NCBI RefSeq assembly: GCF_008801695.1
Contig: NZ_VZPF01000006.1
Location: forward strand, 1-64,000
Length of the DNA stretch: 64,000 bases
Reading direction: 5' to 3'
Source of the DNA: Pantoea stewartii subsp. stewartii
GTDB lineage: Bacteria > Pseudomonadota > Gammaproteobacteria > Enterobacterales > Enterobacteriaceae
Shown here in pieces: positions 1-64,000 of this stretch (positions within the stretch are counted from its first letter, which is position 1; each line of letters opens with the position of its first letter). The translations under genes and the position numbers were made by a program. Below the pieces are notes generated by a model, which saw only the letters and a list, made by a program, of their open reading frames with translations, had not been told where the DNA came from and made no database searches.

Positions 1-127
1 AATGGAGGCGAAGCGCCTCAAGGAGCCATGTCCGGTGTTTCACGCGATAGTGTCCATTAAAAAATGATGGACACTATTTTCCCGGAACCGGAGCCCGCTG
101 CACAGACGGTTTAAATGTGACGCTTAC
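1..127. mobile_element. End of an IS66-family-like insertion element, truncated by the window edge
   Basis: ptrB homology stops abruptly at position 128. Read on the minus strand, the inserted DNA starts GTAAGCGTC, and IS66-family terminal repeats characteristically begin GTAAGCG. The element continues beyond position 1, so its transposase genes, other end and 8-bp target duplication cannot be seen. The family assignment rests only on this terminal motif and the sharp break in ptrB. Confidence 0.6.
47..77. repeat. Perfect 11-bp inverted repeat in the subterminal part of the IS66-like end
   Basis: ATAGTGTCCAT at 47-57 and its exact reverse complement ATGGACACTAT at 67-77 flank a 9-bp A-rich loop. 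It lies about 50 bp inside the element end. It could be a regulatory hairpin of the element or the junction of a second small element. A second short hairpin (GAGGCG / CGCCTC) lies at positions 5-19. Confidence 0.6.
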
Positions 128-832
128 TTTTGAGGTGGTTTTATGAATGCTGAGGTGAAAGGTATCATCCTTTTCTTCATAAACCAGCTGGTCATCGCTT
201 TGTGGCGTGCCCAGTTCATGCCGCCAGAGCTGGTAAGACAGCAACGTTTGCGGATGCTTGCGCACATAGTAGAGCGTGCGTGAATCATTCGCCCAGGCAA
301 AGCTGGAAGAGGCATCATTCAGCACCTCAGGATACCAGCTCCCGTTTTCCAGATTGCGAAAGCGAATGCCGTACTGGCGGCGGGAAAGGAAATCTTCTGC
401 CAGGGCCATGACCTGATTGTCCGGGCTGATATGCAGCGCGCCCATGGTATAAAAATCACTGTGCGAAGCCCGCTGATTGGCATCCAGCAGCAATGTCCAT
501 TCATCAGTTTCCTGATAACTGGCAGGCTGCCGGTAATAGGCGGCATATTCGTTACCACTTTCATAACGGCTTTGGTAGCGGTAGCCATTTTTTACGTAGG
601 GAACGGAATGGTCCTGAGGCGGCAGTCGGTCAATGATCTCGTGGAGAATACGGTTTTGTAATGGCTCCTGTGACGCCATGATTTTCTGACCATAGTTGTT
701 CTCAGCACGCAGGTAGTCCAGCACATCGCTGTTTTCGCGTTTGTCATCACGCAACCAGTAGTAGTTATCGACCCGCGTCTCGCCATGCAGCGACATCTCG
801 TAAGGTATTTTTTTCGCGTCAGGTGCTTTCAT
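74..832 (-). pseudogene. ptrB: Oligopeptidase B (protease II), 5' part only, interrupted by an insertion
   Basis: The first ~235 residues match E. coli PtrB closely, with shared blocks such as [24 protein letters not shown] and [11 protein letters not shown]. This is the N-terminal beta-propeller part of a ~686-residue S9A serine peptidase that cleaves short peptides after Arg/Lys in the cytoplasm. Similarity ends after HKTTSK, where the frame runs into the IS66-like end and stops after 17 foreign residues. The catalytic Ser-Asp-His domain is therefore absent from this copy. The start at 832 (MKAPDAKK) has an AGG motif ~10 nt upstream; an ATG at 841 is an alternative. As in E. coli, yebE is the neighbour. 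Certainly non-functional unless the element excises. Confidence 0.85.
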
Positions 833-949
833 ATCATCCATCCTGCTGAACATCATCAACATTAAGGGTTGCACTAATGTCTTCAGATGCCAAGTCAGGG
901 ATAGTGATTATGAGCGTGTTCAGGGCCCTGTTACGGGCCCGGACATGGG

Positions 950-1594
950 TTAACTGGCCTTCTGCTGATCAATATCCTGCTGGATACCTTTTCGGACATC
1001 CTGCGGAATTTTTAGCGCGTCGCCCAGTGCCGACAGGTAGCTGCGCTCCATAAAATGATCAACATCAATGGCGGCACAGCTGAGAAAATAGAGTTCCAGT
1101 GCTTCTTCTTCATTTTTAACATCCGCCGCCAGCCATTCGGGGTCCAGCGGCCGCTGCATGGCCTGCTGGATCAGTTTCTCCGCATCCTGACCATAGCATG
1201 CCTGATGAATGTTCTGCTCAATCGTCGCACGTTCACGGTCATCAATATGCCCGTCGCTTTTGGCGGCAAACACCAAGGCCGTGACCAGTCGTTCTGCGCG
1301 CTGATCAACCGGCGTCTGTAACTCACCAAAACCCGGTTCGTCCTGATGGGTTTCACGCACCCGCTGTTTGTATTTGTTCCACAACACCGCGCCCGCTGCT
1401 GCCCCGCCGCCGATGATTAAGGCTTTGCCGCCATATTTAGTTAACAGCTTGCGTGATGATTTACTGGCCACCAGCAATCCCGCCAGGCCACCCAGCGCAC
1501 CGGGAGCCAGCATCTCACTCAGCCCGCCGCAGGATTTGCCGTCACCGCTCTTTTTTGCCAGTACTGATTGAATCTGTTGCAGCCAGTTATTCAT
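950..1594 (-). CDS. yebE: YebE-like DUF533 inner membrane protein
   Basis: A 214-residue protein of the DUF533 / TerB-like family, close in length to E. coli YebE (~219). The N-terminal 70 residues contain a glycine-rich hydrophobic segment ([10 protein letters not shown] and a Gly/Ala run ending GAVLWNKYK) that probably spans the inner membrane. The rest is an acidic, helical TerB-like domain with DGHIDDRE. Molecular function is unknown; in E. coli it belongs to envelope-stress-responsive genes. It lies between ptrB and purT as in E. coli, but yebF and yebG are absent. It diverges from purT, sharing a ~170-bp intergenic region. Confidence 0.85.
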
Positions 1595-1704
1595 TATTTA
1601 CTCCTGTTACCATCCAGAAACATCATCATTACCAAAAAGATGTCAGGAAACGTCAGAGCAGGAAAAGTAGCGCAAACGAGATGAAATGTGCGCAAGGGGT
1701 GAGA

Positions 1705-1720
1705 ACGCAAACGTTTTCGT
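1705..1720 (+). promoter_or_regulatory. PurR operator of purT
   Basis: ACGCAAACGTTTTCGT is an essentially perfect PurR box. It sits directly upstream of a good -10 hexamer (TATACT, 1722-1727) and 47 bp before the purT start, so bound PurR would overlap the -35/-10 spacer. purT is a known PurR regulon member in E. coli. Confidence 0.9.
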
Positions 1721-1766
1721 TTATACTGCGCGCGAATTTTGACTGGTTGACTGCTTAGGTGAAATG

Positions 1767-2945
1767 ATGACGACTCTCGGAACTGCGCTACGCCCTGCTG
1801 CCACGCGCGTCATGCTGTTAGGCTCAGGAGAACTGGGCAAAGAAGTCGCGCTGGAATGTCAGCGTCTGGGTGTGGAAGTGATTGCGGTTGACCGCTACGC
1901 CAATGCGCCTGCGATGCATGTAGCGCACCGTAGCCATGTGATAAATATGCTGGACGGCGACGCACTGGCCGCCGTTATTGCCCAGGAGAAACCAGACTTC
2001 GTGGTGCCTGAGATTGAAGCCATCGCAACAGAGAAACTGCTGGAGCTGGAGCAGCAAGGTCAGCGCGTCGTGCCCACTGCCCGCGCTGCCCGCCTCACCA
2101 TGAACCGCGAAGGCATTCGTCGTCTGGCCGCAGAGGAGCTGGCGCTGCCCACTTCAACCTACCGCTTTGCCGACAGCAAAGAAAATTTTGTCGCTGCCGC
2201 CGCCGGGATTGGTTTTCCCTGCATCGTCAAACCCGTTATGAGTTCATCCGGCAAAGGCCAGAGTTTTATTCGCGATGCCAGCCAGCTGGATAAGGCCTGG
2301 GATTATGCGCAACAAGGCGGTCGCGCCGGGGCGGGACGCGTTATCGTTGAAGGCGTGGTGAAGTTTGATTTTGAAATCACCCTGCTGACCATCAGGGCCG
2401 TTGACGGCATTCATTTCTGCGCCCCTATCGGTCATCGCCAGGAAGACGGCGATTACCGTGAGTCATGGCAGCCGCAGCAGATGAGCGACCTGGCGCTAAA
2501 GCGTGCCCAGCATATCGCGGAAACCGTGGTCAACGCACTGGGTGGCTATGGATTATTTGGTGTGGAGCTGTTTGTATGCGGCGACGAAGTGGTATTCAGT
2601 GAAGTCTCTCCGCGTCCGCACGACACTGGCATGGTGACGCTGATCTCGCAGGATCTGTCAGAATTCGCCCTGCATGTCCGCGCGTTCCTGGGGCTGCCTG
2701 TAGGGGCGATTCGCCAGTACGGCCCTTCTGCTTCAGCCGTTATTCTGCCGCAGTTAACCAGCCAGAATGTCCGGTTTGCGAATGTAGAAGCAGCACTGGG
2801 GGCGGGTTTGCAGTTGCGCCTGTTTGGCAAGCCCGAAATTGAAGGTCAGCGTCGTTTAGGTGTTGCTCTGGCCTGCGCCGAGACAACGGAAGAGGCTGTT
2901 GCGCGCGCGGTAGCCAGTGCGGCTGCCGTCAGCGTTCAGGGTTAA
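1767..2945 (+). CDS. purT: Phosphoribosylglycinamide formyltransferase 2 (formate-dependent)
   Basis: A 392-residue ATP-grasp enzyme that uses formate and ATP to formylate GAR in de novo purine synthesis, bypassing folate-dependent PurN. It is nearly colinear with E. coli PurT: N-terminal [15 protein letters not shown] nucleotide-binding fold, central [14 protein letters not shown] phosphate-binding loop and the [11 protein letters not shown] metal/ATP site. Two ATGs are adjacent (1764 and 1767). The second matches the E. coli N-terminus ([15 protein letters not shown]) and is better spaced from AGGTGA at 1757-1762. Regulated by the PurR box upstream. It converges with eda across a shared hairpin. 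Confidence 0.97.
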
Positions 2946-2952
2946 GTGAGTG

Positions 2953-2974
2953 CGGTGAGCCTGCGGGCTCACCG
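2953..2974. terminator. Shared hairpin between convergent purT and eda
   Basis: A 9-bp perfect stem (CGGTGAGCC / GGCTCACCG) with a 4-nt loop lies in the 37-bp gap between the two stop codons. Neither side has a strong T-tract, so it is a weak bidirectional terminator candidate. Confidence 0.5.
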
Positions 2975-2982
2975 TCTGCCCG

Positions 2983-3621
2983 TTAGCGGGCCCCCGCGAC
3001 GGCCTCGCTGGCCAGTTGCGTAATACGCTGCCAGTCCCCTGCTTCCAGCGCCTCGTTCGGCACCAGCCAGGAGCCGCCGATACAAAGTACGTTTTTCAGC
3101 GCCAGATAATCACGGTAATTCGCTGGTGAGATACCGCCCGTCGGACAGAAACGCACCTGAGGGAAAGGCCCACCGATGGCCTGTAGCGCTTTTACCCCGC
3201 CGTTGGCTTCGGCCGGGAAAAATTTAAACTCTCGCAGACCGTAATCCATGCCGGTCATTAATTCTGACACCGTGCTGATGCCGGGAATAAGCGGAACTGG
3301 CCCTTCAACGGCGGCCTTGAGTAAGGACTCGGTGATACCAGGGCTGATTACAAACTGTGCGCCCGCTTCCGTCACTTCCTGGAGCTGCTGTGTGTTCAGC
3401 ACCGTTCCCGCACCGACAATAGCCTCTGGCACCTGTTTGATAATGGCGCGTAAGGCATCCATCGCCACGGGCGTGCGTAAGGTCACTTCCAGCACCCTGA
3501 CGCCGCCGGCGACCAGCGCCTGAGCCATGGGAACCGCATGTTCCAGCTTGTTAACCACGATTACCGGCACGACCGGTCCGGTTTTCAGAATCTGTTCTGC
3601 ACTCGTTTTCCAGTTTTTCAT
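2983..3621 (-). CDS. eda: KDPG/KHG aldolase
   Basis: A 212-residue class I aldolase that splits 2-keto-3-deoxy-6-phosphogluconate to pyruvate and glyceraldehyde-3-phosphate and also handles 4-hydroxy-2-oxoglutarate. Visible motifs are the catalytic Glu in VLEVTLRT, the Schiff-base Lys in [11 protein letters not shown] and the phosphate-binding FCPTGGI. The start is the ATG at 3621 ([10 protein letters not shown]), matching E. coli, behind GGGGAAG; a GTG one codon earlier is less likely. In E. coli it follows edd in the edd-eda operon, but here edd is missing, so Eda may mainly serve hexuronate/pectin breakdown or glyoxylate balance. That role is inference. Confidence 0.96.
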
Positions 3622-3775
3622 CACTTCCCCTGGTAAATAACATTGTGATCACTGCGCCGAAGCCTTTACAGCGCCAGTCCGGTTAACAGCACGACTACCA
3701 TACAGGATTCTCCGTTTCACCGTCCATCAACGGATAAAGTTTTTAAAACAGCAGTTCATTTTTGAGAGGTGGTGC

Positions 3776-3801
3776 AAAAAAAAGCCCGCATTATGCGGGC
3801 T
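3776..3801 (-). terminator. Rho-independent terminator of zwf
   Basis: An 8-bp stem AGCCCGCA / TGCGGGCT with a 3-nt loop, followed on the minus strand by a run of seven or more T, 10 bp after the zwf stop. It separates zwf from eda. Confidence 0.85.
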
Positions 3802-3810
3802 GGGAAGGGA

Positions 3811-5286
3811 TTATTCGAATTCATTCCAGGAACGGCCGTCTCGCGTGATCATCGCGACGGACGCCACCGGTCCCCAAGTGCCGGCCTGATAAGGTTTGGA
3901 GGAATCACCATCTGCGGCCCAGGCGTTGATGATGGAGTCAACGTAAGTCCAGGCGGCTTCCACCTCGTCACGGCGCACGAACAGTGCCTGAATGCCGCGC
4001 ATCGATTCCAGCAGTAAACGCTCGTACGCATCCGCCAGATGAGACTGGTTAAAGGTTTCTGAGTAGCTCAGATCCAGCTTGGTCGTCTGCAGTTTGTGTT
4101 TGTGATCCAGACCCGGCACCTTGTTCAGGATCTCAATGTCCACCCCTTCATCCGGCTGTAGACGGATGGTCAGTTTGTTCTGCGGTAACTCGGAGTAAGA
4201 GTCTTTAAACAGGTTCATCTCCGGGTTTTTGAAGTACACCACGACTTCAGAACACTTGGTCGGCAAACGCTTACCGGTGCGCAGATAGAAGGGCACGCCC
4301 GCCCAGCGCCAGTTGTCGATATCGACGCGAATGGCCACAAAGGTTTCCGTAGAGCTGGTTTTGTTGGCGCCCTCTTCTTCCAGGTAGCCGGGAACTTTTT
4401 TGCCCTGCACAAAGCCGGCGGTGTACTGACCCCGCACCGTTTTCTCACGGACATTTGTCTGATCGATAGGACGCAGCGAACGCAGCACCTTCACTTTCTC
4501 ATCGCGTATGCTGTCGGCACTGAGATCGGAAGGCGGAGACATTGCTATCATGGTCAGCACCTGTAACAGGTGGTTCTGGATCATATCGCGCATCTGCCCG
4601 GCTTTATCGAAATAACCCCAACGGCCTTCAATGCCCACCTCTTCAGCCACGGTAATCTGCACGTGATCGATGGTGCGGTTATCCCAGTTGTTCACGAAGA
4701 TGGAGTTTGCGAAACGCAGCGCAAGCAGATTCAGAACCGTTTCTTTCCCCAGATAGTGGTCAATACGGAATACCTGACTCTCATCGAAATACTCGCCTAC
4801 GCTGTCGTTGATTTCTTTTGACGTTTCCAGCGATGTGCCGAGCGGTTTTTCCATCACCACGCGCGCCGGTTTCGCATTGAGCTTGGCCATGCCGAGGCCC
4901 TGACAAATGGCCCCGAAGGTGCTGGGCGGCATGGCGAAATAGTTAATCGTGGTGCGGTTTTTCTGATCCAGCATCTTACCCAGTCTTGGGAAATGCGAAG
5001 TATCGTTGACATCAAGGTTACAGAAATCGAGACGGTTACTGAGCTTATCCCAGAGCGCTTCGTCAATCTTTTCCTTCATGAAGGTTTCTAACGCCTCACG
5101 CACCACTTTGGTGTATTCAGCTTTATCCCACTCTGCACGGCCAACGCCGATAATCCGGGTTTCTTCATGAATCTGACCCGCTTTCTCTAACTGATACAGC
5201 GAGGGCAACAGTTTACGACGGGCGAGATCGCCTTTGGCGCCGAAAATTACCAGATCGCATGCCTGGGCTATTTGTGTTACCGCCAT
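3811..5286 (-). CDS. zwf: Glucose-6-phosphate 1-dehydrogenase
   Basis: A 491-residue protein, the same length as E. coli Zwf. It oxidises glucose-6-phosphate with NADP+ to 6-phosphogluconolactone, opening the oxidative pentose phosphate pathway. Motifs: N-terminal dinucleotide fold [14 protein letters not shown], substrate/catalytic RIDHYLGKE, and EKPLGTS. RBS GAGGAAA precedes the ATG. In E. coli the divergent neighbour is the repressor hexR and the downstream neighbour edd; neither is present here, which implies altered control and no Entner-Doudoroff branch encoded at this locus. Confidence 0.98.
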
Positions 5287-6089
5287 TTTCCTCTCCTCGT
5301 TGCAGGATAGTCCCGGTGGCGATGCATCCTGAGCACCGGGTCCATGTTGTTATTTACTTTCAGCACAATGTACTTTTTTCCCCAGACCAGGTAAACCAGC
5401 CCGCGGCGTCACCCTACTTACTCTGCGCGTAATTCGCGTCTGTGGTAGGTTGACCCGTGCGCTTTCGCTTATTTTTCTGTGTCAAAAATTGTCTGGCTGC
5501 AGCCAGTGCGATGCTGATTATGGCAAAAAAAAGGCCAGCCGACTTATCAGACCTTGCCCCGCGGCTGATTCTACAGGGTCACCCCGGCAGCATTGCCTTT
5601 CATCTCAGCATTTATCCATTCTAACAGATATTTACTCGCTATCCGGTCGGGATAATGCGCCGGTGCAACACTTGCCGCTTTACGCTTTTCGCTGTTTACA
5701 CCGGCTTCGTGGGCCAAACAACAGACAATGCCTTCCCCACCGGCAAACGAACGACCGCAACAGCCTGGTCTGTTACGCGCGGCCCGGCTGTAACTACGAT
5801 ACAGATGAACGGGCTGTTCATCCTGCCGCGTTGTGACACGCAGAATGGCTGCGTCACTTGCGTCTGGCCAATTAAGCTGGCGCTAGCGTCGAAGGGGGGA
5901 TGACTTCCTCGGTGAGTCTCAGTATTGTATCTGACAAAAGCGCCTTTACTGGACGTCTTCCGGGCGCAGTGCCACAGTTCTGACACACTCGAATGTATAA
6001 TAATACCTCTGTGTGGTAATCAGTATCTGACGGGCTAATACCTTAAAAAGTAACGATTCAGCTCAGTTCCAAAATTCAAAGGAATCTCT
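5287..6089. other. 803-bp non-coding region between zwf and pykA (hexR position)
   Basis: No frame here shows HexR (RpiR/SIS) similarity or a convincing start with ribosome-binding site. Short open frames on both strands have biased, non-protein-like composition. The right end must hold the pykA promoter and the left end the zwf promoter. A canonical HexR operator (TGTAAT-type palindrome) was not found by eye near either gene. Confidence 0.6.
5996..6001 (+). promoter_or_regulatory. Candidate -10 of the pykA promoter
   Basis: A perfect TATAAT lies 88 bp before the pykA start. No good -35 lies 16-18 bp upstream (best CACAGT), so it may depend on an activator or be an unrelated AT-rich match. 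Confidence 0.35.
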
Positions 6090-7532
<1,443 letters not shown>

Positions 7533-7566
7533 TACCGCTTTTCATACACATCTGTATTACCATTTA

Positions 7567-7602
7567 AACGCGGCTGCCTTGCAGTCGCGTTTTTTGTTTT
7601 TT
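7567..7602 (+). terminator. Rho-independent terminator of pykA
   Basis: An 11-bp stem with one G-T pair (AACGCGGCTGC / GCAGTCGCGTT), a CTT loop and a T-rich tail, 35 bp after the pykA stop. It isolates pykA from the following pump gene. Confidence 0.9.
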
Positions 7603-7616
7603 CATAAGGAGGCCAG

Positions 7617-8849
7617 ATGGCCCGTTATCAACCCATCCGCCAGTTGACCGGACGCGTGATGCTGTTTCCGCTGGCGATGGTGCTTTATGAGTTCGCCACC
7701 TATATTGCTCACGATATGATCCAACCCAGCATGTTGCTGGTCACCGCCGAATTCGACGTAGGCGATCAGTGGGTTTCCACCTCTCTCACGGCCTATTTGC
7801 TGGGTGGCGTGGTTTTACAATGGCTGCTTGGCCCGTTGTCTGATAAATATGGCCGCAGGCCTGTGCTGCTGTCCGGCATTCTGTTTTTTGCCGCCGCCTG
7901 TATTCTGACTACCTGGGTCAGCGACATTGAGCAGTTCGTCAGTCTGCGTTTCCTTCAGGGAATTAGCCTGTGTTTTATTGGTGCGGTCGGCTATGCCGCC
8001 ATTCAGGAAGCGTTCGAGGAAGCACTGGCCGTGCGCATTATGGCGCTGATGGCGAATGTCGCCCTGCTGGCACCGCTCGCCGGGCCTCTGGCCGGCGCCG
8101 CCTGGCTCACGGTCGGAAGCTGGCGCAGTATGTTCTGGCTGTTTGCCGCCTGCAGCGCCGTGGCGTTTATCGTACTCTGGCGGGTCATGCCTGAAACCGC
8201 CGGCGATCGTCACCAGTCCATTGCGCTGCCGGTGCTGGCGCGCAATTATGGCCGACTGATAAAAGATCGTCAGGTGATGTTTGGGTCCTTTGCCATCGGA
8301 CTGGTTTTCATTCCCATTCTGACCTGGGTGGCCCTGTCCCCGGTCATTCTGATGCGTGATGAAGGACTTTCACGAATGGAGTACGCCCTGCTCCAGCTGC
8401 CGGTATTTATGGCAATGATTGCCGGTAACCTGACCCTGAGCAAACTGGTTGGCCGGATGCCGATTGAGCAACCCGTGAAATTTGCCGCCTGGCCCATATT
8501 ACTCGGGTTAAGCCTTGCTTTATTTGCCACGCTGATAAACACACACAGCTATTTGTTGATTACCGCAGGATTAAGCCTGTACGCGTTCGGCGGCGGGATG
8601 GTGAATGCCGGACTTTACCGGCTGACGCTCTATGCCAGCGATGAAGCTAAAGGCAGCGTCGCGGCCATGCTGGGCATGATCAGCATTTTGACACTGGCTA
8701 CCGGCATTGAGCTGGCGAAGCACTTCTATTTTAGCGGTGGGGTGATCTGGTTTAGCCTGATCAACTTTATCAGTGGTGTCCTGTGGTTTGGCCTGATGCT
8801 GATGTTTCTGCGGGAACGCAGGCGTCACGCCAAAGTAACGCCCGTCTAA
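7617..8849 (+). CDS. MdfA/MdtM-like multidrug/proton antiporter (MFS, DHA1)
   Basis: A 410-residue 12-TM major facilitator resembling E. coli MdfA. It retains the membrane-embedded acidic residues of TM1 equivalent to MdfA Glu26 and Asp34 (YEFATYIAHDMIQP; Glu25 and Asp33 here), motif A (GPLSDKYGRRPVL) and motif C region with RFLQGISLCFIGAVGYA. Predicted to export lipophilic cations and neutral drugs, and possibly Na+/K+, in exchange for protons. Strong AAGGAGG at 7606. It sits between pykA and lpxM, where E. coli has no such gene, so it is a lineage-specific insertion or relocation. Substrates are unproven. Confidence 0.88.
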   Translation: MARYQPIRQLTGRVMLFPLAMVLYEFATYIAHDMIQPSMLLVTAEFDVGDQWVSTSLTAYLLGGVVLQWLLGPLSDKYGRRPVLLSGILFFAAACILTTWVSDIEQFVSLRFLQGISLCFIGAVGYAAIQEAFEEALAVRIMALMANVALLAPLAGPLAGAAWLTVGSWRSMFWLFAACSAVAFIVLWRVMPETAGDRHQSIALPVLARNYGRLIKDRQVMFGSFAIGLVFIPILTWVALSPVILMRDEGLSRMEYALLQLPVFMAMIAGNLTLSKLVGRMPIEQPVKFAAWPILLGLSLALFATLINTHSYLLITAGLSLYAFGGGMVNAGLYRLTLYASDEAKGSVAAMLGMISILTLATGIELAKHFYFSGGVIWFSLINFISGVLWFGLMLMFLRERRRHAKVTPV

Positions 8850-8853
8850 ATCA

Positions 8854-8876
8854 GAAAGGCCGCCATGCGGCCTTTC
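8854..8876. terminator. Bidirectional terminator between the pump gene and lpxM
   Basis: A 10-bp perfect stem GAAAGGCCGC / GCGGCCTTTC with a CAT loop and T-rich flanks, located between convergent genes. Confidence 0.85.
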
Positions 8877-8904
8877 TTTATTTACGAGGATAAAGCTCGT
8901 CTCG

Positions 8905-9852
8905 CTAGTAGGGTTCGACATCACCCGCTTTTCGGGTTTTAAGCAGTTTCAGTATCCAGGTATATTGTTCCGGATGCGGACGCACAAACACTTCTACCTC
9001 TTCATTCATCCGCCGCGCCAGTTGACGGTCATCCGCTTCGAGTAAGTCATCCATCGGCGGACGAACGTAAATTTCCAGCTTATGCCTTGCTCCGTTATAC
9101 ACCGGAAACAACGGCACGACGCGGGCGCGACAGACTTTCATCAACCGACCAACGGCGGGTAAGGTAGCTTTGTAAGTGGCAAAGAAGTCGACAAACTCAC
9201 TGTGTTCCGGCCCGTGATCCTGGTCAGGCAGATAATAGCCCCAGTAGCCCTGACGGACCGAACTGATAAACGGCTTAATGCCATCGTTGCGCGCATGCAT
9301 ACGACCACCAAAACGACGGCGGACACGGTTCCAGACATAGTCCACCAGCGGATCGCTCTGGTTATGGAACATCGCGGCCATCATCTGTCCCTCTGAGGCC
9401 AGCAGCATGGCCGGAATGTCCACAGCCCAGCCATCCGGCACCAGAAAAATCACGTTCTGCTTGTCGGCCTGCAGTTGATCAATAATTTCCCGACCGTGCC
9501 ACTCAACCCGCTGGCGGATCTGTGCCGGATCGCGCATACCCAGCTCGGCCATCATGGCCATGGCTTGCGGTGCGGTGGCAAACATCTGATCGACAATCGC
9601 GTCACGCTGAGATTCGCTTAATTCAGGCAGGCAGTAATAGAGATTGATGAGCGCACGGCGACGCGCGCCCTTCGCCAGCTTACCAGCAAACTTGCCGAGC
9701 CCTCCCAGAAGCGGATCGCGCACGCGAGGCGGCATCAATGCAATACCCGCCAGCGCGCCAATGGCCAGCCAGCTGCCCCAGTATTTTGGCTTTAAAAAAG
9801 AACGTTCAAAAACGGGAATAAATTCAATGTTATTTTTTTTACGGGTTTCCAT
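8905..9852 (-). CDS. lpxM: Lipid A myristoyltransferase LpxM (MsbB), catalytic His replaced by Asp
   Basis: A 315-residue inner-membrane acyltransferase, strongly similar to E. coli LpxM ([39 protein letters not shown]). LpxM adds the sixth acyl chain, myristate, to Kdo2-lipid A. An N-terminal hydrophobic segment (~25-42) anchors it. In the family the catalytic dyad is HX4D/E, present in E. coli as VPHGWAVD. Here the codon is GAT, giving VPDGWAVD, so the catalytic His is missing while the rest of the motif is intact. If real, the enzyme should be inactive and lipid A penta-acylated unless a paralogue compensates. mepM lies upstream as in E. coli, after its own terminator. Confidence 0.93.
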
Positions 9853-9925
9853 GCACTCGCCTCAATCAATGACGGGCTAATGATAGTGGCGACGAGTAAA
9901 TTTGCAATCATCCTGCGCCAGAGAT

Positions 9926-9952
9926 AAAAAAGTCGACGGCCATGCCGTCGAC
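9926..9952 (-). terminator. Rho-independent terminator of mepM
   Basis: A 9-bp perfect stem GTCGACGGC / GCCGTCGAC with CAT loop and, on the minus strand, a run of six T. It lies 14 bp past the mepM stop. Confidence 0.9.
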
Positions 9953-9965
9953 GTTATCAAAGTAT

Positions 9966-11297
9966 TTACTTCATCCCCAACTGCGGTAACCAGCCTTTGA
10001 CCTGAGCAAGATACTGCGAACGATCTTTGCCCGTCAGACCTTCCATGCGCGGCAGCTTGGCCGTCAGGGGATTAACAGCCTGATTATTAATCCAGATCTC
10101 AAAATGCAGATGCGGTCCGGTTGAACGGCCGGTATTGCCGGAGAGCGCAATGCGATCGCCACGCTTTACCTTTTGCCCCGGTTTCACCAGCACTTTTTTG
10201 AGGTGCATGTAACGCGTCATATACTGACGGCCGTGACGGATGGCCACATAGTTACCGGCGGCACCGCCGTTTTTGGCCACCACGACTTCGCCATCGCCCA
10301 CAGCCAGCACAGGCGTACCAACCGGCAGCGCGAAATCGACACCTTTGTGCGGTGCAATTCGGCCCGTCACCGGATTAAGACGGCGCGGATTAAAGTTCGA
10401 CGAGACACGGTACTGTTTCACGGTGGGGAAACGCATAAAGCCCCGCGCCAAGCCCGCACCGCTGCGGTCGTAAAATTTGCCGTCTTCGGCCCGGAACGCG
10501 TAATAATCTTTGCCGCCGCTGCGCAAACGCACACCCAGTAGCTGGCTTTGCGCGCTCTTACCTTCCAGCATTTCGCGCGACATCAGCACGCTGAATTTAT
10601 CGCCCGCGCGTAACTTACGAAAATCCATCTGCCACTGCATGGCTTTGATCACGCTGCTGGCCTCTGCACTGCTTAAACCGGCACGCATAGCGCTGGCGGC
10701 GAAGCTGCCGCGGACTTCGCCCTGAATCACACTGTTGCGCCATTCACCCTTTTGCATCTGCGACTGCATGCTAAAGCCACCTTTATCGGTGCGCGTATAG
10801 GTGCGGGTTTCACGACGCGAGATTTCCCAGGTAAAGGTATCCAGTGCGCCGGCATCATTGAGCGTCCAGCTGAGCTGCTGACCGACCTGCAAATTACGCA
10901 GATCTTTATCGCTGGCCACCAGCGCATTAATGTCGCTCATGTCGATGCCATACTGGTTCAGTGCGCTGCTGAGCGTGTCGCCTGAGGAGACGGTGTAATC
11001 GTGCGTGCCTGCCGTATCGGCGACATCCTGATCGACGTCGTCTGAAGGCAGTTCTTCATCGGGTTCGGGCGTGGTTTGATCGATAGGTTCACTGGCTTCA
11101 GGAAGCAGTGTGCGAAACTCGTTTTTTTCTAACTCAATGGCTTTGACAATGGGCGTAACATCATCATTCGGATGGTAAACATAAGGCCGCCAGACTGCGA
11201 CGGCCAGAGTAACAACGGTTAACGATCCCAGCATAACGCGGTGGGGGCGCGGCAAATTATTAAATGCGAGGGCGACAGAGCGGGCTATCTGCTGCAC
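9966..11297 (-). CDS. mepM: Murein DD-endopeptidase MepM
   Basis: A 443-residue periplasmic, membrane-anchored hydrolase that cuts D-Ala-mDAP cross-links to let the sacculus grow. It has an N-terminal TM helix (~21-38), a LysM domain (HDYTVSSGDTLSSALNQYGI), an OapA-like middle part and a C-terminal M23 peptidase. Zinc ligands are visible in APHKGVDFALP (H..D) and TGPHLHFEIW (HLH). The N-terminal ~35 residues are almost identical to E. coli MepM (440 aa). An acidic linker (about 65-95) is longer here. It lies between lpxM and znuA as in E. coli; the gap to znuA is only 14 bp, so readthrough from znuA is likely. Confidence 0.96.
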   Translation of the reverse strand: MQQIARSVALAFNNLPRPHRVMLGSLTVVTLAVAVWRPYVYHPNDDVTPIVKAIELEKNEFRTLLPEASEPIDQTTPEPDEELPSDDVDQDVADTAGTHDYTVSSGDTLSSALNQYGIDMSDINALVASDKDLRNLQVGQQLSWTLNDAGALDTFTWEISRRETRTYTRTDKGGFSMQSQMQKGEWRNSVIQGEVRGSFAASAMRAGLSSAEASSVIKAMQWQMDFRKLRAGDKFSVLMSREMLEGKSAQSQLLGVRLRSGGKDYYAFRAEDGKFYDRSGAGLARGFMRFPTVKQYRVSSNFNPRRLNPVTGRIAPHKGVDFALPVGTPVLAVGDGEVVVAKNGGAAGNYVAIRHGRQYMTRYMHLKKVLVKPGQKVKRGDRIALSGNTGRSTGPHLHFEIWINNQAVNPLTAKLPRMEGLTGKDRSQYLAQVKGWLPQLGMK

Positions 11298-11311
11298 GTT
11301 AAACTATTCCT

Positions 11312-12259
11312 CTATGCTCCTTTCAGGCAGGTCTCATACTGGCTCGACAGCTGTGAGAGGAATTTCACATAGCTGTCTTTTCCTAAGCTGATGTCTGTGC
11401 CCAGTGGATCGAGCGTGCCTTTACGCACCTGCGTTCCACGGGCAACAGCATCGATGACCGCCGGCCTGAATTGTGGCTCAGCAAAGACGCAAACGGCCTT
11501 TTTCTCAACCAACTGTGTTCGAATTTGATGTAAGCGCTGTGCACCCGGTTGAATTTCTGGGTTAACGGTAAAATGCCCGGTGGGCGAGAGACCGTAGTGT
11601 TTTTCAAAGTACGTGTAAGCGTCGTGAAAAACGAAATACCCTTTATCTTTAACGGGGGCAAGCTGTGAGATAATGCGCTTATCTGTGTCCGCTAATTCTG
11701 CCTCAAAATGCTGCAGGTTGGCGTCAAGTTTGACTTTATCCTGCGGCATAAGTTCCAATAATTTTTCATGGATTGCAACCGCGGTTTTTTGCGCGATTTC
11801 GGGTGACATCCACAAGTGCATATTAAACTCACCGTGATGATGATGATGCTCTGCATCGTGATCGTGCTCTGCTGCCTCATGGTCATCGTGATCATCGTCT
11901 TCACCGCCCCGCAGCAACATCGTTTTTACGCCGGGAATTTGTACTATCTCAAGATTCTTTTTTTCTGGCAGGGCGGCGGCTGATTTGGTCATAAACGCTT
12001 CCATTTCTGGTCCCACCCAGACCACTAAGTCCGCGTTTTGTAAGCGTTTTACATCAGACGGGCGCAGGGCATAATCATGTTCGGATGCGCCATCAGGCAG
12101 CAAGACCTCCACCGGTGTTACCCCGTCCGCAATCGCAGAGGCAATGAAGCCAACAGGCTTAATGGAGGCCACTACATTGGCATGAGCGGGCAAAGCAACG
12201 GCGGTAGCAAAAACAAGCGCAGCCAGGGTAAAACCCGCCCCTTTTTTATTATGTAACAT
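11312..12259 (-). CDS. znuA: High-affinity zinc ABC transporter, periplasmic binding protein
   Basis: A 315-residue cluster A-I metal-binding protein with an N-terminal signal peptide ending near ALPAHA. It has the charged, His-rich flexible loop (about 120-148, with [15 protein letters not shown] and a five-His run) typical of ZnuA, thought to help capture Zn2+. Conserved metal ligands are in [21 protein letters not shown] and [16 protein letters not shown]. It delivers Zn2+ to ZnuB/ZnuC, which are divergently encoded. Controlled by the Zur box at 12291-12310. The region upstream of mepM matches the E. coli order. Confidence 0.97.
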
Positions 12260-12290
12260 AATGCGTCATTCCTTCGTCATCAACAGATTG

Positions 12291-12310
12291 GATGTGATAT
12301 TATAACATTC
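12291..12310. promoter_or_regulatory. Zur box between znuA and znuCB
   Basis: GATGTGATATTATAACATTC reads in reverse as GAATGTTATAATATCACATC, matching the enterobacterial Zur consensus (GAAATGTTATANTATCACATTTC) over almost the whole palindrome. Its place in the 77-bp divergent region fits joint zinc repression of both transcripts. Confidence 0.92.
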
Positions 12311-12336
12311 GAAATTCTGCGCAACCTGTAAATCTT

Positions 12337-13092
12337 ATGCCATCACTTGTCACACTTGAAAATGTCTCCATCCAGTTTGCTCAACGCACCGTCCTGTCTG
12401 GCGTGAGCCTGGCGCTTCATCCTGGTAAAATTTTGACGCTGCTGGGTCCCAATGGCGCGGGTAAATCGACGCTGGTGCGCGTGGTACTCGGACTGCTCGC
12501 GCCCTCATCCGGTCAGGTGCATCGCAGTGCGAACCTGCGTATTGGTTATGTGCCTCAGAAACTGCACATCGATCCGACGTTACCGGTTACCGTCGAGCGT
12601 TTTATGCGTTTGTCACGTGGCGCACGTCATCAGGACATTCTGCCTGCGCTCAAACGCGTTCAGGCCGGTCACCTGCTGACCTCTCCCCTGCAGAAACTGT
12701 CCGGTGGCGAAATGCAGCGCGTCCTGCTTGCGCGTACGCTGCTTAATCAGCCAAAGTTGCTGGTGCTGGATGAGCCGACACAGGGCGTGGACGTCAATGG
12801 TCAGGTCGCGCTCTATGATTTGATTAACCAGCTTCGTCATGAGCTGAACTGTGCGGTATTGATGGTCTCTCATGATTTGCATCTGGTCATGGCCAAGACA
12901 GACGAAGTGCTGTGCCTCAATCATCATATCTGCTGTTCCGGCACGCCCGAGGCTGTCTCCCAGCATCCGGAATTTATTGCCATGTTTGGGCCACGCGGCG
13001 CGCAGGAACTGGCTATCTATCGTCATCACCATAATCATCGTCACGACTTAAAGGGACGCATCGTACTTCGCAAGGGACCGGGTCCACTATGA
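12337..13092 (+). CDS. znuC: Zinc ABC transporter ATPase
   Basis: A 251-residue ABC ATPase powering Zn2+ import with ZnuA and ZnuB. Walker [12 protein letters not shown], signature [13 protein letters not shown], Walker [13 protein letters not shown] and the switch His in MVSHDLH are all present. The C-terminal tail is His-rich ([10 protein letters not shown]), a ZnuC hallmark. Its last 4 bp overlap the znuB start, indicating translational coupling. Repressed by Zur. Confidence 0.97.
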
Positions 13093-13874
13093 TTGAATTA
13101 TTGCTACCGGGCTGGCTGGGCGGCGTCATGCTGGCGCTGGCCGCCGGTCCTCTGGGTTCGTTTGTCGTCTGGCGCAAGATGTCTTACTTTGGCGACACAC
13201 TGGCGCATGCCTCACTGCTGGGCGTTGCGTTTGGTTTAATGCTGGATGTAAATCCTTATTATGCCGTGATTCTGGTCACGGTTTGTCTGGCGCTGGGGCT
13301 GGTCTGGCTGGAACGCCGACCGCATCTGGCCATTGATACCTTGCTGGGCATTATGGCGCACAGTGCGCTGTCACTGGGACTGGTGGTGGTCAGCCTGATG
13401 TCGAATGTGCGGGTCGATTTGATGGCCTACCTGTTCGGCGATTTGCTGGCGGTCACCCCTGCCGATCTCGGGGCAATGGCTGCGGGCGTAGGTTGTGTTT
13501 TAGCGGTCATGGCCTGGCAGTGGCGCGCGTTGCTGTCGATGACCATCAGCCCCGAACTGGCGCAGGTCGATGGCGTGAATATTCAACGCACCCGGTTAAT
13601 CCTGATGCTGGTGACCGCGCTGACTATTGGCGTGGCGATGAAATTTGTCGGGGCGCTGATCATCACCTCGTTGCTGCTTATCCCGGCTGCGACGGCGCGA
13701 CGCTTTGCACGTTCACCGGAAATGATGGCCGCGATTGCGGTGCTGATCGGGGTAATGGCAGTGACCGGCGGGTTAACCTTCTCGGCGTTTTATGACACGC
13801 CTGCGGGGCCGTCTGTGGTGCTGTGCGCAGCCATACTGTTTATCGTCAGTATGGTGCGCAAACCGGCGCTGTGA
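13089..13874 (+). CDS. znuB: Zinc ABC transporter permease
   Basis: A 261-residue integral membrane protein of the ABC-3 metal permease family with about eight hydrophobic segments; it forms the channel of ZnuABC. Characteristic blocks are [20 protein letters not shown] and [17 protein letters not shown]. The ATGA overlap with znuC indicates one transcript. Its stop abuts the ruvB stop directly (13874/13875), so the two operons converge with no spacer. Confidence 0.96.
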
Positions 13875-14879
13875 TTACGCCTCTTTGGTGATACCGAAAT
13901 GACGGTAAGCATGCTGCGTGGCCATCCGGCCGCGCGGTGTGCGTTGAATAAAGCCCTGCTGAATCAGGAAGGGCTCGATGACATCTTCAATCGTTTCCCG
14001 CTCTTCACCAATCGCCGCCGCAAGGTTATCCAGACCCACCGGCCCGCCGGTGAATTTATCAATAATCGCCAGCAGCAGTTTACGATCCATATAGTCGAAA
14101 CCTTCGCTGTCAACGTTAAGCATGTCCAGCGCGGTCACTGAGACTTCGCCGCTTAAGTTACCGTTTGCCCGCACTTCTGCAAAATCACGCACCCGGCGTA
14201 ACAGTCGGTTAGCAATACGCGGCGTGCCGCGAGATCGACGGGCGATTTCAAGGGCCCCCTCCTCACTCAGCGCCAGGCCCAGACAGGCGGCACTGCGCCC
14301 GACGATATGCTGCAAATCTTTCACCTGATAGAATTCCAGCCGCTGCACGATACCAAAACGATCGCGCAGGGGCGACGTCAGTGAGCCCGCGCGCGTAGTG
14401 GCACCAATCAGCGTAAACGGCGGCAGATCAAGCTTAATCGATCGCGCTGCCGGACCTTCGCCAATCATGATATCCAGCTGATAGTCTTCCATCGCCGGAT
14501 ACAGTACTTCTTCAACGACAGGTGACAGGCGGTGAATCTCATCAATAAACAGCACATCATGCGGCTCAAGGTTGGTCAGCATCGCCGCCAAATCGCCCGC
14601 TTTCTCCAGCACCGGACCGGAGGTGGTGCGCAGATTGACGCCCATCTCATTAGCCACAATGTTCGCCAGGGTGGTTTTTCCCAGCCCGGGTGGGCCAAAA
14701 ATCAGCAAATGGTCCAGCGCATCGCCACGCAGTTGGGCCGCTTTGATAAAAATTTCCATTTGCTCCCGCACCTGCGGCTGGCCGACATACTCGGTCAGCA
14801 TCTTAGGCCGGATGGCGCGGTCGAGGCTCTCTTCTTCGCTAACGCTGGCGGCGGAGATCAGGCGATCGGCTTCAATCAT
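13875..14879 (-). CDS. ruvB: Holliday junction branch-migration ATPase RuvB
   Basis: A 334-residue AAA+ motor, close to the E. coli length. It assembles as hexameric rings on DNA held by RuvA and drives branch migration in recombination repair. Walker [13 protein letters not shown], Walker [11 protein letters not shown], sensor 1 [11 protein letters not shown], the arginine-finger region LRDRFG and a C-terminal winged helix are present. It follows ruvA by 8 bp in the LexA-controlled ruvAB operon. Confidence 0.98.
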
Positions 14880-14887
14880 GAATTACC

Positions 14888-15502
14888 TCAAATAGCGGCG
14901 CGGAGCGCTTCGCGAATTAATGTTTCACAATCCGCGTCAGGGCGACCCACTTTGCTGATCATGCGGCTCGCTTCCTGCGGTTTATAACCCAGGGACACCA
15001 GCGCTGCAACCGCTTCCGCTTCGGCGTCGTTGGTTTCGGGTTCCGGGCCCGGCGTGGTCAGCGTAAAGGCCGAGTCACCGCCAAACAGATCGCCATGCAT
15101 CCCTTTAAAGCGATCCTTCATCTCGACAACCAGACGCTCAGCGGTTTTCTTGCCCACACCCGGCAGTTTGACCAGCGCGGCAATCTCTTCTTTTTCCACC
15201 GCCGTGACAAACTGCTGAGCGGACATGCCCGACAGAATAGCGAGCGCCAGTTTCGGCCCAACGCCGTTGACTTTTATCAGTTCACGAAACAGGGCACGTT
15301 CCTGTTTGCTGTTAAAGCCGAACAGCAGTTGCGCGTCTTCACGAACCACAAATTGCGTAAAGATTATCGCTTCGTGATTAAGCTCAGGCAGTTCATAAAA
15401 ACAGGTCATTGGCATATGGACTTCATAACCAACGCCATGCGCCTCCAGCAGGACCAGCGGTGGCTGCTTTTCCAGAATGGTTCCCCGTAAACGACCTATC
15501 AC
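14888..15502 (-). CDS. ruvA: Holliday junction DNA-binding subunit RuvA
   Basis: A 204-residue protein with an N-terminal OB fold ([12 protein letters not shown]), tandem helix-hairpin-helix motifs ([29 protein letters not shown]) and a C-terminal RuvB-contacting domain after an acidic linker. A GTG start at 15502 gives the MIGRLRG N-terminus universal in RuvA. The operon promoter lies just upstream with a LexA box at 15555-15570, so ruvAB is SOS-inducible. Confidence 0.97.
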
Positions 15503-15544
15503 CTGATGCCTTCCTTATTCAACGTATGTGGCGGAATTTATACC

Positions 15545-15573
15545 ATAAAAAAGGCTGGATGAATATCCAGCCT
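15545..15573 (-). terminator. Terminator of ruvC
   Basis: A 9-bp stem AGGCTGGAT / ATCCAGCCT with a GAAT loop and a TTTTTT tail on the minus strand, 25 bp after the ruvC stop. The same palindrome contains the ruvAB LexA box. Confidence 0.85.
15555..15570. promoter_or_regulatory. LexA (SOS) box of ruvAB
   Basis: CTGGATGAATATCCAG fits CTG-N10-CAG and is very like the known E. coli ruvA operator core CTGGATATCTATCCAG. It lies ~50 bp before the ruvA GTG, with a likely -10 (TATAAA on the minus strand) just downstream, so LexA would block the promoter. Confidence 0.85.
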
Positions 15574-15598
15574 GACGGGCATATTGCGGGGATTGCCG

Positions 15599-16126
15599 TT
15601 AGCGCTGCCGCAGCCGGCCGCGGGTCAGCACCAGCGTGTTCTCAATCATGCGCGCGGCATTCTGTGCAACATGGCAGTGCGTAATCGCGATAGCCAGCGC
15701 ATCGGCGGCATCAGCCTGCGGACTGGCTGCAAGCTTCAGTAAGGATTTGACCATATGCTGAACCTGACTTTTTTCTGCCCCGCCGGTTCCGACAACCGTC
15801 TGCTTCACCTGACGTGCGGCATATTCGAACACCGGCAGGTCATGGTTTACCGCCGCGACGATGGCGGCACCGCGCGCCTGGCCAAGCTTCAGCGCCGAGT
15901 CGGCGTTCTTCGCCATAAACACCTGCTCAATGGCGAAAAAATCAGGCGAAAACTGCGTGATAATTTCGCAAACGCCAGCATAGATCAGTTTCAGGCGCGC
16001 CGGCAATTCTGTCGTATTGGTGCGGATACAGCCGCTGCCCAGATAGGTGAGCTGGCGGCCGGTCTGACGAATCACCCCGTAACCGGTGACGCGTGAACCG
16101 GGGTCAATCCCCAGGATAATAGACAT
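15599..16126 (-). CDS. ruvC: Holliday junction resolvase RuvC
   Basis: A 175-residue RNase-H-like endonuclease that cuts Holliday junctions in concert with RuvAB. Acidic catalytic residues are visible in ILGIDPGSR (Asp7), FAIEQVF (Glu66) and DAADALAIA (Asp138/Asp141). It lies 36 bp downstream of yebC, as in E. coli, and is separated from ruvAB by a terminator; yebB, between them in E. coli, is absent. Confidence 0.97.
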
Positions 16127-16162
16127 GACGCGTCTCCAGCCAGCGATGAAAGCGGTACAGCA

Positions 16163-16906
16163 TTACAGCGTTTCCGCCACCTCATCGGAGATCTCACCGT
16201 TGTGATAAACCTCCTGCACGTCGTCGCAGTCTTCAAGCATATCGATCAGACGCAGCAGTTTCGGTGCGGTTTCCGCATCCATTTCCGCTTTGGTTGACGG
16301 AATCATCGCAACTTCCGCCGTATCCGCTTTCAGACCGGCGGCTTCCAGCGCATCGCGCACGGTGCCCATCTCTTCCCAGGCGGTGAAGACATCGATAGCG
16401 CCATCATCATACGCCACCACGTCCTCTGCACCGGCTTCCAGCGCGGCTTCCATCACCGCATCTTCATCCTGGCCTGGCGCGTAAGAAATCACGCCTTTTT
16501 TGCTGAACAGGTAAGACACGGAGCCATCGGTTCCCAGGTTGCCACCAGTTTTGGTGAACGCATGACGCACTTCACCCACCGTACGGTTTCGGTTATCACT
16601 CAGGCACTCGATCATGATGGCCGATCCCCCAGGACCGTAACCTTCATAGATGATGGTTTCCATGTTGGAATCATCTTCGCCGCCCACACCGCGTGCAATC
16701 GCACGGTTCATGGTATCGCGTGTCATGTTATTAGACAGCGCTTTGTCCATGGCAGCACGTAAACGTGGGTTAGAACCGGGATCGCCCCCACCCAGTTTCG
16801 CGGCGGTCACCAGCTCGCGAATGATTTTGGTAAAGATTTTACCGCGCTTGGCATCCTGAGCAGCCTTGCGGTGCTTGGTATTCGCCCATTTACTATGTCC
16901 AGCCAT
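16163..16906 (-). CDS. yebC: YebC/TACO1-family protein
   Basis: A 247-residue protein with the invariant family N-terminus [21 protein letters not shown] and acidic C-terminal domains. Family members bind ribosomes or nucleic acid; recent work implicates them in translation of proline-rich stretches, while older annotation calls them regulators. It is in the conserved aspS-nudB-yebC-ruvC order. A 268-bp spacer from nudB suggests its own promoter. Confidence 0.97.
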
Positions 16907-17174
16907 CTTGCATATTCTCCGATCTTAACAATCGCACGGGCTATCTGACTTACGATCCGCCTCCCGACAGTGCCTGCCATCCTCACGTCGTTATAAACGT
17001 TCCGGTTGCGCTGCACTGACAGTCGCGGCTTCGCGATACCGATGATGCCCGACTCTTCAATTTTAACGGCGCCGGTTTATCACCGGCACCCGGTTTAGGG
17101 AACGAAGGATGAGCTTCGTCGAATTCGCGAAATTTAACGTCACTGCCGCCTGAAAAACGCGTTACGGCAGGCAT

Positions 17175-17606
17175 TCAGATAAATTCCTCAATCGCCTGGC
17201 GGTTACTCCAGGACTTGGTCAGGGCAGCAGCAGCGGCGGGCTCAAGCCAGCGCGCGGCAAGATGCTCGGTGAGCAGCAGGTCGCGCTCTGCGGGTAACGC
17301 CAGCCTGAACCAGTGTTCACGGTTATGCGTAATGCCCGGTGCGTAACGGTGGCGATAGTGCGGGAAAATTTCAAACTCGATCTGTTTGTGACAGTCTTCC
17401 AGCACTAACTTTTCGTCCGCAATGTTGATGGACAGCTCCTCTGACACCTCACGCTCGGCCGCCTGGCGCGGGGTCTCCCCGACTTCCAGGCTGCCTGTGA
17501 CCGACTGCCAGAAGCTGGCATCATCACGTCGCTGCAGCATTAAGACCCGGCCAGTATCTTGCGCAAAAATCACCACCAGCACCGATACCGGATGTTTATT
17601 GCCCAT
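17175..17606 (-). CDS. nudB: Dihydroneopterin triphosphate diphosphatase (Nudix)
   Basis: A 143-residue Nudix hydrolase that removes pyrophosphate from dihydroneopterin triphosphate in folate synthesis. The Nudix box follows GSLEVGET (about 41-63, with REVSEEL). Further similarity to E. coli NudB runs to the end (ALTKSWSNRQAIE). The start ATG at 17606 overlaps the aspS stop by one base (TAATG), so it is translationally coupled to aspS; an upstream in-frame extension inside aspS is not needed. Confidence 0.94.
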   Translation of the reverse strand: MGNKHPVSVLVVIFAQDTGRVLMLQRRDDASFWQSVTGSLEVGETPRQAAEREVSEELSINIADEKLVLEDCHKQIEFEIFPHYRHRYAPGITHNREHWFRLALPAERDLLLTEHLAARWLEPAAAAALTKSWSNRQAIEEFI

Positions 17607-19387
17607 TACTTGTTCTCTGACTTTTCTTTCTTCGGCGCCACCAGAATGCCCAGATCCAGCAACGCGGCAGGATTGGCTTCGCTCGGTGCTTCGGTCATCA
17701 TGCACGCGGCGGCGGTGGTTTTCGGGAATGCGATAACATCGCGAATGTTATCGGTGCCGGTCAGCAGCATCGTCAGACGATCCAGACCAAACGCCAGGCC
17801 CGCGTGCGGTGGTGTACCGTATTTCAGCGCGTCAAGCAGGAAGCCAAACTTCAGGCGCTGCTCCTCTTCGGTGATCCCGAGGATACTGAACACCGTCTGC
17901 TGCATTTTGCTGTTGTGAATACGCACGGAACCGCCGCCCACTTCGTAGCCGTTAATCACCATGTCGTAGGCATTTGCCACCGCCTGAACCGGATCGCTGG
18001 CCAGCGCCTCTGCGGTCATGTCTTTCGGTGAGGTGAACGGATGGTGCATCGCAGCCAGACCGCCCTCTTCATCTTCCTCAAACATCGGGAAGTCGATTAC
18101 CCACAGCGGTGCCCAGGCGTTTTCGTCGGTGATCCGCAAATCGCGGCCGACTTTCAGGCGCAGCGCACCCAGCGCATCCGCCACGACTTTCGCGCGATCG
18201 GCACCGAAGAAGATCAGGTCGCCATCCTGTGCGCCCGTGCGGTTCAGTATCGCTTCCACGATGTCGGCACTGAGGAACTTGGCCACCGGACTCTGCACGC
18301 CCTCGAAGCCGTTGGCACGTTCGTTAATCTTCATCCACGCCAGCCCTTTGGCCCCGTAGATTTCAACAAACTTGCCGTATTCGTCGATTTGCTTACGCGT
18401 CAGCGCCGCACCGCCGGGCACGCGCAGCGCAGCTACGCGGGCTTTCGGGTCATTAGCGGGACCCGCGAAGACCTGGAATTCGACGCTTTTCAGCAGATCG
18501 CCTACGTCCACCAGCTCCATCGGGTTGCGCAGGTCAGGCTTGTCCGAACCAAAGCGATGCATGGCTTCGGCAAAGGTCATCTGTGGAAACGCCCCCAGAT
18601 CCACCCCTTTGATGTCCATCCACAGCTCACGAATCAGACGCTCCATCTTCTCACGCACCTGTTCGGCGGTCATGAAGGAGGTTTCAACGTCGATCTGGGT
18701 AAACTCTGGCTGACGATCAGCACGCAGGTCTTCATCACGGAAGCACTTAACGATCTGATAATAGCGGTCGAAGCCGGACATCATCAGCAGCTGCTTGAAC
18801 AACTGCGGTGACTGCGGCAGCGCATAGAACTTCCCTTTGTGCACACGGCTGGGCACCAGATAGTCGCGCGCGCCTTCTGGCGTTGCTTTAGTCAGCATCG
18901 GCGTTTCAATATCCAGAAAGCCTTCGTTATCCATAAAGCGACGCACAAAGCTGGTGATTTTCGCACGGGTTTTCAAACGCTGCGCCATCTCCGGACGACG
19001 CAGGTCCAGATAGCGATACGTCAGACGCGCTTCTTCGCTGTTGGTCTGGTTAGAATCCAGCGGCAGAGGGTCAGCACGGTTGATGATGGTCAGCGCGTGG
19101 GCGAACACTTCCACGTCGCCGGTCGCCATGTCGCTGTTTCGGTTCTTTTCGTCACGGGCACGGACGGTACCGGTGATCTGGATACAGAATTCGTTACGCA
19201 GTTCAGATGCCAGCTGGAACGCTTCTTGATGATCGGCATCGAAAAACACCTGGGCGATGCCTTCACGGTCGCGCATATCGATAAAGATCAGGCTTCCCAG
19301 ATCGCGACGGCGATTGACCCAGCCGCAAAGCGTAACTTGCTGACCCACATGAGACAGATTGAGCTGTCCACAATACTCTGTACGCAT
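17606..19387 (-). CDS. aspS: Aspartyl-tRNA synthetase
   Basis: A 593-residue class IIb synthetase charging tRNA-Asp. It has an N-terminal OB anticodon-binding domain (about 1-105), class II motif 2 ([21 protein letters not shown]), the bacterial GAD insertion (about 290-420) and motif 3 ([14 protein letters not shown]). Length and sequence closely match E. coli AspRS. nudB is coupled downstream. Confidence 0.98.
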
Positions 19388-19607
19388 AACACTATCCTTT
19401 TAACTTCGCCGCTGCAGCAGACAGCACCAGGCCGCGTAACCTTATCAGGTGCTGTCGCAAAAAAGGCCGCTATTATAATTGAAAAAGGCTGACAGGATAA
19501 GTGGAGCCACGCTAAAGCACGGCATTTCCTGTTCCCTTTTCACCGGGTTGCGTCAATATACTGCCTTACAGGATAATTACCATCACACTCAACGACAGGA
19601 GTCAGGC

Positions 19608-20429
19608 GTGACACTTCGTATCGGTTTGCCGCAATGGCACCACGCACACTGGAAACGCTGGGGAATTGAAACCCTGGCGGACTACGCGCGTTATTTCCAG
19701 ACCGTTGAGGGCAATACCACGCTGTATGCACTGCCGGATCCCGAAACCGTGTTGCGCTGGCGGGATATGACGCACGATCAGTTTCGCTTCTGTTTTAAAT
19801 TCCCCAGCACAATCAGCCATCAGGCAGCACTGCAAAACACCGATGACTTACTGACCGACTTTTTTCGCCTGATGCATCCGCTTGCCGATCGCATCGGTCA
19901 GTACTGGCTCCAGTTGCCTGCCAGCTTTTCTCCCGCCCAACTCAGCGATCTGTGGCGTTTTCTGGATAGTCTGCCCGCCTCTTTTTCCTATGGCGTGGAA
20001 GTGCGACATGCCGCTTTTTTCGCGAAAGGTGAGGCTGAGCGCGCGCTGAATCGTGGCCTGCTCCAGCGCGGCGTCAATCGTGTGGTGCTGGACAGCCGTC
20101 CGGTTCACGCCTCAACGTCACAAAGCGCGGCGGCGCTGCACGCCCGCCAGCAAAAACCGCGCGTCCCGCCGCATGCGCTGTTAACAGGACCGCGCCCGAT
20201 GATCCGCTTTGTCGGCAGCGATAGTCTTGAAGAAAGCCTGCCGCTGTTTCGCATCTGGCTGACGAAACTGGCTGAATGGCATACGCAAAGTGAACCGCTG
20301 GTCTTCATTCACACGCCCGACATGGGCCAGGTTTTTCCGCTGGTGCAGGCCTTGTGGCCTGAACTGCAAAAAATTGATGCCAGCATCGGTCCCGGGCCGG
20401 ACTGGCCGCAACAGGATTCGCTATTCTGA
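19608..20429 (+). CDS. yecE: DUF72 family protein YecE
   Basis: A 273-residue TIM-barrel-like DUF72 protein of unknown function, 272 residues in E. coli. The GTG start at 19608 follows CAGGAG by 5 nt and gives MTLRIGLPQWHHAHW; an upstream in-frame ATG lacks homology. Conserved pieces are GNTTLYALP, FRFCFKFPSTISH and EVRHAAFF. In E. coli yecD precedes it; that gene is absent. yecN and cmoAB follow on the same strand. Confidence 0.9.
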   Translation: MTLRIGLPQWHHAHWKRWGIETLADYARYFQTVEGNTTLYALPDPETVLRWRDMTHDQFRFCFKFPSTISHQAALQNTDDLLTDFFRLMHPLADRIGQYWLQLPASFSPAQLSDLWRFLDSLPASFSYGVEVRHAAFFAKGEAERALNRGLLQRGVNRVVLDSRPVHASTSQSAAALHARQQKPRVPPHALLTGPRPMIRFVGSDSLEESLPLFRIWLTKLAEWHTQSEPLVFIHTPDMGQVFPLVQALWPELQKIDASIGPGPDWPQQDSLF

Positions 20430-20481
20430 TAGCGACCGGCAGCATCACACCTCTGGCAAAAGTAAAAATAAGGAATCAATA

Positions 20482-20877
20482 ATGATAAGCGCGTTATATG
20501 TGGTGATCGGGGCCTTACTGATCATGAAATTTACCCTGAATGTTGTGCGCTTACGGCGACAGCATCATGTGGCTTATGGCGATGGCGGTCATCACGATTT
20601 ACATATGGCCATCCGGATTCACGGCAATGCCATTGAAACGATCCCGCTGGGGTTATTATTGCTGATTGTGCTGGAGATGAACGGCGCGAATATCTGGATG
20701 GTGCACCTGACCGGTATCCTGTTTTTCATTGGCCGGGTGTTGCATGCACAGGGCCTGCGCAACGATGTCATGAGCAAACGCAAATATGGCATGATGCTGA
20801 CGTTATTCTCGCTGTCCGGTATGGTAATTTTTAACCTGATTCACCTGCCCTGGCCACTCTTGCTCAGCTTGCGTTAA
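20482..20877 (+). CDS. yecN: MAPEG family membrane protein YecN
   Basis: A 131-residue protein, the same length as E. coli YecN, with four hydrophobic helices. It carries the MAPEG signature around RIHGNAIETIPLGL, typical of glutathione-linked membrane enzymes; its own activity is unknown. The ATG at 20482 follows AAGGAATCAATA. Probably co-transcribed with yecE. Confidence 0.9.
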   Translation: MISALYVVIGALLIMKFTLNVVRLRRQHHVAYGDGGHHDLHMAIRIHGNAIETIPLGLLLLIVLEMNGANIWMVHLTGILFFIGRVLHAQGLRNDVMSKRKYGMMLTLFSLSGMVIFNLIHLPWPLLLSLR

Positions 20878-20891
20878 TGTTAACGGCGTAA

Positions 20892-22651
<1,760 letters not shown>

Positions 22652-22654
22652 TGC

Positions 22655-23278
22655 TCAGCGGCGAGACAGCGCCAGTTTCGCCGCGAAGCCAATAAAGACG
22701 CAGCCCGTCAAACGATCCATGATTGTCAACACGCGTGGCTTCCTGAGCTGTGCCGCAAAATAGTGACTGCTGCCAATCAGCACGCTGCTCCAGATCAATC
22801 CAGTCACCATATGTGTCAGGGCCATCAGGGTGCACCAGACCGGGACCGAGCCGCCCTGAGGAATAAACTGCGGTAAAAATGTTACGTAGAAAACGCCCAC
22901 TTTAGGATTCAACAGATTCCCCAGTAACCCACGCAGAAAGCAGGCCAGATGCGTTTGCTGCGACGGCGTTTCGGCGGGCAGCGCTGCATTCTGCCGACGC
23001 GGATGCCACAGTAACCTGACGCCCAGCCAGAGCAGATAGGCTGCGCCAGCCCACTTCAGCAGGTTATACGCCGTTTCCGATGCCAGCAGCAGCGCCCCCA
23101 GCCCCAGCCCGACAGCAATGCCCCACGACAGACAGCCCGTCGCCACGCCCAGCGCGGTCGCACTGGCTCGTCGCCAGCCCTGTGCCGCCGCCGATCGCAA
23201 AATTAATGCCGTATCGAACCCCGGCGTCAGGGTCAAAATGATGATCGCAAACAGAAAAGAGAGGAATGAAGTCGTCAC
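22655..23278 (-). CDS. LysE/RhtB-family amino acid exporter
   Basis: A 207-residue, six-TM protein with the family N-terminus (TLTPGFDTALILRSAAAQG) and NLLNPKVGVFYVTFLPQF. The family exports amino acids such as threonine, homoserine or lysine; the substrate here cannot be told. It converges with cmoB, with 3 bp between stops. It is not at this place in E. coli. Confidence 0.88.
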   Translation of the reverse strand: MTTSFLSFLFAIIILTLTPGFDTALILRSAAAQGWRRASATALGVATGCLSWGIAVGLGLGALLLASETAYNLLKWAGAAYLLWLGVRLLWHPRRQNAALPAETPSQQTHLACFLRGLLGNLLNPKVGVFYVTFLPQFIPQGGSVPVWCTLMALTHMVTGLIWSSVLIGSSHYFAAQLRKPRVLTIMDRLTGCVFIGFAAKLALSRR

Positions 23279-23424
23279 AGGCGTACTCCTGATTAGAAGT
23301 GCTTAACAATAACAAGCGTTTTTCACGCTGTACAGACAGCCAGGCGCGATTAACTGCTACGCTTTTTAGTGGCGTTATTAGCGGGCCGGTAACGGTCTCA
23401 ATTGAAAAACCAGGAGCTACGATC

Positions 23425-24522
23425 ATGAGTAAATTTATTTACTCTTCGCCTCGCAAATATGTACAAGGTGCGGGCGTGCTCGATGAACTGGGAGAGTATG
23501 TCACGGAATTGGGCAATCACGCTTTCGTGGTGGCTGACGATGTCGTCTGGGGGCTGATTGGTGAGCGGGCGCAATCTACGCTGGAAAAAGCGGGCATTAC
23601 CCTCAGCCGTCAGCAGTTCAATGGCGAAGCCTCCAGTAATGAAATTACCCGGTTAAGTCAGCATGCGCAGCAGCAGGGCTGTAACGTGGTGATTGGTTTG
23701 GGTGGCGGCAAAACGCTGGATACGGTAAAAGCCGTGGCCGATGAACTCAAACAGCCGGTAGTGATTGTGCCCACCATTGCCTCAACCGATGCGCCCTGTA
23801 GCGCGCTGTCTGTTATCTATTCCGACAGTGGCGTTTTTGAAAGCTACCGTTTCTACAGTAAAAATCCCGATCTGGTGTTAATTGATACCGCCGTGTGCGC
23901 CGCCGCGCCCGCCCGCCTGTTCGCGTCCGGCATCGCCGATGGTCTGGCGACCTGGGTGGAAGCCCAGACGGTGGCCCGTAGCCATGCGAAATCGATGGTC
24001 AATGGCGATCCGACTATTGCCGGTCTTGCCATTGCCCGGGCCTGTGAAGAGACGCTGCTGACGTGGGGCTACAGTGCCTATATCGCCGTCTCGGAAAAAC
24101 GCGTCACGCCAGCGGTAGAAGCGGTAGTGGAGGCCAATACATTGCTGTCCGGTTTAGGCTTTGAAAACGCCGGTCTGGCAGGTGCGCACGCGATTCATAA
24201 CGGATTCACCGCAATTGACGGCGATATCCACCATCTTACTCACGGTGAAAAAGTGGCCTACGGTACGTTAACTCAGATGGTGCTTGAGCAGCGTCCCGAT
24301 GAAGAAATTGCCCGCTACATCCGCTTCTACCGTTCGATCAATATGCCGACCACGTTAAAAGAGATGCATCTGGACGGGGTGAGCTGGGAAAATCTGGTAA
24401 AAATCGGCGCGCTGGCGAACAGCGAAGGCGATACGTTGAAAAACCTCAATCCTAACCTGGCACCGGAACAGATCGCCCATGCGCTGCTGGGCCTGGATGC
24501 ATTCAGTAAAACGGTAAAATAG
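23425..24522 (+). CDS. gldA: Glycerol dehydrogenase (iron-containing ADH family)
   Basis: A 365-residue NAD+-dependent polyol dehydrogenase, GldA-like, oxidising glycerol to dihydroxyacetone or acting in reverse. NAD-binding GGGKTLDTVKA, PTIASTDAPCSALSVIY, and metal ligands Asp in SGIADGLATW and His in GAHAIHNG and THGEKVAYG are present. The ATG at 23425 after CAGGAG matches the GldA N-terminus (YSSPRKYVQG). Divergent from the LysE-type gene. Inserted relative to E. coli between cmoB and cutC. Substrate preference is inferred from family. Confidence 0.88.
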   Translation: MSKFIYSSPRKYVQGAGVLDELGEYVTELGNHAFVVADDVVWGLIGERAQSTLEKAGITLSRQQFNGEASSNEITRLSQHAQQQGCNVVIGLGGGKTLDTVKAVADELKQPVVIVPTIASTDAPCSALSVIYSDSGVFESYRFYSKNPDLVLIDTAVCAAAPARLFASGIADGLATWVEAQTVARSHAKSMVNGDPTIAGLAIARACEETLLTWGYSAYIAVSEKRVTPAVEAVVEANTLLSGLGFENAGLAGAHAIHNGFTAIDGDIHHLTHGEKVAYGTLTQMVLEQRPDEEIARYIRFYRSINMPTTLKEMHLDGVSWENLVKIGALANSEGDTLKNLNPNLAPEQIAHALLGLDAFSKTVK

Positions 24523-24525
24523 GGG

Positions 24526-25371
24526 CTATTCTGTCACCTCAGTGGGTTTGTCCCAGTACTGATACTTATAAACCGCACTGAGGTGACGCTGCACCGTGCC
24601 TTTCTCAAAAACTTCGGTTTCATTCAGGTAACTCAGGGTGCAGTTGCCCTTGTCATCCCAGAACTGGCATTCATCCACGGTGCGCAGAGTGCTGACGTCG
24701 GTTGATGCCGTGCCGTTCAGGCGCAGCTCCCGCCCTTTATCGTCATAGGTATAGGTGTCTTTTCGCCGGGCAGAGGTGGTGCGGGTGACGAGGCCCTGCG
24801 GACTCCACGCGTAACGGTATTCCCCGTTGCTGACGGGATCGGTTCCGCGCGCAATGCTTTTCAGCAAACGATAGTGTTTATCGTAGCGGTACGTGGTGTC
24901 CGTGAATCCCGATTTGCCCATGCTGATGAATTTGTCTGAGGCGCTGATAATATTGCCGTTTTTTCCCTTGTGCCAGTTGATGGTGCCTTGTCGGTTATCC
25001 ACCACCACTTCCTTTCCCTGTTTCAGTACTTTTACCAGATACGCATATTCGGCCACCCAACCTTCCTGCACACGCACCAGATGTTGTTCCATGCTCAGAA
25101 TGACGTTACGCTCATTTTTGTCATAACTGATATCCGCCACCAGCAGGTCGCCACAGGGATCAAACTGCCCCAGCACCCGCTTTTTCGAATTGACGTCTTT
25201 GCCAAACTCCCCTGCGACAACCTGACGTACCGCCCCTTTCGCACTGCCGCCCAACAGAATCCAGTTATTACTGTCAGAGACCGCTTTACTGTTTGATTTG
25301 CACGCGGCAAAGGTTAAGGGCGCATGGCATCCCATCACGGTGAGAACAGCGGAAAGCAGAATGCATCGCAT
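24526..25371 (-). CDS. Exported YnfC/UPF0257-like protein, function unknown
   Basis: A 281-residue protein with an N-terminal hydrophobic signal (MRCILLSAVLTVMGCHAP) containing a possible lipobox (VMGC), so perhaps a lipoprotein. The middle and C-terminal parts resemble the layout of E. coli YnfC: FDPCGDLLV, INWHKGKNGNIISAS, TTYRYDKHYRLLK and a late Cys pair region ECQFWDDKGNCT. The YD-like motifs suggest short beta repeats. Similarity was judged by eye and is weak. The start at 25371 was chosen for the signal peptide, with AGAGG 6 nt upstream. It converges with gldA, with 3 bp between the stops. Confidence 0.65.
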   Translation of the reverse strand: MRCILLSAVLTVMGCHAPLTFAACKSNSKAVSDSNNWILLGGSAKGAVRQVVAGEFGKDVNSKKRVLGQFDPCGDLLVADISYDKNERNVILSMEQHLVRVQEGWVAEYAYLVKVLKQGKEVVVDNRQGTINWHKGKNGNIISASDKFISMGKSGFTDTTYRYDKHYRLLKSIARGTDPVSNGEYRYAWSPQGLVTRTTSARRKDTYTYDDKGRELRLNGTASTDVSTLRTVDECQFWDDKGNCTLSYLNETEVFEKGTVQRHLSAVYKYQYWDKPTEVTE

Positions 25372-25524
25372 GGCAGGGCCTCTGACATCAATGTCGATTA
25401 GGGTTAAGCTGATGACCCGCAAACGGGGGAACAGAACAGGGAAAGCAAAGCCGCGTTGACGGCAAACGGCGACACAGAATGCACGCAATGCGTTGTTTCA
25501 ACATCCACTATAGCGGAATACCGG

Positions 25525-25555
25525 ACAAAAAATACCCCAGCAAATGTGCTGGGGT
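25525..25555 (-). terminator. Rho-independent terminator of cutC
   Basis: A 9-bp stem ACCCCAGCA / TGCTGGGGT with a 4-nt loop; the minus strand continues with ATTTTTTG. It lies ~60 bp past the cutC stop. Confidence 0.85.
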
Positions 25556-25615
25556 TTGGTACTTGCAAACATCACGTCATCAATCGGCGTGCTGCGCGGC
25601 AAAACTGGTTATGAG

Positions 25616-26368
25616 TCAGGCCACCCGGGCGGTATTCATTTGCATGACACTTTTCATTGCCTCTACAACATCACCATCGACGCAGTAACGGCTGAACTCA
25701 TCAATTTCGGCTTCGGAACACATAGAAACACCCGCTTTGCGGTAACGCATCGGTGATGCCACCAGGTGGCTTGCCGAGCTGTGTACCTCACGAATATCTG
25801 CATCAAGAAACTTTTGCAGGTTACTTAAACGAACGCCAGCACCTGCCATAATGATAGGACCGCTGCTGTATTCATTAAGTTCCCTCAATAATGCAATTCC
25901 GTTTTCCACACTCTGCTGCTGCCCGGAAGTGAGGATACGTTTCACGCCAAAATCGGTTAAAACATCGAGCGAACGTTTTGGCCGGTGGCAGAGATCGAAG
26001 GCGCGATGGAAGGTCACCGCCATGCCGTCGCACAGCGCCATGATCTGCCGCATCTGCCCCACATGAATATGGGCATCTTCATCCAGCATCCCTAACACTA
26101 GGCCCGGAAAGCCCAGCTCGCGAATCCGCGCGACATCCGATTTCATTGCCTCGAACTCCCGGCTGGAATAGCAAAAATCTCCGCCGCGCGGGCGGACAAT
26201 AGGATGCACCGGAACAGAAATGTCACGACGGGCGACTTCCAGCATGCCAGCAGAAGGTGTCAGGCCGCCTTCACGCGGTGCCGCACAGAGTTCAATTCGA
26301 TCGGCCCCCGCCTGTTGAGCGGTTAAGGCACAATCCACCCCATAGCAACAAATTTCCAGTGTGGTCAT
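25616..26368 (-). CDS. cutC: CutC family protein
   Basis: A 250-residue TIM-barrel protein with the family N-terminus ([25 protein letters not shown]), [12 protein letters not shown] and TFHRAFD. Originally linked to copper homeostasis in E. coli, though that role has been questioned; the molecular function is uncertain. The four-residue-spaced CC/C cluster near the start is conserved. Next to yecM in E. coli; here a MalY/PatB-like gene lies between them, divergent from cutC. Confidence 0.95.
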
Positions 26369-26454
26369 TCTCTTCTCCTTTACATGACGTCCTGTTCACG
26401 CCAAATTCGTCAGGTATGCTTATCCCTTAGAACACTTTACGTGGAAAACTAACT

Positions 26455-27597
26455 ATGACATTCAATTTTGACCAACGGATAGACCGCCGTCACAGTGATA
26501 GCCTTAAATGGCACAAATATGCGGGCCAGGATATTCTGCCGTTGTGGGTAGCGGATACGGATTTCCGATCGCCTGCCCCCATCATTGAGGCCATTAAAGC
26601 CCGCGTTGATCATGGTGTTTTCGGCTATGGCGATAAGCCTCAGGGATTTATCGATGCGCTGATTGCCCGCTGTAAATCACGCTATCACTGGGAAGTTAAA
26701 CCGGAATGGGTGGTCGTGTTGCCCGGCGTAGTCTGCGGGTTAAATCTGGCCGTGCGGGCGTTTACCGCGCCGCACCAGGGTACCGTCGCGCCGCATCCCA
26801 TTTATCCCCCTTTCCGTTCAGCCGCGAAGCTGGCTGAACGTGATCAGTTGAATCTGCCTCTGACGTTGCAGGAAGGCCACTGGGTCATGGATCTCACTGC
26901 AGCAGACGGCCACATGCAGGACAAAACCTTGCTGATGCTTTGCAATCCGCAGAATCCTGGCGGCACGGTTTACCGCCGGGAAGAACTTGAAGCGCAGCTG
27001 GCCTTTGCGCAGCACCATGATTTAATCGTCTGCTCTGACGAAATTCATTGCGATTTACTGTTAACGCCGGGGCTGCAACATATCCCCTTTGCCTCCCTGA
27101 GTGATGATGCGGCCCAACGGAGCATTACGCTGCTTTCGCCATCCAAAACCTTCAATATTGCCGGGCTGGGCGCTTCCGTCGCTGTGATCCCGGATCCTGA
27201 ACTACGGGCGCGATTCACCGCCGTGCGCCAGGGCATTGTGCCCTCAGTCGATATTCTGGCCCTGGTTGCGGCGGAAGTCGCCTGGCGGGCCTGTGATGAC
27301 TGGCTTGATGCCCAGCTTGATTATCTGCGCGGCAACCGGGACTGGCTGGTTTCCGAAGTCAATGCGCTGCCCGGCCTCAAAATGACCTCTCCGGAAGGCA
27401 GTTATCTGGGCTGGATCGATGCGCGTGAACTCCAGGTTGCCAGCCCGGCGCTGTACTTTGAAAAACACGGGCTTGGCTTCTCGCCAGGGCGCGACTTTGG
27501 TGATGACGGCTTTGTACGGATCAATTTCGGTTGTCCCCGCGCCTTGCTGGAAGAAGCCGTCAGACGGCTCAGACGCGCGGTTGAAGCCCGGGGCTAG
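26455..27597 (+). CDS. MalY/PatB-family PLP-dependent C-S lyase
   Basis: A 380-residue fold-type I aminotransferase-like enzyme. N-terminal RRHSDSLKWHKYAGQDILPLWVAD-type signature (seen from residue 10), GYGD, CNPQNPGG, SDEIHCDLL and the PLP lysine in LSPSKTFNIAGL mark the MalY/PatB branch. Family members cleave cystathionine or cysteine conjugates, releasing thiols or H2S with pyruvate and ammonia; some act as regulators. Specific substrate unknown. It converges with yecM with a 4-bp overlap. Absent from this position in E. coli. Confidence 0.88.
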   Translation: MTFNFDQRIDRRHSDSLKWHKYAGQDILPLWVADTDFRSPAPIIEAIKARVDHGVFGYGDKPQGFIDALIARCKSRYHWEVKPEWVVVLPGVVCGLNLAVRAFTAPHQGTVAPHPIYPPFRSAAKLAERDQLNLPLTLQEGHWVMDLTAADGHMQDKTLLMLCNPQNPGGTVYRREELEAQLAFAQHHDLIVCSDEIHCDLLLTPGLQHIPFASLSDDAAQRSITLLSPSKTFNIAGLGASVAVIPDPELRARFTAVRQGIVPSVDILALVAAEVAWRACDDWLDAQLDYLRGNRDWLVSEVNALPGLKMTSPEGSYLGWIDARELQVASPALYFEKHGLGFSPGRDFGDDGFVRINFGCPRALLEEAVRRLRRAVEARG

Positions 27598-28148
27598 CGC
27601 TGTTCACTGGCCACAATCTCGTCCAGTCGCCATGGGTGAAACTTAATCGTGGTTTCCCCATCGGTCACTGCCAGCGTAGGATTCGGCAGACGCTCGTTTT
27701 CCCCTTTCGGTGAGCTGGTTTTGAATGAAATACCCGGCTGTGTGAGTGCCTGATCGGACAGCAGCGCCATGGCACGCATGCCCAGTGTTTCAGGCTCGCC
27801 TCGTAATACCACCTCAATATGTTCCCAGCGCTCGTGGCGGTAACGTTTTTCACCCGGCCAGGGCAGCTCAACGACGTCTATCGCCCAGCCGGCAATCATT
27901 AACGGTTGGTGCAGCTTAAATAAACATACCGGTCGTCCGTTAATCATCGCCGCCGAGAACTGCTCCCCGAGTTGCAAAAACCCTTTTTGCCAGCGTTCGG
28001 CCGTCGCATTCTGATGACACCGCACGGCCACATGATCGACGTCGAGGTCTGTGGGGTTTAATCCCAGACGCTGTGAAAAATTTTGTAACCGTTCTTCGAA
28101 AGCCGCTAAATCGGCCTGTAAATCGTCAAGTTCGGGTGGAAATATCAT
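27594..28148 (-). CDS. yecM: YecM family protein (VOC superfamily)
   Basis: A protein of about 184 residues, 188 in E. coli, with the conserved stretches VRCHQNATAERW, MINGRPVCLFKL, VELPWPGEKRY, KTSSPKGE and TIKFHPW. The fold resembles vicinal-oxygen-chelate metal enzymes; function is unknown. Start choice is uncertain: ATG at 28148 (GGTGAG close upstream), GTG at 28154 (AGGAG 10 nt upstream) or GTG at 28172. It lies upstream of argS in E. coli as well. Confidence 0.88.
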   Translation of the reverse strand: MIFPPELDDLQADLAAFEERLQNFSQRLGLNPTDLDVDHVAVRCHQNATAERWQKGFLQLGEQFSAAMINGRPVCLFKLHQPLMIAGWAIDVVELPWPGEKRYRHERWEHIEVVLRGEPETLGMRAMALLSDQALTQPGISFKTSSPKGENERLPNPTLAVTDGETTIKFHPWRLDEIVASEQR

Positions 28149-28433
28149 GCTCACCGTAAGCTGTCTCCTCACTTTTTTATGACCAGGGAATGCCGTAACT
28201 CATTGTTACTGAACTATCGTAATGAACAAAAGGGTAAGATTCATCTTATTTGGCGGGCGTTTTACGAGAAAAGCAAAAAATTAACGCTTTTAATTCAGAT
28301 TAATCTTCTGGTTAGATCCACCTTTTCGGTGACAAAAGCAACTTAAGTTACTGTTTTGCATGGTTATCATTAACACAATAAGATAAGTCTTACCTATTAA
28401 ATTTGCATTAACACTATTATAAGGAAAGTTTTT

Positions 28434-28553
28434 ATGACGATGCTCATCGTAGTTGCCATCTTAATTGCACTGATGGGGTTTGCCCTTGCGCGCCACTGGA
28501 AGGTACGTGCAGACAAAAGTGTTAAAAACGCGCGCCGCGCGCGTCGTCGCTAA
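28434..28553 (+). CDS. Small (39 aa) single-pass membrane peptide with Arg-rich tail
   Basis: An ATG at 28434 follows AAGGAAAG by 6 nt. The product has one hydrophobic helix (MLIVVAILIALMGFALA) and a basic tail ending NARRARRR, so the N-terminus is probably outside and the tail cytoplasmic. I do not recognise it. The AT-rich 260 bp upstream, including a GTTATCATTAAC palindrome and TATTAT-like -10 boxes, looks like a promoter. It lies between yecM and argS, ~200 bp before argS. Confidence 0.6.
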   Translation: MTMLIVVAILIALMGFALARHWKVRADKSVKNARRARRR

Positions 28554-28750
28554 TCTCTGCGGGAAACATCTTCGGCTCTGTTTCCCTGCCTTTATCCCGC
28601 TACTGACTCACGCTGACAATTCACGTATACTTTTTCCCTCATTTTTTCCTTTTGCCGGGCCAGGACCTGTGGTCATTGCACCCGGCAGAATCATGACGAC
28701 AGCCCGCTGCCCAAATAGCGTGCTTTTCTCTGCATATGTAAGGTAACCCG

Positions 28751-30481
28751 GTGAATATTCAGGCGCTTCTTTCCGCAAAAGTCAGTCAGGCAATGGTGCT
28801 GGCTGGTGCTCCCTCCGATTGTGAACCTCAGGTTCGTCAGTCGGCTAAAGTTCAGTTTGGTGATTATCAGGCTAACGGCATCATGGCCGTGGCGAAAAAA
28901 CTGGGCCAGGCGCCACGACAATTAGCTGAAACCGTGATTCAACATCTGGACCTCACTGGCATTGCCAGCAAAGTTGAGATCGCGGGGCCGGGCTTTATCA
29001 ACATTTTCCTGGATCGTCAGTGGCTGGCCGACCATGCCCGGCAGGCGCTGAATCATCCGCGCCTTGGCGTGAACCCGGTCGAACCACAGACAATCGTCGT
29101 GGACTACTCTGCCCCCAACGTGGCGAAAGAGATGCACGTCGGCCATGTGCGTTCCACTATCATTGGCGACGCCGCGGTGCGCACCCTCGAGTTCCTGGGT
29201 CACAACGTGATCCGCGCGAACCATGTGGGCGACTGGGGCACGCAGTTCGGCATGCTGATTGCGTTTCTTGAAAAACAGCAAAATGAAAACCACGCGGAGA
29301 TGGCGCTGGCGGATTTAGAAGGTTTTTACCGTGAAGCCAAGCGTACTTACGATGAAGATCCTGAGTTTGCAGAGCGTGCGCGCGGCTATGTCGTGAAGTT
29401 GCAAGGCGGTGACGACTACTGCCGTCAGATGTGGAAAAAGCTGGTTGATATCACCATGACGCAAAACCAGCATATCTACAACCGTCTGAACGTCACCCTG
29501 ACGCGTGATGATGTGATGGGTGAGAGCCTCTATAACGACATGCTGCCGGAAATTGTGGCCGATCTGAAAGCCAAAGGTCTGGCCGTCGAGAGTGAAGGCG
29601 CCACCGTGGTATTCCTGGAAGAATTCCAGAATAAAGAAGGTGAGCCGATGGGCGTGATCATCCAGAAAAAGGATGGCGGCTATCTTTACACCACCACCGA
29701 TATTGCCTGTGCCAGGTATCGCTATGAAACCCTGCATGCGGACCGCGTAATTTACTACATCGACTCACGTCAGCATCAGCATTTACAGCAGGCGTGGACC
29801 ATTGTCCGTAAAGCCGGCTATGTGCCTGCGTCCGTTCCACTTGAACATCATGCGTTCGGTATGATGTTGGGTAAAGATGGCCGTCCGTTTAAAACCCGCA
29901 GTGGCGGCACCATTAAGCTGTCAGATTTGCTGGATGAAGCCTATGAACGCGCCTACACGCTGGTACGCGAGAAAAACCCGGACATGACGGAAGAGGAAGT
30001 CAGCACACTCGCGGAAGTCGTCGGCATCAGCGCCGTGAAATATGCCGATCTGTCAAAAAGCCGCACCACTGATTACATTTTTGACTGGGATAATATGCTG
30101 GCGTTTGAGGGCAATACGGCGCCTTACATGCAATATGCTTATACGCGCGTTCTGTCCGTGTTCCGTAAAGCCGGTATCGACGCCGATGCGATTCAGGCAG
30201 AAATCGTGCTGACGGATGACCGTGAAGCCCTGCTGGCAACGCGTTTACTGCAGTTTGAAGAGGTCATTACCCAGGTGGCACGCGATGGCACACCGCATGT
30301 GATGTGTGCCTATTTGTACGATCTGGCGGGCCTGTTCTCCGGCTTCTACGAGCACTGTCCGATTCTGGCCGCAGAGGACGACGTGACGCGCCTGAGCCGT
30401 TTACAGATTGCGGCACTGACCGCAAAAACCCTGAAACTGGGCCTGGATACGCTGGGGATCAAAACGGTCGATCGCATGTAA
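28751..30481 (+). CDS. argS: Arginyl-tRNA synthetase
   Basis: A 576-residue class Ia synthetase, 577 in E. coli. It has the N-terminal ArgRS-specific domain, HIGH-like [29 protein letters not shown], the KMSKS-equivalent loop [16 protein letters not shown] and the C-terminal DALR anticodon domain ending GIKTVDRM. The start GTG/ATG context: the coding frame begins at 28751 with GTG (MNIQALL) after AAGGTAA. Confidence 0.98.
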
Positions 30482-30803
30482 TCTGTTAAGGCGCTGAGAG
30501 CTGACTGTTCTCAGCGCCTGCCTCAACCTCGCCATTCCCGCTCTGCCCGCCACCCGCACAATTTTCCTTCGTGTAGCGTCATCTTTGCCATTGCCCTCCC
30601 TGTCTCCACGATACAAAGGCGTTAATTCGTATTTCAGCACCAGAGATGATCGCAGCACGCGCCGTGCAAACCCGCTCAGGCAACCCTGATGTCGCGTATA
30701 TCAAGGTCCTGTCGGGACAAGATCCTTTTCTTATTCCCGCGCTCTACTATAAGCCCGCGTTTTATCAGGTTTAACGTGTTAACGAGAAAGGAAGAATAAG
30801 TTG
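30482..30803. other. 322-bp intergenic region between argS and aqpZ
   Basis: It holds the argS terminator-like hairpin at 30489-30519 and, at the right end, the aqpZ promoter and RBS (AAAGGAAG). No convincing small gene or RNA was seen. Confidence 0.6.
30489..30519 (+). terminator. Hairpin downstream of argS
   Basis: An 11-bp perfect stem AGGCGCTGAGA / TCTCAGCGCCT with a 9-nt loop, 7 bp past the stop codon. There is no T-tract, so termination may be weak or Rho-assisted. Confidence 0.55.
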
Positions 30804-31499
30804 ATGTTAAGAAAAGCGTTTGCCGAGCTGTTCGGCACCTTCTGGCTGGTATTCGGAGGCTGCGGCAGCGCCCTGCTCGCCGCGAATTTTCCCCAAACCG
30901 GGATTGGGTTTGTGGGCGTGTCTCTGGCATTTGGCCTCGCCGTACTGACAATGGCCTTTGCGGTAGGCCACATTTCGGGCGGTCACTTTAATCCCGCCGT
31001 CACCCTGGGCTTATGGGCCGGTGGCCGCATCGACAGCAAGACCATCTTGCCCTACATCGTGGCACAGATGGCTGGCGGTATTGCGGCGGCGGGCGTGCTG
31101 TATCTGATCGTCAGTGGTCAGGCTGACTTTACGATGGCAGATAAGGGTTTCGCTGCCAACGGCTTTGCGGCGCACTCGCCAGGCCGCTATTCCCTCTGTG
31201 CGGCCGTCATCACCGAACTCGTACTCAGCGCGTTCTTCCTGATGGTTATTCAGGGTGCGACGGATAAACGCGCGCCGGCGGGTTTCGCTCCCATTGCGAT
31301 TGGTCTGGCATTAACGCTCATTCACTTAATCAGTATCCCGGTAACCAATACCTCGGTGAATCCGGCACGCAGTACCGCGATGGCTGTTTTTCAGGGAGGC
31401 TGGGCGTTACGGCAGCTGTGGGTTTTCTGGCTGGTACCGATAGCGGGTGGCGTTGCGGGGGGATGGCTTTACCGCTTTCTGCTGCAAAAAGACGCGTAG
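30804..31499 (+). CDS. aqpZ: Aquaporin Z
   Basis: A 231-residue, six-TM water channel. Both NPA boxes ([15 protein letters not shown]) are present, as are residues of the water-selective pore (Phe in TM2, His in [17 protein letters not shown], Arg after the second NPA). Nearly colinear with E. coli AqpZ. The ATG at 30804 gives the E. coli-like N-terminus; the frame can also be opened at TTG 30801. It is placed between argS and flhE, which are neighbours in E. coli. Confidence 0.96.
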
Positions 31500-31531
31500 C
31501 CTGAACCGCGTTATGACATCGGGAGTGATCG

Positions 31532-31577
31532 GGCAGACCGACAGCATCAGTCTCTTGATGATGCTTGTCAGTCTGCC
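31532..31577. terminator. Long imperfect hairpin between aqpZ and flhE
   Basis: GGCAGAC at 31532 pairs with GTCTGCC at 31571, with further pairing through GACA and GCATCA inside. It lies between convergent genes and probably ends both transcripts. No strong T-tract. Confidence 0.55.
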
Positions 31578-31597
31578 ATGAACAGGGCGAAAAAGGC

Positions 31598-31990
31598 TTA
31601 GTGGTAGTTGACCGTCACCGCTGTGCTGACGACCTTCAGCCCCGGCGGCAAACTTCCGCCACTGGCGAAGCCAAACACCATATGTAACGTTTCACCGGCG
31701 GCGACCTCAGCCAGACCGCGTGTGCTGCCGCTGGCACCGTCCAGTTCGGTACAACGCTGTTCTGCACAGAGCCGGACCTGTAAACCGGAAGGCACCGGTT
31801 GGGTAAACTGATAACGCCAGTTCACCACGGTGATCGCCCCACTGACCTGACCTGGCGGGGTCAGCGGCTGCGACGACTGCCAGCTTCCCCGGTTCGCCAT
31901 CAGTGGACCCGCCGCGCTGGCGCTCCAGGCACCGTCAGCGGCTTGAGCAAACAGCGGAAGCAGCAGCGAAAACAGCATTAGCGATCTCAT
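31598..31990 (-). CDS. flhE: Flagellar protein FlhE
   Basis: A 130-residue periplasmic protein with a signal peptide (MLFSLLLPLFAQA). It shares with E. coli FlhE the layout NWRYQF, GLQVRLCAEQRCTELDG and the VNY-ending C-terminus. FlhE is proposed to plug or chaperone the flagellar export gate against proton leak. Its ATGA start overlaps the flhA stop, placing it last in flhBAE. Confidence 0.93.
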   Translation of the reverse strand: MRSLMLFSLLLPLFAQAADGAWSASAAGPLMANRGSWQSSQPLTPPGQVSGAITVVNWRYQFTQPVPSGLQVRLCAEQRCTELDGASGSTRGLAEVAAGETLHMVFGFASGGSLPPGLKVVSTAVTVNYH

Positions 31991-34077
31991 TGTTTGCCAC
32001 CGATGGTTGCGGTCATGCGAATCTGACGGTTATCGCTTAATTCCATATTGGACAGCACCACCAGCTGCGGCATGTTACGGCGCAGGAAGCGTGCCAGTAA
32101 GGCGCGTAACGGATGATTGACCAGCAGGACAGGCGGCGCGCCCATCATTTCCTGCCGTTGCAGGGCCTCCTGCGTCTGGGCTAACAGCCGATCGGCCAGG
32201 CCTGGCTCAAGTCCGCCACCGCCCTGCAAGGCCTGCAGCAGCAGGCGCTCCAGTGTCGCATCCAGGCCAATCACCTGCACTTCACCCGTGCCCGGGAACC
32301 ACTGCTGCGTAATCGCTCTGCCCAGCGCCACGCGCACCACGCTGGTGAGTTCCTGCGGATCGCTTTGAACCGGCGCATGCTCTGCCAGGGTTTCAATAAT
32401 GGTGCGCATATCACGAATCGAAACGCGCTCAACCAGCAGGTTCTGCAGGACTTTGTGCAGCGTTGTCAGCGTAATCACGCCAGGCACTAAATCTTCGGTC
32501 AGTTTCGGCATCTCTGAGGAGACGCGGTCCAGCAGTTGCTGCGCTTCCTGACGGCCAAACAACTCACTGGCGTACTGGCCAATCAGATGATTAAGGTGCG
32601 TCGCCACAACGGTACTGGCTTCTACTACGGTAAAGCCCTGAATCTGGGCCTGCTCTTTGAGCGCACCGTCAATCCACACCGCCGCCAGGCCAAAGGCAGG
32701 ATCGACGGTTGCTTCACCCGGCAAGGTACCCGTGGCTGTGCCGGGGTTAATCGCCATCCAGCGTCCGGGATAGGCATCACCGCTGCCGATCTCCACGCCT
32801 TTCATTAAAATGCGGTAGCGCGCGGGTGGCAATTCCATGTTGTCACGGATATGCACCACCGGCGGCAGAAAGCCGACATCCTGCGCCACTTTTTTACGGA
32901 TACTGCGGATACGACCAAGCAACTCACCGTTCTGGTTGTGATCGACCATCGGAATCAGGCGGTAACCCACTTCCATGCCCAGCGTGTCTTCAAGCTGCAC
33001 ATCAGTCCAGGAGGCTTCGGCAGAGGCAGGCGTTTCCATGGATTTTGCGATGCTGCTCGGCGATTCGACATTCTTCTTCGGCTGCATCTCGCGGCCACGT
33101 AACCACGCCAGCCCCAGTAAGGCCGCCGTAAACAGCAGGAACACAAAGTTAGGCATGCCCGGCACAAGCCCCAGCAAACCGATTACGCCGGCACTCAGCA
33201 TGAGGACGCGCGGATCTTTGAACAGTTGCCCGACCATCTGCTCGCCGACGTCCTGGTCGGTTGCCACGCGCGTCACGATAAAACCCGCCGCGGTAGAGAT
33301 GACCAGCGCAGGGATTTGTGCGACCAGACCGTCACCGATGGTTAACAGCGTATAGGTTTCTGCCGCGTGGCCCGCATCCATACCATGCTGAACGATCCCC
33401 ACCAGTAAACCACCGATCACGTTGATGACCATGATCAAAATACCGGCGATGGCATCCCCGCGTACAAACTTACTGGCACCGTCCATCGAACCGTAAAAGT
33501 CCGCTTCCTGAGTCACTTCGGCGCGACGACGCTTCGCTTCATCTTCGCCAATCAGACCCGCATTCAGGTCGGCGTCGATAGCCATCTGCTTACCCGGCAT
33601 CCCGTCAAGCACAAAGCGCGCACCCACTTCGGCGATACGGCCCGCACCTTTGGTGATAACCATAAAGTTGATGATCACCAGGATGATAAACACCACGATC
33701 CCGATGGCGAAGTTTCCGCCAACCAGGAAGTGGCCAAAGGCTTCCACCACCCGTCCCGCCGCCGCGGCACCGGTATGCCCTTCCAGCAAAATAATACGCG
33801 TAGAGGCTACGTTCAGCGACAGGCGCAGCAGGGTCGAAAACAGCAGAATGGTGGGAAAGGCCGCAAACTCCAGCGTGCGCTGGGTAAACATGGCGACCAG
33901 CAGCACCATAATCGACAAGGCAATGTTAAAGGTAAACAGCAGATCAAGGATAAACGGCGGTAAGGGCAGAACCATCATCGACAAAATCATGATGATCAGC
34001 ACCGGACCCGCAAGGACCTGCCATTGCATGTCTTTGAAGTTGCCTGGAAGGCGTAGTTTAGCGGCCAGATTAGCCAT
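31987..34077 (-). CDS. flhA: Flagellar type III export gate protein FlhA
   Basis: A 696-residue export apparatus protein. The first ~330 residues hold about eight TM helices with the FHIPEP signature region (RIAEVGARFVLDGMPGKQMAIDAD), and the C-terminal cytosolic domain forms the nonameric docking ring for substrates and chaperones. The ATG at 34077 (MANLAAKLRLPG) lies inside the end of flhB, overlapping it by 8 bp, so the genes are coupled. The linker (about 345-370, Lys/Ser/Ala-rich) differs from E. coli. Confidence 0.97.
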   Translation of the reverse strand: MANLAAKLRLPGNFKDMQWQVLAGPVLIIMILSMMVLPLPPFILDLLFTFNIALSIMVLLVAMFTQRTLEFAAFPTILLFSTLLRLSLNVASTRIILLEGHTGAAAAGRVVEAFGHFLVGGNFAIGIVVFIILVIINFMVITKGAGRIAEVGARFVLDGMPGKQMAIDADLNAGLIGEDEAKRRRAEVTQEADFYGSMDGASKFVRGDAIAGILIMVINVIGGLLVGIVQHGMDAGHAAETYTLLTIGDGLVAQIPALVISTAAGFIVTRVATDQDVGEQMVGQLFKDPRVLMLSAGVIGLLGLVPGMPNFVFLLFTAALLGLAWLRGREMQPKKNVESPSSIAKSMETPASAEASWTDVQLEDTLGMEVGYRLIPMVDHNQNGELLGRIRSIRKKVAQDVGFLPPVVHIRDNMELPPARYRILMKGVEIGSGDAYPGRWMAINPGTATGTLPGEATVDPAFGLAAVWIDGALKEQAQIQGFTVVEASTVVATHLNHLIGQYASELFGRQEAQQLLDRVSSEMPKLTEDLVPGVITLTTLHKVLQNLLVERVSIRDMRTIIETLAEHAPVQSDPQELTSVVRVALGRAITQQWFPGTGEVQVIGLDATLERLLLQALQGGGGLEPGLADRLLAQTQEALQRQEMMGAPPVLLVNHPLRALLARFLRRNMPQLVVLSNMELSDNRQIRMTATIGGKQ

Positions 34078-35221
34078 CGTTTTTGCTCTCTCCTGCAAAG
34101 TCCATCTCTGCCGGGACCGGCAGGTCTTTAGGTTTTACGGGCACCAGGCCACCTTCGCGCTTCCAGCGGCGAAGCTGCCAGACCCAGGCCAACACTTCCG
34201 CGACGGCCGCATAAAGGGCGCCAGGAATGTGTTGCCCGATTTCGGTATGACGGTATAACGCACGCGCCAGCGGCGGTGCTTCCAGAACCGGAATGCGGTG
34301 TTCTGCGCCCAGTTCACGAATGCGTAAGGCGATCTCGCCAGCGCCTTTGGCAATAACCTTGGGCGCACTCATTTTCTTCTCGTTATATTGCAGCGCAACC
34401 GAATAGTGTGTTGGGTTGGTAACGATCACGTCGGCCTTGGGCACATCGGCCATCATGCGACGACGGGCTGCCGCACGCATCTGCTGACGAATGCGCCCTT
34501 TCACGTGCGGGTCACCTTCCTGCTGCTTGTGCTCATCGCGAATTTCCTGACGTGACATCCGCAATTTTTTAAAGTGGCTGTAAAGCTGCCAGAAAACGTC
34601 GTATCCCACCATGGGGATCAGGCCGAGCATAACCAGCGCACAACAGATAGCGATCATGTCCATGCCATGGATCAGGGCTGTGGTCGGCGACTCGGCAATC
34701 AGCCGAAGCATATCGGGCCAGTGCGTCCAGATGTACCAGCCTGCCACGCAGCCCACCAGAATGGTTTTCAGAATGCCTTTAAACAGCTCCGTCCAGGCCT
34801 GCGCGGCGAACATGCGTTTGAAGCCTGGCAACGGGTTCAGCTTGCTAAAATCCACTTTGATGGATTTGCCGCTGATGACCACGCCGCCCAGCAGCATCGG
34901 TGAAGCAATGGCCACCAGAACCAGCCCGCCCAGAAGCGGCAGAAGCGCGGCAATAGCCTGCATGATCAGATTACCGACGTGGGCGATGATAATTTTGTCA
35001 TCGGTCACCATGCCGTGGTCGAAACTGAGTCCGGTTGACACCATTGCCGCCAGTCGATGGGCCATTGCCGTTCCGCCAACCCATAAAATCATGATGCCTG
35101 CCAACAGCATCAATAGTGAGGTTAACTCGCGCGAACGCGGAATCTGGCCCTCTTCACGCGCTTTTTCAAGTCGGTGGGCCGTGGCCGATTCTGTTTTGTC
35201 CTCATCACTGTTTTCTGACAC
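34070..35221 (-). CDS. flhB: Flagellar export switch protein FlhB
   Basis: A 383-residue protein, 382 in E. coli. Four TM helices, then a cytoplasmic domain that self-cleaves at NPTH (VTNPTHYSVALQY) to switch export from rod/hook to filament substrates. The start is taken as GTG at 35221 (MSENSDEDKTE), preceded by CGAGG and matching E. coli MSDESDDKTE; the frame upstream to 35263 has no homology. First gene of flhBAE; an FlhDC-dependent promoter is expected in 35222-35411 but was not pinpointed. Confidence 0.95.
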   Translation of the reverse strand: MSENSDEDKTESATAHRLEKAREEGQIPRSRELTSLLMLLAGIMILWVGGTAMAHRLAAMVSTGLSFDHGMVTDDKIIIAHVGNLIMQAIAALLPLLGGLVLVAIASPMLLGGVVISGKSIKVDFSKLNPLPGFKRMFAAQAWTELFKGILKTILVGCVAGWYIWTHWPDMLRLIAESPTTALIHGMDMIAICCALVMLGLIPMVGYDVFWQLYSHFKKLRMSRQEIRDEHKQQEGDPHVKGRIRQQMRAAARRRMMADVPKADVIVTNPTHYSVALQYNEKKMSAPKVIAKGAGEIALRIRELGAEHRIPVLEAPPLARALYRHTEIGQHIPGALYAAVAEVLAWVWQLRRWKREGGLVPVKPKDLPVPAEMDFAGESKNDG

Positions 35222-35411
35222 CACAAACCTCGGTTGGCAGGAATTCTGAGCATAGAATGCCAAATTTGAGTTTGGTTAAAGCGTGGATAAAACGTGAAAA
35301 ACACATGCTCTTTCACGGATAGCAAAAGAGAAAAGCGGAGTGGCCCGCGGTGAGCAGGCCACTTTTCAGAAGGGACCATCGCAATGTCGCGATGGCGAGA
35401 CAGCCAGGTGA

Positions 35412-36053
35412 TTAGAAACCGAGGCTGTCCAGCAGGTCATCTACCTGATCCTGGTTCGCAACAATGCCAGGGGCGGCAGCGTTAACCTGAGGACCGTTAA
35501 GCAGCGTAGTGCCAACCTGACGTTTTTCGGCGCTCACTTCTGGCATGTTTTCCAGCAGCACCATTAACAGCTGGCGCTCGATCTCCTGAATCACATCCAT
35601 CATGCGTTTGATCACCTGACCGGTGAGATCCTGGAAATCCTGCGCCATCATGATGTCGAGCAACTGCTTGTTAGTAAAAGAGGTGTGCTCAGGCACTTCC
35701 CCTAAATACTGACGCGTATCCGTCACCAGCTCGCGCGCATCGGCAAGTTCAATAGGATTCTCAAACCATGCATCCCAGCGTCCTTTAAGCGCAATCGCTC
35801 CCGCTTCCATTTTGTCCTGGTGCGGTTGCGCTGCTTCGACGCTGTTCAGCGCCCGGTCGGCCGCCTGAGCGGTCTTTTGCACTACATAGTCCAGACGATC
35901 ACGGGCGTCAGGAATGGCTTCAGCAGCTTCTGCAATGGCCTGATCCAGCCCCAGCTCACGCAAACTATCACGCAGCATGCGTGTCAGTGAACCGATGCGG
36001 GAAATGATATCTTGTGCCGCGGCTTGCTCAGCTGATTTCGGAAGGTCGCTCAT
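35412..36053 (-). CDS. cheZ: CheY-P phosphatase CheZ
   Basis: A 213-residue protein that dephosphorylates CheY-P at the receptor array. The long helical hairpin with catalytic Asp/Gln region ([21 protein letters not shown]) and the C-terminal CheY-binding peptide ([12 protein letters not shown]) are intact. ATG at 36053 follows AAGGAGA; GTG at 36056 is possible. Last gene of the receptor-cheRBYZ operon. A small hairpin (AGTGGCC / GGCCACT) about 60 bp downstream may terminate it. Confidence 0.97.
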
Positions 36054-36062
36054 CACATCTCC

Positions 36063-36452
36063 TTACATACCCAGTTTTTCAAAAATTTTGCCCAGCTTCT
36101 CTTCAAGCGTGGCGGCCGTAAACGGCTTAACGACATAGCCGCTTGCACCTGCCTGAGCGGCAGCAATGATGTTTTCTTTTTTCGCTTCAGCCGTCACCAT
36201 CAACACAGGCAGACTGGCCATGGCCGCATCTGCGCGAATGGTCTGCAGCAGTTGCAGGCCATCCATGTTAGGCATGTTCCAGTCGGAGATAACGAAATCG
36301 AAACCACCTGCCTTGAGTTTGGTTAACGCATCGACGCCGTCTTCCGCTTCTTCTACGTTATTGAAGCCCAGCTCTTTCAGCAGGTTACGGACAATACGAC
36401 GCATCGTATTGAAGTCGTCCACCACTAAAAAGCGCATATTTTTGTCAGCCAT
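36063..36452 (-). CDS. cheY: Chemotaxis response regulator CheY
   Basis: A 129-residue single receiver domain, E. coli length. The acidic pocket VVDDF, phosphoacceptor Asp in [12 protein letters not shown], Thr in VTAEAKKEN and Lys in VVKPFTA are all present. Phosphorylated by CheA, it binds FliM to cause clockwise rotation. Nine bp before cheZ. Confidence 0.98.
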
Positions 36453-36491
36453 ATCTACTCCTGTGTTATCTCGCCCGGCAGGACGGGCCTG

Positions 36492-37541
36492 TTAAATACG
36501 CAATGCCTGTCCGGCGCTAATTTTCGCCAGCATGTGCTGGCTGATGTTGCTTAAATCCACTACTTCGCTCACACCGCCGCTGGCTATCGCCTCGCGTGGC
36601 ATGCCAAAAACGACACAACTTGCTTCATTTTGCGCGATGGTCCAGGCGCCGGCACGATGCATTTCCAGCATGCCTGCTGCCCCATCGTTACCCATACCGG
36701 TCAGGATCACGCCAACGGCATTTCGCCCGGCGTTGATCGCCACCGATTTAAACAACACATCGACTGACGGTTTATGACGGTTAACTGGCGGACCGTCGTT
36801 CAGTTTCACGACATAATTCGCACCACTGCGACCCAGCTCCATGTGCATCGCGCCGGGCGCGATATAAGCATGGCCAGGAAGAATACGCTCACCATCTTCG
36901 GCCTCTTTCACCGTAATCTGGCAGAGCTTGTTTAGCCGCTCGGCAAACGAACGGGTAAATCCCGGTGGCATATGTTGCGTAATCAGCAGCGCAGGGCTGG
37001 TGGCCGGTAGCGGCTGCAATACGTGGCGGATGGCTTCTGTACCGCCCGTAGATGAACCAATCGCAATCAGCTTTTCACTACTCAGCAGCGGACCGGCTTT
37101 CAGCGTGACCGGGGCAGGCATGGTGGTGCGCACATGCAGACGTGCCCGGGCAGCCGCGCGAATTTTATCGCCAATCATCTGGCTGTAAGCCAGCATACCT
37201 TCACGAATGCCTAGCTGTGGTTTGGTCACGAAATCCACCGCACCGAGCTCGAGCGCGCGCAGCGTGATTTCTGAACCCTGCCCCGTCAGTGATGACACCA
37301 TCACGACCGGCATCGGGCGAAGACGCATCAGTTTTTCAAGAAAATCCAGTCCATCCATGCGCGGCATTTCAACATCCAGCGTCAACACCTGCGGATTAAA
37401 CTGTTTAATTAAATCGCGGGCCACTAATGGATCCGGGGCCGTCGCCACCATTTCCATATCAGGATGACTGTTGATGATTTCTGTCATCAGTTGCCGCATC
37501 AGCGCAGAGTCATCTACGCACATCACGGTAATTTTGCTCAT
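36492..37541 (-). CDS. cheB: Receptor methylesterase/deamidase CheB
   Basis: A 349-residue adaptation enzyme: receiver domain ([19 protein letters not shown]) and C-terminal esterase with the catalytic Ser in [10 protein letters not shown], His in [11 protein letters not shown] and Asp in [11 protein letters not shown]. It removes receptor methyl groups when phosphorylated by CheA. Two ATGs abut (37544, 37541); the second gives the E. coli MSKI start and better spacing from AAGGAAAG. It overlaps the cheR stop. Confidence 0.97.
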
Positions 37542-38413
37542 CATCTTTCCTTCGTCAGTCCATAAACGGTTTGCCCACGCAGCCAGAACTCTTTACTAAT
37601 CTGGCTAAAGTTTTCTGAGTGTCCGGCGAACAGGATGCCGCCAGGCTTAAGCAGTGGAACAAAACGACGTAGAATTTTTTCTTGTGTTTCTTTATCGAAA
37701 TAGATCATTACGTTACGGCAGAAAATGGCATCGAACGGACCCGGCAGGTTCCAGTCGTTGGCCAGCAAATTCAGCTGACTGAAATTCACCATATTCGCCA
37801 GTTCGGGGCGCACACGCACCATGCCAGCATGCGGGCCCGTACCCCGCAAAAAGAAACGTTGTAGCTGTGCAGGCGACAGCGTCCGTAATTCTTCCTGGCG
37901 GTAAACGCCCGCCACGGCTTTTTCCAGAACCTGGGTATCGATATCACTGGCATGGACCTGGAATTTACCGGGTCCGGTTCCCAGCGTTTCGGCCAGGGTA
38001 ATCGCGATAGAGTAAGGTTCTTCGCCCGTTGAGGCGGCCGTGCTCCAGACGCTGAAATTGCCCTGACGTTTACGTGCATGTTCCGCCAGGATAGGAAAAT
38101 GGTGCGCCTCGCGGAAAAAAGCGGTCAGGTTAGTGGTCAGAGCGTTGATAAACGCCTGCCACTCAGCACTGTTAGGATCGTTCTCCAGCAGGGCCAGGTA
38201 GCGACCAAAATCATCAATATTCAGCGTGCGCAGACGACGTACCAGACGGTTGTAAACCATCTCGCGCTTATGATCGGCCAGCACGATACCCGCGCGCTGA
38301 TAGATGAGCTGGCTGATACGGCGAAAATGGGTATCGGAGAGGGGCAGCCGCTGCACCATCTGTGAGAGCAGCGTTGTCGCCTCTGGTTGATCTAATAACG
38401 TCGATTTCTTCAT
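37541..38413 (-). CDS. cheR: Receptor methyltransferase CheR
   Basis: A 290-residue SAM-dependent glutamate methyltransferase: N-terminal helical domain, then the catalytic fold ([33 protein letters not shown]). In enterics the beta-subdomain docks on the receptor C-terminal pentapeptide NWETF. Notably neither receptor encoded upstream has an intact pentapeptide, so CheR here would depend on other receptors for tethering. Coupled to cheB by overlapping stop/start. Confidence 0.96.
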
Positions 38414-38495
38414 CTTTGCACCTGGCCTGAACTACACCTGTTAAACGTCTGCTGCTATGCCCAACCGCACATCAGCGGTTGGGCCATCCAGGCAA

Positions 38496-40172
38496 TTAGA
38501 AGGTTTCCCGGTTCTCATCACTGCGTGATGAGGGTTGGCGAATGCCCTCTGACGGACTTTCTAAACGTAAACTTTTTGCCGCCGTTGTCTTGTTAACAGC
38601 CTGCGTGACAATTTCTTTACCAATATTGAAGACAGAAACCGCTTGTTTTAAGTTGCTGGCCTGATCTTCCAGTGCCGCAGCCGCGGCGGCCGACTCTTCA
38701 ACCAGCGAGGCGTTCTGCTGTGTCACGCGATCCATCTCGGTCACGGCCAGGCCAACCTGGTCGATGCCACGGCTCTGTTCGTCTGAAGCAGAGGCAATCT
38801 CTCCCATGATGTCGGTGACGCGTGTGACGGCGCTGACGATTTCGTTCATGGTATCGCCTGCGCTTTCAACCAGGACTGAACCGGTATTCACGCGACTGAC
38901 GGAGTCCTCAATCAGCCCTTTAATCTCTTTCGCCGCCTGTGCACTGCGCTGTGCAAGATTGCGCACCTCACCGGCAACCACCGCAAAGCCACGGCCCTGC
39001 TCACCTGCGCGTGCCGCTTCCACGGCCGCATTCAGTGCCAGGATATTGGTCTGGAAAGCAATGCCATCAATCACGCTGGTGATATCGGCAATTTTTCTGG
39101 AACTGCCCGCAATTTCTTTCATCGTGGTCACGACACCGTCCACCACTTTGCCGCCCTGCTGTGCGGTTTCAGAGGCATTCAGCGCCAGCGTCGACGCCTG
39201 ACGGGCATTTTCAGCATTTTGCTTCACGGTCGCGGTAAGCTGTTCCATGCTGGCAGCGGTTTGCTCCAGCGAAGCCGCCTGCTGCTCTGTTCGCGACGAC
39301 AGATCGTTATTCCCTACGGCAATTTCGCTGGCGCCGGTATAGATCGCATCGGCCCCATCACGGACGGTGCTGACCGTACGGACCAGTTCACGTTGCATCT
39401 CCTGCAGAGACGTCAGCAAATCGCCAATTTCATTACGTACGGTAATGGCGATAGGCTGCGTCAGGTCACCCCGTGCGATATGCTGGATATGATCGATGCT
39501 CTGTTTTAACGGGCGAATCAGCAGGCTGCGCATAAGATTCCACACCAGCACGATCACCAGCAGCGTAACGACCAGCGTCCCCGCAACCAGCATAATCATG
39601 CGCTGATAAGCGGCATTATTGGCATCGATGCCTTTCTGGCTTAGTACCAGGTTGTAGTTAAGCCAGTCGTCATAATCTTTTTGGAATTTGTCCTGATAAC
39701 TTTGTGTCGGCTGATCAACAAACCCTTTAAAGTTGCCGTTGCGCAGAAACACAATCAGTTCCGCCAGACCATCGTGGAATTGTTTGTAATTGGCCTGTAG
39801 CGTCAGCACGTTAGCCGCACTTTTTCCTTTCTCTGACAGGTTGGCATTGAATAATTCATAGCCCTTTTCAGCCTGTTTCAGCTCACTGTCAGCCAGCGCC
39901 ACCAGCTCTTTTACGGTGGCTCCCGAACCTGCCATCTGCCCATCCTGCAAATAACGAATGCCCGCACGGTTTAAGGTATTACGTGCCTGGACAAGCGCAA
40001 CCCATGACGTTCCCATGGCGCGTTGCAAGGTGCTAAGACGCTGGTTATAAGCAAAGTTTTCTTTATCTTCCGTAACCGTTTTGAAAAATACCCCACCCGA
40101 GAAAACCTGCAGCAAGGCAAAAAGCCCCAGTACACACAGGAGGCCGGTGACAACGCGTACTCGACTAAACAT
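38496..40172 (-). CDS. Tsr-like methyl-accepting chemotaxis protein (C-terminal NRETF)
   Basis: A 558-residue transmembrane receptor: TM1 (about 7-30), a periplasmic four-helix bundle with the Tsr serine-pocket motif ([12 protein letters not shown]), TM2 (about 193-215), HAMP, then the signalling coiled coil with the invariant hairpin tip ([24 protein letters not shown]) and methylation helices. ATG at 40172 follows GAGG by 6 nt. The C-terminal tail ends DENRETF instead of the usual ENWETF; the Trp codon TGG is CGG, which should weaken CheR/CheB tethering. Transcribed from the sigma-28 promoter at 40205-40231, heading the cheRBYZ operon. Serine specificity is inferred. Confidence 0.93.
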
Positions 40173-40204
40173 AGAAACCTCATTCATTAGCAATTCGATT
40201 CTGT

Positions 40205-40231
40205 TTATCGGCCCGCGCAGGCGGAACTTTA
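40205..40231 (-). promoter_or_regulatory. Sigma-28 (FliA) promoter of the Tsr-like receptor and cheRBYZ
   Basis: On the minus strand TAAAGTTC-N11-GCCGATAA matches the FliA consensus TAAAGTTT-N11-GCCGATAA at 15 of 16 positions, 33 bp upstream of the ATG. Confidence 0.92.
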
Positions 40232-40281
40232 CTGACAGCGTGAATTGATCATCACGCTGGCAGTAAAAACTGTCAGAACGC

Positions 40282-41844
40282 TTAAGTACGGGAGATTTTG
40301 AAGACGGAAACGGCCTGGGACAGTGAGCTCGCCTGTTGCTCCAGCGCGGCAGCGGCGGCGGCAGACTCTTCCACCAGCGAGGCGTTCTGTTGCGTCACCG
40401 GATCCATTTCTGTCACCGCCTGCCCCACCTGATCGATACCGCGGCTTTGTTCATCCGATGCCGAGGCAATTTCACCCATGATGTCGGTCACGCGGGTGAC
40501 GGCACCCACAATATTATTCATGGTGCTACCCGCGCTCTCGACCTGCTGCGAACCACTGTCAACACGAGCAACAGAATCTTCAATCAGCCCTTTAATCTCT
40601 TTGGCGGCCTGCGCACTGCGCTGCGCCAGGCTACGTACTTCGCCGGCGACAACCGCGAAGCCACGGCCCTGCTCGCCTGCACGCGCCGCTTCGACGGCGG
40701 CGTTCAACGCCAGGATATTCGTCTGGAAAGCAATACCATCGATCACACTGATAATGTCAGCGATTTTCCTGGAACTGTCTGCAATTTCTTTCATTGTGCT
40801 GACGACGCCATCCACAACTTTGCCACCCTGCAAGGCGGTTTCAGATGCGGTATGGGCGAGTTGTGAAGCCTGACGCGCATTATCCGCATTTTGTTTCACC
40901 GTGGCGGTCAGTTGCTCCATGCTGGCGGCGGTCTGCTCAAGCGAGGCCGCCTGCTCTTCCGTGCGTGCGGACAAATCGTTATTGCCCGCGGCGATTTCGC
41001 TGGCACCCGTAAAGATCGCATCGCAACCGCTGCGGACTTCACCCACCGTTGTCACCAGAGATTGTTGCATCTCACGGATACCGGCGGCCAGTTGGCTCAT
41101 CTCATTACGGCCTTCTACCTTCACTGGCTGCGTCAGATCACCGGAGGCAATCGTGCGGATATCCACCAGCAGACGTTGCAGGGGATAAATCAGCACCTGG
41201 CGCAGGCCAAACCAGCAACCGATGATCACCACGACCACCAGGGCGCCGACCATGCCCAGCAACCAAATCATCTGAGTAAAGGCTTGCTGGTTTTGTTCTG
41301 CACCGTGGGAAGACAGCTCGCTCTGCTTAAGACGCCAGGCCGTATAGGTGGCCTGCATGGCCTGTTGCTTCTGTTCAATGTTCTGTTTGAACATGCCTTC
41401 CAGATCTTTGGCTTTCAGGCTGGCGATCATCCCGCGCAGACCGGTCAGATAGGCGGCAAAATGGTTTTGTAACTGATCGCGCATTTCGGTATCCGCGCCT
41501 GGCGTTTCCGGAATGGCATTAAACTCGGCAAGATACTGCTCACCTTTATTGGCTTCGCTAATGGCTTTGTCCGTCAGGCTGTCCAGCTGACCGCCGTTCA
41601 TTTGCGATGCCAGACTGGTTTGTAACCGCAACATGGCGCGGTTGAGCGTAGTACGTGACTGGTTCAGAGCCATATAGGCATCCGTCATGGCCGCCACGTT
41701 GCGTGTTGAAATCTGCGACAAGGCAAACGCCGCTTTATCATTATTGAGCGCTGACCAAAACAGGCTGCCTGACAGCAGTTGCAGGGCACCGAAAAGCATC
41801 AGTACCGTAATCAGACTGGTCACCACTTTTATCCGTTTTAACAT
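40282..41844 (-). CDS. Methyl-accepting chemotaxis protein without C-terminal tail
   Basis: A 520-residue Tsr/Tar-type receptor: TM1 (about 8-31), periplasmic bundle with an amino-acid-pocket-like [15 protein letters not shown]2 (about 187-211), HAMP and the conserved hairpin tip. It ends right after the signalling helix ([10 protein letters not shown]), lacking the flexible linker and NWETF pentapeptide found in high-abundance receptors, so it resembles low-abundance receptors that rely on neighbours for adaptation. An Arg conserved before the second methylation helix is Pro ([10 protein letters not shown]), unusual in a continuous coiled coil. Ligand not predictable. Own sigma-28 promoter upstream. 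Confidence 0.92.
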
Positions 41845-41880
41845 CTTTTTCCCCGACTAAATAAGTAACGTGCAGGGGCT

Positions 41881-41907
41881 GTATCGGCGGCAACGCAGGA
41901 TGTTTTA
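41881..41907 (-). promoter_or_regulatory. Sigma-28 promoter of the tail-less receptor
   Basis: On the minus strand TAAAACAT-N11-GCCGATAC: the -10 matches 7 of 8 FliA consensus positions, the -35 keeps TAAA. It lies 37 bp before the receptor ATG. Confidence 0.75.
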
Positions 41908-42064
41908 GCCATTTCGCTTTTTAAAAGGGGTTCAAATGACTTTTGTAATTATTGAAACCAGAGCAATATGCTAATCCTGGAGCAGGATCACAGACAGCGT
42001 GTTTTTTGAAAGGTCGACGGGTGAAGGAAAGGCGGTGATGACAGGTTCGGCGTGCAGAATAACA

Positions 42065-42092
42065 ACACGGGCCAGCGTTGGCTGGCCCGTGT
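42065..42092 (-). terminator. Rho-independent terminator of cheW
   Basis: A 12-bp perfect stem ACACGGGCCAGC / GCTGGCCCGTGT with a 4-nt loop and TTGTTATT following on the minus strand, 8 bp past the cheW stop. It ends the motAB-cheAW operon. Confidence 0.88.
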
Positions 42093-42099
42093 TTAACGA

Positions 42100-42597
42100 T
42101 TACGCGGTACGCAGGTTGTCGACCAGCGCCATCTCTTCGCTGCTCAGCAGCTTTTCGATGTCGACCAGAATCAACATGCGCTCGCCCAGTGCACCCAGAC
42201 CTGTCAGGTACTCTGTTGACATAGTCACAGCGAACTCAGGTGAAGGACGGATCTGTTCCTGCGTCAGCGACAGGACATCCGACACACCGTCAACCACGAT
42301 ACCGACGACGCGGTTTTCGAGATTCAGCACGATCACCACGGTATTTTCGTTGTACTCAACGTCTGGCTGTGAAAACTTCACGCGCAAATCGATGATTGGC
42401 ACGATAACGCCGCGCAGGTTTGTCACGCCGCGAATAAAATCAGGCGTGTTGGCAATGCGGGTTACCTGATCGTAACCACGAATTTCCTGAACCTTCAGAA
42501 TATCGATGCCGTACTCTTCATCACCCAGCGTGAAGACCAGGAACTCCTGTCCAACGGTTTCGCCAGCAATTTTTGTCACGGTTGCCATTCCACTCAT
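42100..42597 (-). CDS. cheW: Chemotaxis coupling protein CheW
   Basis: A 165-residue SH3-like adaptor joining receptors to CheA. Very close to E. coli Che[49 protein letters not shown]. It follows cheA by 23 bp and is last in motAB-cheAW. Confidence 0.97.
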
Positions 42598-42620
42598 GTT
42601 ATTTACCCTTTCATTATCAA

Positions 42621-44618
42621 TCAGGCGGCAGCGCCGGCCACACGTTTTTCACGGTTAAGTGATTGCAACGCCGAAACGTCCACAATCAGCGCCACGCTGC
42701 CATCGCCGAGGATGGTGGCGGCTGAAATACCTGGAACTTTGCGATAGTTGCTTTCCAGGTTTTTGACCACAACCTGGTGCTGACCGATTAACTGGTCCAC
42801 CAGCAAAGCGTAACGCTTGCCCGCGCTCTGCAGAATCACCACAATGCCCTGCGTCGCTTCGGTTTTCGCCTCTTTCACGTCAAAGACGTTCCACAGTTCA
42901 ACCAGTGGCAGGTATTCGCCGCGCACTTCCAGAACACATTCGCCGCCCGCCAGGGGTTTCAGCTCTTCAGCACGCGGCTGTAACGATTCCATCACCGCAT
43001 TCAACGGCAGAATAAAGACTTCGTTCGCTACGCGTACTGACATGCCGTCCAGAATCGCCAGCGTCAGCGGCAGAAGAATACGGATGGTGGTGCCTTTGCC
43101 TTGTTTTGAGGCAATTTCAACATGGCCACCCATTTCCTGAATGTTACGTTTCACCACATCCATGCCCACACCGCGGCCAGATACGTCGGTGACCTGCTCT
43201 GCCGTTGAGAAACCTGGCGCGAAAATCAACATGCCGACTTCTTCATCGCTCATGTTTTCATGCACCGGCAGGCCCGATGACAGAGCTTTTGCCAGGATAC
43301 GTTCGCGGTTAAGGCCCGCACCGTCATCTGACACTTCGATACAGATGTTGCCGCCCTGGTGTTCTGCTGACAGTGTCAGATTACCTGTGGCAACCTTACC
43401 TGCCGCAATACGTTTCTCCGGGGTTTCGATGCCGTGGTCAAGACTGTTACGCCCCAGGTGCGTTAACGGATCGATGATACGTTCGATCAGGCTCTTATCG
43501 AGTTCCGTCGAGCTACCCAGTAACGTCAGTTCAACTTCTTTGCCCAGCTTGCTGGCCAAATCACGCACCAGACGTGGGAAGCGACTGAAGACGTACTCCA
43601 TAGGCATCATACGAATCGACATCACAGATTCTTGCAGGTCACGCGCATTACGCTCAAGCTGCCCCATGCTGTTCAACAGTTCGCCGTGCGCGACCGGGTC
43701 CAGTTCACCTGAACGCTGTGCCAGCATTGACTGGGTAATCACCAGTTCACCCACCAGGTTAATCAGCTGATCAACCTTCTCAACCGCAACACGGATGCTG
43801 CTTGATTCGCTGGTCTTCGCGGGCGCGGCAGCGCGTTTGCTTTCGCGTTTCACCGCGGCAACCGGCAATTCGGTCACGGTCGCAGTCTGAACATCGGCAA
43901 CCGCAGGCGCATCCACGCTTTCGGCTACCGCCGCGGCAGCGTCAGCACCCGGGAAGCGAATCTGCGCTTCATCAATAACGAAACACAGCACAGCAATAAT
44001 GTCGTCTTTGCCTACGCCGGTAATGTGGCACTCAAGCGTATTGCTGCCTTTCTTCACGTTGCTGAGCGTGCCAAGATTACCCAGCTCTTCCAGCATCAGG
44101 TCGATATCTTTTTCTTTCAGGTCGACCAACTGCAGGTGAACACCTTCAGCATCAGAGGAGGCGGATTCTGCCTGACTGACAGGCGTTTCAAGCGCAACCA
44201 CAACCGGTGCTTCAACCGGCTGACCTTTCGCCTCTAACGCCAGCTGGCGTAATGCTTCACAGATATACTTGAAGCTTTCCGCGTTAGGCTCTTGCGCGGT
44301 TTTATAAGCATCTAGCTGTTCCTGCATAATATCTTTAGTTTCCAAAAACAGATTGATGATGTCGGTGCTGAGCTGCATCTCGCCGCGACGAGCACCATCC
44401 AGAATGTTTTCCAGGATGTGGGTTGTTTCCTGTAAAACCGTAAAACCAAAGGTTCCGGCTCCGCCTTTAATCGAGTGGGCGGCGCGGAAGATGGCGTTAA
44501 GCTGTTCAGAGTCTGGCTCCTGGGGATCGAGTCCCAACAGGTGTTGCTCCATATCCGCTAACAGCTCATCGGCTTCATCAAAAAACGTCTGGTAAAAATC
44601 GCTGATGTCCATGCTCAC
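42621..44618 (-). CDS. cheA: Chemotaxis histidine kinase CheA (N-box Val to Gly)
   Basis: A 665-residue kinase: P1 with phospho-His48 ([15 protein letters not shown]), P2 CheY/CheB-binding domain, P3 dimerisation, P4 ATPase (N-box, [22 protein letters not shown]) and P5 CheW-like. The start is GTG 44618 ([10 protein letters not shown]), as in E. coli, 5 bp after the motB stop and behind AGGTGA. Met in GEMQLSTDI can serve as the internal start of short CheA. In the N-box, the usual THLVRNSLDHG reads [11 protein letters not shown] (GTG to GGG). The linker 135-165 and P2 region diverge from E. coli, as expected. Confidence 0.97.
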
Positions 44619-44623
44619 GGGAA

Positions 44624-45883
44624 TCACCTCGGCTGTGAGGGGGCTGCTGTATTCACCGCACCTGCCGAAGACGCTGGCGGTGCGGAGGTTGTTTTCGTTG
44701 CATCCGCCGGTAGGGCTGACGGTGCAGGCGTTATTGTTGTTACCGCACGAACCGAAGAGGTTGACGTCGCGGAGGTCGCTGTTTTCGCCGCGACCGCCGG
44801 TGAGGCTGACGATGCGGAGGCTGCTGTTTTCACCGCGCTCGTCGATGACGCTGACGAGGCTGCGGTCGCGGCTTTCTCTGCGCTCGTCGATGCGGCTGAC
44901 GGTGCGGAGTTCGCTGTTTTCACTGCATCCGCCGACGTGGCAGTTGCAGGTTTGGAAGATGTTTTATCAGCCGCATTACTGCCGGGTGCTGACGGCGCGG
45001 TCACTTTTTCCAACGCAGAGGGATCGCTAATCTGAACCGCGTCACTTTCTGCGTTCTCTTTCTCAATCGCGGCTTCGGTATCATGGTTCAACACCAGCAA
45101 ACTGATACGACGGTTAACGGCATCATCGCCGCCGCGATTTTTCAGTTTCATGGTATCTGCCATGCCGACGATACGCAGAATCTTTCCACCATCCAGCCCA
45201 CCAATCACCAGTTCACGACGTGACGCATTGGCACGGTCCGCTGACAATTCCCAGTTGCTGTACCCTTTATCACCGGTCGCATACTGAATGTCATCCGTAT
45301 GGCCCGCGATACTGATACGGTTAGGGATGTCATTCAAAATCGGGGCAATCGCGCGCAAAATATCACGCATATAAGGTTCAACTTCTGCACTGCCGGTCTT
45401 GAACATCGGGCGGTTCTGGCTGTCGATGATCTGAATACGCAGCCCTTCATCAACCATATTAATAATCAGGTGCGGACGCAGCGCTTTCAGGCGCGGATCA
45501 GCTTCGATTAACTGGCCGAGCTTTTCACGCAGACGGTTGAGGCGAATTTCATCCAGCTTGCGTTTCTGCGCATCCATATCCACAACCTTTTTGACTTCAC
45601 CTTCTTTCTTCGTAGCATCGTCTCCTCCGCCTGGGATCGGGCTGCTACTGTCGCTACTTCTCTGTCCACCCGTCAGCGCCACTTTTAAGGGCGTCTGAAA
45701 ATATTCTGCTATCTGGATAAGCTGTTGTGGGCTGGCGATCGACAGCAGCCACATCACCATAAAAAATGCCATCATCGCCGTCATAAAGTCGGCATAGGCG
45801 ATTTTCCATGAGCCATGTCCTCCTTCATGTTTTTTATGTTTGCGCTTTCTAATCAGCACAATTGGGCGATTGCCATGTTTCAT
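44624..45883 (-). CDS. motB: Flagellar stator protein MotB with extended repetitive tail
   Basis: A 419-residue protein; E. coli MotB has 308. The core is normal: single TM with the proton-carrying Asp32 ([16 protein letters not shown]), plug, and the OmpA-like peptidoglycan-binding domain ([26 protein letters not shown]). From about residue 300 an Ala/Ser/Thr/Lys-rich tail of ~115 residues follows, built of ~15-residue degenerate repeats ([25 protein letters not shown]). It would lie in the periplasm beyond the anchor. motA overlaps by 4 bp upstream and cheA starts 5 bp downstream. Confidence 0.96.
44636..44950 (-). repeat. Degenerate 45-bp tandem repeat encoding the MotB tail
   Basis: Units of 45 bp begin at about 44681, 44726, 44771, 44816, 44861 and 44906, with a partial one before 44681. 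Shared elements per unit include GCTGTTTTC, CCGC and GGCTGACG. The period keeps the reading frame at 15 codons, so copy number can vary without breaking motB. Confidence 0.8.
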
Positions 45884-46767
45884 GAGGTCTGATCCGAAGT
45901 CTGTTTAGCCGGGTTCTTCGCGTTACGAACGTGTTCTTCCAGTTCGCTGAACGATGGACGCTCAGCTGAATAAAGCGTTTTACGACCAAACTCGACGGCG
46001 ATCTGCGGTGCATAACCGTTCAGGCTGGAAAGCAATGTCACTTTCACGCACTGCATCATCTTGGTCGTTTCAGCACACTTCTGACGTAATACCGACGCCA
46101 GAGGCGAAATAAAACCGTATGCCAGTAAAATCCCGAGGAACGTTCCCACCATGGCATGTGCCACCAGTGCCCCCAGCTCGGCGGCTGGACGGTCAGCTGA
46201 CGCCAGGGCATGAACCACGCCCATTACCGCCGCAACGATACCGAAAGCGGGCAGGCCATCGCCGACGGCAGCGATACTTTGTGCCGGCACTTCACACTCG
46301 TGTTCATAGGTTTCAATCTCTTCATCCATCAATGCTTCGATTTCGAAAGCATTCATGTTGCCGCTCACCATCAGGCGTAAATAATCGGTGATGAAGTCGA
46401 CTAACTGTTTATCGGCTAAGATGCGGGGATAATTAGCAAAAATTTCACTCTGGGCGGGATCTTCAATATCACGCTCAAGCGATAACATGCCTTGCTGGCG
46501 AGATTTCGCCATCAGCCGGTAAAGCAGTGCCATGAGATCCATGTACACCGCTTTGTTGTATTTCGAGCCGCGGAACAGCAGCGGCAGAGCTTTGAGGGTC
46601 TTCTTGATCGATTTACCGTTGTTGCCCACCAGAAACGCGCCGACGCCCGCCCCGGCGATCATCAGCAGTTCTGCAGGCTGGTAAAGCGCGCCAAGATGGC
46701 CGCCCACTAAAGCGTATCCGCCCAACACGGAACCTAATACAACGATGTAACCTAAAATTATCAGCAC
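45880..46767 (-). CDS. motA: Flagellar stator protein MotA
   Basis: A 295-residue, four-TM protein, same length as E. coli. Cytoplasmic loop with charged residues that push FliG (Arg/Glu in [10 protein letters not shown]), and functional prolines in [13 protein letters not shown] and FISPLASVL. The start is GTG at 46767 ([13 protein letters not shown]), as in E. coli. It overlaps motB by ATGA. Transcribed from the sigma-28 promoter within flhC, through or past the terminator at 46843-46872. Confidence 0.97.
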
Positions 46768-46842
46768 AGAAAAATCCTTACGTCCGTAACGTGTTGGTCG
46801 ACGTTAAGCCAGAGAAACCGGAGATGTTCACCCTGTGGAGGC

Positions 46843-46872
46843 AAAAAAAAAGCAGCGGGATTAACCGCTGCT
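46843..46872 (-). terminator. Terminator after flhDC / end of MotR
   Basis: An 8-bp stem AGCAGCGG / CCGCTGCT with a 6-nt loop, followed on the minus strand by eight or more T. It lies 27 bp past the flhC stop and 75 bp before motA. Confidence 0.9.
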
Positions 46873-46935
46873 GGATGACTTCCACATTGCGAACAAATTT
46901 AAACGGCGTGTTTAACCTGTTCATCCAGCAGTTGT
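46843..46935 (-). ncRNA. motR: MotR-like sigma-28-dependent small RNA from the motA leader
   Basis: A FliA promoter (46942-46968) fires about 7 nt downstream of its -10, near 46935, and a strong intrinsic terminator ends at about 46843. This defines a ~93-nt RNA between the flhC 3' end and motA. In E. coli the same position and size correspond to the FliA-dependent, Hfq-binding sRNA MotR. The call rests on promoter, terminator and synteny; the seed sequence was not compared. Confidence 0.7.
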
Positions 46936-47477
46936 GGAAAGATATCGGCAGTATCTGCAGAAAGTTTACGTCTTTTTACGGCACGTGATGGTGGCTGGCA
47001 CAGGCTGCAGACAAAGCTGCCAACAGGCTGATGTGCATGATTAATAAAGCTGCCGCTGCAGCATTTACAATCTGATAATTCCAGCATACCGCTTTCAACG
47101 AATCGCACCAAGGTCCAGGCGCGTGTTAGCGCCAACAGCGGGCCCTCGTCCGATTGCGGGCACTGCTCGAGATAAAGGCGGTAGGCTTTAATCACCGCAT
47201 CAATCCCTTTGCTCAAACCGGTTTTCAGTAAAAACGTCCAGGCATTACAGAACATTGAGGCATGAATGTTCTGTTCCCAAGTCATGAACCAGTCAGTCGA
47301 GAATGGCAACATACCTTTAGGGGGTGGACTGCCACGCAACTCTTTATAGAGTTTGATCAAGCGACCGCGGCTCAGCTGCGTCTCGCTCTCCAGCATTTGT
47401 AAGCGCACACCCAGTGTGATCAGCTCCATAGCGAGCTGAATATCACGCGCTTCCTGAACAATACTTTTCTCACCCAT
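46899..47477 (-). CDS. flhC: Flagellar master regulator subunit FlhC
   Basis: A 192-residue DNA-binding subunit of the FlhD4C2 activator of class 2 flagellar genes. Zinc-binding cysteines are in LELSDCKCC and [12 protein letters not shown]. Nearly colinear with E. coli FlhC. It overlaps the flhD stop by one base (TAATG). Its 3' end carries the sigma-28 promoter for motA. Confidence 0.98.
46942..46968 (-). promoter_or_regulatory. Sigma-28 promoter inside the flhC 3' end (motAB-cheAW and MotR)
   Basis: Minus strand TAAACTTT-N11-GCCGATAT matches the FliA consensus at 14 of 16 positions. It overlaps codons for the flhC C-terminal [13 protein letters not shown] segment. Confidence 0.9.
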
Positions 47478-47827
47478 TATACCGCCCTCTTTTTAGTAGG
47501 CGCGGCGTCTTTCGACGCACTGCGTAATAAACGGCTGGATAAAAGAATCCCGGTATGGATTTGTTGTAAATCATCCACACGTGATTCCTGCGTCAGGCGA
47601 TTAATAACGGTGCTATCGGTGAAACGAAACTGACACACAAGTTGGTTGGTCTCAGCTAATTTCACCATTTCAGGTAAGGTTAATTCAGACAATGCGTCAG
47701 CCATCTTTTCATCGATCCCGAGGCGAAACATCGCAGAAGCTTTTTCCTGGTTAATTAATCGCTGCGCGAGCAGTAAATATGACAAGTTGATATCGTAAAT
47801 ATGTTTTAGTAATTCAGATGTACCCAT
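47477..47827 (-). CDS. flhD: Flagellar master regulator subunit FlhD
   Basis: A 116-residue protein, matching E. coli ([35 protein letters not shown]). It partners FlhC as FlhD4C2. The ATG at 47827 is preceded by AGGATGGAAAA. A MITE inserted 28 bp upstream leaves this RBS intact but replaces the rest of the proximal leader, where E. coli flhD mRNA is targeted by CsrA and several sRNAs. Confidence 0.97.
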
Positions 47828-47846
47828 TTTTCCATCCTGAGAGACG

Positions 47847-48037
47847 CGACGTAACGGCTTTGTTGAATAAATGGATTTTATGCTGTGGTACTATGAAAAC
47901 GGTTGTTTCAGATAACATAAAATCAATGCGTTACATGCTTGCGTATGACGGTGTTCTGTCTGGCATCAGCGTTTTCTACCAAAACAGTGCAGACAAAACA
48001 GAATGATTACCTATTATTCAACAAAGCCCGACGTAAC
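47847..48037. mobile_element. IS903/IS5-type MITE (173 bp) with 9-bp target duplication
   Basis: The element spans 47856-48028. It begins GGCTTTGTTGAATAA and ends with the exact reverse complement of those 15 bp, which is the terminal repeat of the IS903 group. It is flanked by perfect 9-bp direct repeats CGACGTAAC (47847-47855 and 48029-48037), the duplication size IS903 makes. It contains no transposase gene, so it is a non-autonomous miniature element needing a transposase in trans. The undamaged ends and duplication suggest recent insertion. Confidence 0.95.
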
Positions 48038-48308
48038 TTACCGCAGATGACATCTCTGCGTATCGAGCTGCTGGTTGGTAAATCTAAAGATGGCAAAATA
48101 ATTAGACATAAAAAGCAATGGTTCTGAGTTCTGCTTCTTTTTGCGACCCTGTCTGTCCGGTCAGAAGTCAATCTTTTCAGTCCACCTTATTCTTAAGTCG
48201 ATAACCTTCTTCCCTGAGGCTTGCTTGCTTTTTTTAAGACTAATCCGAAAACAAGGCAAATCTATATCGGATGATCCTTACATACAACGACAGTTCGGTG
48301 AAATTTTA

Positions 48309-48338
48309 GATAAAGTGTGACGCAGATCACACTTTATC
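48309..48338. promoter_or_regulatory. CRP (cAMP receptor protein) site of the flhDC promoter
   Basis: GATAAAGTGTGA-N6-TCACACTTTATC is a perfect palindrome with 12-bp arms containing the CRP core TGTGA-N6-TCACA. It lies ~500 bp before flhD; subtracting the 182-bp MITE insertion gives ~316 bp, comparable with the known CRP-activated flhDC promoter of E. coli with its long leader. A possible -10 on the minus strand is TATAGA near 48262. Confidence 0.88.
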
Positions 48339-48959
48339 CTCTATTTTCTTCAGTAACGCTTTATTATCCCTTCCTCACTGTCTGTTTTTTGCGCAATTTG
48401 ACGTTTTTTTTACAGGGATTTGTCCTGAGCTGGACTTAATTGGCTACAAAAATCAGGGATGATTCTGTAAGGCAGGCAGAATTCCTGTTTATCTCAATGA
48501 ATGGAATTTGCACCATATTTAGAACCAGCCAAAACCATAAAACCAGTGGAATATGCTACCTATAGCGCGCATTATTTGTATTTAAATTAGTCAGTTAGGT
48601 GATAAGACAAAAAGAAGGGAAAACAGGGGCAGAAGGCCGACAATTCTGATTACACGCTTTCTGACAATCCGTCGTAAAGGCTGAAAGCAACCCGTTTAGA
48701 GAGCGTACACCGATGTAACAAGGAGTTACATTAAGGATATGAATGAATTGCAGGCAGGAGAGTTTTATGCATTTTAACTATCGGCAGGAATGAAGAGAAC
48801 TTCAGCTTAAACAGGTAAAGAAAGTGAATGGTGGTGTTAATTGCACATTTTTACGCCACTTTGCCGTCAGACGGACGCCTGGCGACGCAAAAGCGCTTTT
48901 GAGTTAGGGGACAATCATTAGCAACAGCGTGTATGCAAAAGCGGCGGGATGTAACGCAC

Positions 48960-48981
48960 AGCAAGCCTTCCCTGGCTTGCT
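48960..48981 (-). terminator. Hairpin downstream of otsA
   Basis: An 8-bp stem AGCAAGCC / GGCTTGCT with a 6-nt loop, 7 bp past the otsA stop. It lacks a T-tract, so it is only a candidate. Confidence 0.5.
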
Positions 48982-48987
48982 CTGCTG

Positions 48988-50424
48988 TCAGGCGAGTTTC
49001 GGAAAGGTGGCAACCTTATTTGCCATGCCGTGATCGGCACTCCGCGGGGCAATCTTCTCAAGATCACGCAGGAAGTTTTCGCGCCATGCGGTGATGTCGT
49101 TTTTACGCAGTACCGCCATCATATCGTTATAGCGTGAGATACGCTCGGTACGGGGCATGGTAATCGCTTTATCCAGCGCCGCGGCCACTTCATCGCGGTC
49201 ATAAGGGTTCACGATGAGCGCGGACGTCAGCTCGTTAGCCGCACCGGCAAAACGGGACAGTACCAGCACACCCGGATCGTCCGGGTCCTGCGCCGCCACG
49301 TACTCCTTCGCCACCAGGTTCATCCCGTCACGTAACGGCGTCACTAAGCCGACATCCGTTAAACGGAAAATTTTCATCAATAAACGACGGTCAAAGTGCT
49401 GGTTAAGATAATAGAGTGGCGTCCAGCCCAGGGTGCCGTATTTCCCGTTGATGCGCCCTGCCTCGGTTTCTAACTGATGACGAATATCCTGATAGGCCTG
49501 CACATCGCCACGAGACGTTGGCGCAATCTGCGAGTAACGAATCCTGCCGTGATGCTGCGGGTAGTTTTCCAGCAGCGCTTCATACGCCAGGAAGCGTTCC
49601 GGCAAGCCTTTCGAGTAATCCAGACGTTCGCAGGCAATGATATTGCGCACATCGCCCAGCTCCTTCTTCATCGCCGCCATTTTGGGTGGCAATGGCCCTT
49701 CAGCCATCTCCTTAATGCTGTCAGGTTCAATCCCTATCGGGTACACCTCCGTCATAAAGGTATTGCCATAGGCGCGATGTTTTTTGTCACCTTTATTCTG
49801 CAACTGCGTCAGCTGGCTCACACTGTCGAGGAAGGCGACGCGATCAGATTCCGTCTGGAATCCTAACAGATCGTATTCGCACAACATTTCCAGCAGTTCT
49901 CTGTGCGGCGGCAGCGCATTGAAAATTTCGGGCGTCGGGAAAGGAATATGCAGGAAGAAACCGATGCGGTTGTTGATGCCTGCCCGGCGCAGCGCTGCGG
50001 CAAACGGCAGGAAGTGGTAGTCATGAATCCACAGAATGTCGTCAGGCTTGATCAGCGGTTTCAGGCGCTGCGCGACGGCATCATTAACTTCGCAGTATCC
50101 TTCCCAGGCTTCACGCTGGAACTGCACCAGGTCTAAGCGGTAATGGAAAGCAGGCCAGATAACGGTATTAGAAAACTGACAATAATAGAGATCGTACTCG
50201 TTCTGGCTCAGCGGGAAGGAAGCATATTCAATACCATCGTGCTCCGTTACCGATACCGGGTTTTCTTCCTCACCCGAAAATTCACTTATCTCACCGTTCC
50301 AGCCAAACCACAGTCCACCCGTGCTTTTCAGCGCATCCAGGATGCCAACGGCAAGGCCGCCCGCGCTGGTTTTGTTCCCATTTGGCATGGCGATACGGTT
50401 AGATACAACAACTAAACGACTCAT
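48988..50424 (-). CDS. otsA: Trehalose-6-phosphate synthase
   Basis: A 478-residue GT20 glycosyltransferase joining UDP-glucose and glucose-6-phosphate to trehalose-6-phosphate, an osmotic and desiccation protectant. N-terminal [10 protein letters not shown], acceptor-site [11 protein letters not shown], and nucleotide-sugar site [14 protein letters not shown] are visible. Its ATGA start overlaps the otsB stop, so otsBA is one transcript. Confidence 0.97.
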
Positions 50425-51209
50425 AACCTAAACTCCTTACCAACGTTATCTTGCTCTAATTGTAATCGTGTTCTTTCCAGCCAGGCATAGACATCCGTAA
50501 CGTCATGTAAACGATAACGTGCCTGGCTTTCGCCTTCTCCCACTTTCACGGAAATCCCGTGCATGGCATTGACGGCGGCAAAGCCTTTCTCATCGGTCAG
50601 ATCGTCACCGATGAACACCGGAATACGTCCCGCGAACGGGGCTTCCTGCATAAATGCCTGCACAGCCGCGCCTTTATCAATGCCGGTCGGTTTAATTTCA
50701 ACCACACACTTTCCGGGCTGCAATGTCAGACCCGAGAAACGTTCGACGGCGGCCTGCGCAAGGTGCAATATGTCCTGCTCATGTGCCATCGCCCGACGAT
50801 AATGGAGGGCAAACGCCATCCCTTTCGCTTCAAGCTGCGTATCTGGCCAGTGGGCCATTTCGGCTTCCAGCATCTGTTTTAGCTGACGTTCAGTCTCTTC
50901 GGGCAGTGACACGCGGTGCACCTTGCCCTCCGCGTCACGACGTTCAGCGCCATGCACGCCGGCAGCCGGCGCGTGCAATGGTGCCGCAAGCGCATCCAGT
51001 TGCTCAACAGGACGACCTGATACCAGCGCCAGCGCGCCGTGGCATAAAGAAGAGAGGCGTTGCAGCTCTGCTACAACCTGTTTTGGAATGAAAGCGGCAT
51101 CCGGCTGGGGCTGTATCGCTGCCAGCGTGCCATCAACATCAAAAAAGAAGGCATACAGACCGCCGCTCAATGACGGAAACGAGGCATTACTTTCTGCCGT
51201 CTGGGTCAC
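50421..51209 (-). CDS. otsB: Trehalose-6-phosphate phosphatase
   Basis: A 262-residue HAD-superfamily phosphatase, 266 in E. coli. HAD motif 1 FFFDVDGTLAA with nucleophile Asp, SGRPVEQLDALA, GVHGAERRD, and motif 4 GDDLTDEKGF. The GTG at 51209 after CAGGAGA gives MTQTAES; the longer upstream frame lacks homology. First gene of otsBA. Confidence 0.95.
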   Translation of the reverse strand: MTQTAESNASFPSLSGGLYAFFFDVDGTLAAIQPQPDAAFIPKQVVAELQRLSSLCHGALALVSGRPVEQLDALAAPLHAPAAGVHGAERRDAEGKVHRVSLPEETERQLKQMLEAEMAHWPDTQLEAKGMAFALHYRRAMAHEQDILHLAQAAVERFSGLTLQPGKCVVEIKPTGIDKGAAVQAFMQEAPFAGRIPVFIGDDLTDEKGFAAVNAMHGISVKVGEGESQARYRLHDVTDVYAWLERTRLQLEQDNVGKEFRL

Positions 51210-51429
51210 GTGTCTTCTCCTGTAAACGGGTTCATCATCAGGACATCGCAGCAGAGAGCGTTCAGCAAGAGGTCGGCGCAAGGCCGAATGAAGTAAGGAG
51301 ACTGCGCGGTAAAACCCTGCAATTCGGTAACTCTTTCTCCAAAAACATACGCGTTAAGTGCTGAAAAACTCACTGACTGTCGTTGTCGCCCCATAAAGTG
51401 TAGACGCAATCCTGCATTCTGCCAGAAAT

Positions 51430-51534
51430 ATGCATTTCCTGTGCCAGCCGTCACGCTTAATTCTGCTGCTGGCAATAATGGCGATTACCGGCCTGCTCAC
51501 GCCGACTTATTTTGCGCCTGCAAAAAAGAAATAA
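51430..51534 (+). CDS. Possible 34-residue membrane peptide
   Basis: ATG to TAA, with one hydrophobic stretch (LILLLAIMAITGLL) and a PAKKK end. There is no clear ribosome-binding site upstream and I recognise no family, so it is a doubtful call. It lies upstream of and divergent to otsB. Confidence 0.3.
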   Translation: MHFLCQPSRLILLLAIMAITGLLTPTYFAPAKKK

Positions 51535-51801
51535 AAATGTAATAAATGGTCCTGTTTAAGGTTTTCCTAATCTTTCTTATCCATACTGTTCACTTATTAC
51601 CGTCTGACTTTCATTGTTGCGCGTTAATGCGAATGTATTAGCGCAATAATAATGGAGACATTCACTAATGATTCAACCCGGATAAAATAACATTTTTTAT
51701 TATTCCGCCTTTATATTAATAGTCCGCCCGTCATGTTGCCCTTTCGCATTTGATAAAACGTCTTATTACGGGTTAAGGCATTATGCCGGGCGAGACGAAA
51801 A

Positions 51802-51820
51802 GGGGCTGATTTGCAGCCCC
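51802..51820. terminator. Isolated terminator-like hairpin upstream of pmrA
   Basis: GGGGCTG / CAGCCCC with a 5-nt loop, followed by TTTT on the minus strand and CTTT on the plus strand. No gene obviously ends here, so it may close an unrecognised small RNA on the minus strand from ~52000, or be a protein-free structural element. Confidence 0.4.
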
Positions 51821-52055
51821 CTTTATCTCATCTTTAATTAACGTTTCCGCTGAGCTAAGTTGAGTGACAACATTCGTCATGTCAGCAACAATCCCGGCAT
51901 GTTTGCCCAAAGCAGGCACAGCCGACGAAACCGGGACGGCCTGCCTTATCCGCTTGCCGGACAAGGTTGTCAAGGTGAGTTCGCGGAAGAGCGACCCGCT
52001 ATTGCTGTGTCCGGTCATCGGTACTGATACAAAAGAGGTATCCTGTTAAGCGCTT

Positions 52056-52742
52056 ATGAAAATATTAATTGTTGAAGACGATGCTCTGCTGCTGCAAGGT
52101 CTTGTTCTGGCGCTGGAAGGCACGGGCTATGTCTGCGATGCGGTTTCAACGGTCCGTTCCGCGGAAGCTCATCTTGCCAGCGGGCTTTACAGTTTGATCG
52201 TGCTGGATGTCGGCCTGCCGGATGAGGATGGACTGCACTTTCTGCAGCGTCTTCGCCGTCAGAAGCAGATGCAGCCTGTATTGATTCTTACCGCGCGGGA
52301 CACGATTGATGAGCGCATCGCCGGGCTGGATGCAGGTGCCGATGACTATCTGATCAAGCCTTTCGCGCTGGATGAACTGCTGGCAAGGATTCGTGCCCTT
52401 ATCAGACGTCATGTTAACCACGGGGATACGCGCGTGGAGGTGGGCAACCTGTCGCTGGATATGACCCATCGCCAGATCCATCTGGACCACGCCTTGCTTG
52501 ATCTCACCCCTAAAGAGTTTTCGATTCTGTCTCGCCTGATGCTCAAAGCGGGCCATCCGGTGCACCGCGAATTGCTGTATCAGGATATCTATAATTTTGA
52601 TAACGAGCCTTCGACCAATACGCTGGAAGTGCATATCCACAACCTGCGTGACAAGATCGGCAAAAGCATGATCAGAACGGTTCGCGGCTTCGGCTATGCC
52701 CTGTCCCCCTCCAAAACCGATAACGAGATGCCCGAGACATGA
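52056..52742 (+). CDS. pmrA: Response regulator PmrA (BasR)
   Basis: A 228-residue OmpR-type regulator. Receiver [16 protein letters not shown] with phospho-Asp in [12 protein letters not shown] and Lys in [12 protein letters not shown]; winged helix with the PmrA-type DNA-reading region HREIL-like [20 protein letters not shown]. Controls lipid A modification and related envelope genes in response to Fe3+/Al3+ and low pH via PmrB. In E. coli eptA precedes it; here there is none next to it. Overlaps pmrB by ATGA. Confidence 0.93.
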
Positions 52743-53806
52743 ATACTGACCGCACCGGGACGACCATGCGTTTTCGGCTGCTTCTCACGATTGGCCTCAT
52801 TATGCTGTTTTTCCAGCTCATCAGCGTGGCCTGGCTCTGGCATGAAAGTCAGGAACAGGTGCAATTTTTAGTTGAGGCGCATCTGCATAACCGCAACATG
52901 GACCGGCATGTCCATAAAGAAGTCCGCGAAGCCGTGATGAGTCTTGCCCTGCCCAGTCTGGTGATGATTACGCTGCCGCTGCTCCTGTGCTATCAGGCGG
53001 TACGCTGGATTACCCGCCCGCTCTATCAGTTGCAGCGTGAACTGGAGAACCGGAGCGAGGTAAACCTGGAACCTATCACCTTTTCCGGATCGGTGCAGGA
53101 GATTGACGCTGTTACGCACTCTGTGAATCGCCTTGTCGCACGTCTGACAGACAGTCTGGAACGTGAACGCCTGTTTACGGCCGATGTGGCCCATGAGCTG
53201 CGAACGCCGCTGGCAGGTTTACGCTTACATCTTGAGTTGCTACAACGAAATCAGGCCGTCGATACGCAACCTTTATTACATCGTCTGGATCAGATGACAG
53301 GAAATGTTGCCCAGTTGCTGCAGCTGACCCGTGCCGGCCAGCAGTTTACCTCAGGCAGCTACCAGCAGGTTGCCCTCATCGATGAAGTGATTGTGCCTAT
53401 GGAAGCGGAGTTGAGTGCGATGCTTGCCGTGCGTCATCAAACGTTAACCCTTGATGTTGAGCATAGCTTCAGGGTGAAAGGTGATGCGATCCTGTTACGA
53501 ATGCTTCTGCGCAATCTGGTGGAAAACGCCCACCGTTACAGCCCATCTGAAAGTAATATCACCGTGCGGCTTGAAAACACACTAGGCCCGACGCTGATCG
53601 TGGAAGACGAAGGTGACGGCATTGATGAAAGCAGGCGCGGCGAGTTAAGCAAAGCCTTTGTCCGCATGGATACGCGCTATGGTGGCATTGGGCTGGGCCT
53701 GAGTATCGTCAGTCGGATTGTGCAGTTACATCATGGACAGTTTCTGCTGGAAAATCGCCTTGACCGTTCAGGTTGCCTGGCCAGGGTCCTTTTCGCGGTG
53801 GACTGA
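52739..53806 (+). CDS. pmrB: Sensor kinase PmrB (BasS)
   Basis: A 355-residue histidine kinase: TM1 (about 12-32), a short periplasmic loop, TM2 (about 70-88), HAMP, the H-box [23 protein letters not shown]-box [13 protein letters not shown] and G-boxes EDEGDGID and [10 protein letters not shown]. The loop keeps an ExxE metal-sensing motif (KEVREAV). Length and sequence match E. coli BasS. Its stop lies one base from the stop of a convergent small membrane gene. Confidence 0.93.
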
Positions 53807-53807
53807 T

Positions 53808-53927
53808 TCAGTTCACAAACCAGCAGGCCAGAAAGCTGATGACAGCGCTGACGGCAAGAATAACGGCAACGTACTCGCTGAATGGGCGTGATACGAAAGA
53901 GGTGGCAGTAACAGTCGTGGTTTTCAT
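53808..53927 (-). CDS. Small (39 aa) single-pass membrane peptide convergent with pmrB
   Basis: ATG at 53927 is preceded by an excellent CAGGAG at 7-nt spacing. The product has a Thr-rich N-terminus (MKTTTVTATSF), Arg at about 14 and one TM helix (AVILAVSAVISFLACWF) reaching nearly to the C-terminus. No family recognised. It ends one base from the pmrB stop. Salmonella has a PmrA-controlled membrane peptide, PmrR, but I can show no sequence relation. Confidence 0.65.
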   Translation of the reverse strand: MKTTTVTATSFVSRPFSEYVAVILAVSAVISFLACWFVN

Positions 53928-54143
53928 AGCGTCTCCTGTAGAATCCACCTCAGTATCGCTGCCCTGTGTTAAGGAAACATTAAGCGCTACATTCCCTGCT
54001 ACGCTAAACGCATCGTGTGACAAAAAGGCCCCACATCAGACGGCGTTTAACGCGGCTCTCTTTACGCTGACGTCTTCAGAGATATTGAAAATGCCTGACG
54101 TCATCCCCACCTCTTTCCTTCAGACCAGACAGGAGTAACATTT

Positions 54144-54683
54144 ATGGCAATCGAATATGCAGTAATCGCAGGCGGCTGTTTCTGGTGTACAGAAGCGGTT
54201 TTTAAAGACGTGATTGGCGTTGAGTCAGTCGAAAGCGGTTACACCGGCGGCGAGCGCCCTAATCCGACCTATGAGCAGGTCTGCAGTGGCGCCACCGGTC
54301 ATGCAGAAGCCATTCGCATTGGCTTTGATCCTGAGAAGGTCAGCTATGGCGATTTGCTGGACATCAGCTTTGCCACGCATGATCCAACACAGCTTAATCG
54401 CCAGGGCAATGACATCGGCACTCAGTATCGCTCCGCCATTTTCCCCGAAACACCCGAGCAGGAAGCTGAAGCCCGTGCCGCGATTGCACGCGCTCAGCAG
54501 GATCATGATAAACCGATTGTCACAACCATTGAGCCATTAAAGGCCTGGTATCCGGCAGAAGGTTATCATCAGGACTACTGGGAAGGTGCCGGCCAGCGAA
54601 ACGGCTATTGCATGGCGGTGATTCCCCCTAAACTGCAAAAGCTGCGCAAGAGTTTTGCCAGTCGGGTTAAAACCGCCCAGTAA
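54144..54683 (+). CDS. msrA: Peptide methionine (S)-S-oxide reductase MsrA
   Basis: A 179-residue MsrA repairing oxidised methionine. Catalytic [11 protein letters not shown] with the Cys, Glu in the substrate pocket, GYTGG and GYHQDYW are present. It is the short cytoplasmic type without the N-terminal extension of E. coli MsrA (212 aa), so a second, longer MsrA may exist elsewhere. RBS CAGGAG. Monocistronic by appearance. Confidence 0.93.
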
Positions 54684-54813
54684 CCGCCTGCCGCTGAGCG
54701 GACTTTACACTGCGTAAAAACGGGCGTTTTGTGATTAAAAAACCCGATTTTGCGCAGCCTTAACGCGATTCGTTCAGAGCTTAAGCGAATAGAAAAAAAG
54801 AAAAAAATAGTGC

Positions 54814-54842
54814 TTGACCGTTTCAGGTCGACTCCCTATAGT
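54814..54842 (+). promoter_or_regulatory. tRNA-Ser promoter
   Basis: TTGACC (54814-54819), a 17-bp spacer and TATAGT (54837-54842), followed by a GC-rich discriminator (AGCGCCCC) typical of stringently controlled stable-RNA promoters. Confidence 0.88.
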
Positions 54843-54880
54843 AGCGCCCCGTTGACCCAGCGCGGTCAGCAACAATTTGC

Positions 54881-54968
54881 GGTGAGGTGTCCGAGTGGCT
54901 GAAGGAGCACGCCTGGAAAGTGTGTATACGGCAACGTATCGGGGGTTCGAATCCCCCTCTCACCGCCA
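54881..54968 (+). tRNA. tRNA-Ser (anticodon GGA)
   Basis: An 88-nt tRNA with encoded CCA. Acceptor GGTGAGG pairs with TCTCACC (one G-T), anticodon loop CTGGAAA gives GGA reading UCC/UCU, a long variable arm typical of class II tRNAs follows, and the T-arm is GGGGGTTCGAATCCCCC. Nearly identical to E. coli serW/serX. Its 3' end is repeated downstream. Confidence 0.97.
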
Positions 54969-55289
54969 CATTCAAAGAAGAGTCCAGACTAACCTCTGGA
55001 CTTTTTTTTTGCATGTTCTCCTGAGAGGGGGATGAGAACCCCCGACCGGGGGGCGACAAAACGGCAACGCCGTTTTGCATGGCCGCCAGGCCACCCGAAG
55101 GGCGAGCGCAGCGAGTGAATCCCCTCTCACCGCCAGATTTGAAGAAGCGTCCAGACTCACCTCTGGACTTTTTTTTGTATGTTCTCCTGAGAGGGGGATG
55201 AGAACCCCCGACCGGGGAACGACAAAACGGCAACGCCGTTTTGCATGGCCGACAGGCCACCCGAAGGGCGAGCGCAGCGAGTGAATCCT
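54957..55289 (+). repeat. Two 167-bp tandem repeats starting with the tRNA-Ser 3' end
   Basis: Unit 1 is 54957-55123, unit 2 is 55124-55289, ~90-95% identical by eye. Each carries CTCTCACCGCCA (the tRNA 3' end), a terminator (GTCCAGA / TCTGGAC plus T8-9), an inverted copy of the tRNA T-arm (55022-55046; 55188-55212), a palindrome CAAAACGGC-AAC-GCCGTTTTG (55057-55077; 55223-55243) and a GAAGGGCGAGCGCAGCGAG stretch. A degenerate third tRNA end (CTCTATCG) follows unit 2. Confidence 0.9.
54982..55010 (+). terminator. Rho-independent terminator of tRNA-Ser
   Basis: Stem GTCCAGA / TCTGGAC with a 6-nt loop followed by nine T, 13 bp after the tRNA. A second copy occurs at 55149-55176 in repeat unit 2. 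Confidence 0.92.
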
Positions 55290-55314
55290 TCTCTATCGTC
55301 CTCTGTCGCCCCCA

Positions 55315-55348
55315 ATAAAAAAGGCCTGACGGTTCACCCGCAGGCCTT
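55315..55348 (-). terminator. Terminator of the SsuA-like gene
   Basis: Stem AAGGCCTG / CAGGCCTT with a 12-nt loop and a T-run on the minus strand, ~20 bp past the stop at 55370. Confidence 0.85.
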
Positions 55349-55369
55349 TAAAGCACTCGCGCTCACGCG

Positions 55370-56316
55370 TTACTGCTTATCCCGTGCCCACGTCGCGCTG
55401 CTGACATTCACCTTCACTGGCAACAGACCGATCTGGGTAAATTTATCGGCCAGCGCCTGCTGTTCGTTAAACACGTTGGGCGTCATACGTTCCGCCCCAA
55501 ACGGCATGCGGGCCAGCGCGCGCTGCCAGATGGGTACAGGCAACCCCGTGGAGCCGGAAAGGATTTTTGCGGCGTCAGCCTGATGACTGTTTGCCCAGGT
55601 GCTCAGCTGACTCAGCGCGTTCAGCACCTGTTTCGCCGTCTCGGGATGACCATCAGCAAATTTGCGGCTGGCCAGGAAAAAAGTGTAATGCGGCACTAAG
55701 CCTTCGGCATTTTTCAGCAGGCGCGCATGGGCCGTGGTTTCGACTTCGGCCAAATACGGGTCCCAGATAACCCAGGCGTCGACAGCACCGCGCTGGAAGG
55801 CGGCCCGGGCATCGGCAGGCGGAAGATAAACCGGCGTAATATCTTTATACGTCAGCCCCGCCTGCTCCAGCGCAGTCACCAGCAGATAATTAACATCCGA
55901 TCCTTTGTTCAGCGCCACGCGCTTGCCTTTCAGATCCTTGACACTTTTGATCGTGGAATCGGCCGGCACCACAATGGCCTCGGTCTGCGGGTTGGCCGGC
56001 GAGTGGCCAAGGTAGACCAGATCGGCCTGTGCCGCCTGCGCGAAAACAGGAGGCGCATCGCCGGTGGCCGCCAAATCGATACTGCTACGTTAAGCCCTTC
56101 CAGCATCTGCGGGCCTGCCGGGAACTCCACCCAGCGCACATCAATGCCCTGCTTTTTAAATTCGCTGTCGAGCGTGCCACGGTATTTCAGCAGCGCAAAA
56201 ATATTCGCTTTCTGAAAACCAATATTCACGACCTGGGGTTTGTCTTCCGCCTGTGCTGTCACGAAGGTGCCAAGTTGAGCGAGCGCAATCAGTGCGCTTA
56301 TCACTATTTTTCTCAT
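55370..56316 (-). pseudogene. SsuA-like aliphatic sulfonate binding protein, frameshifted
   Basis: Two frames together encode one SsuA-type periplasmic binding protein. The 5' part (56316 down to ~56090) has a signal peptide (MRKIVISALIALAQLG..TAQA), VNIGFQKANIFALLKYRG and EFPAGPQMLEGLNV. The 3' part continues in another frame with DLAATGDAPPVFAQAAQADLVY to the end. Restoring one G near 56090 (GTAGCAGT for GTAGGCAGT) rejoins them to ~315 residues. No permease or ATPase gene is adjacent. Either a real inactivating deletion or a sequencing error. It lies 94 bp downstream of the regulator on the same strand. Confidence 0.85.
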
Positions 56317-56410
56317 TTTTCTGTCCTGAACGAAGGTGTTGTCAGCGCAACATAACAAATCCGTGCCTGAGGGCTTAATGCGTATAAGTTCTGTCCTTAG
56401 TCATAAAACG

Positions 56411-58300
56411 TCATTGCGGCCAGACTCTGTCCCGGACGTTGATGGCGCGGGGAAACAGACCGAGCGCATAGAAACGATCGGCGATTCTCTGCTGCTCGCG
56501 AATAATCGCTAAGTTCATCGCCTGAGTTCGATGACTACGCCGCGCCAGCGCCTGACGTAATGCGCTGTCGGACATGCCCAACTCCTTTGCCAGTAACCCG
56601 GCAGCCTCGGCCGGATGGGCATCGATATACTGGCCAGTCTGCTCCAGCGCGGTCATCAACAGGCGCAGTAAATCGGGTGAATGCGTAGCAAACTGGCGAT
56701 CCGCCAGATAGAACTGATGGTTGCTGACCCGGCCCACGCCATCGGCAATGACGCGCAGTTGATCGCCACGTTCGGCCTCACTCAGTAAAGGGTCCCACAT
56801 CATCCAGGCATCGACCGCATTCAGGTCGCTGGCGGTTAACGGATATTTCGGTGGGGCATACACGATACGCACGTCGTCCAGCGTCAGTCCTGCTTCATCG
56901 AGGATCTGCAGCACCAAAAAATGGACGTTAGAACCTTTATTCACCGCAATGCGCTTGCCTTTGAGATCGGCAATCGTCGTGATGGCGCTGTGTCTGGCGA
57001 CCATCAGGGCAACACTTTGCGGCGCAGGCGGTTCCCAGGCCACATAGACCATGGTGCCCTGATCGGCCTGGGCAAACAGTGGCGGAACTTCGCCTGTCGT
57101 ACCAAAGTCAATTTCCTGATCGCGCAGGGCGTGCAGCAACTGTGGCCCCGCAGGAAATTCACTCCACAACACGCGGACATTCTGGCCCACCAGCTGCTGC
57201 TCAAGATGCTGACGGGCTTTGAGAATGCCAAGATTGCCGAACTTCTGGTAACCAATACGCAACTCGCGCTCCTGCACCACAGAGTCTGTCAAAGCACGCG
57301 ATGGCGCGATGACGCTGCTGCGGCGCGGCTTAATGATGCCGCAGTGGCCCAGATGGGTGCGCAGGCTGTGACGGCTGATCCCCAACAGCGCTGCCGCCTG
57401 GAGCTGATTTCCCTGACTCAGCGCATAGGCATTGCGCACTAAGGATTCAATAATTCTGGGATACAGGGGCGTTTCACTGTGCTGCAGTTGCTGCCGGATA
57501 AACTGATCAATCACATCCTGTTCAGGCACCGGTTCAGCCTCAGTCACGTGGCCCAGACGCAGATGCCCGGGGCCAATGAGTGTTTCCTGGCTGAGCAGAA
57601 CAGCATTATGTAATGTGTTTTCCAGCTCCCGAATATTGCCCGGCCAGGCGTACCGGCTTAACGTCGCGATCGCCTCCTCACTCAGACGCAGCTGAGGTCG
57701 GCCCAGTCGGCGCGCATAGTGTTGCAGAAAATGCGCGGCCAGCACCGGTATATCCTCACGGCGCTCGCGCAGAGGCGGCAGCGCCACGCTGGCCACATTC
57801 AGCCGGTAATAAAGATCCTCGCGGAAGCGCCGTTCGGCAATCGCACCGGTCAGGTCGCGGTTCGTGGCGGCAAGCACCCGAACATTTACCTTTATAGCCT
57901 GAGATGAACCTACCCGGGTAATCTCTCTCTCCTGCAATACGCGCAACAGTTTTACCTGGAGCGGCAAACTGAGTTCACCGATCTCATCCAGCAACAGCGT
58001 GCCGCCCTGCGCCGCCTCGAACCAGCCACGATGACGTTCCGTGGCACCGGTAAACGCGCCCTTCTCATGCCCAAACAGTTCTGACTCGGCAAGACTTTCC
58101 GTCAGTGCGCCGCAGTTCACGGCGACAAAGGGCGCGCGGCGGCGCGGGCTGTGGTGATGCAGATAGCGCGCCATCACCTCTTTACCGGTGCCGGTTTCGC
58201 CAATGATTAACACCGTGGCATCCGTGGGTGCCAGGCGATCCAGGATACTTTTGAAGGCCAGAGAAGACGGGTCAATTAAATCGGGACCAGCGTGTTCCAT
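56411..58300 (-). CDS. Sigma-54 activator with C-terminal SsuA-like ligand-binding domain
   Basis: A 629-residue protein of unusual order: AAA+ domain first (~10-235: Walker A GETGTGKE at 34-41, GAFTGA at 81-86, Walker B LLLDEI with Asp105-Glu106, arginine-finger [10 protein letters not shown]), Fis-type helix-turn-helix (~285-322, [17 protein letters not shown]), then an SsuA/NMT1-type binding domain without signal peptide (~346-629: [46 protein letters not shown]). It probably senses a sulfonate-like ligand in the cytoplasm and activates the divergent ssuD-like operon through sigma-54. ATG at 58300 has AGG 8 nt upstream; TTG at 58315 is an alternative. Ligand and targets are inference. Confidence 0.88.
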
Positions 58301-58377
58301 AGCGAATACCTGCAAAGTGACTGAGCGCTCACGATAACGCTAAGCGTGAAGGGAAACGAGCCACGGGCTGAGACCCT

Positions 58378-58395
58378 GTGCTGCAAATGCAGCAC
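58378..58395. promoter_or_regulatory. Upstream activator site 1 (palindrome)
   Basis: GTGCTGCAAATGCAGCAC, a perfect 8-2-8 palindrome centred ~130 bp upstream of the expected sigma-54 start. Probable binding site of the adjacent activator's Fis domain. Confidence 0.7.
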
Positions 58396-58408
58396 TGAAG
58401 TTCAACGC

Positions 58409-58426
58409 CTGCTGCATATGCAACAG
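58409..58426. promoter_or_regulatory. Upstream activator site 2 (palindrome)
   Basis: CTGCTGCATATGCAACAG, one mismatch from a perfect palindrome and sharing the TGCTGCA-N2-TGCAnCA pattern with site 1. Centre-to-centre distance is 31 bp, three helical turns, putting both on one DNA face. Confidence 0.68.
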
Positions 58427-58488
58427 CGCGTACCTGAACGCTGAAATCATAACGCTATAAATTCAAAGGAAAAAATGACCAGACACAG

Positions 58489-58505
58489 TTGGCACGTATT
58501 CTGCT
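58489..58505 (+). promoter_or_regulatory. Sigma-54 promoter of the ssuD-like operon
   Basis: TTGGCACGTATTCTGCT fits YTGGCACG-N4-TTGCW with a single mismatch; GG and GC are separated by exactly 10 bp. Start expected ~58516, leaving a ~58-nt leader to the ATG at 58575. Confidence 0.85.
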
Positions 58506-58574
58506 AATGGCTTTATAACTGAAAGATTGCTTTTCATTTGCCAATTTCAAATATCGTTATAAAGAAATCTGCTA

Positions 58575-59747
58575 ATGCCTGAAGCCTCTGCGAAAAACAT
58601 TAATCTGTTCTGGTTTTTACCCACCCACGGTGACGGACGTTATCTGGGGACCACCCAGGGCGGCAGAGCGGTCGATCTGCCCTATTTGCAACAGGTCGCC
58701 CTGGCGGCAGACAATCTGGGTTTCTACGGCGTACTGATCCCCACGGGTAAAAGTTGTGAAGATTCCTGGCTGGTGGCGGCGGCTCTGGCCCCCATCACTA
58801 AACAGCTGCGTTATCTGGTGGCGGTCAGGCCGGGGTTGCAGCCGCCGAGCCTGGCGGCGCGCATGGCGGCAACGCTGGACCGTCTGTCAGACGGGCGCTT
58901 ACTGATCAATGTGGTGACGGGTGGCGATCCGGTGGAAAATAAAGGCGACGGTATTTTCCTGAGTCATGCCGAACGCTATCAGGTCACGCGGGAGTTCCTG
59001 GAGGTTTATTCCCGTTTGCTGAAAGGCGAGAAAGTGGACTTCCACGGTGAACATATTCGTGTGGAGGGCGCTGAAATTCTGTTTCCGCCTGTGCAGGCCG
59101 ACGGTCCACCGCTCTACTTTGGTGGTTCGTCAGACGATGCGGTCGACGTGGCCGCCAGTCAGGTCGATACTTATCTCACCTGGGGCGAACCCGTTGAGCA
59201 GGTTGCCGCCAAACTGGACGTTGTGCGCCAGCGGGCGCAGGAACGTGGCCGGGCGTTGTCCTACGGCATTCGACTGCACGTTATTGTGCGTGAAACCGAA
59301 GAGGAAGCCTGGGCAGCAGCCGATAAACTGATAGCTCATCTGGATGATGAAACCATTGCATCCGCTCAGAAGATCTTTGCCCGTATGGATTCTACGGGCC
59401 AGGCGCGCATGAGTGCACTGCACGGCGGTTCACGCGAAGGCTTACGCATCGGCCCCAATTTATGGGCAGGCGTCGGACTGGTGCGCGGCGGCGCGGGCAC
59501 TGCACTGGTCGGCAACCCTCAGCAGGTGGCAGCGCGTATTCGGGAATACCAGGCGCTGGGCATTGATAACTTTATTCTGTCGGGCTATCCGCATCTGGAA
59601 GAAGCGCACCGGGTAGCCGAGTTACTGATGCCACTGCTGCCGCTGTCGACGCACGCCGGGAAAGCACAGCGCAGCGTGAATACAGGTCCCTTTGGTGAAA
59701 CTATCGGTGGCGATCGTCGTCCCGAAAAAAGCGCCAGTGCCAGCTAA
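58575..59747 (+). CDS. ssuD: FMNH2-dependent alkanesulfonate monooxygenase (SsuD-like)
   Basis: A 390-residue bacterial-luciferase-like enzyme that oxidatively releases sulfite from alkanesulfonates. Strong similarity to E. coli SsuD (381 aa), with [18 protein letters not shown] at the start, active-site Cys in [10 protein letters not shown], Arg/His in [10 protein letters not shown] and Tyr in [10 protein letters not shown]. The SsuE-type flavin reductase it needs is not encoded nearby. Preceded by a sigma-54 promoter and divergent from its probable activator. It may act on a sulfonate other than that of the housekeeping SsuD. Confidence 0.92.
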
Positions 59748-59762
59748 CAAATGAGGCGGTTT

Positions 59763-61175
59763 ATGTCAGAGCAGCATATTGTCATCGTGGGCGGTGGATT
59801 TAGCGGGACAGCGCTGGCCGTGCATCTGGGTCGTCTGGGCCAGGCCGGACTGCGTGTCACGCTCATCGAACCCCGGTCGCAGCTGGCGCAGGGCGTTGCC
59901 TACTCGACGGCCGATCCGGCTCACCGCCTTAATGTACCCGCGTCACGCATGCAGCTGGCGGGAGATGAAGAAGGCAGCTTTGATCGCTGGTATCGCGCCT
60001 CTGATGCATATGTCAGCGATCCCGCCGCGCGCTGGCACGATGGTCATGTCTATCCTCAGCGCAGGCAGTTTGCCCGTTGGGTCAATGCACAGTTCGAGGC
60101 GGCACAACGTGAGTCGCCTGTCGTTCTGGCGCATCTGCAGGATCGCGCTGTGGCTTTCCGGGATGGCACGGTCAGCACCGCCGCCGGCACACACCTTGCC
60201 GCCGACATTGTGGTCCTGGCCGTCAGTCATCCCGCGCCGTCGTTGCCTGGCGCGTTAACCGCACTGGCTGACCATCCCGCCATCATCGCCGATCCCTGGC
60301 AGGAGAAAGCCCTCGCCTCTGTCGGTCCGGAGGAGCGCATCGCCATTGTGGGCAGCGGCTTAACGATGGCGGATATGGTGGCCACGCTGGATCGCCAGGG
60401 GCACCGCGGCCCTGTCACCGTGTTTTCACGCCGTGGACAACTTCCCCGGCCCAATATCAGTCAGCATGACCTCAGTTGGTCGCTTGAAGGGCACCTTGCC
60501 AGGCCAGCGGGTGTGCGCTGCTGGTTACGGCGCATCCGCCAGGACATGCGTCAGGCGGCGGCGCGCGGGCTTCCGTGGCAGGTCGTCTTTGATGAGGTTC
60601 GTCGGCAGGGCCAGACCCTCTGGCAGAGCCTGCCACTGAATGAGCAACGGCGCTTTCTGCGCCATCTGCGGCCGTGGTGGGATGTGCACCGCTACCGCAT
60701 TGCGCCACAGGCAGGCCAGGTGCTGAACGCGCGGCAGGAAAACGGATCGTTGCAGGTGATGGCGGCGCGGCTGACGGCGGCAGAGTCCAGCCATTCTGCG
60801 GTACGGCTGCATCTGCAAACTCGCTCGGGCGAAGTCGTGACGCGGGAGGTGGATAAGGTGATCGTGACCACCGGCCCGGCGCACGGGAAACTGGTACAAC
60901 ATGATGCCCTGCTACGCCAGTTGTGTGATGACGGCGTCATCCGGCCCGATCCTTTAGCGCTTGGCATTGATGTCAATGCCCTGTCGCAGACGCGAACGGC
61001 ACAGGGCCACAGCAATTCCCATCTGTATGTGGTCGGTCCCGCGGCCCGCGGTCGGTTTGGTGAACTGATGGGCCTGCCGCAGGTGGCAATGCATGCGGAA
61101 GCGGTTGCCCGTCAACTGCTGAATCTCACAACCGCTACGCTAAACGAGCGATGTCCCCTTTCACTGACTGACTAA
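59763..61175 (+). CDS. FAD/NAD(P)-binding protein (YdhS-like, NAD_binding_9)
   Basis: A 470-residue flavoprotein. N-terminal dinucleotide fold HIVIVGGGFSGTALAVHL, followed by ASRMQL and a second nucleotide motif IAIVGSGLTMADMVATL, and C-terminal LYVVGPAARGRFGELMG. These match the FAD-NAD(P)-binding family whose members include E. coli YdhS; function is unknown. ATG at 59763 follows GAGGCGG. It lies 15 bp after the ssuD-like gene and may supply redox or oxygenase activity to it, which is inference. Confidence 0.82.
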   Translation: MSEQHIVIVGGGFSGTALAVHLGRLGQAGLRVTLIEPRSQLAQGVAYSTADPAHRLNVPASRMQLAGDEEGSFDRWYRASDAYVSDPAARWHDGHVYPQRRQFARWVNAQFEAAQRESPVVLAHLQDRAVAFRDGTVSTAAGTHLAADIVVLAVSHPAPSLPGALTALADHPAIIADPWQEKALASVGPEERIAIVGSGLTMADMVATLDRQGHRGPVTVFSRRGQLPRPNISQHDLSWSLEGHLARPAGVRCWLRRIRQDMRQAAARGLPWQVVFDEVRRQGQTLWQSLPLNEQRRFLRHLRPWWDVHRYRIAPQAGQVLNARQENGSLQVMAARLTAAESSHSAVRLHLQTRSGEVVTREVDKVIVTTGPAHGKLVQHDALLRQLCDDGVIRPDPLALGIDVNALSQTRTAQGHSNSHLYVVGPAARGRFGELMGLPQVAMHAEAVARQLLNLTTATLNERCPLSLTD

Positions 61176-61246
61176 TCACTTACCTGTTTATTATCCCCCT
61201 AAAAAGTGGGCGGCACCGGCGTGCCGCATCCGCTCAGGAGCCTGCT

Positions 61247-62656
61247 ATGCCTAAACAACGTGAAATCCGCTTAAATGCCTTTGATATGAATTGCGTGGGT
61301 CATCAGTCACCCGGCCTGTGGGCGCATCCGCGCGATCGCTCCTGGCAGTACAAAGACCTGGAATACTGGACAGACTTAGCCGTGCTGCTGGAGCGCGGTA
61401 AATTTGACGGCCTGTTTATCGCCGATGTACTGGGCATTTATGATGTTTTTAACGGCAACAATGATGCCGCCCTTCGCAGTGCCTCTCAGGTGCCGGTTAA
61501 CGATCCGCTGGCGCTGATCATCCCAATGGCGATGGTCACTCAGCATCTCGGTTTCGGCCTGACCTCCTCGCTTTCGTTTGAGCATCCTTATCCGTTTGCG
61601 CGCAGGATGTCGACGCTGGACCATCTTACCAAAGGGCGGATTGGCTGGAACATCGTCACCTCCTATCTGGAAAGCGGCGCACGCAATCTGGGCCAGGCCA
61701 CGCAAACCCGTCATGATGCCCGGTACGATTATGCAGATGAGTATTTGCAGGTGGTTTATAAACTGCTGGAAGGCAGCTGGGAAGACGACGCCGTTATTCG
61801 CGACCGGGAGCGCCATATCTTCAGCGATCCGAACAAAGTCCATCCGATCAACCATCAGGGCACCTTTTTCCAGGTGCCGGGCATTCACCTGTGTGAGCCG
61901 TCACCACAGCGCACGCCGGTGTTATATCAGGCGGGTGCCTCCAGCCGCGGTAAAGCTTTTGCCGCGCAACATGCCGAGTGCGTGTTTGTTGCCGCGCCGT
62001 CTAAGGTGCTGCTCAGGAAAACCGTGGCCGATATTCGTCGGCGCGCAGAGGAGGCCGGACGCGATCCGCGCAGCATTCTCATTTTCAATATGCAAACCGT
62101 GATCGTGGGCGAGACCGATAAGCTGGCCCAGGCCAAATGGCAGGATTACAAACGTTATGTCAGCCACGAAGGTGCCCTTGCCCTGATTTCCGGCTGGACC
62201 GGCATTGACTTTAGTCAGTATCAACCCGATCAGGTGTTTAAACATCTTCATACCGATGCGATTCAGTCTGTTGTAGAGAGCTTCTCGACCGCCGATCCGC
62301 AGCGTGAATGGACGGTGCAAAACATGGCCGACTGGGTAGGCATTGGCGGCTTTGGGCCGCTGCTGGTGGGCAGCACCGAAACCGTGGCAGATGAACTGCA
62401 GAGCTGGGTGGAGGAAACAGACGTTGACGGTTTTAATCTGGCTTATGCCGTTACTCATGAAACCTTTGCTGACGTCGTGAACCTGCTGGTGCCGGAACTG
62501 CAAAAACGCGGCGTATATAAGCAGGATTACCAGCCCGGCACGTTACGTGAGAAACTTTTTGGGCTGGGCGATCGCCTTACTCATCCTCATCCTGGTGCCA
62601 GCTACCGACGCACGCCCTCGTCAGCGGGCCTGATCGTCCCTGCTGAAGCCTCATAA
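61247..62656 (+). CDS. NtaA/SnaA/DszA-family FMNH2-dependent monooxygenase
   Basis: A 469-residue luciferase-like monooxygenase. Conserved blocks are RLNAFDMNCVGHQSPGLW, HPYPFARRMSTLDHLTKGRIGWNIVTS, LYQAGASSRGKAFAAQHAECVF and the C-terminal FVNLLVPELQKRG-like segment. Relatives oxidise nitrilotriacetate, pristinamycin or dibenzothiophene sulfone. In this context an organosulfur substrate such as an alkyl or aryl sulfone/thioether is likely. RBS CAGGAG. A strong terminator follows. No flavin reductase is seen in the window. Confidence 0.9.
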   Translation: MPKQREIRLNAFDMNCVGHQSPGLWAHPRDRSWQYKDLEYWTDLAVLLERGKFDGLFIADVLGIYDVFNGNNDAALRSASQVPVNDPLALIIPMAMVTQHLGFGLTSSLSFEHPYPFARRMSTLDHLTKGRIGWNIVTSYLESGARNLGQATQTRHDARYDYADEYLQVVYKLLEGSWEDDAVIRDRERHIFSDPNKVHPINHQGTFFQVPGIHLCEPSPQRTPVLYQAGASSRGKAFAAQHAECVFVAAPSKVLLRKTVADIRRRAEEAGRDPRSILIFNMQTVIVGETDKLAQAKWQDYKRYVSHEGALALISGWTGIDFSQYQPDQVFKHLHTDAIQSVVESFSTADPQREWTVQNMADWVGIGGFGPLLVGSTETVADELQSWVEETDVDGFNLAYAVTHETFADVVNLLVPELQKRGVYKQDYQPGTLREKLFGLGDRLTHPHPGASYRRTPSSAGLIVPAEAS

Positions 62657-62697
62657 CATAACGAGACGGCTTCGTTAGCCTGATTCACCCAACCCAT

Positions 62698-62729
62698 ACC
62701 GGAAGCGTGCCCACGTTTCCGGTCTTTTT
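62698..62729 (+). terminator. Terminator of the monooxygenase operon
   Basis: A 12-bp stem ACCGGAAGCGTG / CACGTTTCCGGT (one G-T) with a 2-nt loop and CTTTTT tail, ~40 bp past the stop codon. Confidence 0.88.
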
Positions 62730-62790
62730 CATGCCTGAAAATAAAAAATAACTTATTGAAATTAAAGCAATCCTTATCACTTTTTCATGT

Positions 62791-62819
62791 TTGTTTACTG
62801 CGTATGCACTGCTTATAAA
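62791..62819 (+). promoter_or_regulatory. Sigma-70-like promoter of the MFS transporter gene
   Basis: TTGTTT, a 17-bp spacer, and TATAAA, 33 bp before the ATG at 62853. Confidence 0.6.
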
Positions 62820-62852
62820 GGCAGCACCTGTACAGACAATAACGAGGATAAC

Positions 62853-64000
62853 ATGAGCACTCTCAATATCGATGATTATGTGGCGATCCCCTCGCCGCCT
62901 TCCACACCGATTCGCTCCGTCAACGATGTGGCCCGACTGATCAATACGCAAAGTGACAAAAACAGCTATGCGCGCTGGATCGTGTTTCTGGCGCTGGGCG
63001 GCGTTTTTCTGGATGCCTATGACCTCACGACGCTGTCCTACGGCATCGATGATGTCGTTAAGACGTTTAGCTTAACGCCAACCTTAACCGGGCTGGTCAC
63101 CTCCTCCATTATGATCGGCACCATTGTGGGCAACCTGGCTGGCGGCTGGCTGACCGATAAATACGGTCGCTATTCGGTGTTTATGGCAGACATGCTTTTT
63201 TTCGTCGTTTCTGCCCTCGCTGCCGGTCTGGCTCCGAATGTCTGGGTAATGATCGGGGCGCGCTTTTTGATGGGCATTGGTGTGGGAATGGATTTGCCTG
63301 TGGCCATGGCCTATCTGGCCGAGTTCTCGAAGTTTTCGGGTAAAGGCAACAAAGCTGCGCGACTGGCGGCCTGGTGCCCGATGTGGTATGCCGCCTCGTC
63401 GGTCTGCTTTTTCATCATCTTCGCCCTCTACTTCCTGTTGCCAGCCCAGCACATTGACTGGCTGTGGCGGGCATCGCTGTTGTTTGGTGCCGTGCCTGCC
63501 CTGCTGATTATTGCCGTGCGCAGCAAGTTTATGAATGAATCGCCTTTATGGGCGGCTAATCAGGGAGATTTACGCGGTGCCGTCCGTATTCTGCGTGAGT
63601 CCTATGGCATCCAGGCACATGAAGATAAGTCCTCTGCCATCGAGCCTGTCGCACCGGCGGTCAGTTTCCGCGTGCTGTTCCAGAAGCCATATCGCGAACG
63701 CACTATCGTGGCAGCGGTGATGAACGCCTGTATCGCTTTTGAATACACGGCTATCGCGTTTTTCCTGCCCTCGATTCTGGCGCAGTTTCTGGGCGCGGGC
63801 GTGTTCGAAACCATTGCCGCCTCACTGGGACTTAATGCGCTGTTCGCCTTTACCGGCGGCCTGCTGGGCATGCGACTGGCCTGGAAATTTCCCTCTCGTC
63901 ATGTGGCCATCGCGGGGTTTGCGCTACAGTTTATCGCCCTGATTTCACTGGCCTTGATCGGGCATCCTGAAGCCACTTACGGTGTGGTCTTTGCCATTCT
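62853..64000 (+). CDS. MFS transporter, truncated by the window end
   Basis: The first ~382 residues of a major facilitator. After a ~40-residue polar N-terminus come TM1 (WIVFLALGGVFLDAYDLTTL) with an acidic pair, motif A (GGWLTDKYGRYSVF), the RFLMGIGVGMDLPVAMAYLAEF stretch typical of sugar-porter/aromatic-acid-proton symporter types, and several further TMs. RBS ACGAGG. The fit with neighbours suggests uptake of the organosulfur substrate; that is inference. The frame is open at position 64000. Confidence 0.88.
   Translation, partial: MSTLNIDDYVAIPSPPSTPIRSVNDVARLINTQSDKNSYARWIVFLALGGVFLDAYDLTTLSYGIDDVVKTFSLTPTLTGLVTSSIMIGTIVGNLAGGWLTDKYGRYSVFMADMLFFVVSALAAGLAPNVWVMIGARFLMGIGVGMDLPVAMAYLAEFSKFSGKGNKAARLAAWCPMWYAASSVCFFIIFALYFLLPAQHIDWLWRASLLFGAVPALLIIAVRSKFMNESPLWAANQGDLRGAVRILRESYGIQAHEDKSSAIEPVAPAVSFRVLFQKPYRERTIVAAVMNACIAFEYTAIAFFLPSILAQFLGAGVFETIAASLGLNALFAFTGGLLGMRLAWKFPSRHVAIAGFALQFIALISLALIGHPEATYGVVFAI

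Follow-up and report, generated by a model that had tools for sequence, protein, structure and literature searches.

In Pantoea stewartii subsp. stewartii, we found a 629-residue protein in which a sigma-54 activator is joined, behind its DNA-binding domain, to a solute-binding domain of the SsuA type. Its gene lies in the stretch of 64,000 nucleotides analyzed here (the window). We consider it probable that this protein is a dedicated sigma-54 (RpoN) activator of the SfnR lineage, gated by its C-terminal, cytoplasmic SsuA-type Venus-flytrap domain acting as a receptor for short alkanesulfonates. SfnR is the Pseudomonas sigma-54 activator of sulfone and sulfonate use, a sulfur-starvation activator that targets msu, sfn and ssu genes; it is a two-domain protein of about 370 residues that ends after the helix-turn-helix (HTH).

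The regulator is encoded by a single frame that is open from 58315 to 56411 on the minus strand. Window ORF analysis, domain profiles and full-length relatives indicate an ATG at 58300 as the likely start (coding sequence 56411..58300, stop codon included), with an in-frame TTG at 58315 as the alternative. Both the profiles and an AlphaFold model confirmed the domain order read in the initial annotation, namely an AAA+ domain with GAFTGA, then a Fis HTH, then a full SsuA-type domain. By Pfam and alignment, the AAA+ sigma-54 interaction domain and its lid cover residues 20-255 (57536..58243, minus strand), with Walker A at 34-41, GAFTGA at 81-86 and D105-E106; the motor residues G34-E41, G81, F83-A86 and D105-E106 are invariant in 54 aligned sequences. 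The Fis-type HTH (residues 279-319; 57344..57466, minus strand) has three helices in the model and is followed by a variable, low-confidence linker (residues 325-344; 57269..57328, minus strand), where pLDDT is below 50 at residues 325-342 and the alignment has no consensus. The SsuA-type domain, recognized by the SsuA family profile and by fold, takes up residues 346-629 (56414..57265, minus strand). In the model it is complete and two-lobed; the pTM is 0.50, so the arrangement of the domains relative to each other is uncertain.

The whole protein scored 231 bits with Sigma54_activat (PF00158), 88.9 with the AAA lid and 47.8 with NMT1 in Pfam. The Fis HTH model (PF02954) was absent from these whole-protein matches at E 0.001; on residues 250-332 only, it reached 21.4 bits, just short of the cut-off of 22, and in a K. 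pneumoniae relative (L062) it gave 33.4 bits, over that cut-off. The NCBIfam model TIGR01728 (SsuA_fam) passed its cut-off of 163.5 with 189.5 bits and spanned residues 352-632 of the TTG-started frame; the stricter PRK11553 model scored 237.1, below its cut-off of 299. The SsuA-type domain follows the HTH within one frame. Judged by simple hydropathy means rather than by a signal-peptide predictor, no signal-like leader was found in the regulator: the highest 19-residue mean across the whole protein was 1.02, compared to 1.66 for an ssuA2 leader (L012) and 1.44 for the canonical SsuA of the host. This bears out the earlier claim that the binding domain carries no signal peptide.

To place the gene among its relatives, we took six peptides from the part running from the HTH into the solute-binding protein (SBP) domain and used them to scan a collection of genomes at the species level, which gave 74 loci; as these peptides span the HTH-SBP junction, the scan does not reveal the frequency of unfused SBPs of this type. 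The divergent monooxygenases noted in the initial annotation are indeed present, all genes here being on the plus strand. The first is an FMNH2-dependent alkanesulfonate monooxygenase resembling SsuD and MsuD (ssuD2, 58575..59747; NF001939, 647 bits), whose best solved chain is MsuD 7jv3 (577 bits; E. coli SsuD, 531). It is followed by a conserved FAD/NAD(P)-binding protein (PF13454 in Pfam, 59751..61175), for which no solved relative was found by sequence at E 0.001, and by a flavin monooxygenase of the NtaA/DmoA family (TIGR03860, 61247..62656), with the dimethyl-sulfide monooxygenase 6ak1 as its best solved chain (571 bits). Among the 74 loci, ssuD2 occurs in 73, the FAD protein in 69 and the NtaA/DmoA-family monooxygenase in 63. 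Further on, the genome encodes an MFS transporter (62787..64000, continuing beyond the window end; L083:8788-10308) and an SfnB-like flavoprotein (TIGR04022, 243.7 bits, below the cut-off of 430.9). The K. pneumoniae operon (L099) contains MetNIQ-type transporter genes and then an MFS gene, and in Azospirillum and Methylocystis the fusion lies near sfnG, ssuD and acyl-CoA-dehydrogenase-like genes. Transporter content thus varies with lineage, from MFS in the window to MetNIQ-type plus MFS in K. pneumoniae L099. In Winslowiella arboricola (L024:1198-3487), two SfnB-like genes occupy the usual place of the FAD protein beside ssuD2.

On its other side, the regulator adjoins a periplasmic SsuA-like gene, ssuA2 (55370..56358, minus strand), identified by ORFs, Pfam and NCBIfam. 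The initial annotation was right that such a gene lies there; in this assembly, however, a frameshift splits it over two frames (55370-56074 and 55930-56358), while copies elsewhere are intact. In the canonical ssuEADCB operon of the host, ssuC (L084:2849-3703) is likewise split over two frames, and either assembly error or decay could account for both. In three Klebsiella loci (L038, L056 and L060), ssuA2 is found past the NtaA-like gene, on the opposite strand.

We then analyzed the region between the regulator and ssuD2. It contains two 16-bp palindromes, TGCTGCAAATGCAGCA (58379..58394) and, 31 bp from it, TGCTGCATATGCAACA (58410..58425), both putative upstream activating sites (UASs), followed by a predicted sigma-54 -24/-12 element, TGGCACGTATTCTGCT (58490..58505, plus strand), in agreement with the sigma-54 promoter earlier placed near 58489. 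Pattern and shuffle scoring covered 77 upstream regions, those of the window, the 74 loci, L095 and L096. The UAS consensus consists of two palindromes TGYTGCA-N2-TGCARCA, 31 bp apart in 16 regions and 32 bp apart in 61, and the sigma-54 element TGGCAY-N5-BYGCW is offset from them by 77-81 bp and faces the SsuD/MsuD-like operon. A UAS pair with at most 6 mismatches over 28 scored positions was present in 77/77 regions, compared to a best of 7 mismatches in 1540 dinucleotide shuffles, and the sigma-54 element was present in 77/77 regions versus 2/1540 shuffles. Both patterns were drawn from the same loci that were later scored, and many regions come from related species and are not independent. 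By this scoring, the palindromes and sigma-54 sites are not chance letters, and neither are they 77 independent cases. The fusion, its conservation, the paired palindromes and the -24/-12 promoter facing the SsuD/MsuD-like operon are thus established at the level of sequence. By its AAA+ domain, its Fis-type HTH, the enhancer-like sites and the -24/-12 promoter, the protein is assigned as a sigma-54 enhancer-binding protein.

In the 4.92-Mb host assembly, the exact UAS palindrome occurs at two places only, both of them here, and a reversed control gave none. Four other genomes contain 16, 18, 15 and 13 UAS-like sites with one mismatch (reversed controls, 2, 6, 12 and 1), and Hafnia and Lonsdalea have one exact UAS each away from the locus. 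No UAS pair was found in K. pneumoniae at one-mismatch stringency; in the three genomes besides K. pneumoniae, the sole pair spaced by 31-32 bp is the one at the locus. A wide UAS regulon in the host was rejected, since exact sites occur only at this locus, with scattered one-mismatch sites in the four other genomes. In view of these extra sites and the lack of a pair in K. pneumoniae, a wider regulon or a less strict site is conceivable.

Similar sites accompany the alphaproteobacterial fusions, where they were scored without a shuffle control. In Azospirillum, the amidohydrolase-ssuD genes are preceded by a TGGCACCGTTGTTGCG element and, ahead of it, by a pair at 10950/10982 with two mismatches per arm; msuE-sfnG is preceded by TGGCACGCTGATTGCC and, ahead of that, by one exact palindrome (8598). 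Methylocystis has two pairs, 13316/13349 and 14378/14410, in each of which one arm is exact and the other has two mismatches, and elements before sfnG and ssuD; the element on the ssuD side fits only a looser pattern, which also matches elsewhere in the alphaproteobacterial loci. A Pseudomonas SfnR-type locus contains one exact core, TGYTGC-N4-GCARCA (L106:10746), some 150 bp ahead of the point where msuE begins in the alignment; among the other SfnR-type loci, L107 has no exact core, and L108 and L109 have one-mismatch cores only. The single core of L106 suggests a half-site common to SfnR and the fusion.

A second conserved feature lies at the expected start site and in the leader of the ssuD-like operon: an inverted repeat TATAAC-N36-GTTATA (58514..58561), both arms of which are found in 77/77 leaders. 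TATAAC is located exactly 8 nt past the -12 element in all 77 loci, and GTTATA lies 42 nt beyond TATAAC in 75 of them and within two nt of that distance in the other two. An RNA hairpin in the leader was rejected, as RNAalifold on 14 leaders gave only about -0.3. Visual inspection of the alphaproteobacterial promoters examined did not reveal the repeat. It is perhaps a candidate CysB/Cbl site; suggestive of this are the ATAAC or GTTATA pieces that precede ssuE and tauA in the host.

We next compared the receptor domain with SsuA of X. citri, in which, according to the excerpts of PMC3839906, the sulfonate is held by Gln36, Gly68, Gly86 and Ser141, the latter coordinating it via both backbone and side chain, and Trp185 lies beside the chain. 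In the alignment these residues correspond to Q352, G385, G403, N458 and W502 (for Gln36, Gly68, Gly86, Ser141 and Trp185, respectively), all invariant in 54 fusions. Three of the four sulfonate-coordinating residues (Gln36, Gly68 and Gly86) are therefore kept, and Ser141 is replaced by Asn in all 54, so the ligand may differ. The same Asn is found in 30/44 stand-alone SsuA-like rows. Five positions (F354, E396, V430, L488 and L505) are specific to the fusions, being present in 18-19 of 19 fusion rows compared to stand-alone proteins; V430, L488 and L505 stand where most stand-alone rows have E/Q, R and Y/F. One may speculate that these last three changes reflect a lost transporter contact or a gained internal one. 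Its fold, the kept pocket residues and the operon content make it a sound inference that the domain acts as an intracellular sulfonate sensor.

In the mechanism that we favor, the two palindromes would be the binding sites of HTH dimers, and the ligand of the SsuA domain would be an imported, intracellular alkanesulfonate. The two lobes would then close and thereby release the AAA+ domains for assembly into the ring that remodels RNA polymerase-sigma-54. Expression of the operon would in this way follow the entry of its substrate into the cell, the fusion adding substrate gating to an SfnR-type sulfur-starvation activator. Both the ligand and the direction of gating are inferred; a short, methanesulfonate-like compound would be the best guess, the MsuD-like enzyme being the gene that the loci have in common.

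Two other readings bear on this step. It is possible, if doubtful, that the domain senses a ligand other than a sulfonate (a sulfone, a sulfinate, a thioether product or another oxyanion) or that sulfonate binding turns the activator off. Such a reading could draw on the resemblance of the operon enzymes to DmoA and SfnB besides MsuD, on the MetNIQ-type transporter genes of the K. pneumoniae operon and on the Asn in place of Ser141, but the gene held in common is the SsuD/MsuD-like monooxygenase, in 73/74 loci and in both alphaproteobacterial ones. We regard it as improbable that the C-terminal domain is a ligand-free module for structure or oligomerization, with activity set solely by the level of the regulator under sulfur starvation, as for SfnR. 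Indeed, four of the five sulfonate-contacting positions are invariant in the 54 proteins, including two alphaproteobacterial ones with overall identities of only 51% and 43% to the window's protein, and with the pocket kept, a ligand-free domain is not expected; this outweighs, in our opinion, the existence of SfnR-like relatives of 359-393 residues without such a domain, the replacement of Ser141 and the substitution by V430, L488 and L505 (18-19 of 19 rows) of residues found in most stand-alone rows.

To determine how widespread the fusion is, we inspected the scan loci and further collections. The whole fusion lies in one open frame in 72/74 scan loci, the two exceptions being a broken copy on a Pseudomonas plasmid (L079) and one that stops at a contig end (L081); with L095, L096 and the Azospirillum locus L097 added, 75/77 are full fusions. 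According to their record titles, the scan loci represent 18 Enterobacterales genera, including Pantoea, Erwinia, Serratia, Rouxiella, Klebsiella, Raoultella, Enterobacter, Hafnia, Lonsdalea and Brenneria. In a plasmid collection, 72 records matched, and in 71 of these one place spans at least 80% of the query. Such plasmid copies occur in Azospirillum B510 (L097; 50.7% identity) and in Methylocystis iwaonis (L098; 44.9% identity at 98% coverage). In a host assembly of 352 contigs with frameshifted ssuA2 and ssuC, one might suspect that an error of sequencing or annotation had joined two genes. The relatives refute this, the same junction being open in 72/74 loci and one place spanning at least 80% of the query in 71/72 plasmid records, and we give it practically no credence. 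With three candidates per genome scored, so that misses are possible in both samples, the fusion was found in at least 1 of 369 genomes of a class sample, the window's own, among the matches listed, and in 3 of 398 genomes of a phylum sample, all three of the window's genus and the host genome included. The long SsuA-matching frames of L123 and L127 have no activator match. Overall, the fusion is common across Enterobacterales and patchy outside. Some public records annotate it as "sigma-54-dependent Fis family transcriptional regulator" and others as "aliphatic sulfonate ABC transporter substrate-binding protein", an inconsistency explained by its being a fusion of both. In plasmid records H39, H41, H43, H97 and H100, it is labelled ABC transporter substrate-binding protein, and in most of the others listed it is labelled a regulator.

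The ancestry of the two halves was analyzed separately. The activator-half tree comprised 30 AAA-HTH rows (13 Enterobacterales fusions, 2 alphaproteobacterial ones and 15 unfused proteins). In this tree, the fusions and four unfused SfnR-like proteins (L086, L087, L101 and L102) form one clade (100/99), which places the activator half in the SfnR lineage; the fusions alone reach 93/88, short of the starred threshold. We consider the four to be SfnR because the L101 gene is placed after msuE-msuD-msuC homologues (L106), sfnR beside msuEDC being an arrangement described in the excerpts of PMC8234197. Unlike the fusion, with its additional SsuA domain of about 284 residues and total of 629, these SfnR-like proteins end after the HTH (359-393 residues).

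The SBP tree (77 rows, 73 different) does not support the earlier proposal that the domain arose by fusion with the neighboring ssuA. In the phylogeny of the C-terminal domain, the 19 fusions form one clade (99/93) and the 12 ssuA2 neighbors another (100/100). The AU test rejected a single clade of the 17 Enterobacterales fusions and ssuA2 (p-AU 0.021) but not one of all 19 fusions and ssuA2 (p-AU 0.168); the program flagged the rows of Azospirillum and Methylocystis as long branches, which makes the deep branching order uncertain. Among stand-alone proteins, the highest identities (up to 48%) were to SsuAs from ssu operons of other families; ssuA2 reached 37-40% and the canonical SsuA of the host 35%. 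Furthermore, ssuA2 adjoins the regulator in only 16/74 loci and is found anywhere in the examined stretch in 21/74. An origin from the neighboring ssuA is thus unsupported, and the simplest reading of these trees would be one fusion event unrelated to the present neighbor. With two alphaproteobacteria carrying it as well, the fusion is either old or has spread sideways, and as the alphaproteobacterial copies are on plasmids, the two are indistinguishable.

The individual parts and the kind of gene control are known, and their arrangement is new. B. subtilis Btr is a regulator with a C-terminal solute-binding domain of the periplasmic type in the cytoplasm. Neither Btr nor SgrR is known to have an AAA+ sigma-54 machine, and their SBP families are other than that of the fusion. 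SgrR-type regulators, described in the excerpts of PMC13060122 as combining an HTH with a C-terminal SBP_bac_5 domain, resemble the fusion, as does Btr, in having a cytoplasmic periplasmic-type solute-binding domain at the C terminus. Compared to SsuA (3KSX/3KSJ/3E4R, 2X26), whose family profile and fold it shares, the fusion domain has no signal-like leader, is joined to an activator, carries Asn for Ser141 and is not known to serve a transporter. Typical sigma-54 activators have N-terminal sensors, and LevR-type activators an N-terminal HTH and C-terminal PTS domains, as far as the excerpts of PMC10864463 describe them. LevR and CelR thus resemble the fusion in having regulatory domains C-terminal to the AAA+ domain, but they differ from it by their N-terminal HTH and PTS phosphorylation domains and contain no solute-binding domain. 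In the open-access literature searched, we found no report of such a fusion, in which the HTH of a sigma-54 activator is followed by a solute-binding receptor.

We lean slightly towards the broader view that these proteins would form a separate class of sigma-54 activators, derived from one fusion event that placed a whole ABC-transporter receptor in the cytoplasm, after the DNA-binding domain, as a ligand gate; the class would have a paired enhancer code of its own, common to alpha- and gammaproteobacteria. If so, lobe closure would be relayed backwards to the AAA+ ring via the HTH and the linker, in contrast to other activators, for which control from the N terminus is known. The input of a sigma-54 activator would then be a structurally understood ligand-binding fold, located where no signal domain is expected, and gating of the AAA+ ring from the C-terminal side by ligand closure becomes directly testable. 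For plant- and animal-associated Enterobacterales, our data predict a regulon for organosulfur use that, in the host, may consist of a single promoter.
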